Source of the DNA: Acidicapsa acidisoli
GTDB taxonomy: Bacteria > Acidobacteriota > Terriglobia > Terriglobales > Acidobacteriaceae
NCBI RefSeq assembly: GCF_025685625.1
Contig: NZ_JAGSYI010000001.1
Coordinates: 1,860,001-1,924,000 of the forward strand
DNA length: 64,000 bases
Direction of reading: 5' to 3'
Below are positions 1-64,000 of the stretch, piece by piece. Within the stretch, counting starts at the first letter, position 1. Each line of letters opens with the position of its first letter. The position numbers and the translations under genes were made by a program. The notes beneath the pieces are model-generated. The model was not told the origin of the DNA and did no database searches. It saw only the letters and a list, made by a program, of their open reading frames with translations.

Positions 1-255
1 GATTGACTGGCCGGCGTTTCCGGTGGTCTGGACGATGTTGTTTTCGAGGATCGAGGATTTGCCGAAGACGCGCAGAATACTGATGGAAAGCACCGAGATG
101 GGGATCGAGGCGGCGACGGTAAGTCCAGCACGGAGGCCAACATACACAGTGACGGCGCCGAAGACGATGCCGAAAAAGGAGCCGAGCAGCAAGGCGCGCG
201 CGGTGAACTCGGGCCGGTGTTCGGCGGGTGAAACGTAAGGCTGAAAGTCTGGCAC
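1..255 (-). CDS. OPT family oligopeptide transporter, N-terminal part (cut by window edge)
   Basis: Only the first 85 codons are present because the gene runs off the left edge. The start is a GTG preceded by GGAGG at 8 bases. The protein begins MPDFQPYVSPAEHRPEFTAR and enters a hydrophobic segment with FGAVTVYVGLRAGLTVAAS, followed by SIPISVLSISILR and an ENNIVQTTGNAGQSI stretch. That order is the conserved start of bacterial OPT-family inner-membrane oligopeptide transporters. The function is inferred from the family; the substrate cannot be told from this fragment. It is divergent from the next gene to the right. Confidence 0.85.
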   Translation of the reverse strand, partial: MPDFQPYVSPAEHRPEFTARALLLGSFFGIVFGAVTVYVGLRAGLTVAASIPISVLSISILRVFGKSSILENNIVQTTGNAGQSI

Positions 256-646
256 TGTGACGCCTCCGGCGGCGGGATACTGCGAATATACGGGATCAGG
301 CCGGGAGATGAAAAAGCGCAGGCAAGGGAGGCAGCGCCGGACGGGGCGGGGAGTTGAGACCGTCGGCCCGAAATAGGGCAAGGTTTGCACCGGAAGGAGA
401 GCGCGAGTCAGCACCCGCCCGACCTAACCTACTTTTCGATTCAGCCCGATATGGGGGCAGCGCGGGTGCACTATCTTCGAATAAGTGATCAATAACTTAC
501 AGATTGTTGCAGGCGATGTACAAAACGAAACACGGCCCCTCGTTGCACAGGCTACCCCACCGTGATTCCGGTGCATCTGAGGTAGGGAAGGACAAGAGGG
601 TAGTAAGGACAAGAGCTACCTAACATCCCCGGAGGTTACATATTCA
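256..646. other. Intergenic region between divergent genes
   Basis: This 391-base gap separates the leftward OPT transporter from the rightward proline-rich protein gene, so it should hold promoters for both. I see no convincing coding region, RNA gene or clear pair of -35/-10 boxes. The part around 470-530 is richer in A and T than its surroundings. Confidence 0.5.
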
Positions 647-988
647 ATGCGAACGAACACGCCAGGTATTATCGCCACCAGTGTTTTTAGTCTAGCGGCA
701 TTTGCGGCTGTTACAGTAAGTCCGGCTTTTGCGCTGAAGCCGACGTCCAACGCGGTTGCCATTCAGGAACCGCAGCCCAGCCCTTCGCAGCCTGGTCAGC
801 CAAAACCAACCACGCCACCTTCTACTCCCAATCCCGACCCGAAGCCAGCTCCCGATCCGAACCCGACTCCGGCTCCTAACCCTGACCCGAGTCCAAGCCC
901 GACTCCGAATCCGGCTCCAAACCCAAACCCGGCACCCACCCCGCCGCCGACCAACCCACCCACCGCGCCTCATTCCCACGCGCTGTAA
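647..988 (+). CDS. Secreted proline-rich low-complexity protein
   Basis: The 113-residue product has a typical signal peptide (about residues 1-29, ending SPAFA) followed by a short linker. From about residue 43 nearly every second residue is proline, in a PxP or NPxP pattern with asparagine, aspartate and serine between. GGAGG lies 11 bases before the ATG. No domain is recognisable. The tail resembles the extended proline-rich linkers that span periplasm or cell wall, so a structural or spacer role is possible, but this is inference. The codons of the tail vary, so it is a maintained coding repeat rather than a simple DNA repeat. A strong terminator follows at 1027. Confidence 0.7.
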   Translation: MRTNTPGIIATSVFSLAAFAAVTVSPAFALKPTSNAVAIQEPQPSPSQPGQPKPTTPPSTPNPDPKPAPDPNPTPAPNPDPSPSPTPNPAPNPNPAPTPPPTNPPTAPHSHAL

Positions 989-1026
989 TTTCGGGCGTTT
1001 TGTCCGATCATGAACGGCTCTTTCCC

Positions 1027-1066
1027 TCGGATGCGACTTTGAACCAAGTTGCATCCGAATTTTTTT
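1027..1066 (+). terminator. Rho-independent terminator after the proline-rich gene
   Basis: A 13-bp stem (TCGGATGCGACTT pairing with AAGTTGCATCCGA, one G-U pair) with a 6-base loop is followed directly by a run of T. It lies 38 bases after the stop codon of the proline-rich gene. Confidence 0.85.
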
Positions 1067-1474
1067 GCCTCTCTGCCTTCTAAGCCGAGTTGTCAAGAAC
1101 CCCAGCCAGATAAGTTTTCATGATTTCTAAGAGGATATCTGGAAAACGACGTCAAAGTCGTGGCCCAGGATAAGTTGAAAGGTGTTGGGGTACTTATACT
1201 TACCGTGGGGTTGCGCGAGATATTCTGACCTCAGGAATATATTCTTAGGGCATGTCGTGCTGCCTGATTGCGGGGATTTCCGCTCTGCGGGCGGATTTCT
1301 TTAAATATCTGAAGGTAATTAGCTTACACCTGCTGATTAATATAATGAGCGCGGCCAATGTATATCGGAGAGGTTCAATCTGAATTTTAGACTATCCTCA
1401 AATTACTTGAATCCGCTATCCTTGAACTAATCATTCAAAGCGCTCTTAGCGTGAATTCGTATTGGAGGACACTT
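1067..1474. other. Intergenic region, AT-richer than neighbours
   Basis: About 400 bases without a supportable gene. Base composition drops clearly in GC between about 1110 and 1470. It presumably carries the promoter of the DUF2934 gene. I find no repeat or RNA structure here that I would defend. Confidence 0.4.
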
Positions 1475-1696
1475 ATGGCAGAGGCAACAAAGAAAGCGAA
1501 AGCTACCGCAAAGCCAAAGAAGACCGCGGTTAAAAAGGTTGAAGCTGCGACTGGCATTGCGATGGTGAAGCCCGTTTCGCAAGAGGAAGTTGCAAAGCTC
1601 GCTCACCGCTTCTGGGCGGAGCGTGGCTACCAGCATGGCCAGCATGTTGATGACTGGTTCCGGGCGGAGCAGGAGCTGCGCAATAAGGCCTCGTAA
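1475..1696 (+). CDS. DUF2934 family small protein
   Basis: The 73-residue product has a lysine/alanine-rich head (residues 1-30, KKAKATAKPKK) resembling a histone-like tail. The C-terminal half contains EVAKLAHRFWAERGYQHG and DDWFRAEQEL, which is the DUF2934 signature. The ATG at 1475 has GGAGG six bases upstream; an in-frame GTG at 1451 lacks a ribosome site. The family is common in acidobacteria and proteobacteria and has no established function. A hairpin lies 25 bases downstream. Confidence 0.85.
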   Translation: MAEATKKAKATAKPKKTAVKKVEAATGIAMVKPVSQEEVAKLAHRFWAERGYQHGQHVDDWFRAEQELRNKAS

Positions 1697-1721
1697 GTGG
1701 AGATAGTTGAACAGGAAAACT

Positions 1722-1751
1722 CGACGCGCTCATGGGCCGGAGAGCGCGTCG
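1722..1751 (+). terminator. Perfect 10-bp hairpin after the DUF2934 gene
   Basis: CGACGCGCTC and GAGCGCGTCG pair perfectly around a 10-base loop, 25 bases past the stop codon. No T-run follows, so it may be a terminator of the non-canonical kind or an RNA-stabilising 3' end. Confidence 0.55.
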
Positions 1752-2042
1752 TCCGGCCTCATTCCAATTGAGAGAAGACTTCCTGAGCAATCGGTTTCCT
1801 CCATTGGAGTTTGTTGCCATTTCATGCGACTGTGACGTAGAGGTTAATTGCGAGGGTACGGTTGCCTTCTGGGATAGCTTTCTTGCCTGGGGTCTGCGTA
1901 TACTGTTGGCAAGGCGGCGCGGATCGGCCTGCCAAGATTGAGGTGCGACTTCAGTAGCGACCCTCGTTCTCATTATCGTGATCTTTCGCGAAATGTCTCC
2001 GTATCTGGAGCTTTGTCTTGGTGTGCAACGGTTCTTGCGCCC
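1752..2042. other. Gap before comF, no supported gene
   Basis: The reading frame of the ComF-type gene stays open upstream to a TTG at 1938, but nothing before 2043 looks like conserved protein. A short open frame starting inside the hairpin loop at 1732 has no recognisable content. I see no clear promoter boxes. Confidence 0.35.
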
Positions 2043-2921
2043 ATGAATCTCCTGAGCGGACTGGGTCATGCTCTGAGTTGCGCTTTTCTTCCCTCCTGCT
2101 GTGTCCTTTGCGGGTCTTTCCTTTCCAAAATCTCCGAGGCTCCGGTGTGTACAGCGTGCTGGGACGAAATTCCTCCTCAGCGTGCTAATTGCTGCGTTTG
2201 CTGCGGCGAGGATCTCCTCGAACCTGCTTCGGGGATTACCAATGCACCCGCCGCGAAGCAATGCCGGGCGTGCCGGATGTCGCCTCCCGCGTTTGCTCAA
2301 GCTGTGAGTTACGGCGTATACGAAGGCTCGATGCGCTTGGCTATCCATGCACTGAAGTACGACCGCATTGCTCCACTTTCGCGCGAACTGGGAGCGAGGT
2401 TGGCCACCGCGATTGCACAATTCGCTGAAGACGGTCCACGCGAGATGCTCGTGGTGCCGGTGCCGCTGCATCGTGGCCGGATGGCCCAACGGGGATTCAA
2501 TCAGGCAAGAACCCTAGCTACCGAGGCTGTGCGTTCGTTGAGGAAAACTCACCCCGAATGGAGGCTGGAGATGTCTTCCAGTTCGTTGGTGCGACAACGA
2601 TCTACGGAGAGTCAAGCGGGGTTGACTCCCCGCCAGCGCCGCCAAAATTTGCGCGGCGCTTTTTTTGTCTCCGATTCCGGAAGCGTGCGTGGACGGCACA
2701 TTCTGCTGGTGGACGACATCTACACGACGGGCGCCACTGCCAGGGCGTGCAGCAAGACGCTGATCGAAGCAGGGGCGGCGTCAGTCCGCGTGGCTACCTT
2801 GGCGCGTGCGCAGCGGAGGGTTCCGCTGCCGGTGCGGGATGACAGGAAATTTATCAGGCTTTCGATGCCGGAGGGTGCTGGGAGTGATCCGGGCTCGTCC
2901 AAATCTGTGAGTATTCATTAA
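2043..2921 (+). CDS. comF: ComF family amidophosphoribosyltransferase-like protein
   Basis: The 292-residue product starts MNLLSGLGHALS and has an N-terminal cysteine cluster (CCVLCGS, CTACWDEIPP, CCVCCGE, CRAC) forming a zinc-ribbon-like double zinc finger. The rest is a type I phosphoribosyltransferase domain, with VPVPLHRGRMAQRGFNQA and the PRPP-binding loop ILLVDDIYTTGATA. This layout is diagnostic for ComF/GntX proteins. Homologues are linked to DNA uptake or to using external DNA, with no fixed enzymatic reaction known. The ATG at 2043 is chosen by homology to the usual N-terminus; a TTG at 1938 is the alternative and neither has a strong ribosome site. Confidence 0.88.
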   Translation: MNLLSGLGHALSCAFLPSCCVLCGSFLSKISEAPVCTACWDEIPPQRANCCVCCGEDLLEPASGITNAPAAKQCRACRMSPPAFAQAVSYGVYEGSMRLAIHALKYDRIAPLSRELGARLATAIAQFAEDGPREMLVVPVPLHRGRMAQRGFNQARTLATEAVRSLRKTHPEWRLEMSSSSLVRQRSTESQAGLTPRQRRQNLRGAFFVSDSGSVRGRHILLVDDIYTTGATARACSKTLIEAGAASVRVATLARAQRRVPLPVRDDRKFIRLSMPEGAGSDPGSSKSVSIH

Positions 2922-3015
2922 CCAGTTCTCGTTTCAGGAGTCAGCAAGGATAGGCAAGGCAGGACAGGTAACGCAAGACAGGCAACCGGATCTACAACGC
3001 TAATGAGGGGAAGCG

Positions 3016-3639
3016 ATGTCGCTTGGAAAAGCTATGATACATGCCCGCAAGCAAAAGTCACTCGCCAAAGCCGCAGCTCACGTCGCCCACGGTGACACGC
3101 AGACCTGGACGCAATCGAGTCAGGTCATGCAGATGCCTGTGCTGGTCCTGAACGCCTCCTACGAGCCGATCAATATTTGTGGTGCGCGCCGCGCGCTGGT
3201 GCTGGTTCTGAAGGGCGTGGCCAAGACGGAGGAAGAGCATGGTCTGATGCTGCATGCGCAACGCAGCCGCATGGCCCTGCCTTCGGTGATCCGCCTGCTC
3301 GAATACCGCCGTATTCCGCACCAGACACGCGCGCTTTCGCGGAAGAACATACTGCTGCGCGATCGAAACACGTGCCAGTATTGCAGCGTGGTTCTGCCTT
3401 CGAGCGAACTCACGCTGGACCATGTGATTCCGCGCTCGCGGGGCGGAAATTCGACGTGGGAGAATTTGGTGGCGTGCTGCCATAGCTGCAATCGCCGCAA
3501 AGGCAACCGGATGCTGCATGAACTGGATGATATGAAGCTGCTGAAGGAGCCTCGCTCCTTCAGCCTGCATACCAGCCGCCAGATCATGCGCATGTTGGGG
3601 CGTGGAGATGATCGCTGGCGGAAGTACCTGTTTTATTAG
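3016..3639 (+). CDS. HNH endonuclease family protein
   Basis: The 207-residue protein has an N-terminal region with [14 protein letters not shown], typical of the stand-alone HNH proteins found in many bacteria. The nuclease core follows, with a CQYC zinc knuckle (C120, C123), the [13 protein letters not shown] motif (D135, H136), N150 and a second pair CHSC (C155, C158). All catalytic and zinc residues are present. GAGGGGAAG precedes the ATG. Members are presumed metal-dependent DNases; the cellular role of this chromosomal type is not established. No restriction methylase or phage gene is adjacent. Confidence 0.88.
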
Positions 3640-3655
3640 CAAGTTAGCCAACCCG

Positions 3656-5227
3656 CTAACTCGCTGGTGGGCTGGCTAGCAGCGTGGCTAACGTTGTTCC
3701 GATGGGCGAGCCTAAACCGGTGCATGGGTCCCATCCGGGGCCGGCGGAATACGCTCCGTTGTTGCCTTGAGTAATGTCGTTGAAGCCGTTGTTCGGTTCG
3801 GGCAGTGTATAGATTAATGGGTTGATGAAACCAAGCCGTGTGTTCAACTGCTGATTGAGAAGCGCAATTAGGCCGGCCCAGAGCGGAGCGACTGCGCTGG
3901 TTCCTCCGACAACTTCCTGCTGGCCATCTACAAGAATGTTGTAGCCTGTGTCCGGATCTGCGTCGCCGGAGACATCGGGAACGCCTCGTCCCGTTTGGCC
4001 GGGGAAGGATGTGGCCAGCGAAGATTGATACGAGGGTTGGGAGAACTGGACGCTGAATCCGCCACCGGTTGCGCCTCCGTTACCGCCATCGTTCCAGACG
4101 GTTTCGCTGGAGATCGTTGGCGGCGTTGTGTTGGAGGCTATGAGCGTTGTGCCTCCGCAAGCCAGCACGTTGGGGCTGGATGCCGGAAAGTCCACGTTGT
4201 TGGAGCCGTCGCTGACGCCATCGCTTGAGCCGTTATCGCCGGAGGCGACAGTGATGGTGACGCCGAGAGCCGCGGCTTCCTGTGCGACTTGATCCATGGA
4301 TTGCATGGATTGCGTAGTCCAGGTCGATTCAGGGCCGCCCCAACTGATCGAGACTGCCGAGGGGTTGTTGGTGCTGTCGTGGATCGCCAAACTCATTGCG
4401 TCCTGAAAGCCCTGGTCGGTGTTGGGCGCGAAGTAGACTACGATATTCGCTCCGGGAGCTACGGACCCGGCAACTTCGATATCGAGCAGCACCTCGCCGT
4501 CGGCGCTATTGGGGTTGGTGGGGCTGTTGGTGCCGCCGTCAACGGAAACGCTGGTGACCGTGGGAGGAGTGATGCCCAGGGACTGGAAGTAGTTTGTAAT
4601 GTCGGATTGCTGAAAGCCGCCGCCTAGCTCGATAATGCCGATGGTCTGGCCTGCGCCGGTGACTCCGGTGGGAAAGTTATAAAGCTGGGCTACTTGAGGT
4701 GGGTTGTAAGAAATGTTCGCCGGAGCCGCGTCGGAGGCGCCACCTAAGGGGCGAGACCGGTAGTGAGGCTTGGCCTGGGGGCGATTGTCCAGTCCGAAGA
4801 CACCTTGCACGATGTCTGAAAGCTCGACTGGCAGATGAATGTGACCAGTTCTTCCCCTGTATTTTCCGCCTGGGTGCTCATATTCGTTAAGGGTTACTCC
4901 AAATGCTTGCTCGAGATCGGTCACCTTGCCGTATAGCTTGATCGTCCGCCTGGCGATTTCATGGCGGCTATCTACGACGGTCAGGTTGTGCGCACTCGCG
5001 AAGGCATGGATGCGGGCGATGTGCTCCGGGTCCGCGCCGTATGTCGAGGCGAACTCTTCATGACTCAACGTACGGCCTTGCAGGTGCTCCAGCTTCAGTT
5101 CGCGGCGCTGCTTGAGCACGACGGAGACTTCAACGAGCTGGTTGGGGTCGGTTGGTCCGACGAGACTGGCTCCGCTGAGGGGTGCGCGTTCACTCCCGGC
5201 AAGGGGGATTTTGTTCGATTCTGTCAT
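3656..5227 (-). CDS. S53 family peptidase (kumamolisin/sedolisin type)
   Basis: The 523-residue proenzyme has a pro-kumamolisin activation domain (about residues 30-150, with LSHEEFASTYGA) and a sedolisin catalytic domain (about 170-520). The Ser-Glu-Asp machinery is complete: E245 and D249 in GEVLLDIE, oxyanion D331 in SGDNGSSDG and nucleophile S444 in GGTSAVAPLW. The C-terminal FNDITQG...GWDPCTGLG segment (D484, D500) is the calcium site. These enzymes are acid-active endopeptidases that mature by self-cleavage. The start at 5227 has AGGAG upstream; the frame extends further up without one. No standard signal peptide is seen, which also holds for characterised kumamolisins. Confidence 0.93.
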   Translation of the reverse strand: MTESNKIPLAGSERAPLSGASLVGPTDPNQLVEVSVVLKQRRELKLEHLQGRTLSHEEFASTYGADPEHIARIHAFASAHNLTVVDSRHEIARRTIKLYGKVTDLEQAFGVTLNEYEHPGGKYRGRTGHIHLPVELSDIVQGVFGLDNRPQAKPHYRSRPLGGASDAAPANISYNPPQVAQLYNFPTGVTGAGQTIGIIELGGGFQQSDITNYFQSLGITPPTVTSVSVDGGTNSPTNPNSADGEVLLDIEVAGSVAPGANIVVYFAPNTDQGFQDAMSLAIHDSTNNPSAVSISWGGPESTWTTQSMQSMDQVAQEAAALGVTITVASGDNGSSDGVSDGSNNVDFPASSPNVLACGGTTLIASNTTPPTISSETVWNDGGNGGATGGGFSVQFSQPSYQSSLATSFPGQTGRGVPDVSGDADPDTGYNILVDGQQEVVGGTSAVAPLWAGLIALLNQQLNTRLGFINPLIYTLPEPNNGFNDITQGNNGAYSAGPGWDPCTGLGSPIGTTLATLLASPPAS

Positions 5228-5455
5228 CGTGTGACTCCTGTATCTGCCTTGGGATTCGTTGTTCGCGGGAAGAACGCGTTGCCGCTTTCCGTTGTATCCC
5301 CATGCAACGCGCCCGGGAAAATTGCGACGGGCCAAGCGAGATATCGGCCCAGCCGAAGCAAATATACGCTACCGGGCCGTTGTGGGCTAGCACTAAGGAG
5401 ACAGCCGAAGAAGATGGGATGAATTTAACGGAGCCTACATGAAGCGATAGACAAA

Positions 5456-5487
5456 CGCCTGGGTTCGTTTGAGTCCGAACCCAGGCG
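5456..5487 (-). terminator. Terminator downstream of pgi
   Basis: A 12-bp stem (CGCCTGGGTTCG with CGAACCCAGGCG) around an 8-base loop lies 17 bases beyond the pgi stop codon on the minus strand and is followed there by TTTGT. It separates pgi from the S53 peptidase gene in the same direction. Confidence 0.7.
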
Positions 5488-5503
5488 CGATGTAATTTGA
5501 AGC

Positions 5504-7147
<1,644 letters not shown>

Positions 7148-7332
7148 CTTATTCTCCTGCGAATGCTCTAGCTTCTTGCTAGTTACACGTGTTAGTCATG
7201 CCGATGTTTGTGGTTCTCTTGCATTGCGAGTCTTGCGGATGAATTTTGGGATGCGACGATGCTCCATTGCTCAACGCAGGATTATACGCCGCCCTGTTGC
7301 GCGCTGAAATGAATCCCCTCTCAAACGGGAAG

Positions 7333-7360
7333 GCCCGCGCGAACTTTGATTCGCGCGGGC
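7333..7360 (-). terminator. Hairpin between the M28 peptidase and pgi
   Basis: An 11-bp perfect stem (GCCCGCGCGAA with TTCGCGCGGGC) and a 6-base loop lie 30 bases beyond the stop of the M28 peptidase on the minus strand. The U-tract is weak, so termination is likely but not certain. Confidence 0.55.
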
Positions 7361-7390
7361 TCGATTACGTTGCACCTTAATTTTACCCGG

Positions 7391-9181
7391 TCACTTCTGA
7401 GTCTCAGCACCTGGAAAAATGCCTTCGATAGGCTTGCGCTTCTGCTCTTCCAACTCAGGCTGCGGAAGCGGCTTGCGTGGCAGCATCTGGTCGCGCTGGG
7501 CGGCGTTGTAGACGAAGATCGCTTCGACGACGGCGATCTGTTTCAGATCGGCAGGCTGAAGGCGTTCAACCGTGTCCTCGTTGGAATGGTGGGTGCGGCT
7601 TTCGTAGTCGAGGTCATCCTGAATGAACTGGAAGCCGGGGATGCCGACGGCATCGAAGCTCAGGTGGTCCGTGCCGCCAGTGTTGCGGTTGGTGACGGTA
7701 GTGACGCCGAGGTCTTTGAGCGGGGCGATCCACTGCGCGAAGATGGGTGCGATGGCGACGTTGCCCTGTGTGTAGATGCCGCGAACCTTGCCGGTGCCGT
7801 TGTCGATGTTGAAGTAGCCTGAGATGAGCTTCTGATCCGGCTTCACGGTGAGCGGCCCTGTCGCACGGCGCATGAACTCAGGCAGTTGAAGCTGGTCTGG
7901 CGCAGTGGATGTGGCCGCCGAGCCGAAGTGCTGGGTGACGTAGCCCTTGGAGCCGAAGAGGCCTTCTTCTTCGCCGGTCCAGAGTGCGATGCGGATGGTA
8001 CGGCGGGGCTTGATGTTCAGCGCCTTGAGAATGCGGACAACTTCCATTGCGACGACGGTGCCTGCGCCGTTGTCTGTGGCGCCGGTGCCGGCGATCCAGC
8101 TATCGAGATGGCCACCGACCATCACGACCTGATCCTTGAGCGTGGGGTCGGTGCCGGGAATCTCGGCGACGGTATCGAAGCCGTGTTCGTGCTCGCCGGT
8201 GAATTTGGTTTCGACATCAATCTCGACGGAGACGGGCACATGGGCCTGCGTGAGCCGGTACAGGCGTCCGTAGCCCTCGATTGCGGCCACGGCTACGGGT
8301 ATCTTCACGCGCTTTTCGGCGATGTACGGGGTGCGGCCGAGCGTAGCGCCGTTGTCGTCGAAGAATGTTCCGCCGGAGCCCCCGCCATTCTTGCCGTCGC
8401 GGCTTGGTTCGAGGACTGCCGCGACCTTTTCGTCGGCAAAGAACTGCGCGATCTTGTCGATGAGGCGAAGCCGCTCCATGCGGGCTTGCAGGCGGGCTTG
8501 CATTTCGGGAGTGAGGCCGCCCGCGCCCGCGGCAACCGGGAACTCGGCTAGATCTTCAAGCTCCTTGTCGGTATAGCGTTCGAAGAGGGCTTTATCCACT
8601 GGGGGAACTTCGCGCATAGCGCCGAAGAGGATGATTTTGCCGGCCAGCTTGCCTTTATAGTTGTCGATATCCTTTTCGGTCTGGATGTTTACGTAGACAA
8701 CGTCGCCGGTGACAGGGCCAGAAGTGGAGGGAGACCATGGAGTCGCCTGCACTGCGAGGACCGCGGTATCGGGCGTCACCATGCGCGCCCATGTATTCAA
8801 CTGTTGCCAGCCGAGGCCGAACTCGCCCCAGTCTTCGAGGTGGGCGTTCTCAAGGCCGACCTTGGTGAGCGTATCGCGGGTCCATTCGTTGGCTTTTTTG
8901 AGATTGGGCGAGCCGGTGAGACGAGGCCCGATGCCGTCCATGAGTGCCGAGGCGAATTCCATCACGTGCGAGTGGTTCAGGCCTTCGTCGCGAATGCGCT
9001 GGTAGGCGGTCAGGTCGAGGGTTTCCGTTGCGGGCTGGACTTCGGTATACGGATCGGAGGCAACTGCGGCGGGTTTGCTCTTGTCGGACTTGGTTGGTGC
9101 AGCCGCCGCAGCAGCGAGCGGCAAAGCTAGTGTCGTGACAAGGCAGGCCACGGAAATGGGGCGAAGAAATTTCGAGGACAT
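7391..9181 (-). CDS. Secreted M28 family aminopeptidase/carboxypeptidase
   Basis: The 596-residue protein has a signal peptide (about 1-27, ending AAAAAA). A protease-associated insert fills roughly residues 130-320. The M28 di-zinc core has H358 in GGHLDSW, D370 in TGATDNGAG, catalytic and bridging E404/E405 in WTGEEEGLFGS, D460 in FNIDNGTG and a His in the THHSNEDT segment (531/532). All ligands are present, so it should be an active exported exopeptidase; family members include aminopeptidases and carboxypeptidase Q-like enzymes, and specificity cannot be read. Neighbours suggest a stand-alone gene ending in the hairpin at 7333. Confidence 0.92.
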   Translation of the reverse strand: MSSKFLRPISVACLVTTLALPLAAAAAAPTKSDKSKPAAVASDPYTEVQPATETLDLTAYQRIRDEGLNHSHVMEFASALMDGIGPRLTGSPNLKKANEWTRDTLTKVGLENAHLEDWGEFGLGWQQLNTWARMVTPDTAVLAVQATPWSPSTSGPVTGDVVYVNIQTEKDIDNYKGKLAGKIILFGAMREVPPVDKALFERYTDKELEDLAEFPVAAGAGGLTPEMQARLQARMERLRLIDKIAQFFADEKVAAVLEPSRDGKNGGGSGGTFFDDNGATLGRTPYIAEKRVKIPVAVAAIEGYGRLYRLTQAHVPVSVEIDVETKFTGEHEHGFDTVAEIPGTDPTLKDQVVMVGGHLDSWIAGTGATDNGAGTVVAMEVVRILKALNIKPRRTIRIALWTGEEEGLFGSKGYVTQHFGSAATSTAPDQLQLPEFMRRATGPLTVKPDQKLISGYFNIDNGTGKVRGIYTQGNVAIAPIFAQWIAPLKDLGVTTVTNRNTGGTDHLSFDAVGIPGFQFIQDDLDYESRTHHSNEDTVERLQPADLKQIAVVEAIFVYNAAQRDQMLPRKPLPQPELEEQKRKPIEGIFPGAETQK

Positions 9182-9391
9182 TCGGATAGCTCAAGTGAGA
9201 AATTTGCGTCCAGAGGATCGAAAATGATTGTACCTTGAGTTTTCATCTGTTCGGGCGCGCCGTGTCGAGGATAGAGAAGACAGAAAGCCATGCCTCTCTC
9301 CTCGAAGGGTGGAGAAGGCATGGCCAGGTCCATGGTCACGTCATCGAGAGGCAAGTTTCAATTAAACCCCACCCTCTCTTCCGCCGTTTAT

Positions 9392-10651
9392 TTATTGTGC
9401 ATCGGAAGCAACTTCCATGGTTTCCTTTGAACGAGCTTGCAGGCGGTTCAGAATCCACTTTCGCGAAGGGGTCTCGATCCAATAGAAACTAACTACCGAG
9501 AGTCCAATCGAGGCTCCGAGATAGACGGGGTATAAAGCGGGTATCTTTTGCCATTGCAGTGCTTCAAAGAGGTGATAGGCAGGTATGTGGATCAGGTAAA
9601 GTCCGAAGCTGGCTTCCCCAAGAACAACCATCCACTTTGCGCTTAGTATTTTGGCTGGGAGGATTCGATTGGCCGAAAATGCCCAGATCAGGCAGGCAAA
9701 GATTGGCACCATCATGCCGTTGCCCAGCGTATCGATGGACAGATGCGGAAACCAATGGACGACCGCAACGATGCCGATCAGCGCGAAAAGCAGGGCCAGC
9801 GCGACTTCCCGAGATTCATTTGCAGCGGACTTTCGATGCTCTCGGTGGATTGATTGCCACCTAGCTACAAATATTCCTAGAGCAAAAGTTGGCAGATGTA
9901 TCAGCGGGTTGAGCTCAATCACAGCCGTCGGCAGGTGAGGAGCGGCCAGATAGGTAAATAATTGACTCGCAACCCATATAGTCGTTGCGACGATCCATAC
10001 TTTCCTTCCGCTTAGTTTCCAAATCCAGATTCCGATGAAAGGAAAGAGGAGATAGAAAATCGTTTCAACGGACAAGGACCAGTTAGGATTGTCAATTCCC
10101 CGAAGATTGGGAATCCAGGCCTGGAGCATTACGATGTTGGCGAAGAAAGTGACTGTGGTCTTTATAACTGCGGAATGCCAACCATAATGAGCGATGCGCT
10201 CCGTGAGCAGAGTTGGCGTATCGACTACAAGTGTGAGAAAGAAGAGTGGGTAAATGCGCGCAAATCTAGCTGCGTAAAAACTGCTCTTGCGCACTGGCCG
10301 TTCGCCGCGCAAGTAGACCGCTCCCAAGATATAGCCGGAAAGGAGAAAGAAGAAGCTTACCGAAAGAAAGCCGAGGGAAAGCATGCGCCCTAATATGCTG
10401 GCGTGGGTCAATGATGGAATTGCCGTCCATAGCGTGTGGTAGAACACGACGAGCAATGCGGCAAAGAAACGGAGTGACGTAAGGGCGTGAATTTTCTCAG
10501 GTCTGTTCTCCGATTTCGGACGAATTCTTTGCATCATCTTTGAAGTGAGTCCTTGGTCGAATGATATGTCGAGGCGCTGATCGGAAAGTCTATCTGGCTT
10601 CTTATCCAGTCCAGAATCGAGGGCACCGAGCACGTTGCCTGTTTGGGTCAT
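9392..10651 (-). CDS. Membrane acyltransferase 3 family protein
   Basis: The 419-residue protein has a hydrophilic N-terminus of about 50 residues and then the OafA/NodX-type membrane domain with many hydrophobic helices. Signature parts are IHALTSLRFFAALLVVFYH (catalytic-type His in the first helix), FFFLLSGYILG, and RFARIYPLFF. Such enzymes O-acylate sugars of lipopolysaccharide, exopolysaccharide or peptidoglycan at the inner membrane; the substrate here is unknown. A start at the MMQRIRP methionines (about residue 39) would give a more usual N-terminus, so the start is uncertain. Confidence 0.85.
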   Translation of the reverse strand: MTQTGNVLGALDSGLDKKPDRLSDQRLDISFDQGLTSKMMQRIRPKSENRPEKIHALTSLRFFAALLVVFYHTLWTAIPSLTHASILGRMLSLGFLSVSFFFLLSGYILGAVYLRGERPVRKSSFYAARFARIYPLFFLTLVVDTPTLLTERIAHYGWHSAVIKTTVTFFANIVMLQAWIPNLRGIDNPNWSLSVETIFYLLFPFIGIWIWKLSGRKVWIVATTIWVASQLFTYLAAPHLPTAVIELNPLIHLPTFALGIFVARWQSIHREHRKSAANESREVALALLFALIGIVAVVHWFPHLSIDTLGNGMMVPIFACLIWAFSANRILPAKILSAKWMVVLGEASFGLYLIHIPAYHLFEALQWQKIPALYPVYLGASIGLSVVSFYWIETPSRKWILNRLQARSKETMEVASDAQ

Positions 10652-10884
10652 AATCTTCTCGTCTTAGATCGTGGAACCTTGGATTGCGGACTCGTGGACC
10701 GCCATTTTAAAGCGATTGTCTCACAGGGACTTTCGTGGAGAGCGATTTTCGCCTTTTCCAGCGTCGTATTACCCTCGGGAAAGCTTCGGGTCGCTACTTG
10801 CTCAAGGCATCTTGCGCGCAGTTGGCTTAAACTCAATTTTGGATTGAGCCTGCCAGATTTTAACGGACACACAAAGTCAATTGT

Positions 10885-11859
10885 ATGAACAGCTGTCGCA
10901 TGAGGGCTACTGCAGCCTTGATGCCGGCATGGATGCTCATGGCGGATTTGAATCAACGGACGAGAAAGTGTTGGCGGTTGCGCACAGGAATGCTGCAGCT
11001 GGGCTCTCGTACGCTTGTTATGGGCGTGGTGAATGTCACTCCCGATTCGTTTTCGGACGGAGGATTGTATCTCGACACTGATCTCGCGATAAGCCACGCA
11101 CTGCGGTTGCTTGACGAGGGAGCGGATTTGCTGGATCTGGGCGCTGAGAGTACCCGACCGGACTCGCACGCGGGTGAGATCGGAAGTGCGGCCGTCAGTG
11201 CCGAAGAGGAACAGGCGCGGCTGTTGCCGGTGTTGGAGGGCGTGATGAAGGCGCGGCCTGAGGCCGTTATTTCCGTCGATACTTACAAGTCTGCGACGGC
11301 TCGTGCCGCAGTGAATGCAGGTGCGCAAATCGTAAACGATGTGAGCGGATTTACGTGGGACTCGCAGATGGCGGCGACCTGCGTGGAGTTGGCCTGCGGT
11401 GTGGTGCTGATGCATACGCTGGGGATGCCGGAGGAGTGGAAGACTCAGCCCGCGTTGGAGCGGGAGTCGGTGTTGTCGCTGGTGCGCGATGGGCTTCTCG
11501 CCAGCTTGCGAGCGGCCCTGGACGCGGGGATTCCTCGGGGGGCGATCGTGCTTGACCCAGGGTATGGATTCGGCAAACGGTTCGATGAGAACTACGATTT
11601 GCTTGCAAGGCAGTCGGAACTGCTTTCGCTGGGGTGTCCGCTGCTTGCGGGAGTTTCGCGCAAGTCGTTTCTGGTGCGGACGCTTGCGGAGTCGAAGATG
11701 TATTCGGGGCAGCGGGTGACTGAGGAAGCTCGTGAGACGGCGAGCATTGCCGCGCTGGCGGCTGCGATTCTGCACGGGGCTTCAATAGTGCGCGTGCATC
11801 AGGTAAAAGCGGCCGTGGAGGCCGCGGCCATTGCTGATGCGGTGCTGGCTGCGCGCTGA
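10885..11859 (+). CDS. folP: Dihydropteroate synthase
   Basis: The enzyme joins 4-aminobenzoate to the pterin pyrophosphate in folate synthesis. The TIM-barrel motifs are all seen: MGVVNVTPDSFSDGG near residue 46, LGAESTRPDS, ISVDTYKSATA, IVNDVSGF, VLMHTLGMP, LDPGYGFGKRFDENYDLL, LAGVSRKSF and the final SIVRVHQV. The first 35 or so residues are not conserved and none of the possible ATG starts (10885, 10939) has a convincing ribosome site, so the true N-terminus may be shorter. It stands alone between two divergent intergenic regions. Confidence 0.93.
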   Translation: MNSCRMRATAALMPAWMLMADLNQRTRKCWRLRTGMLQLGSRTLVMGVVNVTPDSFSDGGLYLDTDLAISHALRLLDEGADLLDLGAESTRPDSHAGEIGSAAVSAEEEQARLLPVLEGVMKARPEAVISVDTYKSATARAAVNAGAQIVNDVSGFTWDSQMAATCVELACGVVLMHTLGMPEEWKTQPALERESVLSLVRDGLLASLRAALDAGIPRGAIVLDPGYGFGKRFDENYDLLARQSELLSLGCPLLAGVSRKSFLVRTLAESKMYSGQRVTEEARETASIAALAAAILHGASIVRVHQVKAAVEAAAIADAVLAAR

Positions 11860-11986
11860 AACGAGATAGATTTACACGGACGAATCCCCGGGCATGCCGT
11901 GATAGCATCAAACCCAATCCGCAAAAACTGCGTTGCGTGTCCGGGCTCGTAACTCTCTATCTTCTGATTCTATTGGAGGTCTTTCT

Positions 11987-13342
11987 GTGAAGTTAAGTCT
12001 CCTTACGTTCCGGTTTGTGCCCGGAATGCTGATTTGCACCGCATTTGGCGCGACTTCGCTGCATGCTCAGCAGGCTGCGTCAACGACTCCAATGGACCTT
12101 GTGCTGAAGAACGCTACGGTCATGACTGCCAGTCATGGCACGATTGAGCGCGGTTCGGTGTGGGTTCATGCCGGCAAGATCGCCGAGGTAGGAACTTCGG
12201 TCAATGCGCCTGCATCGGCGGTGGTTGTGGACGCCACCGGCAAGTGGCTGACGCCGGGCATCATCGATCCGCATTCCCACTCGGCGCTGAGCAATGACGT
12301 GAATGAGGCCACCAGTCCCGTAACTCCGAGCATGATGATGATCGACGCCTTCGACAATCGCGACAAGGCGCTGTATCAGGCTCTCGCTGGTGGTGTGACG
12401 ACTGAATTGCTTTTGCACGGGTCAGCGAATATGATCGGCGGCCAGGCTGTTGTGATCAAGAACAAATTCGGCATGTCGCGCGATGCGATGCTGTTTCCGA
12501 ATGCGCCTGGGTCGATCAAGTTTGCTTCCGGAGAGAATCCCAAACGTGTGTATGGAAGCCGCAATCAGTTGCCTTCAACGCGGATGGGGAACTTTGAGGT
12601 GATGCGTCAGTCGTTTGAAGAGGCCAAGTCGTATATGGCTAGTTGGGACGCCTATAACGCCAAGGTCGCGAAGAAAGATACGACGGCGGTTGCTCCCAAA
12701 AAGGACCTGAAACTGGAGGCGCTCGCGGATGTTCTACGCGGCAAGCTGTACGTGCAGATCCATTGCTATCGCGCCGACGAGTTCCTTACGGAAGAGGCTA
12801 TCGCGCATGAGTACGGCTACAAGATTCGCGCCTTCCACCATGCGCTGGAGATGTACAAGGTAGCAGGGCAGATTGCGCCTGAGGGCACGGCGATTGCCAC
12901 CTTTACCGACTGGTGGGGATTTAAGGACGAGGCATGGGATGCGATTCCGTGGAATGCGGTGATGAGCATGCGCAAGGGTGTGCGTGTGGCGCTGAAGAGT
13001 GATTCGAACGATCACATTCGCCGGCTGAACCAGGAAGCAGGCAAGATGGTGCATTATGGCGGAGCGACAGAAGACGAGGCGATTCGCATGGTCACTCAGA
13101 ATCCGGCGTGGATTATTGGTGTGGATGACCGGGTCGGTTCGATTGACGTGGGCAAGGATGCTGATCTGGTGATCTGGAATGTCGATCCGTTGTCGACGTA
13201 CGCGCGGGCAGAGAAGGTGTACATCGACGGCGATCTGTTTTTCGATAGCTCTGTGCCTGGCTTTGGCACGCCGCATTTCAGCGGCGCGATGCATGATGGC
13301 GGCGGTTTCGGGTCGGATGACTCAGATGAGGATGGCGAATAA
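11987..13342 (+). CDS. Secreted metal-dependent amidohydrolase
   Basis: The 451-residue protein starts at a GTG with GGAGG seven bases upstream and has a signal peptide ending near residue 29 (SLHAQQ). It belongs to the imidazolonepropionase-like amidohydrolases: the HxH pair in IDPHSHS (H96, H98), H259 in YVQIHCYRAD, H284/H285 in RAFHHALE and the catalytic Asp D339 in LKSDSND are present. The C-terminal GSIDVGKDADLVIWNVDP is the usual small beta-domain. It should be a periplasmic hydrolase of cyclic amides or peptides; the substrate is unknown. Its stop codon shares one base with the start of the paralogue downstream. Confidence 0.9.
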   Translation: MKLSLLTFRFVPGMLICTAFGATSLHAQQAASTTPMDLVLKNATVMTASHGTIERGSVWVHAGKIAEVGTSVNAPASAVVVDATGKWLTPGIIDPHSHSALSNDVNEATSPVTPSMMMIDAFDNRDKALYQALAGGVTTELLLHGSANMIGGQAVVIKNKFGMSRDAMLFPNAPGSIKFASGENPKRVYGSRNQLPSTRMGNFEVMRQSFEEAKSYMASWDAYNAKVAKKDTTAVAPKKDLKLEALADVLRGKLYVQIHCYRADEFLTEEAIAHEYGYKIRAFHHALEMYKVAGQIAPEGTAIATFTDWWGFKDEAWDAIPWNAVMSMRKGVRVALKSDSNDHIRRLNQEAGKMVHYGGATEDEAIRMVTQNPAWIIGVDDRVGSIDVGKDADLVIWNVDPLSTYARAEKVYIDGDLFFDSSVPGFGTPHFSGAMHDGGGFGSDDSDEDGE

Positions 13343-14742
13343 TGATGCATAGCTCAAAGAGTGCTTCTTTGTTTCTACTTCCCGCTGTCGTTCTTTCTGG
13401 CGCGCTTGCGTACGCACAAGGCAATGATTTGGCCCGGACTTCGCCGAAGCAGAGCGGTACGCTGGTGATTTCAGGCGGTAAACTGCTCACCGTCAGTCAT
13501 GGCACGATCGACAACGGCGTGCTGATCGTCGTCGACGGCAAGATCACCGCAGTCGGCGCTGCCGGTAAGGTTGAGGTTCCGAAAGATGCCACGGTTGTCG
13601 ATGCGCGTGGGCTCACGGTGTATCCGGGCCTCATCGATCCGGATACGACGCTGGGGCTGACCGAGGTGGCTGCGGACCAGAACAGCAACGATCTCTCGGA
13701 ACCCTCCGACGAAATCATGCCGCACATGCACGTTGCGGATGCCTTCCATGCCGAGACGGAATTGATTCCCGTAGCGCGGTTGAATGGCGTAACCAATGCC
13801 GTGGTTGCGCCAGGCACGGAGGATTCCGTTGCCGGGCAGGATATTTTCATTCAACTAGCGGGGCGAAACCGCGATGCGATGATTCTTGGACGCGACGTGG
13901 CCCTGGCCATGAACTACGGCGCGGACCAGCGGCGGCGAGGCAGTCGAGGGAATGGGGGCAGAGGGGAATATCCCTCGACGCGGATGGGGCTGATTACTCA
14001 GCTTCGGCAAAGCCTGCTCGATGCGCAGCACTATGAGGTCAGTAGAGATGCTGCGGCGAAGAAGCCTGATAAGCCGGCTGTGGCTTCGGCGGACAAAGCG
14101 GCCGACAATTCAGCAGACAAGTCCGACAAGCCTTTTCAAAGGGATCTGAAACTGGAGGCATTGCTGCCCTATCTGCATGGCGAACGGCCTGTCGTCGTGG
14201 GCGTTTACGAGGCCTACGATGTCGAAAGCATTATGAAGGTGGCGCAGGAGTTTCATCTCAAGGTGATCCTGAATCACGTAACACATACTCAGGAGATTCT
14301 TGACGAGATCGCGGCGTGGAAGGTACCTGTGATCGTCGGTCCGATCTACGATTTTCCCGCAGCCAACGAACGCTATGACGCAGTCTATACACTGCCCGCA
14401 GAACTACAGAAGCGGGGAGTGAAAATAGCCATCTCATCGAGTGAGGCCGGCGGTCCAGGCGGCGCTCACACGGTTCGTAATCTGCCTTATTCTGCTGGAT
14501 TTGCTGTGGCCTACGGACTGCCGTATGACGAAGCGCTCAAGGCAATTACGCTGAATGTCGCTGAAATGTTTGGCTTTGGCGATAAACTGGGGTCGCTGGA
14601 TGCCGGCAAGACGGCAAACATTGTCCTCGCCAACGGAGATCCGCTGGATGTGCGCACCGACGTGAAGCAGGTGTATATCGAAGGGGTCGCTCAGCCGATG
14701 GTGAGCCGCCAAACCATTCTGCGCGACGAATACAGCAAGTGA
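13342..14742 (+). CDS. Secreted amidohydrolase paralogue lacking metal ligands (probable pseudoenzyme)
   Basis: The 466-residue protein has a signal peptide ending near residue 26 (AYAQ) and aligns along its length with the upstream amidohydrolase: PGLIDP, YPSTRMG, DLKLEAL, GSLDAGKTANIVLANGDPLD. However the HxH motif is replaced by DTT (residues 101-103), the second His block reads VVGVYEAYD without His, and the catalytic Asp region reads AISSSEAG. Only the NHVTH His block is kept. A hydrolase without three of four ligand groups is unlikely to be catalytic, so a partner or binding role is inferred. Start and stop overlap by one base (TAATG), implying translational coupling. Confidence 0.85.
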   Translation: MMHSSKSASLFLLPAVVLSGALAYAQGNDLARTSPKQSGTLVISGGKLLTVSHGTIDNGVLIVVDGKITAVGAAGKVEVPKDATVVDARGLTVYPGLIDPDTTLGLTEVAADQNSNDLSEPSDEIMPHMHVADAFHAETELIPVARLNGVTNAVVAPGTEDSVAGQDIFIQLAGRNRDAMILGRDVALAMNYGADQRRRGSRGNGGRGEYPSTRMGLITQLRQSLLDAQHYEVSRDAAAKKPDKPAVASADKAADNSADKSDKPFQRDLKLEALLPYLHGERPVVVGVYEAYDVESIMKVAQEFHLKVILNHVTHTQEILDEIAAWKVPVIVGPIYDFPAANERYDAVYTLPAELQKRGVKIAISSSEAGGPGGAHTVRNLPYSAGFAVAYGLPYDEALKAITLNVAEMFGFGDKLGSLDAGKTANIVLANGDPLDVRTDVKQVYIEGVAQPMVSRQTILRDEYSK

Positions 14743-14777
14743 GTGGCGAGCGAAGGTGATTGAATTTGCTGAAAAAT

Positions 14778-14809
14778 AAGAGGCCCGCAAGCAATCTCGC
14801 GGGCCTCTT
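14778..14809. terminator. Bidirectional terminator between convergent genes
   Basis: An 11-bp perfect stem (AAGAGGCCCGC with GCGGGCCTCTT) has T-rich sequence on the plus-strand side and A-rich sequence on the other, so it can serve both the amidohydrolase pair and the leftward membrane-protein gene. Confidence 0.8.
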
Positions 14810-14835
14810 CCTCTGATTTCAAAAGCCTTGAAGGT

Positions 14836-15174
14836 TTAAGCTTCGGCCTCTTCCAGAAGGTCGGATTCAAGTTCCGTCTGACGGGACGAGGACCATTTCT
14901 CCAAGTAGACGATTCCGAGGAGCAATCCAACAAGAAAGACCGATACGGAGCCGTATTCCATCACGGAGAGCCTCTGGTCTTCCTTCACTGTCTGATAAAT
15001 CACAATTCCGTGAACATTACGCGGTGTCATGCGCAGTTCACTCGGGGTTGGGGATTTCGGTAAGTTCTCCAGGTAGTCGGTCGATACCATCGCGCTGAAG
15101 ACCAGGCCCCCCAAGCCGGGCAAGAGAAAGAGCAAGGCGAAAAATTTCAGAACCACCAAATTAGTGCGGTGCAT
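14836..15174 (-). CDS. Small two-helix membrane protein, unknown function
   Basis: The 112-residue protein has one hydrophobic segment at about residues 8-30 and another at about 76-93, with a soluble loop of about 45 residues between them and an acidic C-terminus (ESDLLEEAEA). AGGAG precedes the ATG by five bases. I recognise no family. It is probably an inner-membrane protein with the loop in the periplasm, or a short signal-anchored one. Confidence 0.6.
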   Translation of the reverse strand: MHRTNLVVLKFFALLFLLPGLGGLVFSAMVSTDYLENLPKSPTPSELRMTPRNVHGIVIYQTVKEDQRLSVMEYGSVSVFLVGLLLGIVYLEKWSSSRQTELESDLLEEAEA

Positions 15175-15457
15175 ATCGACTCCTATACTGAATGAACGAT
15201 CCGTCGCTCAGTCTCAGATAGGCCCAGGCGCGATCAAGGCGAGAAAGAGAAGAATCCAAGCGGATTCGAAGTGGGATCACGGAAGACCCCTCAGGAGAGC
15301 GATCCAGATGCTAACAAGATGACGCTAATCAATGAGGAAAGTCAATCCTCATAAAAGTAACTGTACTCTCCATCAAAGGTAATGCCGCCCAATTTGGAAC
15401 AGTCAGGCGCTCGATTCCGTGTTTCAATTGTGGCGCAATCGTCGTCAAAATCGGCTG

Positions 15458-16024
15458 CTATTTTCGGTCTGGAGTTTCCTGAATTCGGCTGGCCTCGAAG
15501 CTGACAATTTTCCATTGGCCCTGTGGATTGCGCACATAGACCCGTGTGTAACGGTACCTTCCTGTTACGTCCTGATCATTTCGACTTCCGGTCAACTCCG
15601 CCAGGGAGGTAACAACGGCGGTGGTCCCATAGATGCGTACCTTACGGTCGGAGATCGAAAGAGACCTGAGTTGGAACGCTCCTGACTTGAGGTTGTTGAG
15701 CGCCTGTTCCTTGGTCTGGATGGCGCCTTTGGCTGTGATCGCGGTGTAATCGTCGGCGAGCAAAGACTCCATGGCGGCACTGTTGCCCTTAAGCATGGCC
15801 GCGCGCCAGGCGTCCTCCAACTGATCGATTTCATGGCGATACTCGTGCCGCTGAGCCCGAGGCACAGGCGCGGGAGCCGCTTCCATCGTCTGCGCCGTCA
15901 GGCCGGAGAGCAACAGCAGGATTGGAGTCAGAGATCTGATCGCTGACCAGACCGCTGACCTGACCAGGGACCGGGCAGGAGTCCGGGTCGGGAACGCGCT
16001 TCGGAGGCAATGATGTGCGGGCAT
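15458..16024 (-). CDS. DUF4440 / SnoaL-like (NTF2 fold) exported protein
   Basis: The 188-residue product has an N-terminal hydrophobic segment (PILLLLSGLTAQTMEA) that looks like a signal peptide, then an NTF2-fold DUF4440 domain: IDQLEDAWRAAMLKGNSAAMESLLADDYTAI, TKEQALNNLKSG, and a final GQWKIVSFEASRI. Such domains bind small ligands and have varied or no catalysis. The ATG at 16024 is preferred; another ATG lies ten codons upstream. The DNA for residues 15-30 contains short direct repeats of the GACC(G/T)GA type. Confidence 0.75.
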   Translation of the reverse strand: MPAHHCLRSAFPTRTPARSLVRSAVWSAIRSLTPILLLLSGLTAQTMEAAPAPVPRAQRHEYRHEIDQLEDAWRAAMLKGNSAAMESLLADDYTAITAKGAIQTKEQALNNLKSGAFQLRSLSISDRKVRIYGTTAVVTSLAELTGSRNDQDVTGRYRYTRVYVRNPQGQWKIVSFEASRIQETPDRK

Positions 16025-16171
16025 ACGCGTAACGAATCGTAGCCTTGGACGCAACTCCAGGTCAAAAGGAATCCGCCGGGAGCAATGCGGCCTGTGGTAA
16101 AGGAGGGGAGGTGGCGCTGAGGAAGCTCTCTGGGGCGCTGTTTTCGAGTTGCCGTGCGAGCGGTCCTGAGG

Positions 16172-16459
16172 TTAACCCAGCGCTGTCAGGTTCTCTACGG
16201 ACCGTTCGCGCATTCGCTGGTACAGGCCACCGACCGCGTGCTTTTGGAAGTGCTCGGAAGCCCGGTGAGCCGCCAGCGCCTTGGCGTCGCGATACTGTTC
16301 GTAAATTACGACAGTATCGGGGTCACCCTCAACCTGATGCGGGATGTAGCTGACGCAGCCGGGCTCCTTGCGGGAGGCCTCGGCCAATAGGCGCAGGGTT
16401 TCGGCAATCTCAGCACGCTCGTCGGCGGCGAATTTAAGACGGACTGTGAAACTGACCAT
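16172..16459 (-). CDS. Antibiotic biosynthesis monooxygenase (ABM) domain protein
   Basis: The 95-residue protein has the dimeric ferredoxin-like ABM fold: VRLKFAADERAE, LAEASRKEPGCVSYIPHQ, VVIYEQYRDAKALAAHRASEHFQ. It resembles YgiN/LsrG-type small proteins, which act as quinol monooxygenases or isomerases without bound metal or flavin. GGAAGAGGGAAC precedes the ATG. It sits 50 bases downstream of purA in the same direction and may be cotranscribed. Confidence 0.85.
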   Translation of the reverse strand: MVSFTVRLKFAADERAEIAETLRLLAEASRKEPGCVSYIPHQVEGDPDTVVIYEQYRDAKALAAHRASEHFQKHAVGGLYQRMRERSVENLTALG

Positions 16460-16509
16460 GGACGTTCCCTCTTCCTGTATCGCTCCTGCTGCACTTCCGT
16501 TACGAGGCT

Positions 16510-17823
16510 CTAGTTCAAAGAATCCAGCATGTCGGCGAAGCCTGGCAGAATCATAGTCTGGTCGCGATCCGGACCGGTAGAAACCATTCCGATCTTGGCT
16601 CCGCTTTCACGCTCCTGGAAGCGAAGATATTCCTGCGCTGCGAGAGGAAGCTCCTCGAATTCGCGGATGCCTTCGGTCGACTGCTGCCACCCTTTCAGCG
16701 TAGTGTACCGGGGAATGATGGATTCGAGACCCTGAACATCCGCCGGAACTAATTCGGTAAACTTGCCGTCGATCTCGTATCCGATGCACACGGGGATCTC
16801 CGCCAATTCGTCGAGAACGTCCATCTTCGTCACTACTAGCCATTCCGTGCCATTCACCTGATTGGAATAGCGCAGCAGGGGAATATCGAGCCATCCGCAG
16901 CGCCTCGGCCGTCCGGTCACGGCGCCGTATTCGTTGCCGCGTGCGCGGAGCGTCTCGGCGGAATCGTCATGAATCTCAGTCGGGAACGGACCTTCGCCGA
17001 CTCGAGTGACGTAAGCCTTGGTGACCCCAATTACGGTGCCAATCGCTGTTGGCCCTACGCCGGTCCCGGTTGCCGCGCCGCCCGCGGTCGCCGACGACGA
17101 TGTTACGAATGGATAGGTTCCGTGGTCAATGTCGAGCATGGTGCCCTGCGCGCCCTCGAACATGACGCTGCCGCCGTCCGCAATGACTTTGTTGAGCAGG
17201 TTGCCGGTGTCCGTCACGAATGGGCGGACCTGCTCGGCTGCTGCGGCGTATTCATCGAACATTCTGGCCGGGTCGATTGGCTCGCTGCCGAAGAGGGCGT
17301 GGGCGATGGCGTTCTTTTCCTGGCAGGCATTTTCGATATGTGCCTGGAGGATCTTCGGGTTGAGCAAATCGACGATGCGAAGACCGCTGCGCGCCATCTT
17401 GTCTTCGTAGGCCGGACCGATACCGCGGCTGGTGGTGCCGATCTTCTGCCGTCCGGGTGCGCTCTCAGCGGCCAGTTCGATCATACGGTGATAGGGCAGG
17501 ATGACTTGGGCGCGATTGGAGACGAACAGTTGGCCGTCGACATTGACTCCCAGGTCACGCAGCTTGGCCACTTCTTTCAGAAAGGCGATCGGGTCTAGCA
17601 CGACGCCGTTGCCAATAACCCCTTTGCAATTGGGCCGAAGGACGCCGCAAGGGATGAGCTGGAGTACGAACTTCTGGCCCTCAATGATGACCGTGTGTCC
17701 TGCGTTATGTCCGCCGGCGTAGCGGGCCACGGCCGCAAACTGCCCGCTCAACACGTCCACAATCTTGCCCTTGCCTTCGTCGCCCCATTGGGCGCCGAGC
17801 ACTACCGCTGTCTTCGCTCGCAT
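16510..17823 (-). CDS. purA: Adenylosuccinate synthetase
   Basis: The 437-residue enzyme makes adenylosuccinate from IMP and aspartate with GTP, the first committed step to AMP. The N-terminal P-loop-like GDEGKGKIVD, the IMP-binding GRQKIGTTSRGIGPAYEDK, FEGAQGTMLDIDHGTYPFVTSS, GPTAIG and the late GRPRRCGWLD are all intact. The start MRAKTAVVLGAQWG at 17823 has AGGAA nine bases upstream; in-frame ATGs up to 17850 exist but extend a non-conserved tail. Confidence 0.97.
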   Translation of the reverse strand: MRAKTAVVLGAQWGDEGKGKIVDVLSGQFAAVARYAGGHNAGHTVIIEGQKFVLQLIPCGVLRPNCKGVIGNGVVLDPIAFLKEVAKLRDLGVNVDGQLFVSNRAQVILPYHRMIELAAESAPGRQKIGTTSRGIGPAYEDKMARSGLRIVDLLNPKILQAHIENACQEKNAIAHALFGSEPIDPARMFDEYAAAAEQVRPFVTDTGNLLNKVIADGGSVMFEGAQGTMLDIDHGTYPFVTSSSATAGGAATGTGVGPTAIGTVIGVTKAYVTRVGEGPFPTEIHDDSAETLRARGNEYGAVTGRPRRCGWLDIPLLRYSNQVNGTEWLVVTKMDVLDELAEIPVCIGYEIDGKFTELVPADVQGLESIIPRYTTLKGWQQSTEGIREFEELPLAAQEYLRFQERESGAKIGMVSTGPDRDQTMILPGFADMLDSLN

Positions 17824-18093
17824 GAATTCCATTTCCTGGGTCGCCCGCACCCAGCCCTGAACAGAGCAAAGGCCGGATCAAGCTTTTCGGGCCCCGGTCG
17901 GGTGAGATACGGATCTACAGGATTTCAGATCGCATGATGCAGCCGCAGCCCCCTGCACCACTCGTAATGATATACCGGCTTCGCTTCGAAACTGTATCCC
18001 GGAGCCCGACAATGCGTCGTCCATCCTACGAGCCGCGGGAGCGCCGGATGTGACTCAGAGCGTCATTTGGAAGTCGTCCTCTAAAATCGAGGA

Positions 18094-18921
18094 ATGCCCG
18101 AACTGCCCGAGGTCGAGACAATTGCTCGTGGAGTAGACGAGCGGCTGCGAGGCGACCGGATCGTCGATGTGTGGTTCGGTTCCCACTCCGAGCCTTTCAA
18201 AACGCTGCCCGACCGGCAGTTGATCGGTCTACTAGATAAGGTGATTCTCCAGGTTCATCGGGTGGGGAAGCATATCGTCTGCGAACTGGGTGGGCCTGAA
18301 AGCGAAGGGCCGACAGCGCAGTGGATTGTGCATCTGGGTATGACCGGCCGATTGCTTGTCACTACGCCCGAGGGCCTGGTCGAGCCGCACACGCACGCCC
18401 GCTTGACCCTGGCCAGTGGGCGCGAGATGCGATTTGTCGATCCGCGTCGATTTGGCCGTCTGGAATTTCGGGAAATGGGGGAAGAGAAACCATTTACGGG
18501 TCCGGGCACTGAGCCGCTCACTATCTCCCCGGAAGCCTTTGCCGTTCTTTTTCGCGGGCGCCGTCTGGCGATTAAGGCAGCGCTGTTGAATCAGTCGCTG
18601 CTCCATGGGGTGGGCAACATCTACGCCGATGAGAGCCTCTTCCGGGCCGGGATCCGACCGAAACGGATGGCGGGGCGTCTCAAGCGGGCAGAATTATTCC
18701 GATTGCACGCCGCATTGCGGGAGGTGCTGCTCCATGCCATCGAGTTGGGCGGCTCGTCGGTGTCGGACTATGTGGATGCTGATGGCGTCCGTGGCTTCTT
18801 TCAGTTAGAGCATCGGGTGTATCTGAGAACAGGCGAGCCGTGTCTGGTCTGCGCCACGCCGATTCGTAGAATTCTGCTGGCTGGGCGGGGAACTCATTAC
18901 TGTCCGGTCTGCCAGCGTTAG
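18094..18921 (+). CDS. mutM: Formamidopyrimidine-DNA glycosylase
   Basis: The 275-residue base-excision repair enzyme removes 8-oxoguanine and FapyG and cleaves the abasic site. It starts with the invariant PELPEVET (P2 nucleophile, E3), has the H2TH segment with LLNQSLLHGVGNIYADESLF, and ends in a zinc finger (CLVC and CPVC) with the GRGTHYCPVCQR tail. Length is standard. Together with mutY at 35684, two arms of the GO repair system lie in this window, though far apart. Confidence 0.96.
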   Translation: MPELPEVETIARGVDERLRGDRIVDVWFGSHSEPFKTLPDRQLIGLLDKVILQVHRVGKHIVCELGGPESEGPTAQWIVHLGMTGRLLVTTPEGLVEPHTHARLTLASGREMRFVDPRRFGRLEFREMGEEKPFTGPGTEPLTISPEAFAVLFRGRRLAIKAALLNQSLLHGVGNIYADESLFRAGIRPKRMAGRLKRAELFRLHAALREVLLHAIELGGSSVSDYVDADGVRGFFQLEHRVYLRTGEPCLVCATPIRRILLAGRGTHYCPVCQR

Positions 18922-19019
18922 GTTGTCTCACTGAAACCAGGGAAGAAATGGCTCATTCTGAGCGAAACCCTTCCAAATCAGGAATTAGCTTGCAAAATAT
19001 CTTCTGTTTTTAGGATATT

Positions 19020-19049
19020 TTGATTCTTTATGCGGCTTTAAGTTATAGA
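19020..19049 (+). promoter_or_regulatory. Candidate sigma70-type promoter for the RNA at 19056
   Basis: TTGATT (19020-19025) and TATAGA (19044-19049) are separated by 18 bases, or 17 if TTATAG is used as the -10 box. The surroundings are AT-rich. It stands upstream of a structured non-coding segment that ends in a strong terminator. Confidence 0.5.
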
Positions 19050-19055
19050 AAACAA

Positions 19056-19330
19056 TCAACCGAAGGATTGGCTTCCTGATTGCTATTAGATAAGCGCCAG
19101 TGATGAGCGGCAGCTGTGGTTCAGACCAGTTCCGCGATAGTCGAGGGCTCTAACGTGAGAAGGACGCCAACTAGAGCGTTCCCCAAGTGGAGTCACTCAA
19201 TCGAAACCTGAGGGTGATCGACAGAATCACCCCTCAAGGTTCCAAAATCTTGGGAGGCCAGTGCCCAAGACGGACAAGATCGCAGCTACGCGAGAGGACA
19301 GAGCGCCAACCATAGTGGTTGGCGCTTTTG
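19056..19330 (+). ncRNA. Candidate structured non-coding RNA, about 275 nt
   Basis: The stretch has no convincing open frame but is rich in local stems. CAATCA/TGATTG bracket 19053-19082. GCTCTA pairs with TAGAGC (19147-19176). AACCTGAGGGTGAT pairs with ATCACCCCTCAAGGTT (about 19205-19241, with bulges). TCTTGGG pairs with CCCAAGA (19248-19270). TCGC pairs with GCGA near 19280-19293. It ends in a terminator with an 11-bp stem. A promoter-like sequence lies just upstream. It does not contain tmRNA, RNase P or SRP RNA hallmarks. A 6S-like RNA or a lineage-specific RNA remains possible. Six GGA triplets also allow a CsrA-sponge idea, which is weaker. Confidence 0.5.
19302..19329 (+). terminator. 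Strong intrinsic terminator ending the candidate RNA
   Basis: AGCGCCAACCA pairs perfectly with TGGTTGGCGCT (11 bp, TAG loop) and is followed by TTT. No protein gene ends nearby upstream; mutM stops 380 bases before. This supports a separate transcript. Confidence 0.85.
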
Positions 19331-20086
19331 CCGTTCCCGCAGGACAAAAGCGGGCTAGATCAAAATCTGCAGAAACTAAATAGGTTACGGGAAGAGCCAG
19401 GGGCCTCTGTGAAAGTTGCGATACTCGTGACTTGCAAAATGCGGGTGATTGCTGAAATACTCGTGCGCAGTTGGGGCGAGCTGTTCAAAAGGAAAGTTCA
19501 AATCTATTTCATTTGCAATGTTGCCAGCTTCCCGGCTTATCTGTAGTATCGAAGATGCCCCTATCGCGCAGCGAAGAGGAGCCTCCCAGGGTTGGGTAAT
19601 TTGACCGCCGGATAGAGCTCAAAGGCTGCGACACACAAAAAGTACGCTGTTCGTCGCGAAGGTTACATCCAAAGCGAGCCTTGCAGCGGAAGCCGGTTTT
19701 TTCCGGGAGAACTCAGTAAATAGTGAGATTCGGGCGGCTACAGTGGAACCACGTGAATAGATTCCGAGGTCCGCTTGCCTGCGTAAGGAAGACAAGACAA
19801 GATTTCGAGCAAGATCTCGAAGCGTCGGGGGCAACAATCGGGCATCCGGCAAATCAGTCTTCTACTCGGTTTGAGCAATCCTGCATCGGCTGGTTATGCC
19901 GGTTGGTCCTGCTTCAAGCAATCGATGTCTATCAGTTGAGCCCTTTGGCTAACGGCCGGATGGCAGATTGCCTGGCGGGAAACTGGACGGCGACAGCCAG
20001 ACGTTTATTTAAGGCTTGCAGCGCCTCAGCAGGTCAATGCTGCATTGAGCATTCGAATTAGTGGATAAGCACCAGGAAGTGCAAGC
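19331..20086. other. Long intergenic region without a supported gene
   Basis: About 750 bases between the terminator and the receiver-like gene. Open frames exist here (for example a 75-codon frame at 19319-19546) but they begin inside the terminator or show no recognisable protein. A promoter for the downstream gene is expected but not clear. Confidence 0.4.
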
Positions 20087-21052
20087 ATGACGACAGAATC
20101 AACGCAGCCGCCTTCAGAGGCGGGGCAAGCTCAGGCTCCTGTGCCTGGGCAGTCGCAGGGGCATCGGCGCCGCCGACGCCGCCGCAAGACAAAGTCCAGC
20201 CTGGCCGCACAGAACCAAAATGGCTTTAGTGCTACTGGCCAACCGCAGACAGCACCACCTGCACCACCTGCACCAGTTGCGCAGCAGTCTGCGCAGCCTG
20301 CTCAGGGCCATCAGCGATCAAATGGGTCCAATGGATCAGGCGGATCGCAGCAGGGTGGACAAGGCCGCAAGAAAAAGAAGGCGAGAGACAAGCAGCCCAG
20401 TTTCCAGGCTTCCCCGGGAAATAGTGTCAATGGCTCCAATGGCTCCGGTGGCGGCAAGAAGCGGAAACAACAAAAGGGACCGCGGCAGTTTGTTGGACCG
20501 ATGGACCACAGCTACCGCGTAGCCAATGGCAATATTGCCGATGGTCCGCCGAGTACGATTCCCTTTCAGGGCAACGGCCATGGCGCGTATTACAACGACA
20601 CGCCGTCTCCGCGTGGAGCTGTCGCTCCTGCCATCGCTGTGGACGCCCCGACCAGGATTTTCTTCTTCATTGAAGATCTCTTCTTCCTGGCTAAGATTCA
20701 GGAAGCGAGCCGTAAGCTGGGCGTCAAAGTGGAGTTTGTGAAGGGCGACAAGGAAGTGCTTGCGCGCATCACGGATGCTCCCGAAGCCGAACGCGCCGCG
20801 CTATTGGTTTTTGACCTGAATAATGCCGCAGCCAAGCCGTTGACGATTATTCCGAAGCTCCGCGCCAAGTTGAAGAAGTCGGTGTCGATTATAGGATTTC
20901 TCTCGCATCTGCAGGGCGATCTGAAGATGAAGGCCACTGAGGCTGGATGCGACACGGTTATGCCGCGTTCTGCGTTTTCGCAGAGCCTGCCTAACCTGCT
21001 GCGCAGGTATGGCATGGAAGAGGAAGAAGACAACTATCCACAGCCTGTATAG
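20087..21052 (+). CDS. Receiver-like domain protein with basic disordered N-terminus
   Basis: The 321-residue protein has two parts. Residues 1 to about 180 are low complexity: a run of arginines and lysines (HRRRRRRRKTK near residue 26), glutamine/proline-rich stretches, GSNGSGG repeats and two more lysine clusters (GRKKKKAR, GGKKRKQQK). From about residue 187 a receiver-like fold follows: IFFFIEDLFFLAKIQEA, ALLVFDLNN with the Asp in the expected third strand, VSIIGFLSH and CDTVMPRSAFSQSLPNLL. The acidic pair and conserved Lys of true receivers are changed, so phosphorylation is doubtful. The basic head suggests nucleic acid binding. AGGAA precedes the ATG. Confidence 0.75.
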   Translation: MTTESTQPPSEAGQAQAPVPGQSQGHRRRRRRRKTKSSLAAQNQNGFSATGQPQTAPPAPPAPVAQQSAQPAQGHQRSNGSNGSGGSQQGGQGRKKKKARDKQPSFQASPGNSVNGSNGSGGGKKRKQQKGPRQFVGPMDHSYRVANGNIADGPPSTIPFQGNGHGAYYNDTPSPRGAVAPAIAVDAPTRIFFFIEDLFFLAKIQEASRKLGVKVEFVKGDKEVLARITDAPEAERAALLVFDLNNAAAKPLTIIPKLRAKLKKSVSIIGFLSHLQGDLKMKATEAGCDTVMPRSAFSQSLPNLLRRYGMEEEEDNYPQPV

Positions 21053-21088
21053 CCGCAGCCGGTATAGGTGCAGTGTTTGAAGGACAAA

Positions 21089-21122
21089 GCAAAGGGCGCT
21101 TCCGATGGGGAGCGCCCTTTGC
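21089..21122. terminator. Bidirectional terminator between convergent genes
   Basis: A 12-bp perfect stem (GCAAAGGGCGCT with AGCGCCCTTTGC) and a 10-base loop lie between the receiver-like gene and the HIT gene, which converge. Confidence 0.8.
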
Positions 21123-21140
21123 TATTGGTGTAGTAAACGA

Positions 21141-21479
21141 CTATCCGGGAGGCCAGACCATGTGTCGTCCGCCGAGCAGATGCAAATGCAAATGATCGAC
21201 GGTTTGGCCGCCGTCCGCGCCGGTATTGATTACGGTGCGATAGCCCTTCGTCAGGCCGCGTTGGCGGGCGATTTCGGCTGATTTCGCCAGCAAGTGGCCG
21301 AGCAGAGGAGTATCTTCGCCGGCCACCTCTGCGAGGGAGCCGATGTGTCTGCGGGGGACGACGAGCAAATGCGCCGGAGCCTGAGGATGAATGTCGGCGA
21401 ATGCGATACACTCCTCGTCCTCGTAGATGCGATTCGACGGGATGCTGCCGTCGATGATTTTGCAGAAGAGGCAGGACAT
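21141..21479 (-). CDS. HIT family nucleotide hydrolase (HINT-like)
   Basis: The 112-residue protein starts with the zinc-site-like MSCLFCKIIDG, continues with IYEDEECIAFADIHPQAPAHLLVVPRRHI and ends with the histidine triad VDHLHLHLLGGR. These are the hallmarks of HINT-type purine nucleoside phosphoramidases. The length is normal for the bacterial family. It is 18 bases downstream of the M48 protease gene in the same direction and probably cotranscribed. Confidence 0.93.
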   Translation of the reverse strand: MSCLFCKIIDGSIPSNRIYEDEECIAFADIHPQAPAHLLVVPRRHIGSLAEVAGEDTPLLGHLLAKSAEIARQRGLTKGYRTVINTGADGGQTVDHLHLHLLGGRHMVWPPG

Positions 21480-21497
21480 AACTCGTCCAGTGTAACC

Positions 21498-22856
21498 CTA
21501 CTTGCTGAAGAATCGCGGCTTCTGACCGGCGACCCACGGATTGTAGTGGGCCGCAAATATGGCGCGGCTTTGCGTAGAGGGGTGGTCATAACTCCAGAAC
21601 TCGACGAAGGGGTTGGGGTTGGGATCGTCGAGGTAAGCTTCCCCGAGACTGTCGAATGCGGCAACCGTGGTTTTTTGCGGGTCGGGAACGAGGCCGTGGA
21701 TGGCTTCCTGCCCGAAGACATCCGCCTCGTGCTCGAAGTGCCGGCTGGTGGCGCTCTCGACCGGTTCAGTTGCGATCTGCAGCAGGGCAAAGGCGAGTAG
21801 AAGCACGGTTAGGCCCGGCAGAGCTGCGACCGTTTCGACGCGCCAGCCTTTGCCGAATCGGCGAGTCAGCCACTCTGCGAGTCGAGAAACGGCCCATAGC
21901 AGTGCGAATGTGCCGAATGCGGCAAGAGTCAGGCCTTTTGCGATGTGATGGAGAACATAATGGCCCGTCTCGTGGGCGAATGTGAAAAGGATCTGATCGG
22001 TCGGCATGCGATCGGCGGTCGTATCCCAAACCACAATGCGTCGGGAAGCGCCGAGGCCGCTTACATACGCATTGAGGCCGTTGCTCTTCTCGCTGGCCTT
22101 CATCAAGAACATGCGTTCCGGGGGAATGCTGGTCCCTGTGCGGGCGACGACTCGTTCAAGCTGCTGCGCGAGGGCAGCGTGCGACTGGGAGAGCGGCTCG
22201 AAATCGAAGAAGATTGGCTCAATCAACGGAGGCAACAGAAAGGTGAACAACAGCAGCAGCGGCACTATAGCGGCCGCGAACCAGAACCAATAGCGCCGTC
22301 GCGACCAGTTCCATTGCATCAGGTAAAAGGCCAGCATCAGCAATGGGATCTCGACCAACAACGTCAGCCCGAGCGTCTTGGATTGATCCAACAGCCACAA
22401 TGGCCATGTTTCCACGCTGATTCCATAGCGCAGCGAGAAGAAATGGCCGATCGCGCCGACCGGGAGATCGACGGCGAGGAAGACAAACGCCGCGAGCAGC
22501 CCGGAAAAGAGGGCAGACTCCAGCCATCTCAAGCGTGTCTTTGCCGCAAGCCACTGGACGAGACGCGTTGCGCTTCCGGTTGCCAGCAGGAGCCACAAAG
22601 CGCCAACGTTCCAGAGTTCCGCACCGAAATGGATCAGCGGCCGGATGCGACCGAGAGCGATTGCCTGCGCCAGTTTCGCGGGGGGCAGGTGGTATGGCTG
22701 AATCTGGGAAGGATTCGGCCCCGCCGGGAGTTCTGCGGCAGAGGGCTGCTGCGCACAAGCTCCAATTGCCAATCCAAGGGCCAATGCCAGTCCGAGCGCC
22801 ACGAAAGACCCCAGATTTCTGATCCTCCGCCAAAAGTGATTTCCGTTGTATGTCAT
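21498..22856 (-). CDS. M48 family membrane metalloprotease (Ste24-like)
   Basis: The 452-residue protein starts with a hydrophobic signal/anchor (residues 15-33) and has several more membrane segments (about 83-98, 115-140, 160-182, 188-212, 310-328, 345-362). The zinc site HETGH is at 295-299 and the third ligand Glu at 377 (FEHEADVFG). The helix count and the EADVFG block match CAAX prenyl protease 1 / Ste24-like M48A enzymes rather than HtpX. Function is presumably membrane or periplasmic protein turnover. The start at 22856 is chosen because the longer frame lacks a ribosome site. Confidence 0.9.
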   Translation of the reverse strand: MTYNGNHFWRRIRNLGSFVALGLALALGLAIGACAQQPSAAELPAGPNPSQIQPYHLPPAKLAQAIALGRIRPLIHFGAELWNVGALWLLLATGSATRLVQWLAAKTRLRWLESALFSGLLAAFVFLAVDLPVGAIGHFFSLRYGISVETWPLWLLDQSKTLGLTLLVEIPLLMLAFYLMQWNWSRRRYWFWFAAAIVPLLLLFTFLLPPLIEPIFFDFEPLSQSHAALAQQLERVVARTGTSIPPERMFLMKASEKSNGLNAYVSGLGASRRIVVWDTTADRMPTDQILFTFAHETGHYVLHHIAKGLTLAAFGTFALLWAVSRLAEWLTRRFGKGWRVETVAALPGLTVLLLAFALLQIATEPVESATSRHFEHEADVFGQEAIHGLVPDPQKTTVAAFDSLGEAYLDDPNPNPFVEFWSYDHPSTQSRAIFAAHYNPWVAGQKPRFFSK

Positions 22857-22936
22857 GGTCTCGATCCAAACGTCTCTACTATCTGAGACAATAACCGTCA
22901 GAAACGGTTTTCGCTTTCCCATTCTCCTCCATACTC

Positions 22937-24718
22937 ATGAGACCAACTTTGCTGGCAGTTCCTCAACGGTTCCTCCCCGGCGGCATCGGATTCCGACGAA
23001 TCGCCGGTGCCTGTCTGCTGTTGCTTTTTGCATCTGTGTTAGGGCCGAGTTTGCCAGCTCAGCAGGCCTCGCTTCCGCCGCTGCTGGATACCATGAGCTC
23101 GGAACTAAATCGCGCCATGGGCTCGCTCGGCAAGCAAGGCGACAAACAGATTCCTCCGTACTTTCTCAGCTATTCCGTGTCCGACGCTACAGGCATCACG
23201 ATCCGGGCGCAATACGGGGCGCTGGTTAACTCAGATGACAGCCGTCAGCGTGTGGTCGATGTGCAGGTGCGCGTTGGTGATCCCAAGTTAGACAACACGC
23301 ACGGGGCGCATCGCGGCTCTGCGGTCAACACTCTCCAGTTGCCTATCTCGGAGGATCGCGAGGCTTTGTCGCGCACGTTGTGGCTGGCCACTAATAACGG
23401 CTACGGAACGGCGCTGGACAACTATCTTCGCGTCAAGACGGAAGCCGAGGTGCGCGCCAAGGAAGAGGATAACTCGGGAGATTTCTCCACCGAGGCGCCG
23501 CAGGTTTACCTCGGCAAGCCGGCTCCGGCTCCAGTGGTGGATAAGGCAGCGTGGGAGAGCCGGGTTCGGGCGCTATCGAAGATATTCCGCGAGTACCCCG
23601 ATGTATATCAGAACATTGTGATGCTGACCGCGCAGAGCGAGACGGATTATTACGCTTCTTCGGAGGGTACGCGGCTTGCCAACCCTCACCAGATGGCTCG
23701 CCTGGTCGTCTTTGCGGTCAGCCGCGCCGACGATGGCATGGATCTCTTCCGCGCGCAGACCTTCGAGGCGGAGACAGTGGACGGGTTGCCCAAGCAAGCT
23801 GAACTCGAAGCAGCGATGCGTGACCTCGGCAAGAGCCTGGAAGAGTTGCGCAAGGCTCCAGTGACGGAACCTTTCAATGGTCCGGCGATTCTCTCCGGCC
23901 GTGCCGCTGCGGTCTTCTTTCATGAAGTGTTGGGCCATCGCCTGGAAGGGCAGCGGCAGCGGGGTGATGAAGAGGGCCAGACCTTTACCAAGGAAGTGAA
24001 CAAGCCGGTTTTGCCGAGTTTTCTTTCGGTGGCCGACGACCCGACGCGCACGCGCTTTGGTGACACCTGGCTCAGCGGCAGTTATCTGTACGACGACGAA
24101 GGTCAGAAGGCTCAGCGCGTCGATCTGATTCAGGCCGGAGTGTTGAAGACGTTTCTGATGTCGCGGTTGCCGATTGCCAGCTTCAGCAACTCGAATGGGC
24201 ATGGGCGCGCACAGACCGGGAGGGTCCCGAATGGACGTCAGGGCAACTTGATCGTTTCTTCGACGAAAGCCGTGCCGGAGACGGAGCTGCGAAAGATGCT
24301 GATCGAGGAAGCGAAGAAGCAGGGCAAGCCTTACGGGCTTTATTTCGAGGACATTTCTTCGGGATTCGCGGTGACGACACGCAATTCTCCGCAGGCTTTC
24401 CAGGTAATTCCGCTTGTTGTGTATCGAGTTTATGTAGACGGGCGGCCGGATGAACTGGTGCGCGGGGTCAGCATCGTCGGCACGCCGCTGGCAGCGATGA
24501 AGCGAATTCTTGCGACGGGCGACAAGAGTGAAGTCTTCAATGGCGAGTGCGGCGCGGAGTCGGGGTCGATTCCGGTTTCTGCCGTGGCTCCGGCGATGCT
24601 GCTGACCGAGATGGAAACACAGCGCCAGCCGCAGGGAACGGAACGGGTGCCGATTCTTCCTAATCCGAGCGCCACTCCCGGCACTGCTCAAAATCTGACC
24701 GCGAGGAGGGGGAACTGA
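22937..24718 (+). CDS. Secreted TldD-like metallopeptidase
   Basis: The 593-residue protein has a signal peptide (about 20-42, ending LPAQQ) and a TldD/PmbA-type core. The TldD zinc site is present: H329-E330-x3-H334 in FFHEVLGHRLEGQ and a Cys at 538 in GECGAESGSIPV, equal to the third ligand in known TldD. GSYLYDDEG, NSNGHGRAQTG and GFAVTTRNS are further family blocks. Cytoplasmic TldD works with TldE to unfold and cut peptides; here both partners carry signal peptides. It is followed by its paralogue with a one-base overlap. No ribosome site is visible before the ATG. Confidence 0.88.
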   Translation: MRPTLLAVPQRFLPGGIGFRRIAGACLLLLFASVLGPSLPAQQASLPPLLDTMSSELNRAMGSLGKQGDKQIPPYFLSYSVSDATGITIRAQYGALVNSDDSRQRVVDVQVRVGDPKLDNTHGAHRGSAVNTLQLPISEDREALSRTLWLATNNGYGTALDNYLRVKTEAEVRAKEEDNSGDFSTEAPQVYLGKPAPAPVVDKAAWESRVRALSKIFREYPDVYQNIVMLTAQSETDYYASSEGTRLANPHQMARLVVFAVSRADDGMDLFRAQTFEAETVDGLPKQAELEAAMRDLGKSLEELRKAPVTEPFNGPAILSGRAAAVFFHEVLGHRLEGQRQRGDEEGQTFTKEVNKPVLPSFLSVADDPTRTRFGDTWLSGSYLYDDEGQKAQRVDLIQAGVLKTFLMSRLPIASFSNSNGHGRAQTGRVPNGRQGNLIVSSTKAVPETELRKMLIEEAKKQGKPYGLYFEDISSGFAVTTRNSPQAFQVIPLVVYRVYVDGRPDELVRGVSIVGTPLAAMKRILATGDKSEVFNGECGAESGSIPVSAVAPAMLLTEMETQRQPQGTERVPILPNPSATPGTAQNLTARRGN

Positions 24719-26379
24719 TGATCGGAAGTCGCCACGTCGTTTCTCTTGCCGGTCTGTTCCTGGCTGTGGGGGCGTTGACTTTCCCTGCGCTTGGCCTACA
24801 AACCCGCGCGGATGCGGAGAAAGATCCGGTCCTGAAGGCTATGCTTGCCGAACTGGATCGCAACAAGGATCAGCTTCAGCTACCCGGCTTTCAGAAACCG
24901 TTCTTCATTCAGTACCGGATCGAGGATATCGAGGATTACCAGACAAAGGCCGATTTTGGCGCAAGCGTCGGCGACGAGCATCGGCATCAGCGCCTGGCGC
25001 GAGTCACCGTCCGCGTCGGCGACTACAAGATCGACAGCTCTACCTCGCGCGGAGACGGTTCGGTTGAGTTGGCCGCACTGGATGACGATCCACTGGCGCT
25101 ACGCGCCGGGCTTTGGCAGGCCACGGACACGGCGTATAAGGCTGCACTTTCCGCCTATGCGCATAAGCAGGCGCAGTTGAAGCAGGTGGAGACTCCGCCT
25201 CAGCAGGATGACTTCTCACAGGAGACGCCGGTGATCTCGCTGGAAGACACGGTGCATCTGCAGATCGATGCGCCGGAGTGGGGTCGGAGAGTTTCAAGGG
25301 CGAGCGGTCTTTATCGAACGGACGCTGCCCTCAAGAGTGGGGAACGCGAAGTGCAATACACGACCGCCGTCTTTCATGCCCGCTCCGTGAATACCTATCT
25401 CGTGAGCAGCGAGGGCGCGATTGTTCGCAAGGGGACGACGTCGTACGAGGAGTCCTTTGCGGTCGGCACGCAGGCTGCGGACGGTATGCATCTTGACCGC
25501 TCCTACGGCACGAATGGCCTATCGGTGGCCGATCTCGATTCACCCGAAGTCTTTGACCGGCACGCCGTCAGCCTGATCGCGTCGCTCACTGATCTGCGCA
25601 AAGCTCCGCTGGTGGAGGAGGAGTATCACGGGCCGGTATTGTTCTCCGCAGATGCCGCGTCCGACGCGATTCACGATCTCGTGGCCTCGGCTGTCACGGC
25701 CGTTCGTCCGGATCTGGGCACAGAGGCGCGCACCAAGGGTGCTTTTGCATCCAGCTTTCATACGCGCGTGTTGCCAGAGTTTCTCGATGTCGTCGATGAT
25801 CCCAGCCTCAGGAGCTTCAAGGGCAAGCAATTGGTTGGAGCGTACAAGATCGACGACGAAGGTGTGCCCGCGCAGACAGTCAAGCTGATTGCCGATGGAA
25901 GGCTCGAGAACTATCTGATTGGCCGCGAACCGGTGCGGGACTTTCCAAAATCGAATGGTCATGGACGGGCTGCAGTGACTGGTCCGCCCCGGCCCGAGAT
26001 CAGCGTGCTCAACGTGAGCGCGCATGAGGGCTTTTCCGAGGCCGAACTGAACCAGAAACTTCTGGCGTTGGGCAAGGATCGCGGGCTCACGAGTGTCTAT
26101 TATGTCGAAACTCTCGGGCCAGATCTGACTCCGCGGCTGATTTATCGCGTGAGCGCGGACGGTAAACGGGAGCTGGTGCGCGGAGCGACGCTGGATGATC
26201 TGGATCAGCGCGCCCTCCGCTCAGGCGTGATTGCCGCCGGTAAGGAGCCTTACATCGCCAATTACGACGGCGCTGTTCCGCAGACGATTCTGGCGCCAGC
26301 GCTGCTCTTTGACGATGTGACCGTCCGCCGGGCAAACGAGAAGAATGACAAACTGCCGTTCTATCCGCCTCCGGATTAA
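24718..26379 (+). CDS. Secreted TldE/PmbA-like partner lacking the zinc site
   Basis: The 553-residue protein has a signal peptide (about 1-27, ending PALGLQ) and aligns with the upstream TldD-like protein (DDEGVPAQTVKLIADG, KSNGHGRAAVTGP, LVRGATLDDL). Where TldD has HEVLGH this protein has IHDLVASAV, and the C-terminal Cys block reads NYDGAVPQTILAPALL without Cys. So all three zinc ligands are missing, as in TldE. It probably forms a heterodimer with its neighbour. GAGGAGGGGG lies just before the ATG, and the TGATG overlap suggests coupled translation and equal amounts. Confidence 0.87.
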   Translation: MIGSRHVVSLAGLFLAVGALTFPALGLQTRADAEKDPVLKAMLAELDRNKDQLQLPGFQKPFFIQYRIEDIEDYQTKADFGASVGDEHRHQRLARVTVRVGDYKIDSSTSRGDGSVELAALDDDPLALRAGLWQATDTAYKAALSAYAHKQAQLKQVETPPQQDDFSQETPVISLEDTVHLQIDAPEWGRRVSRASGLYRTDAALKSGEREVQYTTAVFHARSVNTYLVSSEGAIVRKGTTSYEESFAVGTQAADGMHLDRSYGTNGLSVADLDSPEVFDRHAVSLIASLTDLRKAPLVEEEYHGPVLFSADAASDAIHDLVASAVTAVRPDLGTEARTKGAFASSFHTRVLPEFLDVVDDPSLRSFKGKQLVGAYKIDDEGVPAQTVKLIADGRLENYLIGREPVRDFPKSNGHGRAAVTGPPRPEISVLNVSAHEGFSEAELNQKLLALGKDRGLTSVYYVETLGPDLTPRLIYRVSADGKRELVRGATLDDLDQRALRSGVIAAGKEPYIANYDGAVPQTILAPALLFDDVTVRRANEKNDKLPFYPPPD

Positions 26380-26391
26380 GCCGTCGCCGTA

Positions 26392-26832
26392 TTAAGCTTT
26401 GACCTTCTTCTTCCACGCGCCGACGATCGCGCCCATGAGCATCATGCCTAGAAGCCAGAAGCCCGCGTTGATGCCCAGCAGCTTGAGTGTGCGCACTTCG
26501 AAGACGTATTCGGTGGCCCAGGTTGTCAGCACAAAGCCAACCCAAAGCATTGCCGCGACTTTGATGCCACGCAGGGCTGTTTGTGGCCCGGTGGATTGGG
26601 TGATCCGCGAGATTACCGCTGCGATCATTGCGGCGGCGACAAGAGCCGTACCGTATTGGAACGCTGGATTGTAGCCTGCGGCGCTTTCCAGCCATTGACG
26701 GGTACGGCCGATGCCTTCGAGCCACTGTTGCATGAAGATTGTGTACCAGCCGGCTTCAAACAGGAAGCAGGCGATTGCTGCGACGATAATCGCCCAGTAA
26801 TTCTGTCGGACGCTTGAGGATGAGTCGATCAT
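26392..26832 (-). CDS. DUF1761 family membrane protein
   Basis: The 146-residue protein has four hydrophobic helices (about residues 12-30, 52-72, 82-102, 115-137) and the conserved features of DUF1761: NYWAIIVAAIACFLFEAGWYTIF and GFVLTTWATEYVFE. The reading frame runs far upstream, but GGAGGAG sits just before the ATG at 26832 and homology starts there. Function unknown. It converges with the TldE-like gene, with only 12 bases between the two coding ends. Confidence 0.82.
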   Translation of the reverse strand: MIDSSSSVRQNYWAIIVAAIACFLFEAGWYTIFMQQWLEGIGRTRQWLESAAGYNPAFQYGTALVAAAMIAAVISRITQSTGPQTALRGIKVAAMLWVGFVLTTWATEYVFEVRTLKLLGINAGFWLLGMMLMGAIVGAWKKKVKA

Positions 26833-27028
26833 TTGCTCCTCCATTCCAGGGAATCGAGAGATGGATGTGGGGGATGGCGAGAATTCTAGATCATTTCGGC
26901 GGACTCTGGGCGAGTTCGAGAATGGAACAGATGTTTTGCGCGTGGATGCCGACGGCGGTGGAACAGGTATAGGATGGGTGCGACGACGCACGCTCGGCTT
27001 GAGATTCCGTGCGTCGGAAAGAAGCGCA

Positions 27029-27466
27029 ATGATGTCTACCGGCGTCTTCCATAGGATTCTGGTTGCGGATGATTGCTCGCCTGATGGTGAGCGTGCTGCG
27101 AGCGTGGCGGTGAGCCTGGGCGCGAAGTTCAAAGCTGAGGTGATCCTGCTTGGAGTGGTCGAACCTCCTAATATCCAGGCCGAGGGCGAGGGATTGCCGA
27201 TTGAAGATCCGTCAGTTTGCCGGCGCACGATGGAAGAGCGGTTTGAGAAGTTCCTGCGGTTGGGGAAATCGCTCGGTGTCGAGATGATGGTTGAGATCGT
27301 CGAGGGAAATCCGGCGCAACAGATTCGCAGGCGCGCCGAAATGGACCAGGCGGACCTGATTGTGGTCGGGCGCCGTAACATTTCCGGTATGCGCAGATGG
27401 TTTGAGGGCTCGACCTCGGAGACGCTATTACGGGATACCAAGTGTTCGTTGCTGATCGCCCGCTGA
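27029..27466 (+). CDS. Universal stress protein (UspA family)
   Basis: The 145-residue protein has the single-domain Usp fold: FHRILVADDCSPDGERAASVAVSLG at the start, ILLGVVEPP, and a nucleotide-binding C-terminal motif VVGRRNISGMRRWFEGSTSETLLRDTKCSLLI, fitting ATP-binding members (G-x2-G-x9-G-S/T). GGAAAG precedes the tandem ATGs at 27029 and 27032. It lies 45 bases upstream of the fluoride riboswitch. Confidence 0.9.
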   Translation: MMSTGVFHRILVADDCSPDGERAASVAVSLGAKFKAEVILLGVVEPPNIQAEGEGLPIEDPSVCRRTMEERFEKFLRLGKSLGVEMMVEIVEGNPAQQIRRRAEMDQADLIVVGRRNISGMRRWFEGSTSETLLRDTKCSLLIAR

Positions 27467-27511
27467 CTAGTCGCCAGGGCAAAACCCGGCATGTTGTACG
27501 ATAGTTGCAAT

Positions 27512-27573
27512 GGGAATGAGGTCTCCCGAAACCGCCGCATGGACCCCTGTTTATGCGGCTGATGACTTCTGCC
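27512..27573 (+). promoter_or_regulatory. Fluoride (crcB) riboswitch
   Basis: The plus strand reads GGGAATGAGGTCTCCCGAAA, then a CCGCCGCAT...ATGCGG stem, then GGCTGATGACTTCTGCC. This matches the fluoride aptamer order: a short P1 hairpin with the conserved ATGAGG core, the GAAACCGCC linker, a second hairpin, and the CTGATG..CTTCT 3' element that forms the pseudoknot with the loop. It lies 33 bases before a crcB/fluC start codon. By family knowledge fluoride binding turns expression on. Confidence 0.92.
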
Positions 27574-27605
27574 AATTCAAGTCTTGAACACTGGAGAGGC
27601 AGATC

Positions 27606-28028
27606 ATGTCCTATCTTTGGGTGACCATCGGCAGTGCGCTCGGCGGACTCTTGCGCTACGCAATCACGCGCTGGACGCTCACCATCAGCGCTGGATTTCC
27701 CTTCGGTACGATCTTCATCAACATACTTGGCTCGTTTGTGATCGGATATTTTGGAACGTTGACGCTGCAGAGCGGCAAGTATCCCGCCTCCGATAATCTA
27801 CGGCTTTTTGTGATGGTGGGCATCTGCGGCGGATTTACGACCTTCTCGTCGTTCAGCCTTCAGACCTTTGACCTGATGCGCACTGGCGCCTGGGGACGGG
27901 CTTTAGCCAACGTGGTTATCTCCGTGGTTCTGTGCGTCGCCGCCGTCGCCGCTGGCCATCTTCTCGCGCAGCAATCGGTGGCAAAGTGGGCTATCGCGGA
28001 AACTGCACCGGAAGAATACACCGGCTGA
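27606..28028 (+). CDS. crcB: CrcB/FluC fluoride export channel
   Basis: The 140-residue protein has four membrane helices and the Fluc signatures: GGLLRYAITRW, PFGTIFINILGSFVIG (the conserved Asn), GGFTTFSSFSLQT (the phenylalanine/threonine track). Dual-topology dimers export fluoride and protect enolase and pyrophosphatase. GAGAGGC precedes the ATG. The fluoride aptamer immediately upstream confirms regulation and function. Confidence 0.96.
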   Translation: MSYLWVTIGSALGGLLRYAITRWTLTISAGFPFGTIFINILGSFVIGYFGTLTLQSGKYPASDNLRLFVMVGICGGFTTFSSFSLQTFDLMRTGAWGRALANVVISVVLCVAAVAAGHLLAQQSVAKWAIAETAPEEYTG

Positions 28029-28036
28029 TCGGGGGC

Positions 28037-28441
28037 TCAGATTGGCTTGCCGATCTCCCAATGATGTCCGAAGGGATCGACAAGCCGTCCCAGGCGCCAA
28101 TGGTAGGGCTGGTTTTCGACGGGCCAGACGGCTTTGGCTCCCGCAGTAAGGGCCCGCTCGAAAAGAGCGTCGGGATTGTCTACAACCAGGACCATGCGCA
28201 CGGTAGAGCCACCGAGGGATTCCGGGCTGAAGTTTAAGTTTTCAGGAGACTCGTCGGCCAGCCAAAACTCGGCTCCGGCCACGGCAAGTTGCGCTACCAC
28301 AGCGCCGTCGTCGAGGCGAAACAGCACTTCCGCGCCGAATCCGGCGACATAGAAGTCGATGGCTCCAGCGCCATTTCGCACCGAAAGCATGGCCGAGATT
28401 TTTGTACTGATCCGGGCTGGGCCCGCTGACTCTTCGCTCAC
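28037..28441 (-). CDS. VOC (glyoxalase/PhnB-like) family protein
   Basis: The 134-residue protein has two beta-alpha-beta-beta-beta modules typical of the VOC fold: LSVRNGAGAIDFYVAGFGAEVLFRL and the C-terminal GRLVDPFGHHWEIGKPI. It is closest in pattern to PhnB/YraH-type members of unknown substrate. The start is taken as a GTG at 28441 with GAGGA eight bases upstream; the frame continues to 28513. It converges with crcB. Confidence 0.8.
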   Translation of the reverse strand: MSEESAGPARISTKISAMLSVRNGAGAIDFYVAGFGAEVLFRLDDGAVVAQLAVAGAEFWLADESPENLNFSPESLGGSTVRMVLVVDNPDALFERALTAGAKAVWPVENQPYHWRLGRLVDPFGHHWEIGKPI

Positions 28442-28549
28442 AGGAGGGTTCCTCTTTCGAGATAAGCGTCCTCCACGGCTGACATTATGGATGCGGATAA
28501 AGGGTACGCCCACTTCCGGACAGACCTACGTGAACTGACAGTCTGAGAA

Positions 28550-29185
28550 TCAGGCAAAAACATGGGGGTTACCCCGCATACCTTCGTCAACCAACACCCC
28601 TTCGAGTCTTTCCGGGCTGGCCTTAGCGACTGACGCGGCCTTTCGTGTCGCCTTATCCATTAAACGGGAGAGAGTCCCAATCATCAAAGGCCCCCTCCGT
28701 TTTCCTGTCAAAAAGCTGAACGCTGACTTCGCAAGGATTGCAACGCCAATAGAAAGCCCGAGTCCAACTAGAATGAACGAGCCGCCGACTAGGTGACGAA
28801 AATATGCAGTGAAGACTCGAGAATGAATGTTCTTCAAATCCTTCCTGACCTCGGCGGGGACGGACTCCAACGAACGCAGCCAATCCTGATAAGATCTCGG
28901 ATTTGAATTTCGGAGCATCAAGCTCGTCGTGAGCAAAACTGGTAGCGTTGCCATGTGTGCAAATCTGATAGTGCCATTGATGAGAAGTCGGAGTTGCTTG
29001 TAGGCAGGATCTTCGAAGGAAACTTTGCCTGATGCTGCAAGGTCGAAGAGCTCATCACGTAACTCAAAGAGGCTTTCTCGAAGGATGTCTATCCTTTGTG
29101 GCTTCCAGAAAACTTGCCAAACGGTGAAGATCATCGCGAGTCCTGCGAGGTCTACTAGCCAATTGAAAAGAAGCTGATCGGTCAT
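28550..29185 (-). CDS. Membrane protein of unknown function, second gene of an overlapping pair
   Basis: The 211-residue protein has an N-terminal hydrophobic segment (about 5-26), another near 75-92 (FAHMATLPVLLTTSLML) and a third at about 134-158 (GGSFILVGLGLSIGVAILAKSAF), with a charged region between and a soluble tail. No family recognised. Its ATG overlaps the stop of the upstream gene by four bases (ATGA), so the two are translationally coupled. GC content is visibly below that of neighbours, which suggests a transferred islet. Confidence 0.6.
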   Translation of the reverse strand: MTDQLLFNWLVDLAGLAMIFTVWQVFWKPQRIDILRESLFELRDELFDLAASGKVSFEDPAYKQLRLLINGTIRFAHMATLPVLLTTSLMLRNSNPRSYQDWLRSLESVPAEVRKDLKNIHSRVFTAYFRHLVGGSFILVGLGLSIGVAILAKSAFSFLTGKRRGPLMIGTLSRLMDKATRKAASVAKASPERLEGVLVDEGMRGNPHVFA

Positions 29186-29556
29186 GCGAGATCCTCCGGT
29201 CTGGTTGTTCCTCGACTTGTTAGACCACTCGACGAGCGATTTGGATCGATTGCTTTTTCACGATCGTGAACATACGGAGCGAATCGTTGGATATTCTTCC
29301 TTCTCAGGCGGCGTTCCCTCCACCACCCGCATGCACACCCCAGCCCGAAAATCCCCGAAACTACATGAGAAAATGCCGTGTGAGCTTTCAAATCGGCGGC
29401 CAGAAAGACGGCAAATTTTGCAGCAGTATCTCGTCCCGCAAGCTCACTCGCGATGCGATACACAAAATACGCTACGATACATACAGCTGCATAGCGGAAT
29501 ATACTCTGGATCGCCTCAACGATCCTTATTCCGAAGACAACGTCATTGTCATTCAT
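29182..29556 (-). CDS. Small membrane protein of unknown function, first gene of an overlapping pair
   Basis: The 124-residue protein has two hydrophobic segments (about 18-37 and 62-78, the latter ending GCACGWW) followed by a very basic stretch (RERRLRRKNIQRF) and a polar tail DPNRSSSGLTSRGTTRPEDLA. The basic-stretch-plus-RSSSGLT-tail pattern gives me the impression of a recurring small-protein type but I cannot name it. TATATA and TTGACG upstream hint at its own promoter. It overlaps the next gene by four bases. Confidence 0.58.
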   Translation of the reverse strand: MNDNDVVFGIRIVEAIQSIFRYAAVCIVAYFVYRIASELAGRDTAAKFAVFLAADLKAHTAFSHVVSGIFGLGCACGWWRERRLRRKNIQRFAPYVHDREKAIDPNRSSSGLTSRGTTRPEDLA

Positions 29557-29661
29557 CGGCTAAATTTGCCTTTTATATAGCCCTATATTGATAGTCGATC
29601 GTCAATCCATTGTCCACAATTGCCCAAAAGTTGCAACAGTTATAAGGCACCGAAATCAAAC

Positions 29662-30495
29662 TTAGTCCAATCGGACGAGGTACGCGTCGCCCTCGGCTGG
29701 CCTTAGCAGCCGGACAATCGACTCCGCCTGCTCCTTGTTGTCTCCCTGGGGACGGATGCGCACCCAGTAGCCTGTCGGGCCTTCGAAGTCGATTACCTGT
29801 GCCGAGTCGTACTTGCGCTCCAACTGCGCGCGCAGCTTTTCAGCGTTATGTTCATGCTCGAAAGCTCCAATCTGCACGCACCAGCGTCCGCCCTCCTCAA
29901 TGGGATGCGGGGTCTGATAGACATCGATTCTCACCGTAGCGAGACCGGCCCGATAGACACCGGTGGCTTTGGCGGACGCCATCGATAGATCGAGGAGCCG
30001 TCCTTGCACAAATGGTCCCCGGTCGGTGACGCGCATCGTTGCGGACTGGCCGGTTCTCTCGTTGGTTACGACGATAAGCGAACCCATCGGCAGCGTGCGA
30101 TGCGCGGCGGTCATCGCGTTCTGGTTGAAGATCTTCCCGTTGGCTCCCTGGCGATTGTGGTAGGGCGGTCCATACCAGCTCGCCACTCCCTCTTCGGTAT
30201 AGATGGGCGAGTGGCTGGCAACATAGGCTGCATCGTCCGCAGTCTCGTCACCGGCCTGGGGCACTGTAACTTGCGGTGCGGGAGCCGGGGTCGGCGTGCG
30301 AGCGACGGGCCTGGAAACAGGCTGACTGGTGGAGTCGAGTGGCGGCGGCGCGGGCACTTGTGCCACAGGATAGGAGTGCTTGTGGCTGCAGCCTGCCAAG
30401 CCGAGGATCGTGATAGCGGTTGCGGCGAGGTGGAAGAATCCGCGCTTCTGGCTGCAATGCAGATTCGGCTTGAGCTGTGCGGCAGCCAGAATCAC
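29662..30495 (-). CDS. rlpA: RlpA-like septal lytic transglycosylase with SPOR domain, lipoprotein
   Basis: The 277-residue protein starts at a GTG overlapping the previous stop by four bases. A lipobox LAGC lies at about residue 36. A proline-rich linker leads to the double-psi beta-barrel (about 100-195) with GVASWYG, YHNRQGANGKIFN, MTAAHRTLPMGS, VRVTDRGPFVQGRLLDLS; the catalytic Asp of the family is in the VTDRGPF block. The last 70 residues form a SPOR domain (WCVQIGAFEHEHNAEKLRAQL) that binds denuded septal glycan. Known RlpA enzymes cleave naked glycan strands during division. Confidence 0.9.
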   Translation of the reverse strand: MILAAAQLKPNLHCSQKRGFFHLAATAITILGLAGCSHKHSYPVAQVPAPPPLDSTSQPVSRPVARTPTPAPAPQVTVPQAGDETADDAAYVASHSPIYTEEGVASWYGPPYHNRQGANGKIFNQNAMTAAHRTLPMGSLIVVTNERTGQSATMRVTDRGPFVQGRLLDLSMASAKATGVYRAGLATVRIDVYQTPHPIEEGGRWCVQIGAFEHEHNAEKLRAQLERKYDSAQVIDFEGPTGYWVRIRPQGDNKEQAESIVRLLRPAEGDAYLVRLD

Positions 30496-30737
30496 AGCCC
30501 TCGCTTCCCGTCGGAGTCATCCATATTGTCAAGAGGGTGAAGGCGGTCAGCAAATCGCACGAGATGCCCGGCGAGCACTCTGGAGGCGCCGGCAGCTTCA
30601 CGGCGCACCTCGGGAACTATCACCCGGTCGATGTATGCCACGGCCTCACGCGCTTCTACCTCGATGCTGTCGAAGAGCGCTTGCAATCGTGGACCGAATC
30701 GATCGTTTTGATCATTGGGCGAGGCGTACGCATTCAT
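30492..30737 (-). CDS. Small hypothetical protein upstream of rlpA
   Basis: The 81-residue product is soluble, charged and probably helical (RLQALFDSIEVEAREAVAYIDRVIVPEVRREA). GAGG lies ten bases before its ATG. Its stop codon overlaps the rlpA GTG start by four bases, so translational coupling is likely and supports it being a real gene. No family is recognised. Confidence 0.55.
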   Translation of the reverse strand: MNAYASPNDQNDRFGPRLQALFDSIEVEAREAVAYIDRVIVPEVRREAAGASRVLAGHLVRFADRLHPLDNMDDSDGKRGL

Positions 30738-30820
30738 AGCCAGAAAACCTCGATTTCAGTTTGACTATCGGATTTGGCTCAAGTCAACCGCAAGAAGGCC
30801 AATTCTGACCGCGGGGTGCC

Positions 30821-31936
30821 GTGAACATCAACTCCGACTGTTCCTTTATGTACGAATTCCCGGCGAAACACGTTCCCAAAGATCCTTTAAGTCCCACACC
30901 GGGCGACTTTTTGGTATCTTCAAGCGTCGAACCTGAGACGGCGGAAGGCGAGCCCAGCGTGTGGCTAAGACGAAATCGTGGTTTGTTCCACTTGCCCAAG
31001 GCTACGCTGATGGCGGCCTTGACCGTCTTTGTGTGCGCGGGCCAGCGTCCGATCTATGCGCAGTCCGCTCCCGCTACCCCAGCGCCGGGCGATGACTCCG
31101 CTCCCGTTCAGGCGCCGGCTACGCAGCAAACGCTCACACCGGCGCAAACTCCTGCGGCGACACCTCCGCCGCCAGGACCTACAGAGCAGTCCGGCCAGTC
31201 CGGCCTTCCGGATGCGCCAAAGCCTGCCACGCCCAAGACGGCTACGACCAAACCCGCAGCAACTGACCCGGCAAGCCAGTTCGCCGCGACTGTCTGCACA
31301 AAGCTGCCGTGTCCCACGCCGATCATCAACTGGTACATGCGCTTCGAAAATGGCCCGCAGGTGAAGCCGCTTACGCCGAAAGAGAAGGCGTGGCTGGCGA
31401 CCAAAAACCTGATCGACCCATTCAATATGCTTACCGTGCTGGGGGAGGCAGGTATCTCGGTTGCCGCGGATTCGCATTCGCCATACGGGCCGGGTTTTCC
31501 GGGTTGGGGGCGCAATGTCGGAGTTAGCTTTACGCAGGATATGACCGGAGAGTTTTTCCACACATTCCTGATTCCGTCCATCGTGCACCAAGACCCGCAC
31601 TACCATCGCATGCCAAAAGCCAGCTACCGTCGCCGCATCTTTCATGCCATCGACCAGATTGTGTGGACCCAGGGGGACAACGGCAAAGGCATGTTGAACT
31701 ATGCCGATCTGGTGGGCTTTGGGATCGACGATGAGATCAGTAATTTGTATGTTCCGGGTCGCGAGACGAACGGGAGTGCCACCGCGGAACGCTACGCGAT
31801 TGCCTTGGCTACCGCGCCCATCGACAATTTCATTACCGAGTTCCTGCCCGATGTGGCGCGCCATGTTCACGTGCAAGTCGTTATTATCCAGCGAGTCATT
31901 GATGAGGTAGCGACCAAGGACTCGGGTGGGTCCTGA
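30821..31936 (+). CDS. Exported protein of unknown function, acidobacterial type
   Basis: The frame codes for 371 residues from a GTG. The likely export signal is internal (PKATLMAALTVFVCAGQRPIYAQ, about residues 59-81), so the real start may be later, around 30959-31011. A proline/threonine-rich linker (about 83-150) follows. The C-terminal 220 residues are well ordered, with LTPKEKAWLATKNLIDPFN, a DSHSPYGPGFPGWGRN segment, FLIPSIVHQDPHYHR and ATAPIDNFITEFLPDVARHVHV. The conserved HQDPHYHR suggests a metal or membrane role, but no function can be named. A beta-barrel or periplasmic location is possible. Confidence 0.7.
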   Translation: MNINSDCSFMYEFPAKHVPKDPLSPTPGDFLVSSSVEPETAEGEPSVWLRRNRGLFHLPKATLMAALTVFVCAGQRPIYAQSAPATPAPGDDSAPVQAPATQQTLTPAQTPAATPPPPGPTEQSGQSGLPDAPKPATPKTATTKPAATDPASQFAATVCTKLPCPTPIINWYMRFENGPQVKPLTPKEKAWLATKNLIDPFNMLTVLGEAGISVAADSHSPYGPGFPGWGRNVGVSFTQDMTGEFFHTFLIPSIVHQDPHYHRMPKASYRRRIFHAIDQIVWTQGDNGKGMLNYADLVGFGIDDEISNLYVPGRETNGSATAERYAIALATAPIDNFITEFLPDVARHVHVQVVIIQRVIDEVATKDSGGS

Positions 31937-32222
31937 GAATCCAGACGGCGAACACCCGAAAATCAAGATGCAATCCCTGCGAAACGGAACCCCGTTCGCC
32001 GACCGCTTCGACCGCTTACCCCTGAGAAATTGCCATTCACTGTCGTTTCATTGGGTTGCGGCTGCCCGGGAAGTAGCATAGACATGGCTCATCAGATTCC
32101 GTAACCCGGTTACCACCGGCATTCGGAATGCCGCCTATTCAACGAATTCCTACGTGAATTTCGATAGAACTAATACAGGGATCAGGTCATCCAACAGATT
32201 TGAGACCAAGGAGATAGCGCCG

Positions 32223-34316
32223 ATGTCGAAAGCGGTCAAATACGCCGAGAAAGCAGTCGTCTACGCAGCCAAGGGCACATGGGCGGTATTCGAGCGCCTC
32301 AACAGCATCAATCCCAACGAGTCCATTACGCCTAAGTGGAGCGACAAGCCGCTGCTCAAGAGCTGGCAGAAGGAAAAGCCGCCTCTCGGATGGCCTCGCA
32401 GCACGGATTCTCTCTGTCCCAAGTGCGTTCCCGAGATTCGCCAGCAGATTCTTGACGGCAAGCTTCCGCATGAAGTCCTGCTGAATGAGAAGGTTGGCGA
32501 GATCAAGGCGCAGATCGTCGAGCGTGACGGCCAGATCCTGATGGTCAAGGATTGCCCTAAGCACGGCCATTTTGAAGATCTGATGTCGATGGACACGGCT
32601 TTCTTCCGGCACCTCGAAGAGACCTTTCCGGGCCGCGACATCCGCGCCCACAATGACGAGAAGCTGCACAACCACGGGACGTCAACCGTTACCCATGGCC
32701 GCGGCTCGGTTCTGACCATCGATCTGACCAACCGTTGCAATATGATGTGCGATCCCTGCTTCATGGACGCGAACCAGGTCGGCTTTGTGCATGAGCTGAC
32801 GTGGGACGAGATCAAGACCATGCTGGACAACGCGATTACCATCAAGCCGCGTCGCCAGATGAGCGTGCAGTTCTCCGGTGGAGAGCCGACGTTGTCGCCT
32901 TACTTCCTTGATGCGGTAGCTTACTCGCGCAAGGTCGGTTACAACAGCGTTCAGGCTGCCTCGAATGGCATCGAGTTCGCGAAGAGCAAGGAACTCTGCC
33001 GTGCCGCTGCGGAAGCTGGCCTGCGCTACGTCTATCTCCAGTTTGACGGTATCGGCAACGCTGCCAACTCGCACCGCAAGGTCGGCAACCTGTTCGACGT
33101 CAAGTTGCAGGCGATCGCCAATCTGCATGAAGCCGGCGTGGATATCGTCCCGGTTACGACGATCATCAACGGCATCAACAACGAGCAGGTGGGCCGCATC
33201 GTCGAGTTCGCGCTCGACAATCCGAAGACCATCAGCTTCCTCAGCTTCCAGCCGGTTTCCTTCACAGGCCGCGACGAAGACATCAGCGACGACCGCCGAC
33301 AGGCGCAGCGTTATACGCTGAGCCATCTGGCGCATGACGTGAAGAACCAGACCGGCTTGGGCGAGCCAACCCGCGACTGGTTCCCGATCAGCTTCATGAG
33401 CACCTTCTCGGATTGGGCGGATAACGTCCACGGACCCAACAACGAGTGGGGTCAGCTTTCCTGCGGTTGCCACCCGAACTGCGGCATCGGCATGGCGCTG
33501 ATGATCGACAAGGAAACCAAAGAAGCTGTCCCGGTCACCGCGTTCCTCAATGCCGACCGGCTGGCTCGCGATGTGGCTAAGGTTAACGATGCGGCTCGCG
33601 GCAAGTTCCTGTCGATCCTCGGCATCAGCCTCGCGCTGCTGCGCAACTACGATCCCTTCAAGGCTCCGACCCACTTCAAAATCAGCGACATGATGAAGAA
33701 GATGGACAAGACCTTCGGCGCGACCGGCAAGGACTACGGCAGCGTCAAGGGCGATCGTACCGCACAGGACATCCAGAAGCGTCGTGCCGATCGGTGGAAC
33801 TTCCTGTTCATCGCAGGTATGTGGTTCCAGGATCTGTTCAACTACGACTTCCGCCGCACCGAGCAGTGCATCATTCCCTACGCCACGCAGGAAGGCGAGA
33901 TCAGCTTCTGCGCGTACAACACTGGCGTGGGCTGGCGCAACATCATCGAGAAGATGCACATGACCGCGACCCTCACCAAGTGGTACGAGGAGCACGGGCG
34001 TCATGAGATCTTCGCCGGCGGCAAGAAGGTGGGCATGGCGCACCAGGGCCACAAACTGCTTCTGAACCAGGAGCACGTGAACGCCGAAGCAAATCACACG
34101 CTGGACGATCTGGGCATTGCGAAGAACGCCCGCGAAGAGAAGCTTCGCGCCCGCGACGAAAAGATCAAGGCCGACGCAGAGAACGCCCGCATGGCAAAGC
34201 TCTATCGCGAGCATGTTCTCGGTGAAAAGCCAATCGAGGGCCTGATTCGCCTTGACGCAATCGCACCGGCAAAGCCGGTTGCTACGCGCACCGAAGAACC
34301 TGTCGCAGGCGACTAA
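32223..34316 (+). CDS. Radical SAM protein of the Tes/Mss (tetraether / membrane-spanning lipid synthase) type
   Basis: The 697-residue protein has a zinc-ribbon-like N-terminal module (CPKC at 65-68, KDCPKHGHF with C111), then the radical SAM cluster motif CNMMCDPC (C172, C176, C179) and SGGEPT at 218-223. Extra cysteines are C414, C416 and C420 in SCGCHPNCG, C549 in RTEQCIIPYAT and C563 in SFCAYN, fitting additional iron-sulfur clusters. This cysteine layout matches archaeal tetraether synthase and its bacterial relatives, which join lipid tails. In acidobacteria the fitting product is iso-diabolic acid. AAGGAGA precedes the ATG at 32223. A strong terminator follows. Confidence 0.82.
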   Translation: MSKAVKYAEKAVVYAAKGTWAVFERLNSINPNESITPKWSDKPLLKSWQKEKPPLGWPRSTDSLCPKCVPEIRQQILDGKLPHEVLLNEKVGEIKAQIVERDGQILMVKDCPKHGHFEDLMSMDTAFFRHLEETFPGRDIRAHNDEKLHNHGTSTVTHGRGSVLTIDLTNRCNMMCDPCFMDANQVGFVHELTWDEIKTMLDNAITIKPRRQMSVQFSGGEPTLSPYFLDAVAYSRKVGYNSVQAASNGIEFAKSKELCRAAAEAGLRYVYLQFDGIGNAANSHRKVGNLFDVKLQAIANLHEAGVDIVPVTTIINGINNEQVGRIVEFALDNPKTISFLSFQPVSFTGRDEDISDDRRQAQRYTLSHLAHDVKNQTGLGEPTRDWFPISFMSTFSDWADNVHGPNNEWGQLSCGCHPNCGIGMALMIDKETKEAVPVTAFLNADRLARDVAKVNDAARGKFLSILGISLALLRNYDPFKAPTHFKISDMMKKMDKTFGATGKDYGSVKGDRTAQDIQKRRADRWNFLFIAGMWFQDLFNYDFRRTEQCIIPYATQEGEISFCAYNTGVGWRNIIEKMHMTATLTKWYEEHGRHEIFAGGKKVGMAHQGHKLLLNQEHVNAEANHTLDDLGIAKNAREEKLRARDEKIKADAENARMAKLYREHVLGEKPIEGLIRLDAIAPAKPVATRTEEPVAGD

Positions 34317-34334
34317 CCTCAGTCAGCTACCAAT

Positions 34335-34364
34335 ACAGAAGCCGCCCTTTTGGGCGGCTTCTGT
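34335..34364 (+). terminator. Terminator after the radical SAM gene
   Basis: ACAGAAGCCGCC pairs with GGCGGCTTCTGT (12 bp) around a 6-base loop, 19 bases beyond the stop. The downstream gene converges, so it may act in both directions. Confidence 0.85.
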
Positions 34365-34442
34365 GCGTTTGGATTCAACCGCTTAAGCTTTAGATTTCCG
34401 ATGAAAGGCCTTGAAGTGGAATGCCCGTCGTGAGGCCGAGGC

Positions 34443-35378
34443 TCAGAGCGAGTGGCGTACGCCAAAGTTGAAGACTATTCCAGTCGAGACAATTGGGTAG
34501 ACCTTCAACGGTTCAATATCGTTTCTCCATTTGGTAACCTGCGACTGCAGGTCGCCTTGAATCAGGACTGCAATCGGGTTGGTTGGGTCGGCAACATTGG
34601 TGCATTCGGTCTGCGCCTGGTCGTAGCATGCCCATCCCGTCAGGCTCATATTGACGGTCGGCGAGCCGGTAAATGCAGCACCGATTTCGAAGGGAATCGA
34701 CCAGTGCCTGCCGGAACGGGGAATCAGGTTTCCAATTCCAGTGGTCATCGTGAACGCCGGCTTGGTAGCGTTCAGTCCTACAGTGCCGGTTCCGGTAAGA
34801 GCGGTTCGCCCCAGTGCCGCATTCGGCGTTGCCGCGTAGAAGGTCTGATCGTTGAGGGTAAAGCTGCTTCCTGGGGCCACGGGAGCATTCGCGGATGCGC
34901 CGTTCTTGTTGTAGAAAAGGATCCCTGGGCTAAGACGCAGGCCCCAGTGGAACGGATAATAGTCGACCGATGCCCCAGCCGAAGCCATGTTGAGCTTTGC
35001 GTCAACGTTGAATCCATTGGTATTGAAGGTTGTGGAGTAGTTGAAGAAATTCCCCGTGGCTCTCAGGTCCAGATGTTGGCTGAGATTCACAGCCGTTACC
35101 AAACCGATTCCCAGAGGGGAGATTCCCGCGCCGACCGCAACATGCGACAAGGGCCGGAAACCACCAGAATTGACGGCCGGAGCGACGTTCAAGCTGGATC
35201 CGCCGAAGCTTGCTCCGCCACTCGCAAAAATCGCCGGCTCTGGTGACGCAGAATACGATGCGGCGACAGCTGGCATGTCATTGGAACTGGCGAAGGACTG
35301 CGCAAAACCAGCAACCGGAGGTGCAAATGGGGCCAGCATTGCGACCAAGACTGAGAGATGCAAGGTTACATTCTTCAA
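34443..35378 (-). CDS. Exported protein, probable outer-membrane beta-barrel
   Basis: The 311-residue protein has a signal peptide (about 1-26, ending VAGFAQ). After a serine/alanine-rich linker the sequence shows alternating polar/aromatic strands rich in glycine: HVAVGAGISPLGIGLVTAV, DLRATGNFFNYST, ASVDYYPFHWGLRLSPGILFYN, WSIPFEIGAAF, and it ends in YPIVSTGIVFNFGVRHSL. The pattern is that of small outer-membrane barrels. No conserved functional residues were recognised. Confidence 0.68.
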   Translation of the reverse strand: MKNVTLHLSVLVAMLAPFAPPVAGFAQSFASSNDMPAVAASYSASPEPAIFASGGASFGGSSLNVAPAVNSGGFRPLSHVAVGAGISPLGIGLVTAVNLSQHLDLRATGNFFNYSTTFNTNGFNVDAKLNMASAGASVDYYPFHWGLRLSPGILFYNKNGASANAPVAPGSSFTLNDQTFYAATPNAALGRTALTGTGTVGLNATKPAFTMTTGIGNLIPRSGRHWSIPFEIGAAFTGSPTVNMSLTGWACYDQAQTECTNVADPTNPIAVLIQGDLQSQVTKWRNDIEPLKVYPIVSTGIVFNFGVRHSL

Positions 35379-35493
35379 GGGGGTTTCTCCAGTGTTGAGG
35401 ATGTTGCCCCGGTATTCGACAAACCGCGGTATCGCCGATGTGCGCCGGGGGATGCACAGCCATGGTGCGGTTTTAGTGTGTACTTTTGATCAA

Positions 35494-35523
35494 ATGGTTA
35501 CCAAACGATTCTGAAGTAACCAT
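35494..35523. promoter_or_regulatory. Inverted repeat in a divergent promoter region
   Basis: ATGGTTAC and GTAACCAT form an 8-bp inverted repeat with a 14-base spacer between the leftward beta-barrel gene and mutY. Its place between divergent genes fits an operator, but no regulator is linked. The remainder of the 304-base gap 35379-35683 shows nothing else I can name. Confidence 0.4.
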
Positions 35524-35683
35524 ACCATGCAAACTTTCTGCCTCAATTCCCCAAACTGTGTACTGCTGATGAAGATTTCCGAAAGGAATTGCCAGCTTCG
35601 CGTCCCAAAATTGCCCTCAGAATTGCTGTCACAATGGATATCGGCAGAGTGCGAAGAAATCGCAGTATGGCCGGAGGTGAATT

Positions 35684-36760
35684 TTGGCGGAATTGGGAGG
35701 CACCGCTCATCTGAGCGGGTATGCAATCGAAGATCTGCGATCCAGATTGCTCGCCTGGTATGATTCGAATCGCAGGGACTTGCCTTGGCGCAGGACGCAG
35801 GATCCCTACGCCATCTGGGTGTCCGAAATCATGCTCCAACAGACCAGGGTCGCTGCGGTCGTTGATCGCTACGAGGTTTTCCTGCGCAATTTTCCTTCGG
35901 TTGAAGCACTTGCGTTTGCTGCGGAAGACGATGTCCTGACGCTTTGGAGCGGCCTGGGCTACTATCGGCGCGCCCGCATGCTGCATAAGGCTGCGAAGGC
36001 AGTCGCCCGCGATCATCTTGGCGTAATGCCGCGCACCGCCGCCGGCCTACGCGAACTGCCTGGAATCGGAGCATACACTTCGGCGGCTATCGCCAGCATC
36101 GCATACGGCGAGATGACGGCTGTGGTTGACGGCAATGTGGAGCGGGTGGCGCAGCGTCTCGCGGGGTGGGGCAGCGAATCCCGCGAGGGGCAATCCAAGC
36201 TGTCGCGCGCGACCGAAACGCTCGCGAATATGCTGCTCGATCTAAAACGCCCCGGCGACTTCAACCAGAGCATGATGGAACTCGGCGCGACGGTCTGTCT
36301 GCCAACGAGCCCGAAGTGCCTGACTTGTCCAATCGAACTCCATTGCCGGACTCGCGGCGAACACCCAACGCCCAAGCGGGCAAAAATGCGCAGCCAGGAC
36401 GCTGCGTATGCGCTGGTCATTCGAAGCCGGGGCGAAGATCGCGAGGTGTTGCTCGATCAGCGCCCGGAGGATCAGACCGTGATGCCGGGAATGTGGGAGC
36501 TTCCTGCGCTGCGGGAGACGGAGGTTGCCGCCTCTGATCTAAATATGGTTGTGCGCCACGCGATCATGGAAGTGAACTACAGCGTCCGCATCCGAAACGT
36601 CGCCGAGGAGGAGGCTGGAGAGTTGGTGATTCCATCCGAGCGCCGCAGATGGACTCGGATTCACGACGTGGACGCTATGCCGTTGACTGGCCTTGCGCGC
36701 AAGGTTTTGTTTCGGGCGAAGCTGCCGGAACTTTCGCCAAGTATCACGGTGCTCAAATAG
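35684..36760 (+). CDS. mutY: A/G-specific adenine DNA glycosylase
   Basis: The 358-residue enzyme removes adenine opposite 8-oxoguanine. It has the helix-hairpin-helix ELPGIGAYTSAAIASIAYG, the catalytic Asp in AVVDGNVERV, the 4Fe-4S site C-x6-C-x2-C-x5-C (CLPTSPKCLTCPIELHC), and a C-terminal NUDIX-like 8-oxoG recognition domain (VLLDQRPE, PGMWELPAL). The start is a TTG: GGAGGTGA lies right before it and homology begins there, while no ATG is available in frame. Works with MutM (18094) in the GO system. Confidence 0.95.
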   Translation: MAELGGTAHLSGYAIEDLRSRLLAWYDSNRRDLPWRRTQDPYAIWVSEIMLQQTRVAAVVDRYEVFLRNFPSVEALAFAAEDDVLTLWSGLGYYRRARMLHKAAKAVARDHLGVMPRTAAGLRELPGIGAYTSAAIASIAYGEMTAVVDGNVERVAQRLAGWGSESREGQSKLSRATETLANMLLDLKRPGDFNQSMMELGATVCLPTSPKCLTCPIELHCRTRGEHPTPKRAKMRSQDAAYALVIRSRGEDREVLLDQRPEDQTVMPGMWELPALRETEVAASDLNMVVRHAIMEVNYSVRIRNVAEEEAGELVIPSERRRWTRIHDVDAMPLTGLARKVLFRAKLPELSPSITVLK

Positions 36761-36766
36761 GCTGAT

Positions 36767-36973
36767 TCAGTAGTAATCCGAGCAGCTGAGGTAGTACCCG
36801 CATTGTGTGCAGACCAGCTTACAGTGGTGGCCGCTCAGCAACTGGCTGCAATTGGGACAGATCTGCTGATGATGGAGAAGTTGCGGCGGCTGCGTTTCTT
36901 CCGATGTGAGACTTCCACGTAAATTTTCTTCGGCAAAGTCAGGATCGAAAGCTGCGGGACGGTTCGGAAGCAT
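36767..36973 (-). CDS. Small zinc-ribbon protein
   Basis: The 68-residue protein has a disordered head and a C-terminal half with CPNC, then CKLVCTQCGYYLSCSDYY. The cysteine spacing fits one or two zinc ribbons, and the GYYLSCSDYY end looks conserved across acidobacteria and deltaproteobacteria in my experience. Function unknown. It converges with mutY, six bases away. No ribosome site is evident. Confidence 0.65.
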   Translation of the reverse strand: MLPNRPAAFDPDFAEENLRGSLTSEETQPPQLLHHQQICPNCSQLLSGHHCKLVCTQCGYYLSCSDYY

Positions 36974-37141
36974 GCGGAGAGATTAGCATGGAGTTGGGCT
37001 TGCGCCGGTAGAAACTGTGCGACGGTGAGGCCAAAGATTTTCAGCAGAAAGCAAGTGGACGGCTTACCGGAATTTTCTCTCCGGTAGCCGGACAGGGAAT
37101 AGAAAATCCTCATTACCGCCCGCAATGGGCAAGGAGCATGT

Positions 37142-37573
37142 ATGGCGAGCAAGGCAAGCGCAATTTGGACGGGTTCTCTCAAGGAAGGCAAAGGCAGCAT
37201 CAGCACGGCAACCGGAGTACTGTCGAACGCAAACTATTCCTTCGCGACCCGGTTCGAGGGCGCAGACAGCGGCACGACCCCTGAAGAGCTGATTGCGGCG
37301 GCTCATGCAAGCTGCTTCTCAATGGCCCTGGGCGCGCAACTCGGCGGCGCTGGATTCACCCCGACCAAGATTGAAACCCACGCGGCCGTGACCCTGGCGA
37401 AGGTCGGCGATGGCTTCTCGATCACCAAGATCACGCTGGACACCACTGCTGACGTTCCCGGCGCAACCAAGGAAGCCTTTAACACAGCCGCTGCCAACGC
37501 CAAGGCCGGCTGCCCGATTTCGAAGCTCTTCGCCAACAACACCGAGATCGTGCTGAACGCTAAGCTCACCTAA
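37142..37573 (+). CDS. osmC: OsmC family peroxiredoxin
   Basis: The 143-residue protein reduces organic hydroperoxides using two cysteines. Both are present: in AAHASCFSMAL (near residue 58) and in AKAGCPISKLF (near 123). The N-terminal KASAIWTGSLKEGKGSIST and TPEELIAAAHA are the OsmC-subgroup signature rather than Ohr. AAGGAG precedes the ATG by five bases. A terminator follows. Confidence 0.93.
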   Translation: MASKASAIWTGSLKEGKGSISTATGVLSNANYSFATRFEGADSGTTPEELIAAAHASCFSMALGAQLGGAGFTPTKIETHAAVTLAKVGDGFSITKITLDTTADVPGATKEAFNTAAANAKAGCPISKLFANNTEIVLNAKLT

Positions 37574-37611
37574 CGACACACTCCAGTTCGCTACAGTTCG
37601 GAGACATCCTG

Positions 37612-37642
37612 AAGGCAGCCACAGTAGATAAGTGGCTGCCTT
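37612..37642. terminator. Terminator between osmC and the convergent SRPBCC operon
   Basis: AAGGCAGCCAC pairs perfectly with GTGGCTGCCTT around a 9-base loop, 39 bases after the osmC stop. It can also end the leftward operon, which stops at 37682. Confidence 0.8.
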
Positions 37643-37681
37643 AGGTGCTTTCACAGGTCGCTGCATGGAATTGTCGCGACC

Positions 37682-38140
37682 TTATCGAATCATGCGGGCG
37701 AAATCGATGTCAGGACTGGGTGCGCCCTGTCCTGATTCCAGATACTGTTGCAGGCTCACTAGATAGTAAGCCCAGCCTGTCGTCGTCAGGGCGTAGATCT
37801 CATCGGCCTGTGCGAAATCCCGATGCGCAAACAGAAGGACGGTTGTGCTTCCTTCCGGGCGCAGGTCGAAGCTGATCGAGGTTTCGCTCCATTCGGGACG
37901 GAAGCTGGAGATTGTCTTCCATTCCACGTGCGTCGGCGAGATGAGCTCCTCAATGCTCACCCGCGTTGCGTGCTGGTTCGTTCCGTAAGCGCTGAATCGG
38001 AACTCGCCTCTGCCGCCGATGCTTTCGTCCAGGTCGGCTTCGCGTGTCCACCAGTTGCGAATACCTTCGGCTGTGGTGATCGCCTGGTAGACCCGCTCAA
38101 TTGGCGCATGGATCTTGATGAGATGCAGAATGTCAGGCAT
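37682..38140 (-). CDS. SRPBCC (AHSA1-like) family protein
   Basis: The 152-residue protein has the START/AHSA1 ligand-binding fold: ILHLIKIHAPIERVYQAITTAEGIRNWWT at the N-terminus and GWAYYLVSLQQYLESG at the C-terminal helix. It is the last gene of a leftward five-gene group led by an ArsR regulator and overlaps the preceding gene by eight bases. Ligand unknown. Confidence 0.85.
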   Translation of the reverse strand: MPDILHLIKIHAPIERVYQAITTAEGIRNWWTREADLDESIGGRGEFRFSAYGTNQHATRVSIEELISPTHVEWKTISSFRPEWSETSISFDLRPEGSTTVLLFAHRDFAQADEIYALTTTGWAYYLVSLQQYLESGQGAPSPDIDFARMIR

Positions 38141-38522
38141 ACTCCGTTCGCTCCTTTAAATACACAGCTCTGGTGATGCTGCGGACGCTCATCGCGGTGA
38201 GAACGGCAGTGATGACACAGAAGCCGATCACCCGCGGGTCGTACAGGTTTTGAATCAGGCGCCCAAAGGCAATTGCAGCCACGAACTGGCATGGGTTGAA
38301 AACGAGGGTGATCCAACCCAGCGCCCTGTCCTCGGAACGGCTCGCACGGACAAAATTCAATGCACCGAGCAGGAAGAGGAACAACGAGGCGCTCAACGAC
38401 CAGAGAAGCAGCTCCGGCTTGGAGCCGTAGCCGACAAAGGAGCCAAGAGTGTGTCCGACTCCGCCGAGAAACAAGAGGCAACTGAAGATGCGGTCCATGA
38501 TTTTCATGTGCGTTTCGTCCAT
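38133..38522 (-). CDS. Four-helix membrane protein, unknown function
   Basis: The product of about 129 residues has four hydrophobic segments (about 9-27, 37-54, 68-85, 97-115) with short loops and a basic C-terminus. GGVGHTLGSFVGY near the first helix and FNPCQFVAAIAFGR near the third are notable. No named family is recognised. The start is uncertain (38522, 38507 or a TTG at 38561). It lies within the ArsR-led operon and overlaps the next gene. Confidence 0.68.
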   Translation of the reverse strand: MDETHMKIMDRIFSCLLFLGGVGHTLGSFVGYGSKPELLLWSLSASLFLFLLGALNFVRASRSEDRALGWITLVFNPCQFVAAIAFGRLIQNLYDPRVIGFCVITAVLTAMSVRSITRAVYLKERTEYA

Positions 38523-38590
38523 TTCTTTCAACTCTTGGACACCGCACTCCTGTGGCGCCAAGAGTTTATTGTTGCGTTTCGGTGGAGAAG

Positions 38591-39088
38591 CTACCCCACC
38601 ATCGCCTGGAATCCCAGTGCTTTGCGCAGGTAGCCCATCTGTCCCAGGTGGTAGCTGTCGTGCCAGGCCAGTTGCGAAATCTCGTCCATCAGCGTTTTCG
38701 CGTTCGGTACGCCGACTCCGGTTGCGGCTTGGGAGAGCTGTTCGTCGTCCACCTCGGCGAGAAGAACGCTGATTCGGTCGCCTATCCTGGCCATGGTTGA
38801 CCGGATCAGCGCGATGTCTGGATAGCCGGACGGGTCACTGATCTTGCTGTATCTCTTGAACTGGTCTTGCCAGGGAAGCTCAAACTCTTCTCCCAGCGCC
38901 TTCGGAACCAGGGCGCGGGTGTCGACCATGTGACCGGCAATCCAGAACATCGGGTTGCCGTTTTCGGCCGGGCGGCGCCAAAGGTCGGTATCGGTCAACC
39001 CATCCAGCGCCTGCGCGAAGAAAAATTCGTTGATGCGGTACATCCTGGCTATCGGCGCAGCCGCGCGGCTGGCGTATACGGTTGTCAT
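38591..39088 (-). CDS. DinB family protein
   Basis: The 165-residue protein has the four-helix DinB/YfiT fold with the three metal-binding histidines in the expected places: FWIAGHMVDTRA, and HDSYHLGQMGYLRK near the C-terminus. Such proteins include thiol-dependent S-transferases and hydrolases. GGGAGGAACG precedes the ATG. Third gene of the ArsR-led operon. Confidence 0.87.
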   Translation of the reverse strand: MTTVYASRAAAPIARMYRINEFFFAQALDGLTDTDLWRRPAENGNPMFWIAGHMVDTRALVPKALGEEFELPWQDQFKRYSKISDPSGYPDIALIRSTMARIGDRISVLLAEVDDEQLSQAATGVGVPNAKTLMDEISQLAWHDSYHLGQMGYLRKALGFQAMVG

Positions 39089-39206
39089 TCGCGTTCCTCC
39101 CGAAACGTCATCGTCTCATGCAATGTTTTGCCCGGTCGTCCGGCAGTGCCGCCGAACGACCGGTGAACGAAGGAAATATCAGGCGAAAATGATCAGGCAA
39201 AAATGA

Positions 39207-39728
39207 TCAGTCCTCGCGCTCTGCCTCGGTGCGGAAGAGTTCCATGAGCTGGCTCCATCCGCCGGGCTGATCCACCTGATTGCGCATGTTGCCACCACCA
39301 TCGCCATGGCGCTCGAAGTGGCGATGTTCCAGTTCCACCCAGGTCGTGCCGTCTTCGGAGGGTGTGAATGTCACTTCGACTTCACTGCATTTTGCCAGAT
39401 CCGGCTCGAATTGCCAGGCGGGCGTAACCTGCCAGGCCATGACAAAGCGTGTTGGCGGCTCCCATACCAGAATCTGTCCCCAGTCGCATTGGGTTCCATC
39501 TTCCTGGTCGCTGTAACAGCGCCCACCGACGCGACCTTCCATGACAGCTTTGGTCATCGGTGACTTGCCGATGTGGTGAGTCTTGGGCCACCAGGTATCG
39601 AGGCCCTCTGTGAAGACGCGGAAGGCCCGCGCTGCATTCGCGCGAACACGAACATTCTTGCGCACGGGCGGCGCCGATTCAGCAGTCGCCGGCATGGTTG
39701 AGACCGGGGTTTCCTGAGTGGTACTCAT
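39207..39728 (-). CDS. SRPBCC (AHSA1-like) family protein
   Basis: The 173-residue protein has a disordered head of about 22 residues and then an AHSA1-type domain: VRVRANAARAFRVFTEGLDTWWPK, GGRCYSD, GQILVWEPPTRFVMAWQV, VTFTPSEDGTTWVELEHRHFERHG. Its start is four bases after the ArsR stop codon. The ArsR plus AHSA1 pairing is a common bacterial arrangement, with the regulator controlling it. Ligand unknown. Confidence 0.87.
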   Translation of the reverse strand: MSTTQETPVSTMPATAESAPPVRKNVRVRANAARAFRVFTEGLDTWWPKTHHIGKSPMTKAVMEGRVGGRCYSDQEDGTQCDWGQILVWEPPTRFVMAWQVTPAWQFEPDLAKCSEVEVTFTPSEDGTTWVELEHRHFERHGDGGGNMRNQVDQPGGWSQLMELFRTEAERED

Positions 39729-39732
39729 CGCT

Positions 39733-40038
39733 TTATTGCTCCTCCACTTTTTGTTGGAATGCGGTTAGGGCAATCGACCAGAATTGGTCGAAGTAAGATC
39801 GCAACGTCTCGAAACCCTCTGGATTGAGCTGGTATACGCGGCGGGTTCCCAAGACCTGGTCCGTAACCAGGCTGGCCTGTTTCAGCACCCTTAAGTGTTG
39901 GGAAATCGCGGGCCGGCTCACCGGAAACTCCTCTGCTAGCTTGCCAACGGAGACTGGCCCGCGCAGCAGATGCTGAACAATCGCCCGCCGGGTCGCATCG
40001 CCGAGAGCATCGAGTTGCATTTGTTGGTAAGTTTTCAC
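39733..40038 (-). CDS. ArsR family winged-helix transcriptional repressor
   Basis: The 101-residue protein has the compact winged helix: LDALGDATRRAIVQHLLRGPVSVGKLAEEFPVSRPAISQHLRVLKQASLVTD, then the wing GTRRVYQL. No metal-binding cysteines are visible, so the metal-sensing type is unlikely; the ArsR/AHSA1 subgroup fits. The start is a GTG at 40038 by comparison with family N-termini; an ATG at 40020 is the alternative and would place the whole operator array upstream. First gene of a five-gene leftward operon, likely autoregulated. Confidence 0.92.
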   Translation of the reverse strand: MKTYQQMQLDALGDATRRAIVQHLLRGPVSVGKLAEEFPVSRPAISQHLRVLKQASLVTDQVLGTRRVYQLNPEGFETLRSYFDQFWSIALTAFQQKVEEQ

Positions 40039-40066
40039 TTACCGTAAGTTATTTCTTACAGTAAGT
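40026..40066. promoter_or_regulatory. Operator array of GTAAGT/ACTTAC half-sites
   Basis: Five half-sites fall in 41 bases: GTAAGT at 40027, ACTTAC at 40037, GTAAGT at 40044, CTTAC at 40055 and GTAAGT at 40061. Two form palindromes, ACTTACCGTAAGT (40037-40049) and CTTACAGTAAG (40055-40065), with centres 17 bases apart. The array covers the start region of the ArsR gene, so it is the likely autoregulatory site. Confidence 0.75.
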
Positions 40067-40259
40067 TTCGTCAAGAGTTTTTTCTAGATTTTTTAGGAAT
40101 TCAGTTGCCTCGGCCTAGGATTTGGCTCGCTCATCCGAAGCGCCTCTTGCGCCTCGCCTGGAGGTCCAATCCGACCTCCAGTCCCTTGACACCCAGCCCT
40201 GCTTTTGCGAAACTCGAACTTGCTGCCAATCTGGTTTAGCCGCCAGATGCAATGCCCGT

Positions 40260-40346
40260 GCCGAAGTGGCGGAATTGGCAGACGCGCATGGTTCAGGTCC
40301 ATGTACTCGCAAGGGTGTGGAGGTTCAAGTCCTCTCTTCGGCACCA
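40260..40346 (+). tRNA. tRNA-Leu (anticodon CAG)
   Basis: The acceptor arms GCCGAAG and CTTCGGC pair, the discriminator is A and CCA is encoded. The anticodon stem CATGG/CCATG holds the loop TTCAGGT, giving anticodon CAG. A long variable arm marks it as a class II leucine tRNA. The T arm contains GTTCAAGTC. Confidence 0.97.
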
Positions 40347-40366
40347 AAAAGCAGCAAGAGTTAGAC

Positions 40367-40425
40367 GCCCCGATCCGGATTTGATCAGGAAAAATCTGAT
40401 CAAAGTTTGCTACGAACGGGGCTTT
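40367..40425 (+). terminator. Nested hairpin between tRNA-Leu and trpC
   Basis: GCCCCG (40367) pairs with CGGGGC (40417), enclosing a perfect 9-bp inner stem TTTGATCAG/CTGATCAAA with a 7-base loop. TTTGTT follows. It most likely ends the tRNA transcript. A role as a leader structure for trpC is less likely, because the trpC promoter appears to lie downstream. Confidence 0.6.
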
Positions 40426-40466
40426 GTTGCGTCTGGGCTTAGTTCAGCACGGACCCTGGTTGACTC

Positions 40467-40472
40467 TATACT
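40467..40472 (+). promoter_or_regulatory. Candidate -10 box of trpC
   Basis: TATACT lies 9 bases before the trpC ATG, with only a weak -35 match (TTCAGC) about 18 bases upstream. Transcription would then begin at or just before the start codon, giving a leaderless or near-leaderless mRNA. Confidence 0.4.
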
Positions 40473-40481
40473 GAAGTCAGC

Positions 40482-41330
40482 ATGTCGACCCGCACTGACA
40501 CCGTTTTAGACAAGATTCTCGCAACCACTCGCGCAACCGTAGCCGCGAACCGCGCTTTGGTCTCGGTGGAAGAACTCGAACAACGGGCCGAACAACATCA
40601 CCCGCGCGGATGGGCCGGTGCGTTGCGTGCCAGAGCCGCGACCGCTCCGGCGATCATCGCCGAGCTCAAAAAAGCCTCGCCGTCGAAGGGCCTGATCCGC
40701 TCGGATTTTGACGTGGAGTGGCTCGCCAGGCGCTACGCAGTGGGTGGGGCAGTCGCGCTTTCAGTGCTTACCGATGAGCCTTATTTTCAGGGCAGTCTGC
40801 GCAACTTGGAACTGGCTTCGGCTGCGGTGCGGATTCCGTGCCTCCGCAAGGATTTCACCGTCGACGAGTACCAGATTCTTGAGGCCCGCGCTTACTCGGG
40901 CGATGCAATTCTGCTGATTGCCGCGGCGCTAACAGACGGGGAGATGCTGCGCTTTACCCGCGCCGCCCATGCTTTGGAGTTGGATGTTCTGTGCGAGGTG
41001 CATTCCGCTGAAGAGCTGGAACGCGTGCTGTCGCTTGCCGAGTCGCCCGACGCAATCGGCGTGAACAATCGCGATCTTCGGACCTTTGAAGTTCGGCTTG
41101 AAACGTCTTTGGAACTGGTCGAGCGCATCCCGGCGAGCGTGGTTCGGGTCGCGGAAAGCGGCATTTTTACTTCCGCAGACCTGAATCTTCTCCGCTCCGC
41201 CCGATTTGACGCGTTCCTGATCGGCGAGAGCCTTATGCGCCAGGTAGACCCGGCCGCTGCTCTTCATGCCCTTCTGAACGGGACGGAGATCCCTGCAGTC
41301 AATTCGACGGGATCGAGACTGGTGCAATGA
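40482..41330 (+). CDS. trpC: Indole-3-glycerol phosphate synthase
   Basis: The 282-residue TIM-barrel enzyme closes the indole ring in tryptophan synthesis. Motifs seen: IIAELKKASPSKGLI with catalytic Lys, ALSVLTDEPYFQGSL, CLRKDFTVDEYQI with the second Lys, LDVLCEVHSAEEL, IGVNNRDLRTFEV and RVAESGIFT. There is no clear ribosome site before the ATG. Its stop overlaps the trpF start by four bases. First gene of a seven-gene aromatic block. Confidence 0.96.
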   Translation: MSTRTDTVLDKILATTRATVAANRALVSVEELEQRAEQHHPRGWAGALRARAATAPAIIAELKKASPSKGLIRSDFDVEWLARRYAVGGAVALSVLTDEPYFQGSLRNLELASAAVRIPCLRKDFTVDEYQILEARAYSGDAILLIAAALTDGEMLRFTRAAHALELDVLCEVHSAEELERVLSLAESPDAIGVNNRDLRTFEVRLETSLELVERIPASVVRVAESGIFTSADLNLLRSARFDAFLIGESLMRQVDPAAALHALLNGTEIPAVNSTGSRLVQ

Positions 41331-41989
41331 GTTTGTGGGTCAAAATCTGCGCGAATACGTCCGTGGCTGACGCGCAGATGGCTGTGAACGTCGGAGCCGA
41401 TGCCGTGGGATTCGTCTTTGCTTCCAGTCCCCGGCGCGTTACGCGCGAACAGGTTGCCGCGATCACACCTCACCTGCCCGCTGCGATAGAAAAGATAGGC
41501 GTTTTTGTCGATTCCGATTTCGCCACCATCGCCGAGACGGTCGCGCTTGCGGGTTTGACCGGTGTGCAACTGCATTCCAGCAACGAGGGCGATCTTGCAG
41601 CTCAACTCCGCGCGCGTTTCGGTCCAAGCCTACGCATTCTGCAAGTCGTTCATTTTGGAAAGGACGCCAGTGCAGAGTTGCAAGCGGTCAGTGCGAACGG
41701 GTTTATTGATGCTGTGCTTATCGATTCCCGCACCGTGAACGCAGTCGGCGGGACAGGCATTCCCTTCGACTGGCAGACGGCTCGCGCGACGGTATTCGAC
41801 GGCGCATGCGCGTTGAAGTTAATCGCAGCAGGAGGATTGACTCCTGCCAATGTCGCTGAGGCGATCACTACGCTGCAACCTTGGGGAGTGGATGTGGCCA
41901 GCGGCGTCGAGTCGTCGCCTGGGCATAAAGACGAGCAAAAGGTGAGAAGCTTCGTGGCCAACGCCCGCGCCGCATCGGCTCAACAATAG
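41327..41989 (+). CDS. trpF: Phosphoribosylanthranilate isomerase
   Basis: The 220-residue enzyme converts phosphoribosylanthranilate to CdRP. The catalytic Cys is in VKICANTSVADA, the general acid Asp in AVLIDSRT; GADAVGFVFASSPRRVT and LIAAGGLTPANV are further signature blocks. It starts within the end of trpC (ATGA overlap), so translation is coupled. Confidence 0.95.
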   Translation: MSLWVKICANTSVADAQMAVNVGADAVGFVFASSPRRVTREQVAAITPHLPAAIEKIGVFVDSDFATIAETVALAGLTGVQLHSSNEGDLAAQLRARFGPSLRILQVVHFGKDASAELQAVSANGFIDAVLIDSRTVNAVGGTGIPFDWQTARATVFDGACALKLIAAGGLTPANVAEAITTLQPWGVDVASGVESSPGHKDEQKVRSFVANARAASAQQ

Positions 41990-42127
41990 CTAAGTACTAT
42001 GCCGTAATCCCGTCACAGTTATTGGGCGGACGAAACTCGATGCGCGAGTTGTCCCAAATTTCCTCCAGGCTTGTACACTAAGGGGTATCGTTGGGAGTAA
42101 TTGCCCGAGGGTGTGGGGAGGATTTCT

Positions 42128-43357
42128 GTGGCGACCGCAACTGTTCCAACAGAGACAGAGAGTTCAATGAAGCCTGGCCGTTTCGGAGCCTACGGCGGGC
42201 GCTACGTTCCCGAAACGCTGATGGCTGCGCTCGAAGAGCTGGAACATGCCTACGCGGAAGCCAAAGAAGATGCCGCATTCCAGGCCGAATTGGCCAGTCT
42301 GCTCAAGGACTTCGCTGGCCGTCCGACCCCCCTTTATTTTGCAAAGCGCCTCACAGAATCCCTCGGCGGGGCGAAGATTTATCTCAAGCGCGAAGACCTG
42401 CTCCACACAGGAGCGCACAAGATCAACAACGCGTTGGGCCAGGGCCTGCTCGCCAAGCGGATGGGCAAGCGCCGCATCATTGCCGAAACCGGCGCGGGCC
42501 AGCATGGCGTTGCTTCGGCCACGGTCTGCGCGTTGCTGGGCCTGGAATGCATTGTCTACATGGGCGAAGAGGATATGCGCCGGCAAGAGCTGAACGTGCT
42601 CCGCATGAGGCTGCTGGGCGCGGAAGTTCGTGGTGTCTCCTCCGGCTCAAAAACGCTGAAGGATGCAGTCAACGAGGCTCTTCGCGATTGGGTCACCAAC
42701 GTTCGCGACACCTATTACATCCTTGGCAGTGCTCTCGGGCCGCATCCCTATCCGACGATGGTGCGCGACTTCAATCGTGTGATTGGAATCGAGGCGCGGG
42801 AACAGATTCTCGAAAAGGAAGGCCGTCTGCCGACCGCTATCATTGCATGCGTCGGGGGTGGATCGAATGCCATCGGAGCCTTCTATCAATTTCTGCTAGA
42901 TCGGGAAGTTCGCCTCATCGGCGTGGAAGCAGGCGGTCGCGGCAAAGCTCTGGGCGACCATGCAGCGCGCTTCGAAGGCGGAGTTCCAGGTGTGTTGCAG
43001 GGAACCTATTCTTACGTTCTGCAGGATGAAAACGGCCAGGTATCGTTGACCCACTCGGTCTCTGCCGGTCTGGATTACGCTACCGTAGGTCCGGAACACG
43101 CCTGTCTCCATGATTGCGGGCGAGCCGAATACGTCTCCGCGGACGACGCCCATGTGCTCGAAGCTGTGGTGAAGCTGGCCCGGACCGAAGGCATTCTTCC
43201 CGCACTCGAAAGCGCCCACGCAATCGCCGAATGCATGAGGATTGCGCCAGGCATGGCGTCGCATGACATACTGGTAGTCAATCTCTCTGGACGTGGCGAT
43301 AAGGACATGGGAATTCTCGCCCGTGAGTTGAATATCCAGGGAGCGCAGGGCATATAA
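42128..43357 (+). CDS. trpB: Tryptophan synthase beta chain
   Basis: The 409-residue PLP enzyme joins indole and serine. The PLP Lys is in [10 protein letters not shown], with [22 protein letters not shown], the phosphate loop [12 protein letters not shown] and [11 protein letters not shown]. The GTG start at 42128 has GGAGG six bases upstream and is preferred over an ATG-like upstream codon without one. It is TrpB1 type, consistent with trpA downstream. Confidence 0.96.
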
Positions 43358-43401
43358 GAAAGCCCAGATCAAACAGGATCCGTAGAGTTCAGACCAGTCC
43401 G

Positions 43402-44235
43402 ATGGCCATCCAATTTCAACAACATCCCGGCCTTGTCGTGTACCTCACCGCAGGGGACGCCGGCCTCTCAAACCATCGCCCAGGCAGCGCTGGCGGCGCA
43501 GATCTCAGCCTGACCCGCGAGATTGCGCTTGCCGCCATTGACGCCGGAGCCGACGTCATCGAGCTTGGCGTCCCGTTCAGCGATCCGCTGGCCGACGGCC
43601 CAGTCATTCAGCGCGCCAGCGAACGCGCTCTCGCCCGCGGCACCCGTCTCAAAGACGTTCTCGGACTGGCAGCCGAACTCCGCGCCGCCCGTCCCAAAGC
43701 CGGCCTGGTCATCTTTTCCTATCTCAATCCCATCCTGCGTTTCGGTCTCGCGAAATTCGCCGATGCAGCGGCCCAGGCGGGCGTGGACGGCGTTCTTCTG
43801 ACAGACATGATCGTGGAAGAGGCAGCGGAGTATATCGCCGAGATGGAGCGGGTGAATCTTGCCCCGATCTTTCTCGCCGCGCCCACCAGTCCCGACGAAC
43901 GCCTACAGGCGATTGCCGCGCACAGCAAGGGATTTATCTACGCCATCTCACGCACCGGCATAACCGGTAAGCAGAAGACTCTGGCTGCTGACGCAGCCGC
44001 GCTCGTCGAACGCATCCGACGCTGGAGCAAGCTGCCGGTAGCCGTCGGGTTCGGCATCTCCAACGCGGATCAAGTGGCGGAAGTGGCCAAATTCGCGGAT
44101 GCGGCGGTCATCGGCAGCGCAATTGTTGAGTTGATCGAGAGGACAACTCTCGATCATGGCGAAGAGCAGGCACCCGGCGCAGTGGCTCGATTTATCAAGG
44201 GTCTGCACCAGCCGCATTCGGTGCAGGCCCTTTGA
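43402..44235 (+). CDS. trpA: Tryptophan synthase alpha chain
   Basis: The 277-residue TIM-barrel protein releases indole from indole-3-glycerol phosphate. Catalytic Glu and Asp lie in IELGVPFSDPLADGPVIQRA. GVDGVLLTDM, FLAAPTSPDERL, AISRTGITG and VAVGFGISNADQV are also present. The N-terminus has a longer loop (SNHRPGSAGGADLS) than in most homologues. The last codons form a strong hairpin. Confidence 0.95.
   Translation: MAIQFQQHPGLVVYLTAGDAGLSNHRPGSAGGADLSLTREIALAAIDAGADVIELGVPFSDPLADGPVIQRASERALARGTRLKDVLGLAAELRAARPKAGLVIFSYLNPILRFGLAKFADAAAQAGVDGVLLTDMIVEEAAEYIAEMERVNLAPIFLAAPTSPDERLQAIAAHSKGFIYAISRTGITGKQKTLAADAAALVERIRRWSKLPVAVGFGISNADQVAEVAKFADAAVIGSAIVELIERTTLDHGEEQAPGAVARFIKGLHQPHSVQAL
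44197..44232 (+). terminator. Hairpin inside the last codons of trpA
   Basis: AAGGGTCTGCACC pairs with GGTGCAGGCCCTT (13 bp, one G-U pair, 10-base loop). The whole stem lies in the coding sequence and ends just before the TGA stop. There is no long T-run after it, so it may instead cause pausing or partial termination. Confidence 0.45.
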
Positions 44236-44422
44236 CAGCGGAGGCTGAATTCCCACGTCGCCGCTCGACGAACCCTTGCAGGCGGTCTCAGGTCGCGTGG
44301 TTTCGCGCCAGATCACCGTACAGTTTGGTTTAACTCATTTTTCCTGGCCTCTGGGCTTGGTGGATGGAGAGGAACGAATCCACCCACCGAACCGGAACCG
44401 CCAGAATCACTACGAGGCAGAT

Positions 44423-44764
44423 ATGACGTTGGAAGAATTGCGGACACAGATCGACGAATTGGATCGCCAACTGGTCGCGCTGCTCAGCCGCCGTGCCGAA
44501 GCGGCCCTGGAAGCTGGCCGCCTGAAGGCGGCGACTTCGTTGCCCATCTACGAGCCTGCGCGGGAAAAGGTGATCTATGAAAATGTCCGCGCGGCCAATA
44601 AAGGGCCGTTGCCGGATATCGAACTGACGCACATCTTCGAGCGCATCATCGACGTCATGCGCGCCTTGCAGAGAAACGAGTTAGCCAGCCAGAGAAACGC
44701 CCAGGCAGCAGCCGCGGGCCACGAAGCAGGCGTGCAGTCGCCCGAGACGGGGAACAGGCAATGA
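44423..44764 (+). CDS. aroQ: Chorismate mutase, AroQ type
   Basis: The 113-residue protein has the all-helical AroQ fold: MTLEELRTQIDELDRQLVALLSRR, then the LPIYEPAREKVI block and HIFERIIDVMRALQ. The conserved Arg and Lys residues that bind chorismate are in place. It makes prephenate. A start at 44423 with GAGG upstream is chosen; the frame continues to 44276 without homology. Its end overlaps the DAHP synthase start by four bases. Confidence 0.92.
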   Translation: MTLEELRTQIDELDRQLVALLSRRAEAALEAGRLKAATSLPIYEPAREKVIYENVRAANKGPLPDIELTHIFERIIDVMRALQRNELASQRNAQAAAAGHEAGVQSPETGNRQ

Positions 44765-45807
44765 TCGTAGCAATGCAGGAACACGCAACCGAAGAACAAA
44801 TTGACGCCATTATCGAGCGCATGGTTGAGGCCGGTGTCAACGTACACCGCACTACCGGCGCAACCCAGACCATCCTTGCCGGGGTCGGTCCCACCCTTTC
44901 CGTCGACATCGAAGAGTACAAGCTGCTGCCCGGTGTCCTTAGCGTTCACCGCATCAGTTCGCCCTACAAATTGGCTGGCCGCGCATTTCGTCCCGAAGGC
45001 ACAGTTGTCGAGTTCAATCACGGCGTCAAAGTCGGCGGCGATGAGATCCCAATCATGGCCGGCCCATGCTCGATTGAGAGCCGCGATCAGATTTTCCTCA
45101 CCGCCAAGCAGGTCAAAGAGGCTGGCGCCAGCTTCCTTCGCGGCGGAGCCTTCAAGCCGCGCAGCTCGCCGTATGCCTTCCAGGGCATGGGAATCCCGGG
45201 TCTCAAACTGATGCGCGAAGCCGCGGACGCCTACGGCCTGCTTGCCATCAGCGAAGTCATGGAGATCTCGCAGATCGAGCCGATGCTGCCGTACGTCGAT
45301 TGCTTCCAGGTCGGCGCCCGCAACATGCAGAACTTCAACCTGCTCCGCGAACTGGGCAAGATCCGCAAACCGATCATGCTCAAACGCGGCATCGCGGCCA
45401 CTATCGAAGAACTGCTCCTTTCCAGCGAATACATCCTCGCGGGCGGGAACTACGATGTGATCCTTTGCGAGCGTGGCATCCGCACCTACGAGACCTACAC
45501 TCGCAATACGATGGACATTTCGGCGATCCCTGTGGTCAAAAAGCTCTCGCACCTGCCCATCATCGGCGATCCTTCGCATGGCACCGGTCGGCGCGATATG
45601 GTTCCGGCGCTGGCTCGCGCCTCTGTAGCCGCTGGAGCGGACGGCATCATTGTCGAGGTCCATCCCAACCCGGACAAGGCTCTCTCGGACGGCGCGCAGA
45701 CGCTCTTCCCGGACCAGTTCGCCAAGCTGATCGGAGAACTGCGGCTGATTGCCCAGGCTGTAGGCAGAAGCGTCTACTCCAGCGCACCAGCCACGACCAA
45801 CGCATAG
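44761..45807 (+). CDS. aroF: 3-deoxy-7-phosphoheptulonate synthase (DAHP synthase, type I beta)
   Basis: The 348-residue protein opens the shikimate pathway. Residues 1-70 are a ferredoxin-like regulatory domain, as in the Thermotoga enzyme, where it mediates feedback by aromatic amino acids. The catalytic barrel shows MAGPCSIESRDQ, FLRGGAFKPRSSPYAFQG, QVGARNMQNF, PIMLKRGI, IIGDPSHGTG and IVEVHPNPDKALSD, including the metal ligands. Coupled by overlap to the chorismate mutase, a pairing also known as a fusion in other bacteria. Confidence 0.95.
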   Translation: MIVAMQEHATEEQIDAIIERMVEAGVNVHRTTGATQTILAGVGPTLSVDIEEYKLLPGVLSVHRISSPYKLAGRAFRPEGTVVEFNHGVKVGGDEIPIMAGPCSIESRDQIFLTAKQVKEAGASFLRGGAFKPRSSPYAFQGMGIPGLKLMREAADAYGLLAISEVMEISQIEPMLPYVDCFQVGARNMQNFNLLRELGKIRKPIMLKRGIAATIEELLLSSEYILAGGNYDVILCERGIRTYETYTRNTMDISAIPVVKKLSHLPIIGDPSHGTGRRDMVPALARASVAAGADGIIVEVHPNPDKALSDGAQTLFPDQFAKLIGELRLIAQAVGRSVYSSAPATTNA

Positions 45808-45824
45808 TTGACCATGACCCAGCG

Positions 45825-46709
45825 ATGATCGAACGCATCCTCATCCTCGGCACTGGCCTGCTCGGAGCATCGACAGGCCTGGCCCTGCGCGCCGCCGGAT
45901 TCACCGGCTCGATCATTGGCTGGGATAAGGACCCCGGACAGGCTCAGGAGGCGCTCGCGCGGAGGTCCATCGACTCGGTTGCGGCCAATGCGCTTACCGC
46001 TGCGGAAGCCAGTCAACTGATTCTGCTTGCAACGCCGGTTTATGCGATTCTCGATTGGATGGAGCAATTGGCGCCGATTCTTGGCCCAAGCCACCTGATC
46101 ACCGATGTTGGCAGCACCAAGGCTCTGATCTCCCAGGCCGGCAACCGTCTCTTCAACGATCCTGGCCGCGCTGGATTTCTCCCAGGGCACCCGATGGCAG
46201 GCAAAGAGGTCAGTGGCGCAGCGCAGGCGGATGCCGGACTCTTTCAGGGCGCTGTCTGGATCTTCACGTCTGAATCCGAATCTGAATCTGCGAAGGAGAA
46301 TCCGCCGGTAATGTCCTTCCAGTCGGCGGAATTGGCAGCCAGTTGGCGCAAGTGGGTCGAAGCCATCGGCTGCCGCACGCTTGATCTGGAAGCCAAACGC
46401 CACGATGAACTGGTAGCCTGGGTCAGCCATCTTCCGCAGTTTCTGGCAACAGCGCTGACCGCGCTTCTTCAGACCGAGTTGGGCAATGCCCCGGAACTGA
46501 CCGCTGTCGGCGGGCGCGCGCTTCGCGAGATGACTCGCCTGGGCTCAAGCCCCTACTCGATGTGGCGCGACGTCGCTCTTACCAACACGGAAGCGGTTGC
46601 TGCCGCACTGCAAGCGCTGGAGCAGCGGCTGGCCCATCTTCGCGAAAATCTCCGTACGCCGGAACTCCGCGACGAATTCGATCTCGCCAACCGCTTCCGC
46701 AAGGGATAG
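45825..46709 (+). CDS. tyrA: Prephenate dehydrogenase
   Basis: The 294-residue protein has the NAD Rossmann motif GTGLLGASTGLALRAAG, DVGSTK, the substrate-binding GHPMAGKEVSGA and SHLPQFLATALTALL, then FRDMTR-like REMTRLGSS. It oxidises prephenate (or arogenate) toward tyrosine. The start at 45825 is 17 bases past the DAHP synthase stop. No C-terminal ACT domain is present, so regulation is probably through DAHP synthase. Confidence 0.93.
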   Translation: MIERILILGTGLLGASTGLALRAAGFTGSIIGWDKDPGQAQEALARRSIDSVAANALTAAEASQLILLATPVYAILDWMEQLAPILGPSHLITDVGSTKALISQAGNRLFNDPGRAGFLPGHPMAGKEVSGAAQADAGLFQGAVWIFTSESESESAKENPPVMSFQSAELAASWRKWVEAIGCRTLDLEAKRHDELVAWVSHLPQFLATALTALLQTELGNAPELTAVGGRALREMTRLGSSPYSMWRDVALTNTEAVAAALQALEQRLAHLRENLRTPELRDEFDLANRFRKG

Positions 46710-46738
46710 AAATGATTTATTCCATCTCCTGAGCGCCC

Positions 46739-47770
46739 TTACTCGGTCCCTTCGCGCGCACCCTTCCAGAGGTCGATGCCGCCCTCACGCGCATACTGAT
46801 CGATAGCGCTCAGTTCCGCATCCGTAAACGCAAGCTTGTTCACCGCATCGAGCGAGTCTTCGAGTTGCGCCACATTGCGCGCTCCGATAAGCGCCGAAGT
46901 CACCCGCTGGTCGCGCAAGACCCACGCAATCGCCATCTGGGCTAGCGACTGCCCGCGCTCCTGCGCCAACTCGTTCAGAGCCCGCACCTGCTTAAGATTC
47001 TCCTCGTTCAGGAAGGAATCCAGGAACGAACCACCGCCCTTCGCCCGCGAATTCTCCGGAACGCCCTTCAGATACTTACTAGTCAGCAGGCCCTGCGCCA
47101 GCGGAGAAAACGCGATGCAGCCGACGCCCAACTCATCCAGAGTTGCGAGCAGGTCGGTTTCGACCCACCGGTTGAGCAGCGAATACGACGGCTGATGAAT
47201 CAGCAGAGGCACGCCTTCGCTCTTCAAAATCCGCGCTGATTCACGCGTCCGTTCGGGACTATAAGACGAGATTCCGACATAGAGCGCCTTGCCTTGCCGC
47301 ACCGCATGAGCGAGAGCGCCCATCGTCTCTTCCAGCGGCACATCGGGGCTTGGCCGATGCGAGTAGAAGATGTCAACGTACTCCAACCCCATGCGTTGCA
47401 GGCTCTCGTCGAGAGACGCCAGCAGGTATTTGCGAGAGCCGCCGAAGCCGTAGGGGCCTGGCCACATATCCCAGCCAGCTTTTGAGGAAATGACGAGTTC
47501 GTTCCGGTAAGGACGAAAATCCTTCCGTAAAATATGCCCAAAGTTCTCTTCCGCCGATCCATAAGGAGGTCCATAGTTGTTTGCCAGGTCGAAGTGGGTT
47601 ACGCCCCGGTCAAATGCCCGCCGGATCATGGCCCGGCCAGTCTCGAAGACATCGGCGCCACCAAAGTTCTGCCACAATCCAAGCGATACCGGCGGCAATA
47701 CAATGCCTGATCGTCCGCATCGTCGAAATTGTGCGCCGTCATACCTCATTGCATCGGCTAAATAGCTCAT
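46739..47770 (-). CDS. Aldo/keto reductase (YghZ / glyceraldehyde-3-phosphate reductase type)
   Basis: The 343-residue barrel enzyme has the catalytic tetrad: Asp in HFDLANNYGPPYGSAEE, Tyr in the same block, Lys in VISSKAGWDMWPGPYG and His in FYSHRPSPDVP. The GPYGFGGSRKYLLASLDESL insert matches the YghZ/Gpr subgroup (AKR14), which reduces methylglyoxal and L-glyceraldehyde 3-phosphate in known members. The start at 47770 is chosen by homology; the frame extends about 60 codons upstream without it. Confidence 0.92.
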   Translation of the reverse strand: MSYLADAMRYDGAQFRRCGRSGIVLPPVSLGLWQNFGGADVFETGRAMIRRAFDRGVTHFDLANNYGPPYGSAEENFGHILRKDFRPYRNELVISSKAGWDMWPGPYGFGGSRKYLLASLDESLQRMGLEYVDIFYSHRPSPDVPLEETMGALAHAVRQGKALYVGISSYSPERTRESARILKSEGVPLLIHQPSYSLLNRWVETDLLATLDELGVGCIAFSPLAQGLLTSKYLKGVPENSRAKGGGSFLDSFLNEENLKQVRALNELAQERGQSLAQMAIAWVLRDQRVTSALIGARNVAQLEDSLDAVNKLAFTDAELSAIDQYAREGGIDLWKGAREGTE

Positions 47771-47966
47771 ATTTCTCTGATCTCCTATGTCAGCAAAGCT
47801 CGCCTTGCCGCTCTCAAAATCATACCTGTGCCTATTCCGTTCTTTAGTAGTTCTCGGGCGTTCAACCCTGAGCGCAGGCATCGTTCTTCGAGCAATCGCC
47901 AATGGCCTATAGGTCAGAATTTGCTGAACAACGAAACTTGAGGCCTCAGCCATTTACAATCAAGCC

Positions 47967-48698
47967 GTGCAGACTGATCAGCCCACCGCCATCATTCAGG
48001 CAGAAAACCTGACCAAGGTCTATCGCTCCGGCAGGATCGAAGTGCCAGCCGTGCGCGGCGTTTCGTTCTCTGTGCAGCGCGGTGACTTCATCGCCATTGT
48101 CGGACCTTCCGGTTCCGGAAAATCCACGCTCTTTTACTTGCTCGGCGGCCTCACTCACGCCACTTCTGGCCGCGTAGTCATTGATGGTATTGACTTTGGC
48201 TCGCTGAGCGACGCTGACCGCACCCGTCTGCGCAAGCAGCGCATCGGGTTCGTCTTCCAGCGATTCAACCTGTTGCCCACGCTCACTGCGATGGGCAACA
48301 TCGAGATAGCCCATGCCATCAGCGGCGACAATCAGCCCCTGGACCACAAATATCTCGACCATCTCTGTGAGTTGCTTTCCATTCAGGGCCGCCTCGGTCA
48401 TCGTCCATCCGAACTCTCCGGCGGAGAGCAGCAACGAGTCGCCATTGCGCGTGCCCTCATCACCCGGCCCGCGATTATTCTGGCCGACGAACCCACGGGC
48501 AACCTGGACACGAAAAACTCCGATGCCGTACTTTCGATGCTGCAACGTTCGAACAAAGAACTGGGACAGACAGTTCTCATGATCACCCACAACCTGGAAG
48601 CCGCGGCGATCGCCGATCGCATCTTGCAGGTGCGCGACGGTCAAATCGTTTCGGACGCGGTGAATTCCCAACCCGCCTCGGTCGTTGCGTCGGTCTAA
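47967..48698 (+). CDS. ABC transporter ATP-binding protein (LolD/MacB type)
   Basis: The 243-residue ATPase has Walker A GPSGSGKST, the Q-loop FVFQRFNLLPTLTA, the signature LSGGEQQRVAIARAL, Walker B IILADEPTGNLD and the switch His in MITHNLE. The RFNLLPTLTA and LADEPTGNLD patterns fit the LolD/MacB/FtsE group, which drives MacB-like permeases. No permease gene lies next to it. Start is a GTG at 47967. Confidence 0.92.
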   Translation: MQTDQPTAIIQAENLTKVYRSGRIEVPAVRGVSFSVQRGDFIAIVGPSGSGKSTLFYLLGGLTHATSGRVVIDGIDFGSLSDADRTRLRKQRIGFVFQRFNLLPTLTAMGNIEIAHAISGDNQPLDHKYLDHLCELLSIQGRLGHRPSELSGGEQQRVAIARALITRPAIILADEPTGNLDTKNSDAVLSMLQRSNKELGQTVLMITHNLEAAAIADRILQVRDGQIVSDAVNSQPASVVASV

Positions 48699-48788
48699 GG
48701 CTCTCCTGCGCAAAGATCAGCGGCCTAACTTAGGCGAGCAGCGGTTTGACCGCATTTGGCTCGCCCGATATACTCATATCTGTAACAA

Positions 48789-48863
48789 GCGGGAGTAGCT
48801 CAGTGGTAGAGCATCGCCTTGCCAAGGCGAGGGTCGCGAGTTCAAATCTCGTCTCCCGCTCCA
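48789..48863 (+). tRNA. tRNA-Gly (anticodon GCC)
   Basis: Acceptor GCGGGAG pairs with CTCCCGC, discriminator T, encoded CCA. The anticodon stem TCGCC/GGCGA holds loop TTGCCAA, giving GCC. D arm AGCTCAGTGGTAGAGC and T arm GAGTTCAAATCTC are regular. Confidence 0.98.
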
Positions 48864-48943
48864 TTCCGCCCTCCGGCGCCAGCCGGATTGGCTACGGCAG
48901 GAATGGAAAGAACTCAAAAGTACATTCAGGACGGCCCTGCCAA

Positions 48944-49018
48944 GGCGCGGTACCCAAGTGGTAAGGGAGAGGTCTGCAAAACCTTTATGCGTCGGTTCGA
49001 TCCCGACCCGCGCCTCCA
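48944..49018 (+). tRNA. tRNA-Cys (anticodon GCA)
   Basis: Acceptor GGCGCGG pairs with CCGCGCC, discriminator T, encoded CCA. The anticodon loop CTGCAAA gives GCA. The T arm reads CGGTTCGATCCCG. It lies 80 bases downstream of tRNA-Gly and may share its transcript. Confidence 0.97.
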
Positions 49019-49145
49019 TTCCTCTCAATAGTCTAGTTCCAAGGAATTATTGGTTTGTCTGAATGGCTAGGTCATTCCGCTCAGATATTCTTTTCAAGTT
49101 CTATGCTTATGCCCATCTAGGTCCTTCCACTGACAATCAGGCTGC

Positions 49146-49179
49146 CCGAATGGGGCATGTTTGCACATATCCCATTCGG
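49146..49179 (-). terminator. Hairpin after the first TonB-receptor-like gene
   Basis: CCGAATGGG pairs with CCCATTCGG and the inner ATGT with ACAT, ten bases beyond the stop of the leftward receptor gene. No U-tract follows on the minus strand. Confidence 0.5.
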
Positions 49180-49187
49180 CTTGGGTA

Positions 49188-52100
49188 CTACCAGGTCAGC
49201 CGGGCTGAAACCTGTAGCTGGCGCGAGGTGGTCGAGGTGCTGGTGATCACGCCTGCCGAGGCGGAAGGCGCAGACGTTGCCGACGAGTAGATGACGAGGT
49301 TGGGCGTATTGAAGTTGGCGTGGTTCAGGATGTTGAAGGCGTCGCCACGCAGTTGAAAGTTCAACCGCTCGGCGAGATGGACCGTCTTGTAGAGCGAGGT
49401 ATCCAGCTCCGTCACTGCGGGGCCGGTTAGGCTGTCGCGCTGGACATTGCCGTAAGTGCCTGCCTGCGGCACTACAAACGCTGTTGGAACGAAGTACTGG
49501 CTGGGATTTCCCGTGATGATATTCTCGTGGAAGTTGGGATTGAGAGACGGCCGTACAGGATTCGTGGTGTCGCCGTTGTTTGACGGGTTGAAGCTGAGCT
49601 CGGGCGTGAATGGAAGTCCGCCCTGATAGTTGAAAATTCCGGCGACATTCCAGCCGCCCAGAAACAAGCAGCGGGTTCCGCAATTGGCGGGGTTTCTTCC
49701 GTAGGGCAGGGAATAGACGGCGTTGATTGTTGCCGCGTTGCGCACATCGAAGTTAGAGCGTCCCCAGTCGAGCCGCAGATTGTGCGCATCTTCCGCCAGT
49801 CCTTCTGTGTTGGCTGCACCGCTGGCGTTTAGCGTATCGCCGTCGTCCATCGATCTGGCCCAGGTGTAGGCGCCGCGCAGGTCGAGGCCATGACTCATCC
49901 GCTTGCGGAAGTCCACCTGCAGCGCGTTGTAGAGGTTGTCTGCCTGGGAGATCCACGTCCACCCGCTACCGAGCTGCGGGTTTGCCAGCGGAGAGCCTGC
50001 CGGATAGTAAATTGTGCCCGCTGGCAAATTGGCTGGGCATGCCGGGTTGGGACAAAAGGTCGGCAGCGCCTGATTCAAATCCGCACTGGAGGTTTCGTGA
50101 TAGCCATGGGACCCTACATAACCGATGGTCAGAGTGGTGGTGGGAGAGATCGCCTGTTCCACTTTCAGCGTGTAGGAAAGAACCGTCGGCGTGTACATAT
50201 CCTGCTGCACGCCGTTGGGCGCTACGAGTCCGCCATTGACTGGCTGACCGGGAACGATGGGCAGGCTGGAAAGGGCGATGTTCTTCAATGTGATTGTGGT
50301 GTTGAAGGGAGCATTCTGGTCGGTGCGATAGCCCAGAGCATCCTGCAGGTCGTTGTACATGCCGAAGCCGCCGTGTACCGTCGTGCGGCCGTTGCCGAAT
50401 GCGTCCCACGCAAAGCCCACGCGTGGCTGCGGCAGGAATTTGGCGCGGTTGATGGTGAAAGCCGAGGAGGAGATGCGCGGCTGCGTTTCGAGAGCTCCAT
50501 TCGGGCCGAGTAGGAAGGTCGAGGCCCGTCCGTTGGCTTCATTCCAGCCGTTGGTGCCTTCGTAGCGGAAGCCAAGCGAAAGCGAAAGCCGCGAGGTCAG
50601 GCGGATCTGGTCCTGCGCGAAGGCTGCGCTTTCCAGTGAGCGCCAGTCCATATCCGTCGGAGAAGGCACAGCCGTAAACGTGCTGATCGTGCCTTCCAGA
50701 AAATCGAGCAGCGACGAGAAGCTGGCCTGCCCATACTGGCTCAGCGCCAGGTCGTCGTTGAACTGAACCCGCTCGAACCATACTCCGGCGGTGATGGAGT
50801 GGCGTCCTGTGGTGTAGGCAATCGAGTCCGCCTCGGTAAACAGATTACGGATGGAGTAGTGATTGTCGCCGGTGTTGGTCCCGGCCGAAGTGATCGAGCT
50901 GGAAGTATTGGGCGTCGCGCTGCCGCCGACCACTACAACTCCTACACCCCGTCCCGCGATAAACGGGGGCACATCCGCTGTCGTATCGCTGGTGAAGAAA
51001 TAATGAGCGCGGGAGTATCCGAGCGTTGCCAGGTTCACCAGGCGAGGCGAGAAGATGTGCGTTTCGCGCCCGCTGACTACCTGCTCTCGCGTGGTTTCGA
51101 AGTCCTGAGAATAGGGATTTTGCGTGGGTGTATTGTCCCCGCTGTCGTCCACAAGGTAAGTGGCGCTCAGCGAGTCATTCCGGGTCAAGTACTGATCCAG
51201 CCGCGCTGTTCCAAAGTCCTCGTGGATCGTCTGCACCGGATGGCTGAAAGCTTCGGCGATGCCTCCGCCGAGATCCGGGCCGTTGGCCAATGGCCACAGA
51301 GCCAGATAAGGCACGGTCGCCGGCGCAACCCCGACATACTTCAAACCGCCGTCGGTTCCCGGCAGATAACCATTGCGCGCATTGTTATCCGGAACCAGCG
51401 TTACATCGCTGAGGCTCATGTTTTCGCGAAAGCCCTCATAGTTGCCGAAGAGAAAAGAGCGGTTGTGGCGTAGCGGGCCTCCTAACTCGCCGCCGAACTG
51501 ACTGCGCTGAAACTCGGGAATTGTCGCCTGATCGAAGTAATTCCTTGCATCCATGGCGCTGTTACGCAAAAAGTCATAAGCTGCGCCGTGCAGTTCGTTG
51601 GTGCCAGAGTTCGCTACCATCAACACCTGCCCGCCGGGCCGTTTGCCGTATGCGGCGCCATAGGTATCCGTCAGCAGATTGAATTCGCGCAGCGCGTCGA
51701 CGCCCAGCAGCAGGCCGCTCGTGCCTCCTGGCGTCTGATTCAGTCCGCTCGCCCCGGTGTATTCCACTCCATCCAGCAGAAAGAGATTCTCCTGCGGCCT
51801 GCGCCCGGAAATGGCGAACTGATTTCCCACGACGGAGTTTGATGTGCCGATGCCGCCAGTGCGCTGCGAAGTGAAGTTCACTGTGCCTGGATTCAGCAGA
51901 ATCAACTGATCGAAGCTGCGGCCATTCAGCGGCAGATTGCGAATTTCCTCGCCGGTTACCAGTCCTGAACTTGAGTTCATGGCTGCGCCCTCCAGCGGCG
52001 TATCTTCCTGTACTTCGACCTGCTGGCTTACATTGCCCGGATGCAACGTCAGATCCTGGAGTGCGGACTGGCCGACGGTGAGCTGAATGTTGGAGAGAAT

Positions 52101-52364
52101 GCTTGTCTGGAAGCCCTCTTTCCCCGCCTGCAGCTCGTAGTTTCCCGCGGGCAGCAGCGCAAAGGTGAAGAGTCCCTGGGCATCGGTGACAGTGTCGCGT
52201 GTCGCATTGGAGGACGTATTGCGCAGCGTCACCTGCGCTGCGTCGAGCGCTGCGTGTGTTGAGTCATAGAGACGGCCCGAGATCGACGCGGTCTGTTGTG
52301 CGTGGAGAAGTCCTGTAACAAGGAAAGACAAATAAATAGCGAAGCCGAAGGTTCTTATCCTCAT
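49188..52364 (-). CDS. TonB-receptor-like outer membrane protein with carboxypeptidase-regulatory-like domain
   Basis: The 1058-residue protein has a signal peptide (1-22), a CarboxypepD_reg beta-sandwich (about 26-110, SISGRLYDSTHAALDAAQVTL), a plug-like region with IRNLPLNGRSFDQLILLNPG (about 141-160), and a long barrel ending LQVSARLTW with a C-terminal aromatic residue. This is the Oar-like type that is expanded in acidobacteria. It is thought to take up oligosaccharides or other large ligands; the ligand is unknown. The gene is followed by a hairpin. It lies near a second receptor and an IS remnant. Confidence 0.92.
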   Translation of the reverse strand: MRIRTFGFAIYLSFLVTGLLHAQQTASISGRLYDSTHAALDAAQVTLRNTSSNATRDTVTDAQGLFTFALLPAGNYELQAGKEGFQTSILSNIQLTVGQSALQDLTLHPGNVSQQVEVQEDTPLEGAAMNSSSGLVTGEEIRNLPLNGRSFDQLILLNPGTVNFTSQRTGGIGTSNSVVGNQFAISGRRPQENLFLLDGVEYTGASGLNQTPGGTSGLLLGVDALREFNLLTDTYGAAYGKRPGGQVLMVANSGTNELHGAAYDFLRNSAMDARNYFDQATIPEFQRSQFGGELGGPLRHNRSFLFGNYEGFRENMSLSDVTLVPDNNARNGYLPGTDGGLKYVGVAPATVPYLALWPLANGPDLGGGIAEAFSHPVQTIHEDFGTARLDQYLTRNDSLSATYLVDDSGDNTPTQNPYSQDFETTREQVVSGRETHIFSPRLVNLATLGYSRAHYFFTSDTTADVPPFIAGRGVGVVVVGGSATPNTSSSITSAGTNTGDNHYSIRNLFTEADSIAYTTGRHSITAGVWFERVQFNDDLALSQYGQASFSSLLDFLEGTISTFTAVPSPTDMDWRSLESAAFAQDQIRLTSRLSLSLGFRYEGTNGWNEANGRASTFLLGPNGALETQPRISSSAFTINRAKFLPQPRVGFAWDAFGNGRTTVHGGFGMYNDLQDALGYRTDQNAPFNTTITLKNIALSSLPIVPGQPVNGGLVAPNGVQQDMYTPTVLSYTLKVEQAISPTTTLTIGYVGSHGYHETSSADLNQALPTFCPNPACPANLPAGTIYYPAGSPLANPQLGSGWTWISQADNLYNALQVDFRKRMSHGLDLRGAYTWARSMDDGDTLNASGAANTEGLAEDAHNLRLDWGRSNFDVRNAATINAVYSLPYGRNPANCGTRCLFLGGWNVAGIFNYQGGLPFTPELSFNPSNNGDTTNPVRPSLNPNFHENIITGNPSQYFVPTAFVVPQAGTYGNVQRDSLTGPAVTELDTSLYKTVHLAERLNFQLRGDAFNILNHANFNTPNLVIYSSATSAPSASAGVITSTSTTSRQLQVSARLTW

Positions 52365-52511
52365 ATTTCGTAGGATTCGAGCTGCGCGAGAACGGGTTCC
52401 TCACGGGCAAAGCTGAGCCGCAGAAATGATGGGCCGGGCGAAGAGCCGGACTAAGTGGCTGATTCGTATTTTGGTAAAAGCGAACCTGAGGAAGGAGGAA
52501 GGATTTTGTCG

Positions 52512-52680
52512 ATGAAGGAGAAGTGTTCCGTAAAGCAGATTGTAGGAGTCTTGAAGCAGGCTGAAATAGAGGTACCGTTGGCGGAGCTGACGCTCGATAA
52601 AACCATGCTGCAGGACGGGCTCCGAAAAGTCGTAAAGTCCTCTCGGAGCCGCCCGCTGGTGAATCATTTGAAAACGAGGT
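52512..52680 (+). pseudogene. IS3-family transposase OrfA remnant with an internal deletion
   Basis: The frame from ATG 52512 reads KQIVGVLKQAEIEVPLAEL, the start of IS3-family OrfA, then jumps directly to LTLDKTMLQDGLRKV, which in intact elements is the end of the OrfA leucine-zipper region, and on to SRPLVNHL, as at the start of OrfB. The helix-turn-helix and most of the zipper are missing, so about 50 codons seem to be deleted. No OrfB catalytic domain or terminal repeats were found nearby. It is therefore a decayed remnant. Confidence 0.7.
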
Positions 52681-52698
52681 GCCCGTCGCCGTGGAGTC

Positions 52699-53718
52699 TC
52701 AGCGGTTCTGGTGCAGTTCAGGATCTGCGGCGCCTCGCATCTCTTCTCCGAGCAATTCGTACTGGTCCGATGCCACATAGTCCACGTGGGCTGCGATAGC
52801 CGCCCGCCATCTGGTCCGCGCCGCGTCAAGGGACCCGAAGTTGTAGCCATGGAACCAGCCATTGCTGCTGAGTTCGGCCTCTGTCGCGCCATCCAGCGTG
52901 TAGAAGCGAATCCAGAGGCCATTGGCGTGGGCGCGCTCGACCAGCGCGCGAAGCCGGTGCATCTTCTCGGGGGTCCACTCGCCGGCATGCTGCTGCCCAC
53001 CAACTTCGACGACTTTCCATGGATTGTTCCACCAGCGGCGATAGTTGCTTGCCTTCTCGTCATCGATGACTTCAGGCGCGGCCTGCGGGTCCTTGTGCCC
53101 GGTGTGGATGGCGCCAAAGAGCAGCACTTGCTCGCCGACCGGTAACTGGTCGTAGAACACAGCCTGCTGGGCGTCGGACTCGCCGGTCAGGACCAGAATG
53201 GGCTTCACATTCAATGGCTGAGGGGTTTTGCCATCGGCTGTCTTGACTGCCGAGGTGAGCCACGCTCGGTGCTGCCTGAGCAGTTCGAGCACAGCCGCAA
53301 GATGCTGAGGCTTGTTGTCTTTGAAATCCAGATTGAGGGTGATCAGCGGCCAGTTTCCGTGGTTCCCGTCTTTCAAAGCCTGCTCAATAATGGGGTGCAC
53401 GCGGTCGAAGAAGTAATGTTCCATGGTCGGCTCGTTGCCGGACATCTCGCCATGCGTCACCACAGACCAGCTCTTGCCGGTCTTCGGATCGGTGTACCAG
53501 CCAAGATCCTGTTCAATAGCCAGCGGCGTTCCGGCCGAGAGCGCGCGATCGATGCGGTCGTTCCACCACTCGAAGTAGGGATAACAGTTGTGAGCGTCCA
53601 TCTGGGTGCGCGAACCGGGCGCGGGCACCTGTTGTCCGCTGGCGAGACTGGCACTTGCTAGGCCTGCAATCAGCATCCCCAGTCCCAGGGTGGTAATTGA
53701 ACGAAATGTGAGATTCAA
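52699..53718 (-). CDS. Exported PI-PLC / glycerophosphodiester phosphodiesterase-like protein
   Basis: The 339-residue protein has a signal peptide (about 1-29, ending SLASGQQ). The TIM-barrel phosphodiesterase motifs are MDAHNCYPYFEWWNDRID, AIEQDLGW (Glu-x-Asp metal ligands) and VVTHGEM. ITLNLDFKDNK and GLWIRFYTLDG are further strands of the fold. The active-site His and Glu/Asp set is present, so hydrolysis of phosphodiesters in the periplasm is likely; the substrate is not clear. It lies between the two receptor genes. Confidence 0.82.
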   Translation of the reverse strand: MNLTFRSITTLGLGMLIAGLASASLASGQQVPAPGSRTQMDAHNCYPYFEWWNDRIDRALSAGTPLAIEQDLGWYTDPKTGKSWSVVTHGEMSGNEPTMEHYFFDRVHPIIEQALKDGNHGNWPLITLNLDFKDNKPQHLAAVLELLRQHRAWLTSAVKTADGKTPQPLNVKPILVLTGESDAQQAVFYDQLPVGEQVLLFGAIHTGHKDPQAAPEVIDDEKASNYRRWWNNPWKVVEVGGQQHAGEWTPEKMHRLRALVERAHANGLWIRFYTLDGATEAELSSNGWFHGYNFGSLDAARTRWRAAIAAHVDYVASDQYELLGEEMRGAADPELHQNR

Positions 53719-53812
53719 GACGGCTCCTTGGCGTGTTGCTTGAGGTGTTGTATGTTCAGCGCCTCGCGCTTTCGATATAGATTGAGTTGGAAACCTTCGT
53801 CAACTCGAACGC

Positions 53813-53849
53813 AAAAAGTCCGGGAGGCACATGAATGCGCCTCCCGGAC
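53813..53849 (-). terminator. Terminator after the second TonB-receptor-like gene
   Basis: GTCCGGGAGGC pairs with GCCTCCCGGAC (11 bp, 10-base loop). On the minus strand it is followed by TTTTT. It lies 16 bases beyond the receptor stop codon. Confidence 0.88.
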
Positions 53850-53864
53850 CATTTGTTTGACGTT

Positions 53865-56800
53865 CTACCAGTTGATGCGAGCCGCGAACTGCATCACGCG
53901 CGGGTCAGCCGAGAGAGTGGTGATTTGGGCAACGCTGCTGCTGCTTGCATTGCCGCTTGGCTGACCGAAGATCGGGTGGTTGGCCGCGTTGAAGACCTCC
54001 CAGCGAAATTCCCCGTTCAAGCGTTCGTTAATCGGAATGGCCTTGATGAGCGCAAAGTCAAAGAGCTGCGTCCCAGGTCCAACCAGCGTGTTGCGGCGTC
54101 CGTCGCCGATGTTGTAGTTGCCCGGATCGGCGAACGGCGTGGTCAGGCCCGAACCGGCCGCTGCGCAGGATTTGTTGGCGGTGTCGTAGAACCAGCATTG
54201 CTGCGTCTTGAGGTAATGCACCGGGGCCACGATGTTGGGTACTGCGGTCGCGTAGCCATAGGCATCGAGCAAGGTGCTTTCGCTGCCCCAGTTTGCAGTG
54301 AACGGGTGCCCACTGTAGAAGGTGTAGACTCCCGAGGTTCTCCAGTTGCCCAGTAGCCAGGCAGCCGGGCCAGTCTGAAGCATCGGCTTGCCGTGGCCAA
54401 AGGGCAGCTCATAGACGTAGTTGGCCGAGATGCGGTGGCGAACATCGAAATCGCTGTTGCCATACCACATGCCGTAGTCACGGCCGTTGGGCGCATCACC
54501 GGAATTGGTTTCGAGTTCTTCCGGAGAATTGTCCAAATCGTGCGAGTAGGTATAAGCTGCGCGCACGCTCAGTCCGTTGTGCATGACTCGCGTAAGGCTG
54601 GCCTGCAGGCCGTTGTAGTTGCCATGTCCCGCTGGGTCCAGGTATTCGATCTGGCCGAAATCAGGGTAAGGAACTGTTCCGCCTGGAGCGCTGGCGCTGG
54701 TCACAACCTGATTGCCGGAGATTTCCACCTGGTTGTAGTTGCGAAGCACATCCAGATTCGTTGACTTTGTCCCCACATAGTCCAACTCAGCCAGCCAGAC
54801 CGGCGTGAATTGACGCTGGACTCCGACGCTCCATTGCTGGACCATCGGCGAAGCTGCGTTGGGGTCGGCGGCGCGCACGTGAAAGTTCTGCAAGGCATTC
54901 AGGTTGATGGTGGAGGGATCAAGAAAGTTGGACGGGAATCCGACCGACGGCTTGATCACCGGCGCTGTGTTGCTGGCCAATGTCTTGTTGATCAGATTCG
55001 GGGGATTCAACGCAAGTTGGTCCTCGCTGCCGATTCGCTCCAGTGAGGTGTAATAGATACCGTAACCGCCGTGGAGCACGGTCTTGTCGTTGAGGCTGTA
55101 CGAAACACCAATGCGCGGAGCGAAGTTGGTGGTTTGGGGGTTGACTAATGCGCGGTCCCCAAGCGAGCCGGACTTGGCGAAGACCAGTGAGCCCGAACCG
55201 GCGGGATCGAAGTTGGCCATGCGATTCTGGGCGTCGGTAGCCGGCGTGGAGAAGTCGTAGCGGAGACCAAGGTTCAGAGTGAGCCGCGGCGTCACCTTCC
55301 AATCGTCCTCGGCAAATCCGGAGGCCATCCAAAGCCGTTGATCGACGAAGAACACGTTGGTTAACTGCGTGGACTGGGTCGCTCCAATCAGGCCGTCGGC
55401 ATAGGAAAGGCCCGTGAAGACACCCGTGAACCCCAGGTCGCCGCGCACACCAGGCTCATCCTGGAAGATGTTGCGCATCGGCGCGAAGACAGTGGCGCCG
55501 AACTTCAGGTTGTGATTACCCAGGCTCCACGAAAGCGTGTCGTTGTACTGATACAGCATCGGGATCTGCTGCTTGGGCAGGAAGTCTGGAGAGCCGATGA
55601 ATGTGAAGTTGGTGAAGGAAGTAAGCGGCACACCGCCGCCGATTGCCGGATTATTTGGAACGCCGGGCAGAAAGTCGCCCGCAGTCTGAGACTGGCCGAA
55701 GGATTGCTGCACAGCCTTGGAGTAATCGCGTACCCAGCCAAAGCGGAAATCGTTGACCATGCGCGGGCTGATCACTCGCGTCCAGCCCAGGACGACGCTG
55801 GCACCCTGAAGGATCTGGTTGCCCCACGCCGAGGTCGAGGATCCGTCTGCCAGACCACCGAAGTAGCCTGGAATGTCGCGATTGCGGCTGAAGTAGTTGA
55901 AGCGTGTAAAGACCGTATCCGCCGACGTCGGCGTCCAGTCCACGCGCGCATCGTAGCTGCCGTTGAAGTCGGTCAGGTCTCCCGTACGCGAATAGTTGTT
56001 CAGCTCAGGATAGTTTGCCGAGCCGTTCTTGAAGTTCGGCTCAGGAAAGAGCGCCATCAGCTTGCTGACAGTGGAGTCGATCTGGCTGGAAGGAATCTGA
56101 TTGCTGACATACGGGGTGCAACCGCTGCTCTTCAGGTTGTAGGGTGTTGAGCAGGTGGTCGGGTTGTAGATCGTCGGATAGGGCGCGATTCCGTCGACTG
56201 CCGCGGCAGCGGCGCTGAAGTCACCGATACGCTCGTTATCCAACGGCACAGTCGATACGCGCGATACACCTTGCTTGACCCGCGTGTCCTCATAGTTGAA
56301 GAAGAAGAACAGACGGTCGCGTTTGATCGGCCCGCCAAAGCTGCCGCCAAACTGATTCTGGTTGTCCTCTGCTTTCTTCGCCAACGTCTGCTTGGAGAAG
56401 TAGTCGAAGGAGTCGAAGAACTGGTTGCGCACATATTCGTATGCCGTGCCGTGAAATGCGTTGGAGCCGCTGCGCGTGTTTACGGAGACGACAGCGCCGG
56501 GCGCACGGCCGTACTCGGCTGAGTAGGGATTGGTGATCACGTTGAACTCGGCGATGACGTCCACCGAAGGATGCGCCGCCTCAGAACTCAGCTCCTGCAC
56601 ATTCTCCGAGAAGGTGTTGTTGTCGATACCGTCCAGAATGAAGTTGTTCTGCAGGGAGTGAACGCCGTTCACATTGAAATCGCCCGTCCGTCCGGCATTG
56701 GTCGCACCGCTCTGATTGGTATAGCGGTTGATCTGCACCCCGGGAACCGTACGCAGCAGGTCGTCCCAGTTACGCAGGAAGAGAGGCGTCTCCGCGATCG

Positions 56801-57290
56801 TTTCGTTGGTGACCACTGTGCTGATCGAAGCGTCATCCTTGGAGAGACCGCTGGCATCCGAAGTCACTTCCACGGTCTGGTCTGCGGCGCCAGGGTGAAG
56901 ATGAAAATCCGCGCGGGTTCTGGATCCGACGCTGATAGTCTCGTCCTCTTTTTCGGTGGCAAAGCCGCTTGCGGACACCGTGAGGGTGTAGTCGCCAATT
57001 GGCAGGTTCGGGAAGACATAGTTGCCGTCCGCTTCCGATTGCACGGTTCGCTTGTAGCCAGTCTCTTTGCCCTCCAGAGCCAGTGTGACTCCGCGAACTA
57101 CGGCTCCGGAAGAGTCGGTGATCTGGCCGCTGAGGTTGCCGGTGTTCACCTGTGCTCTCGAAATGCCGCCGTCCAAGAGGAAAAGTGCGAGTGCACATCC
57201 AAATGCGAAACACGCGCTCCGGCCAGCGGCTTGTCTCAACCGCGGGACAGGCCCGTTCGATGCCGGATCAGGTCTTTTGTAAATGTCCAT
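53865..57290 (-). CDS. TonB-receptor-like outer membrane protein with carboxypeptidase-regulatory-like domain
   Basis: The 1141-residue protein has a positively charged N-terminus and a signal peptide ending near residue 46 (SRAQ), a CarboxypepD_reg domain (about 50-140, SGQITDSSGAVVRGVTL), a plug region with FILDGIDNNTFSENVQEL, and a long barrel ending FAARINW. It belongs to the same Oar-like class as the gene at 49188 but the two are not close copies. It is divergent from the membrane winged-helix regulator gene at 57589, which is the best candidate for its control. Confidence 0.92.
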   Translation of the reverse strand: MDIYKRPDPASNGPVPRLRQAAGRSACFAFGCALALFLLDGGISRAQVNTGNLSGQITDSSGAVVRGVTLALEGKETGYKRTVQSEADGNYVFPNLPIGDYTLTVSASGFATEKEDETISVGSRTRADFHLHPGAADQTVEVTSDASGLSKDDASISTVVTNETIAETPLFLRNWDDLLRTVPGVQINRYTNQSGATNAGRTGDFNVNGVHSLQNNFILDGIDNNTFSENVQELSSEAAHPSVDVIAEFNVITNPYSAEYGRAPGAVVSVNTRSGSNAFHGTAYEYVRNQFFDSFDYFSKQTLAKKAEDNQNQFGGSFGGPIKRDRLFFFFNYEDTRVKQGVSRVSTVPLDNERIGDFSAAAAAVDGIAPYPTIYNPTTCSTPYNLKSSGCTPYVSNQIPSSQIDSTVSKLMALFPEPNFKNGSANYPELNNYSRTGDLTDFNGSYDARVDWTPTSADTVFTRFNYFSRNRDIPGYFGGLADGSSTSAWGNQILQGASVVLGWTRVISPRMVNDFRFGWVRDYSKAVQQSFGQSQTAGDFLPGVPNNPAIGGGVPLTSFTNFTFIGSPDFLPKQQIPMLYQYNDTLSWSLGNHNLKFGATVFAPMRNIFQDEPGVRGDLGFTGVFTGLSYADGLIGATQSTQLTNVFFVDQRLWMASGFAEDDWKVTPRLTLNLGLRYDFSTPATDAQNRMANFDPAGSGSLVFAKSGSLGDRALVNPQTTNFAPRIGVSYSLNDKTVLHGGYGIYYTSLERIGSEDQLALNPPNLINKTLASNTAPVIKPSVGFPSNFLDPSTINLNALQNFHVRAADPNAASPMVQQWSVGVQRQFTPVWLAELDYVGTKSTNLDVLRNYNQVEISGNQVVTSASAPGGTVPYPDFGQIEYLDPAGHGNYNGLQASLTRVMHNGLSVRAAYTYSHDLDNSPEELETNSGDAPNGRDYGMWYGNSDFDVRHRISANYVYELPFGHGKPMLQTGPAAWLLGNWRTSGVYTFYSGHPFTANWGSESTLLDAYGYATAVPNIVAPVHYLKTQQCWFYDTANKSCAAAGSGLTTPFADPGNYNIGDGRRNTLVGPGTQLFDFALIKAIPINERLNGEFRWEVFNAANHPIFGQPSGNASSSSVAQITTLSADPRVMQFAARINW

Positions 57291-57588
57291 TAAGTAAGGC
57301 GCTCCTTCGTAGGTCCTGCTGTTGCGTCTGGCCAGAGTTCAGCCAGCTTCATCCTACGAAAGGATCACTGGCAACGGGACCGTGTGAAGCCCGTGTGCAA
57401 CAGGGTGTACACCCCGTTTAACATCCTCATAAATTATTGAAATATAAACATGTTATTCGATCTTTAATATCTGGCGAATCGTTTCGGTGACACGGCGCTG
57501 ACGAGGCCGTTTACGGTGCGTTTACATGTTTTGGGTATCGTGAGACGGGGAATTGGTCCTCTCGGAGCCGAATCCGCGGGAGAATGCA
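57291..57588. other. Divergent promoter region, AT-rich
   Basis: This gap lies between the receptor and regulator genes. Between about 57420 and 57480 it is strongly AT-rich (TTATTGAAATATAAACATG and TTTAATATC), unlike the surroundings, so promoters for both genes are expected here. No clean palindrome was found. Confidence 0.45.
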
Positions 57589-59007
57589 ATGCCAAAGCGA
57601 TCCGCCAATGCTCAATTTGGACTTCAAATGCCGGTGCGAGTAGACCCCATGACGGAGCCCAAAACGGACTCCTTGAGGGATGCACTCGCCGACGATCCGC
57701 GCTGGCGGCTGGCCCGGAGCATCGCTACCGGGAACCACTTCGCGCGTTCTCCCTTGCTTTCCCAATTCCTCTTGTATGTTGTTGCGGAAACTCTGATGGG
57801 CCGGCAAGTCGCAGTCACTGAGCATCAGATCGGTGTGCATGTCTTCGGACGTCCCAGAAGCTACCGGACCGATGAAGACAATATTGTCAGGAATTATGCC
57901 CGGCAACTGCGCAAGCGGCTGGCCGAGCATTTTGCGGGGAACGGCAACCGCACCGGAATGCGCATCGAGATTCCGGTCGGTGGATATGTGCCGGTGTTCT
58001 GCAATTCCCGGGAATCGGAATCCTGCGGGCAAATCGAGAGTCAGGTCGAGAATCAATCGCCCGCGCAACCGCAGTCAGCAGCGGATGTGGGGCCAGCAGT
58101 CCCGGAGAACCCCGAGTCCAGTTCCGCACCCTCTCTGGTCTGGCGATTCCTCCGCAAGCTCGCGGTTTCCGGCAAAATGGGGATCGCGGTCTACAGCGTC
58201 GTTCTCGTCTGTTCTACATGGGTAGCCGCTTCGCGCATTCTTGTCCCAAGTCCGCCTCCGGAGCCCGCTCAGTTGCTCTGGAAAGAGATTCTCCGCGGGG
58301 CGGACAATACCTATATTGTTCCTCCGGATGCAGGTCTGAATCTTCTGGAGGATATTTCTCATCAGCCATCTCAGCTTGCAGACTACATCCGCGGCTCGTA
58401 TCTTGGACAGTCGCTTCCCAACCTGGATAATCACACCACCGAGGACATCCGCACCCAGCGGTTCACTGATTTCGTGAGCCTGCAGGTTCTTGCCGATCTG
58501 ACACGACAACAGGAGTACGACCCGCGGCATGTGCTCCTGCGCTTTCCGCGGGAACTGCGCCTCGATAATCTGAAGACTTCGAATGTAGTTCTGATCGGCT
58601 CGGTCAACAGCAATCCCTGGTCGACGATTGCCGACAGCGAGACCAACTTCCGAATTGTGCCCAACGTGGGCATGGAAGGAGCTTCGATTGTCAACACCAG
58701 ACCGCAGCCGGGCGAATCAGTCTCCTACGCAAGCCATTGGAACGAGCCCTCGCATGAAACCTTCGCGCTGATTGATTTTGTCCCCAACTTAAGCGGCAAT
58801 GGCCATCTACTGCTTCTGGAAGGGTTGGATGTGGCCGGTACCCAATCGGCAGCCGAACTCCTCTTTCATTCCACCGCGATTTCATCCATTCTCAAGCGTG
58901 CTCAGCGCCCGGACGGGAGCCTGCGTCCATTCGAGATACTGCTTCGTTCCACCAGTATCCAATCGGATTCAGCAGGCAGCCAGATTGTCGCCACGAGATT
59001 CCACTAA
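57589..59007 (+). CDS. Transmembrane winged-helix one-component regulator
   Basis: The 472-residue protein has an N-terminal winged-helix-like domain (about 28-137) with RSPLLSQFLLYVVAETLMGR, EHQIGVHVFGR and EDNIVRNYARQLRKRLAEHF, a pattern I know from many acidobacterial proteins. A proline-rich linker (about 150-185) leads to one membrane helix (198-217, ending WVAASRIL) and a C-terminal domain of about 250 residues outside, with LLWKEILRGADNTYIVPPDAG and VVLIGSVNSNPW. It is probably a sensor that binds DNA from the membrane. GGGAGA precedes the ATG at 57589. The regulated gene is likely the divergent receptor. Confidence 0.78.
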   Translation: MPKRSANAQFGLQMPVRVDPMTEPKTDSLRDALADDPRWRLARSIATGNHFARSPLLSQFLLYVVAETLMGRQVAVTEHQIGVHVFGRPRSYRTDEDNIVRNYARQLRKRLAEHFAGNGNRTGMRIEIPVGGYVPVFCNSRESESCGQIESQVENQSPAQPQSAADVGPAVPENPESSSAPSLVWRFLRKLAVSGKMGIAVYSVVLVCSTWVAASRILVPSPPPEPAQLLWKEILRGADNTYIVPPDAGLNLLEDISHQPSQLADYIRGSYLGQSLPNLDNHTTEDIRTQRFTDFVSLQVLADLTRQQEYDPRHVLLRFPRELRLDNLKTSNVVLIGSVNSNPWSTIADSETNFRIVPNVGMEGASIVNTRPQPGESVSYASHWNEPSHETFALIDFVPNLSGNGHLLLLEGLDVAGTQSAAELLFHSTAISSILKRAQRPDGSLRPFEILLRSTSIQSDSAGSQIVATRFH

Positions 59008-59101
59008 GCCATTCCTGGCAGAGGTCTGTTCGCCATCACATTCCGACCAAACTCCCATGTGGTAATCTTGTGCGCGGTTTCAAAACAATGAGGAGGATGG
59101 C

Positions 59102-59626
59102 GTGAGAAGAGGCATGATTCTGACGATTGGGCTGGTACTCCTGGTGGGGTGCGGAAGCCAAGGTAACAAGAGCTCCAGCGTTCCGGCTGAGCCAAAATGG
59201 AAGGGCGCTCCGTACCGGCTTACTTTGGACACGAAGGCGAGCAAGCCGAATCAAGCCGCCATCGCCATTCCGCCTGTCGCGTACACAGCAAATCCTGATG
59301 CGCTGGAGACAAGAGCCGTTCTCGCCATGCGATTCGCCGGTCCTGCAGCGGCGGACTCGGATCCGGTCAACCACCTCATGATCGGCCCTCCCGTGGATAT
59401 CCATGGAGACCAGGGAACTCTTCCAGCAGCCTATCTGGACACGGCAAGCAAGAGCGTGTCGGACTATCTCGTAGCACATTGCATTCAGGGAAACGTGAAG
59501 ATCTCGTTGGCGCTTGCCAGATCGTCGGTGAAACCTCAGGCCGAAGACGCGGAAGTGGACGATAAACGCCTGTCCGACTGGGTGCCGTTCTCGGTCGTTT
59601 TCAAGAAGCCTCATTCGAAATGCTAG
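59102..59626 (+). CDS. Lipoprotein of unknown function
   Basis: The 174-residue product has a short signal peptide and a lipobox (LLVGC, Cys near residue 17). The mature part has no recognisable domain but is rich in alanine and aspartate and ends with a Cys. It starts at a GTG with GAGGAGG upstream. It lies about 95 bases after the membrane regulator gene and may be cotranscribed with it. Confidence 0.68.
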   Translation: MRRGMILTIGLVLLVGCGSQGNKSSSVPAEPKWKGAPYRLTLDTKASKPNQAAIAIPPVAYTANPDALETRAVLAMRFAGPAAADSDPVNHLMIGPPVDIHGDQGTLPAAYLDTASKSVSDYLVAHCIQGNVKISLALARSSVKPQAEDAEVDDKRLSDWVPFSVVFKKPHSKC

Positions 59627-59685
59627 GGCCTGTTAACACCAGTGGAGCAACGGCGGCGGGAGCCGTTTCTTGCGAGTTCCAGACG

Positions 59686-60414
59686 ATGAAATCTCAAACA
59701 GCTCGTGAACCGCGATCGACGAAGCTATGGCCAGACGCAGCATCCGCACTGCAGGACATCGTGCGCGATGATATGTTGCTGGCCATTGGCGGCTTTGGCC
59801 TGTGCGGCATCCCCGAGGCTCTGATCCTCGCTTTGCGCGACACAGGCGTGCGCAACCTCACCATCGCGAGCAATAACGCGGGTGTGGACGGATGGGGACT
59901 TGGCTTGCTCCTCGAGAACCGCCAGGTCAGGAAAATGATCTCAAGTTACGTCGGCGAAAACGCGGAGTTTGAAAGGCAGTATCTAGCCGGCGAGTTAGAT
60001 GTCGAATTCAGCCCGCAAGGAACGCTTGCGGAACGGATGAGAGCAGGCGGCGCAGGCATCCCCGGCTTCTACACGCGAACGGGCGTTGGCACGCTGGTCG
60101 CCGAAGGCAAGGAACACAAGGACTTCGATGGTGTGACCCACATCCTCGAACACGGCATTCGCGCCGATCTCGCTTTGGTGAAAGCGTGGAAGGCCGATTT
60201 GAACGGAAACCTGATCTATCGTCGAACGGCGCGCAATTTCAACCCTAATGCGGCAACCTGCGGCTGGATCACAGTGGCGGAAGCAGAGATCATCGTAGAA
60301 CCAGGCGAAATCGATCCCGACGAGGTTCACACGCCGGGCATCTTTGTTCATCGGCTCGTACACAATCCCCATCCGGAAAAACGCATTGAGAAGCGAACGA
60401 TTCGAAAGGCATAG
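59686..60414 (+). CDS. scoA: 3-oxoacid CoA-transferase subunit A
   Basis: The 242-residue subunit has the CoA-transferase family I pattern: LAIGGFGLCGIPEALILAL, LTIASNNAGVDGWGLGLLL, SYVGENAEFERQYLAGELDVEFSPQGTLAERMRAGGAGIPGFYTRTGVGT, and LALVKAWKADLNGNLIYRRTARNFNP. It moves CoA from succinyl-CoA (or another donor) to acetoacetate. The ATG at 59686 is chosen because homology starts just after; an upstream ATG at 59620 overlaps the lipoprotein stop. Subunit B follows after three bases. Confidence 0.92.
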   Translation: MKSQTAREPRSTKLWPDAASALQDIVRDDMLLAIGGFGLCGIPEALILALRDTGVRNLTIASNNAGVDGWGLGLLLENRQVRKMISSYVGENAEFERQYLAGELDVEFSPQGTLAERMRAGGAGIPGFYTRTGVGTLVAEGKEHKDFDGVTHILEHGIRADLALVKAWKADLNGNLIYRRTARNFNPNAATCGWITVAEAEIIVEPGEIDPDEVHTPGIFVHRLVHNPHPEKRIEKRTIRKA

Positions 60415-60417
60415 ACC

Positions 60418-61062
60418 GTGGCATGGACTCGCTATGAGATGGCCGCTCGCGCCGCACAAGAACTCAAAGATGGTTTCTACGTGAACCTCGGAATCGGTAT
60501 CCCTACCCTGGTGGCCAATTACATTCCCCACGGCCTGACCGTCACACTGCAATCAGAAAACGGCCTTCTTGGCATGGGTCCTTTCCCGGAAGAGGGTGCG
60601 GTTGACGCCGATCTTATCAACGCAGGCAAGGAGACCGTGACGTTTCTCCCCGGTGCGTCCACTTTTTCGAGTGCCGACTCCTTCGCGATGATTCGAGGTG
60701 GCCACATCGACCTCGCGATTCTTGGCGGAATGCAGGTTTCAGAGCGCGGAGACCTGGCAAACTGGATGATCCCGGGTAAGCGCGTGAAGGGAATGGGTGG
60801 TGCGATGGATCTGGTTTCAGGAGTTCAGCGCGTCCTTGTTCTCATGGAGCACACGGCACAGGACGGCAGTGCAAAGCTGCTCCGGGAATGCACGCTTCCC
60901 CTCACCGGAACGCGTGTCGTGAATCGAGTGATCACAGATATGGGCGTTCTGGACGTGACGCCTTCCGGCTTCGAGGTCATAGAATTCGCTCCCGGCGTCA
61001 CGCGTGAGCAAGTGGAGCAACGCACCGGCGCGCCGGTCCGCTTCAGCGATGAGGTTTGTTAA
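60418..61062 (+). CDS. scoB: 3-oxoacid CoA-transferase subunit B
   Basis: The 214-residue subunit carries the catalytic Glu in [14 protein letters not shown], and shows [56 protein letters not shown] and [12 protein letters not shown]. With subunit A it forms the active transferase. The start is a GTG at 60418; an in-frame ATG seven codons later is possible. The next gene converges from the right. Confidence 0.94.
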
Positions 61063-61075
61063 GAGATACAGTCGC

Positions 61076-61855
61076 TTAATTCGTCCACCTCGGCGGTCGC
61101 TTCTCCAGAAACGCCGCAATCCCTTCTCGAAAATCGGCAGTCTCGCGAGCCCGAGCGTTGGCCTCCATCGCTTCCGAGATTGCCGTATCGAGCCACGCCT
61201 TATTTTGCGCGGCCATCAGTCGCTTGGTTGCCGCGAGAGACTGCCCGCTATTTCCCTGCAAGGTTTGATACAGTGCCTGTATACGTCCCGCCAGTTGATC
61301 CGGCGCTAAAACCTCATTGACCAGGCCAAGCCGATGCGCTTCCTGCGCGTCAAAAAGCCGCGCACTCAGCAGCAGGTCCCGGGCCCGTTTGTCGCCAATC
61401 TGCAAGGCCAGGTACGCCGACACCAGCGCAGGTACAAAACCGATCCGCGGTTCCGTGTAGCCAAACTTCGCCGCAGGCGTCGCCAGCGTGAAATCACAAA
61501 GGGTGGCGAGGCAAGTCCCACCGGCAATCGCTGCTCCGTGCACCGATGCGATCGTGGGTTTGGGCAATTCGTACAGCGTTCGAAACAACGTTGCGATTCG
61601 CTCCGCATCGGCACGATAGTCGGCAACAGTCTTGTCCTGCATGGCTTGCAGCGCAGACAAATCCAGTCCCGAGCAAAACGCATCTCCAGCGCCTCGTAAA
61701 ACGACAACCCGGCAGGAAGTGTCGGCTGCCTCTTGCATCGCGGCAATCAACTCCATCTGCATCTCAGGAGTCATCGCATTCCTGCGCTCGGGCCGATTCA
61801 AGGTAATCGTCCGGACCGTCCCTTCCTCCGTCACCATGATTGTCGAGTAACTCAA
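61076..61855 (-). CDS. Enoyl-CoA hydratase/isomerase family protein
   Basis: The 259-residue crotonase-fold protein has the oxyanion-hole segments AFCSGLDLSALQ and VHGAAIAGGTCLATLCDF, then FGYTEPRIGFVPALVSAYLA. The usual first catalytic Glu position reads GTCLATLCDFT, typical of methylglutaconyl-CoA hydratase-like members. A TTG at 61855 with GGAGG seven bases upstream is the preferred start; the ATG at 61837 lies inside. With its neighbours it fits leucine degradation, but the precise substrate is inferred. Confidence 0.9.
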   Translation of the reverse strand: MSYSTIMVTEEGTVRTITLNRPERRNAMTPEMQMELIAAMQEAADTSCRVVVLRGAGDAFCSGLDLSALQAMQDKTVADYRADAERIATLFRTLYELPKPTIASVHGAAIAGGTCLATLCDFTLATPAAKFGYTEPRIGFVPALVSAYLALQIGDKRARDLLLSARLFDAQEAHRLGLVNEVLAPDQLAGRIQALYQTLQGNSGQSLAATKRLMAAQNKAWLDTAISEAMEANARARETADFREGIAAFLEKRPPRWTN

Positions 61856-61889
61856 AATCAATCCTCCGGTCTGAACAAGACCGCCCTCA

Positions 61890-62786
61890 TCACCGCGCTG
61901 ATTCACAACCGGTATCAAGATGTGCTCGGCCATAGATCTCAGCGATATCCGCGCTGGCTTGTATCAGCGGCTCAAGCCGTGCCAGATCCGGCACCTGCGC
62001 CCCAATCGTTTTCAGTTCTGCCAGCAGCATCTCCGTCGGAATATTGCCCACCAGTTCATCCTGCGCAAAGGGACATCCGCCAAGTCCGCCAATCGCCGCA
62101 TCGAATCGTCGGCAGCCCACCTTGTAGGCTGCGCGAACTTTCGCCGCAGATTCTTCAGGCCGCGCATGCAGATGCACCCCAATTTCGATCTCCTCTAACT
62201 CCGCAACGACTCTGGCCACACTCTCCATGATTTGCGATGGAGTGGCGAGACCCACCGTGTCTGCCAGCGAGATCTGGCGCACTCCAAGTTCGACCAGACG
62301 ATCACAGGCATCCGTCAATTTATCTATGTCCCACTTATCTCCGTATGGATTGCCAAAGGCCATCGAAACATAGGCCACCAGACCCAGTCCAGCGTTGCTC
62401 GCCATCTTAGTAATCTGCTGCAAAACCTCAAGCGCCTCTTCCGGCGTTTGATTCTGATTCCTTTTCAGAAACTGCGGCGAGATGGAGTAGGGAAAACCCA
62501 AAGTCTGTACTGCTTCTGTCCGGATGGCCCGATCGGCTCCCTTCGCATTCACCACAATCCCGATCAATTCGACCCCATCCGGACGATCAAGAGACTTCAG
62601 CACCTCTTCCGAGTCAGCCATCTGCGGCACAGCAGCAGGCGAAACGAAGCTGACCGCATCAATGTGCGTAAATCCAGCTGCTATCAACCTCTGCAGATAG
62701 ACGGTCTTCACGGCGGCCGGTATCAACGCAGGCAAACCCTGCCACGCATCCCGCGGGCACTCCACAATTTTGACTAACTCACCCAT
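61890..62786 (-). CDS. Hydroxymethylglutaryl-CoA lyase family protein
   Basis: The 298-residue TIM-barrel enzyme splits HMG-CoA into acetoacetate and acetyl-CoA. It shows VKIVECPRDAWQGL (catalytic Arg and metal Asp), SFVSPAAVPQMADSEEV, ISLADTVGLATP, VHLHARPEE with the metal histidines and the mobile loop GGLGGCPFA with the catalytic Cys. The CPRDAWQG form of the first motif, instead of GPRDGLQ, is the variant seen in Bacteroidetes-like homologues. It starts four bases after the acyl-CoA dehydrogenase stop. Confidence 0.92.
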   Translation of the reverse strand: MGELVKIVECPRDAWQGLPALIPAAVKTVYLQRLIAAGFTHIDAVSFVSPAAVPQMADSEEVLKSLDRPDGVELIGIVVNAKGADRAIRTEAVQTLGFPYSISPQFLKRNQNQTPEEALEVLQQITKMASNAGLGLVAYVSMAFGNPYGDKWDIDKLTDACDRLVELGVRQISLADTVGLATPSQIMESVARVVAELEEIEIGVHLHARPEESAAKVRAAYKVGCRRFDAAIGGLGGCPFAQDELVGNIPTEMLLAELKTIGAQVPDLARLEPLIQASADIAEIYGRAHLDTGCESAR

Positions 62787-62790
62787 TCGA

Positions 62791-63981
62791 TCACCCGCGC
62801 GATGGATACACCTTCAGAATCTCTCTGGCAATGACCATCCGCTGTATTTCGCTCGTACCCTCGCCGATGGTGCATAGCTTGACGTCTCGATAAAACTTCT
62901 CCGCTGGATAGTCCTTGATAAATCCATAGCCTCCAAACAACTGCACCGCGTCGTTACAGATTCGCACCGCCACTTCGCTTGCCATTAGCTTGGCCATAGC
63001 CGATTCACGCGTAATCTTTCGCCCCGCATCCTTCAGCACAGCAGCGCGCTGCGTGAGCAGCCGGGCCGCGTCGAGCTCCGTCGCCATATCCGCGAGCTTC
63101 CATTGAATACCTTGAAACTCCGCGATCGCCTTGCCAAACTGCCGTCGCTCCTTGACGTATTTAAGCGCGGCATCGAGAGCCCCGCGTCCGATGCCAAGCG
63201 ACAGCGCTGCAATCGAAATCCTTCCGCCATCCAGAACCCGCATCGCGTCAATGAATCCTTCGCCTTCAGCGCCAAGCAGGTTTTCACCGGGTATCTCGCA
63301 GTCCTCGAAGATCAATTCGCTGGTGTCGCTCGCCCTCAACCCCAGCTTGTTCTCTTTCTTCCCCGGGCGGAACCCGGGCGTCCCCTTCTCGACGACAAAC
63401 GCCGACAATCCATGCGTGCCCTTGCTCTTGTCGGTGACCGCGATGACGACTGCAACGTCCGCATAGTGCCCGTTGGTGATGAACGTCTTGTTCCCGTTCA
63501 ATACGTATCGATCGCCTTTCTTGACCGCGACCGTCCGTGCGCTGCCTGCATCCGAGCCGGAGCCCGGTTCGGTCAGCCCCCATGCTGCGAGCCACTCGCC
63601 GCTTGCAAGCAGCGGCACATACTTTCTTTTCTGTTGCTCGTTTCCCGCAAGGAAGATATGATTCGTACCCAGCGAGTTATGCGCGGCAACCGTGAGGCCA
63701 AGAGATCCATCGACAGCCGATAGTTCTTCGATGGCCAGCACATAGTCGACATACCCCAAGCCCGCGCCGCCGTACTCCTGCGGGAATATGATCCCCAGCA
63801 GACCCATCGTGCCGAGTTTCTTAACCGCCGCCAGCGGGAACTCGCTGGTCTCATCCCACGCCATCACGTTCGGCGCAATCTCGCGCGCGGCGAACGCACG
63901 AATCTCCCGCCGAAGATGTTCCTGATCCTCGGTTAGCACGAAGGGATAAAGATTCACATCGGTTTCAAGATCAAGGCTCAC
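62791..63981 (-). CDS. Acyl-CoA dehydrogenase
   Basis: The 396-residue flavoenzyme has the family signature: [69 protein letters not shown], and [16 protein letters not shown]; the EGTSEIQ Glu is the usual catalytic-base position in short-chain and isovaleryl-like members. The start is a GTG with GAGGAG seven bases upstream. Context (CoA transferase, HMG-CoA lyase, hydratase) points to isovaleryl-CoA or a related branched substrate, which the sequence alone does not prove. Confidence 0.94.
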
Positions 63982-64000
63982 TGTTCGCTCCTCTACGCAT

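What the first reader, a model, noticed from the sequence alone, without database searches (positions are those of the whole stretch)
32223..34316. Tes/Mss-type radical SAM enzyme, candidate for membrane-spanning lipid synthesis
The cysteine layout (CPKC, CPKHG, CNMMCDPC, SCGCHPNCG, late RTEQC and SFCAYN) fits archaeal tetraether synthase and its bacterial relatives. Acidobacteria make iso-diabolic acid, which needs tail-to-tail joining of fatty acids. The gene stands alone with its own terminator and has a long charged helical C-terminal extension (about residues 630-670).
Basis: partly seen in the sequence, partly recalled or inferred. Interest (0 to 1): 0.65.

Follow-up and report, generated by a model that had tools for sequence, protein, structure and literature searches.

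The report
Acidobacterial enzyme joining membrane fatty-acid tails
This soil-bacterium gene most likely makes the enzyme that welds two fatty-acid tails end to end into a lipid spanning the whole membrane; it resembles the archaeal enzyme for the same chemistry but appears to lack one of its four metal sites, and the way it is distributed suggests a test of how bacteria make lipids used to reconstruct past climate.

Summary
In detail: a 697-aa radical SAM protein at 32223-34316 (+) with every listed motif. Its closest solved relative by far is archaeal tetraether synthase Tes (7TOL, 4e-60). It is not Tes proper: 323 bits against a 450 cut-off, in a clade of its own (SH-aLRT 100) beside Tes-like proteins. 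Across 143 clade rows the radical-SAM cluster, the presumed [Fe4S4]C ligands and the Met439/Tyr459 equivalents are invariant, and the rubredoxin-type site nearly so; the [Fe4S4]N cluster of Tes is missing and one Cys is added. Best reading: the enzyme that joins two iso-C15 acyl tails into iso-diabolic acid. Edaphobacter modestus DSM 18101 and E. aggregans DSM 19364 (30% and 26% iso-diabolic acid in print) carry it as the only gene found with the Tes model that has the whole ligand set. A second, patchy Acidobacteriota class (Tes proper, N cluster kept) co-occurs with DUF2229 (PlsA/Ger-type) genes; this clade does not. Zeng 2022 already named the E. aggregans homologue as a candidate, so novelty is modest. 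Not done: comparison with characterised Mss (no sequence reachable), any assay, a usable structure model.

The parts
32223..34316 (+). CDS, 697-aa Tes/Mss-type radical SAM protein, candidate iso-diabolic acid (membrane-spanning lipid) synthase
32208..32213 (+). ribosome-binding-site-like AAGGAG
   Evidence: sequence printed
32223..32312 (+). N-terminal helix, residues 1-30, absent from Tes-like proteins; membrane role guessed only (hydrophobic moment not above shuffles)
32415..32564 (+). rubredoxin-type site: C65, C68, C111, H114
   Evidence: Pfam PF23545; Tes ligands from PMC9433317
32667..32675 (+). H149-x-H151 where Tes has its [Fe4S4]N ligands: the N cluster is lost, both His invariant in 143 of 143 rows
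32736..32759 (+). radical SAM cluster C172, C176, C179 (CxxxCxxC)
33462..33482 (+). C414 (clade-specific), C416, and C420 (aligned with Tes C338, presumed [Fe4S4]C ligand)
33819..33821 (+). M533, aligned with Tes Met439, the labile ligand of [Fe4S4]C
   Evidence: PMC9433317
33867..33911 (+). C549, Y553, C563, aligned with Tes C455, Tyr459, C470
34074..34313 (+). charged C-terminal extension, residues 618-697, lineage-specific
34334..34365 (+). hairpin, likely transcription terminator with weak U-tract

Best explanation
The protein is the tail-coupling enzyme of ester-bound membrane-spanning lipids in this acidobacterium. It works like archaeal Tes: the radical SAM cluster cleaves SAM, the 5'-deoxyadenosyl radical takes a hydrogen from the terminal methyl of an iso-C15 acyl chain, the carbon radical is parked on a sulfur of the [Fe4S4]C cluster, a second SAM makes a second chain-end radical, and the two join to 13,16-dimethyl-octacosanedioic (iso-diabolic) acid held between two glycerols. 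The isopropyl end of an iso-fatty acid is the same as the end of a phytanyl chain, so the active site needs no new chemistry. It does this without the N-terminal [Fe4S4] cluster of Tes. Shown here: homology, ligand conservation and loss, clade, distribution. Inferred: that Cys 338/455/470 of Tes are the C-cluster ligands (from conservation), substrate, reaction and product.
For: 7TOL is the nearest solved protein, 4e-60, next 4e-06; with a profile of 23 relatives 2.9e-184, next 5.9e-15. Clade support 100. Radical SAM Cys, presumed C-cluster Cys and Met439/Tyr459 equivalents in 143 of 143 rows. In E. modestus DSM 18101 it is the only match to the Tes model at 1e-30; in E. aggregans DSM 19364 the only other match is a 389-aa copy without the C-cluster part; these two strains hold 30.4% and 26.4% iso-diabolic acid (PMC11354219 Table 1). 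In the window's genome the only other strong match, P0002, is nearer TrsS (305 bits, cut-off 490) and has A and D at two of the three C-cluster Cys and S at the third, with a Cys one place on. Present in 184 of 396 genomes of the phylum and 44 of 44 of the window's family in that draw; 152 of 180 in a wider family draw. No association with DUF2229 ether-type genes (37 of 184 against 52 of 212, p 0.33), as expected for an ester-lipid enzyme.
Against: No assay, and no lipid data for this organism. The E. aggregans copy was found by Zeng 2022 only as a 32% homologue of unproven activity. Below the Tes cut-off. The tree is a quick one with long-branch warnings. 28 of 180 family genomes, 12 of 132 good ones, lack a match at 1e-180. 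S. usitatus makes no iso-diabolic acid yet has Tes homologues (PMC10087280); whether one is of this clade is unknown. The characterised bacterial synthase is Mss, with which I could not compare it.
Confidence: 0.78

Rival explanations
1. It couples ether lipids: it is the brGDGT (tetraether) synthase, acting on iso-C15 diethers as Tes does, and iso-diabolic acid comes from another enzyme.
For: E. aggregans has the gene and makes some brGDGT (PMC13274423 introduction); the window's genome and E. aggregans share a two-gene DUF2229 pair at 87% identity.
Against: Only 2 of 15 named genomes with the gene have DUF2229; the gene shows no association with DUF2229 over 396 genomes, while Tes-like proteins do (27 of 38 against 62 of 358, p 2e-11, no correction for ancestry). 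E. modestus has 30% iso-diabolic acid and no other Tes-model match.
Confidence: 0.1
2. A radical SAM enzyme of the Tes/HMPTM/TrsS superfamily with another substrate (pterin, peptide, selenium or another lipid change such as a mid-chain cross-link).
For: Pfam calls the N-terminal ribbon HMPTM; TrsS model 208 bits; the superfamily changes function: Acidicapsa dinghuensis has a second copy that lost the presumed C-cluster Cys (S, S, A; Tyr to Thr).
Against: Both models below their cut-offs, Tes far ahead of TrsS (323 and 208 bits); presumed C-cluster ligands and Met439 kept in 143 of 143 rows; the methylase role of MJ0619 could not be confirmed by the authors of the structure (PMC9433317).
Confidence: 0.1

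Closest known systems
Tes / GDGT-MAS, MJ0619 of Methanocaldococcus jannaschii (PDB 7TOL, 7TOM; PMC9433317)
   Same: Fold by sequence over residues 93-588; rubredoxin-type, radical SAM and presumed [Fe4S4]C ligands, Met439, Tyr459, Gln268, Arg275
   Different: No [Fe4S4]N cluster (0 of 42 keep its four ligands); extra C414; N-terminal helix and an insertion after CPKC; bacterial ester lipids as presumed substrate
Tes homologue of Edaphobacter aggregans named by Zeng et al. 2022 (PMC8941075)
   Same: Very probably the orthologue: E. aggregans DSM 19364 protein in L045 is 84% identical; Zeng give 32% to archaeal Tes
   Different: No function shown for either
Mss, membrane-spanning lipid synthase of Bacillota (Sahonero-Canavesi et al. 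2022, paper not held; described in PMC13274423 and PMC11868695)
   Same: Same proposed reaction; said to share Tes architecture
   Different: Unknown: no sequence could be compared
Tes-like proteins of Acidobacteriota over the NCBIfam cut-off (38 of 396 genomes)
   Same: Same superfamily; 29-36% identical to this protein in the 12 of A2
   Different: Keep the N cluster (34 of 34), shorter, associated with DUF2229 genes

Membership tests
Tes (NCBIfam NF045702, equivalog) | score at or above 450 bits | tested here: not met
   323.4 bits
Tes | CxxxCxxC radical SAM cluster | tested here: met
   C172, C176, C179; 143 of 143 rows
Tes | rubredoxin-type site C9, C12, C33, H36 | tested here: met
   C65, C68 141 of 143; C111, H114 143 of 143
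Tes | [Fe4S4]N ligands C73, C77, C80 and His | tested here: not met
   0 of 42 clade rows, 34 of 34 Tes-like rows; no Cys in that stretch in 141 of 143 rows, one Cys in 2
Tes | [Fe4S4]C Cys and labile Met439 | tested here: met
   C420, C549, C563, M533 in 143 of 143; the three Cys numbers are inferred from conservation, the paper passages seen name only Met439
Mss | clusters with characterised Mss of Bacillota | not testable with these tools
   no Mss sequence reachable; searches failed
Mss | couples acyl tails to (iso-)diabolic acid | not testable with these tools
   genotype-phenotype match in two Edaphobacter strains only
TrsS (NF045646) | score at or above 490 bits | tested here: not met
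   207.6 bits

The most novel reading that the evidence does not exclude
[quoted passage not shown] These would be the two routes that Halamka et al. proposed from lipids alone. Losing the surface [Fe4S4]N cluster, and gaining C414, may be how the first enzyme lives with oxygen or uses another electron donor.
Probability: 0.35. Interest if true: 0.7.

Novelty: new member of a known kind. Interest (0 to 1): 0.47.

Why it matters
Iso-diabolic acid is a main membrane component of many soil Acidobacteria and the presumed building block of brGDGTs, the lipids behind soil and lake palaeothermometers. If this clade makes it, the gene tells who can make it, and the split between the two gene classes makes the open question (iso-diabolic acid first, or diether first?) testable by knock-outs in cultivable strains. 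A coupling enzyme without the N cluster would also show which parts of Tes the sp3-sp3 coupling really needs.

Tried and rejected
Structure: one AlphaFold job on 46 near-identical sequences gave pLDDT 48.8, not used for a fold search. Membrane-anchoring amphipathic N-terminal helix: moment not above shuffles (28% reach it). Conserved operon partner: none; best were a lytic transglycolase-type gene on the opposite strand (26 of 117 loci) and an upstream orphan (24 of 117). Phage carriage: 64 viral loci, best segments 20-33% identical and partial, none of this clade. Plasmids: 30 records, all under 60% identity, none covering 80%. Promoter scan: none found, 0.8 expected. Pterin methylase reading: rejected by the Tes structure paper. 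Reaching characterised Mss: failed. Finding S. usitatus: not recognisable, so open.

Full report
Observation. The ATG at 32223 is preceded by AAGGAG and homologues start near there. Pfam finds a Radical_SAM domain and an HMPTM-type zinc ribbon.

What it is related to. Among solved structures the nearest is 7TOL, archaeal tetraether synthase, E 4e-60 over residues 93-588, the next 4e-06; with a profile of 23 relatives 2.9e-184, the next 5.9e-15. Of the NCBIfam models the best is Tes, 323 bits, under its cut-off of 450; TrsS gets 208 of 490. So it is a relative, not a member, of Tes as NCBI draws it.

Clade. A quick maximum-likelihood tree of 79 proteins (42 of this kind plus P0001, 34 Acidobacteriota proteins over the Tes cut-off, MJ0619, and the window genome's own paralogue) puts the 43 in one clade, SH-aLRT 100, on a long stem (1.6), with the Tes-like rows around it. 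The program warns of long branches, including the join of four Tes-like rows to this clade, so the exact sister group is unsure. Rows came only from Acidobacteriota and MJ0619; no Mss is in the tree.

Metal sites. Tes has a rubredoxin-type iron (C9, C12, C33, H36), an N-terminal cluster (C73, C77, C80, His), the radical SAM cluster and a C-terminal cluster with the labile ligand Met439 (PMC9433317, passages and two parts of the text). In an alignment of 42 clade members and 34 Tes-like ones, the clade keeps the first, third and fourth site and none of the four N-cluster ligands, while all 34 Tes-like keep them. Enlarged to 143 rows (142 distinct proteins, the window's being in twice with two starts; 1 partial dropped), C111, H114, the radical SAM cysteines, C414, C416, C420, M533, C549, Y553, C563, H149 and H151 are invariant, C65 and C68 are present in 141 with gaps in 2, and the stretch where the N cluster should be has no Cys in 141 and one in 2. 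C414 is nearly private to the clade (4 of 34 Tes-like). That C338, C455 and C470 of Tes are the C-cluster ligands is my inference from conservation; the passages I saw name only Met439. The Tyr459 mutants of Tes stay active, so its conservation proves little.

Other candidates in the genome. At E 1e-3 the Tes model finds five places besides this gene and its copy of coordinates: two rows of one 487-aa paralogue and three weak radical SAM matches of 33-68 bits. The paralogue P0002 is nearer TrsS; it keeps the N cluster but has A and D at two of the presumed C-cluster positions and S at the third, with a Cys at the next position. So this gene is the only one found with the complete set.

Distribution. 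At E 1e-180: 184 of 396 phylum genomes, 160 of 338 good ones, 101 of 211 genera, 44 of 44 of the window's family in that draw; in a wider family draw 152 of 180, 120 of 132 good ones. The named-genome scan kept the best 80 of 579 relatives at 77-92% identity, a capped list; 78 titles are Acidobacteria, 2 are Rhodanobacteraceae MAGs, probably misbinned. Absence elsewhere was not shown.

Lipids. Edaphobacter modestus DSM 18101 and E. aggregans DSM 19364 contain 30.4% and 26.4% iso-diabolic acid (PMC11354219, Table 1 in a passage). Fifteen named genomes were chosen because they carry the gene, so its presence there (15 of 15) is no test; the test is what else they carry: none has a protein over the Tes cut-off, and at 1e-30 E. 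modestus has one match, this gene, and E. aggregans two, this gene and a 389-aa copy lacking the C-cluster part. Relatives such as Occallatibacter have 27-49% (PMC12935467, passages) and Chloracidobacterium has it too (PMC12816986, passages), but I did not link those genomes by name.

Two systems. Tes-like proteins over the cut-off occur in 38 of 396 genomes. DUF2229, which as I recall is a domain of PlsA and Ger, is in 89 of 396. Tes-like and DUF2229 go together, 27 of 38 against 62 of 358, Fisher p 1.6e-11; this clade does not, 37 of 184 against 52 of 212, p 0.33; ancestry is not corrected for. In 2 of 20 Tes-like regions fetched, some cut short by contig ends, a DUF2229-type gene lies next to it, same strand, 78 and 251 nt apart. 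Fourteen genomes have both this clade and Tes-like; in 3 the two lie 248 nt, 3.4 kb and 5.7 kb apart on one strand, the other 11 were not examined for distance; one more neighbouring pair shows in G626. S. usitatus makes brGDGTs and diethers but no iso-diabolic acid, and two routes were proposed for that reason (PMC10087280, passages). The two gene classes may be the two routes; that is inference.

Ether potential of this organism. The window's genome has a two-gene pair (590 and 1235 aa, the second with two BcrAD_BadFG stretches and DUF2229; the first without a Pfam or NCBIfam match) at G000:C2 about 380955-386697. Among the 15 named genomes only E. aggregans DSM 19364 and E. lichenicola M8UP30 have it, as the same pair at 86-88% identity. 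E. aggregans Wbg-1 (the same strain as DSM 19364, recalled) is one of two SD1/3 strains reported with iso-diabolic glycerol ether and brGDGT (PMC13274423 introduction). Against this, PMC11354219 saw no such ethers in its cultures.

Prior knowledge. Zeng 2022 (passages) already list the E. aggregans homologue and propose a role in membrane-spanning lipids; Mss is the confirmed bacterial enzyme (PMC11868695, PMC13274423, passages), its paper not being held. I found no statement of the missing N cluster in the searches, which cover open-licence papers only and of which I saw listings.

Verdict. A well-supported candidate iso-diabolic acid synthase, ordinary in that its orthologue is in print as a candidate, interesting in its missing cluster and in the two-class pattern.

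Noticed in passing
G000:C2 about 380955-386697 (L191): Two-gene pair with DUF2229/BcrAD domains, 86-88% identical to pairs in E. aggregans DSM 19364 and E. lichenicola M8UP30 and absent from 13 of 15 named relatives; candidate ether-forming module.
   Followed up: partly
L280:4739-6625 (-), Acidicapsa dinghuensis: Second, diverged copy of this clade (41% identical) that kept the radical SAM cluster but has S, S, A at the presumed C-cluster cysteines and T for the Tyr: probably a changed function.
   Followed up: partly
L279:4036-5202 (+), E. aggregans: A 389-aa relative that ends before the C-cluster part; a methyltransferase-like stretch follows in another frame.
   Followed up: no
L282, L283 (G203, G330): Tes-like gene directly beside a DUF2229-type gene, same strand, 251 and 78 nt apart: possible brGDGT gene pair.
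   Followed up: partly
G000:C1:335.8-337.2 kb (L002): TrsS-like paralogue next to a lipoprotein-diacylglyceryl-transferase-like gene (name from reading the sequence) and an ArsR-type methyltransferase-like gene.
   Followed up: no
window 30821-31936 (+): Orphan protein upstream with no Pfam match, found on the same strand upstream in relatives of 24 of 117 loci.
   Followed up: no
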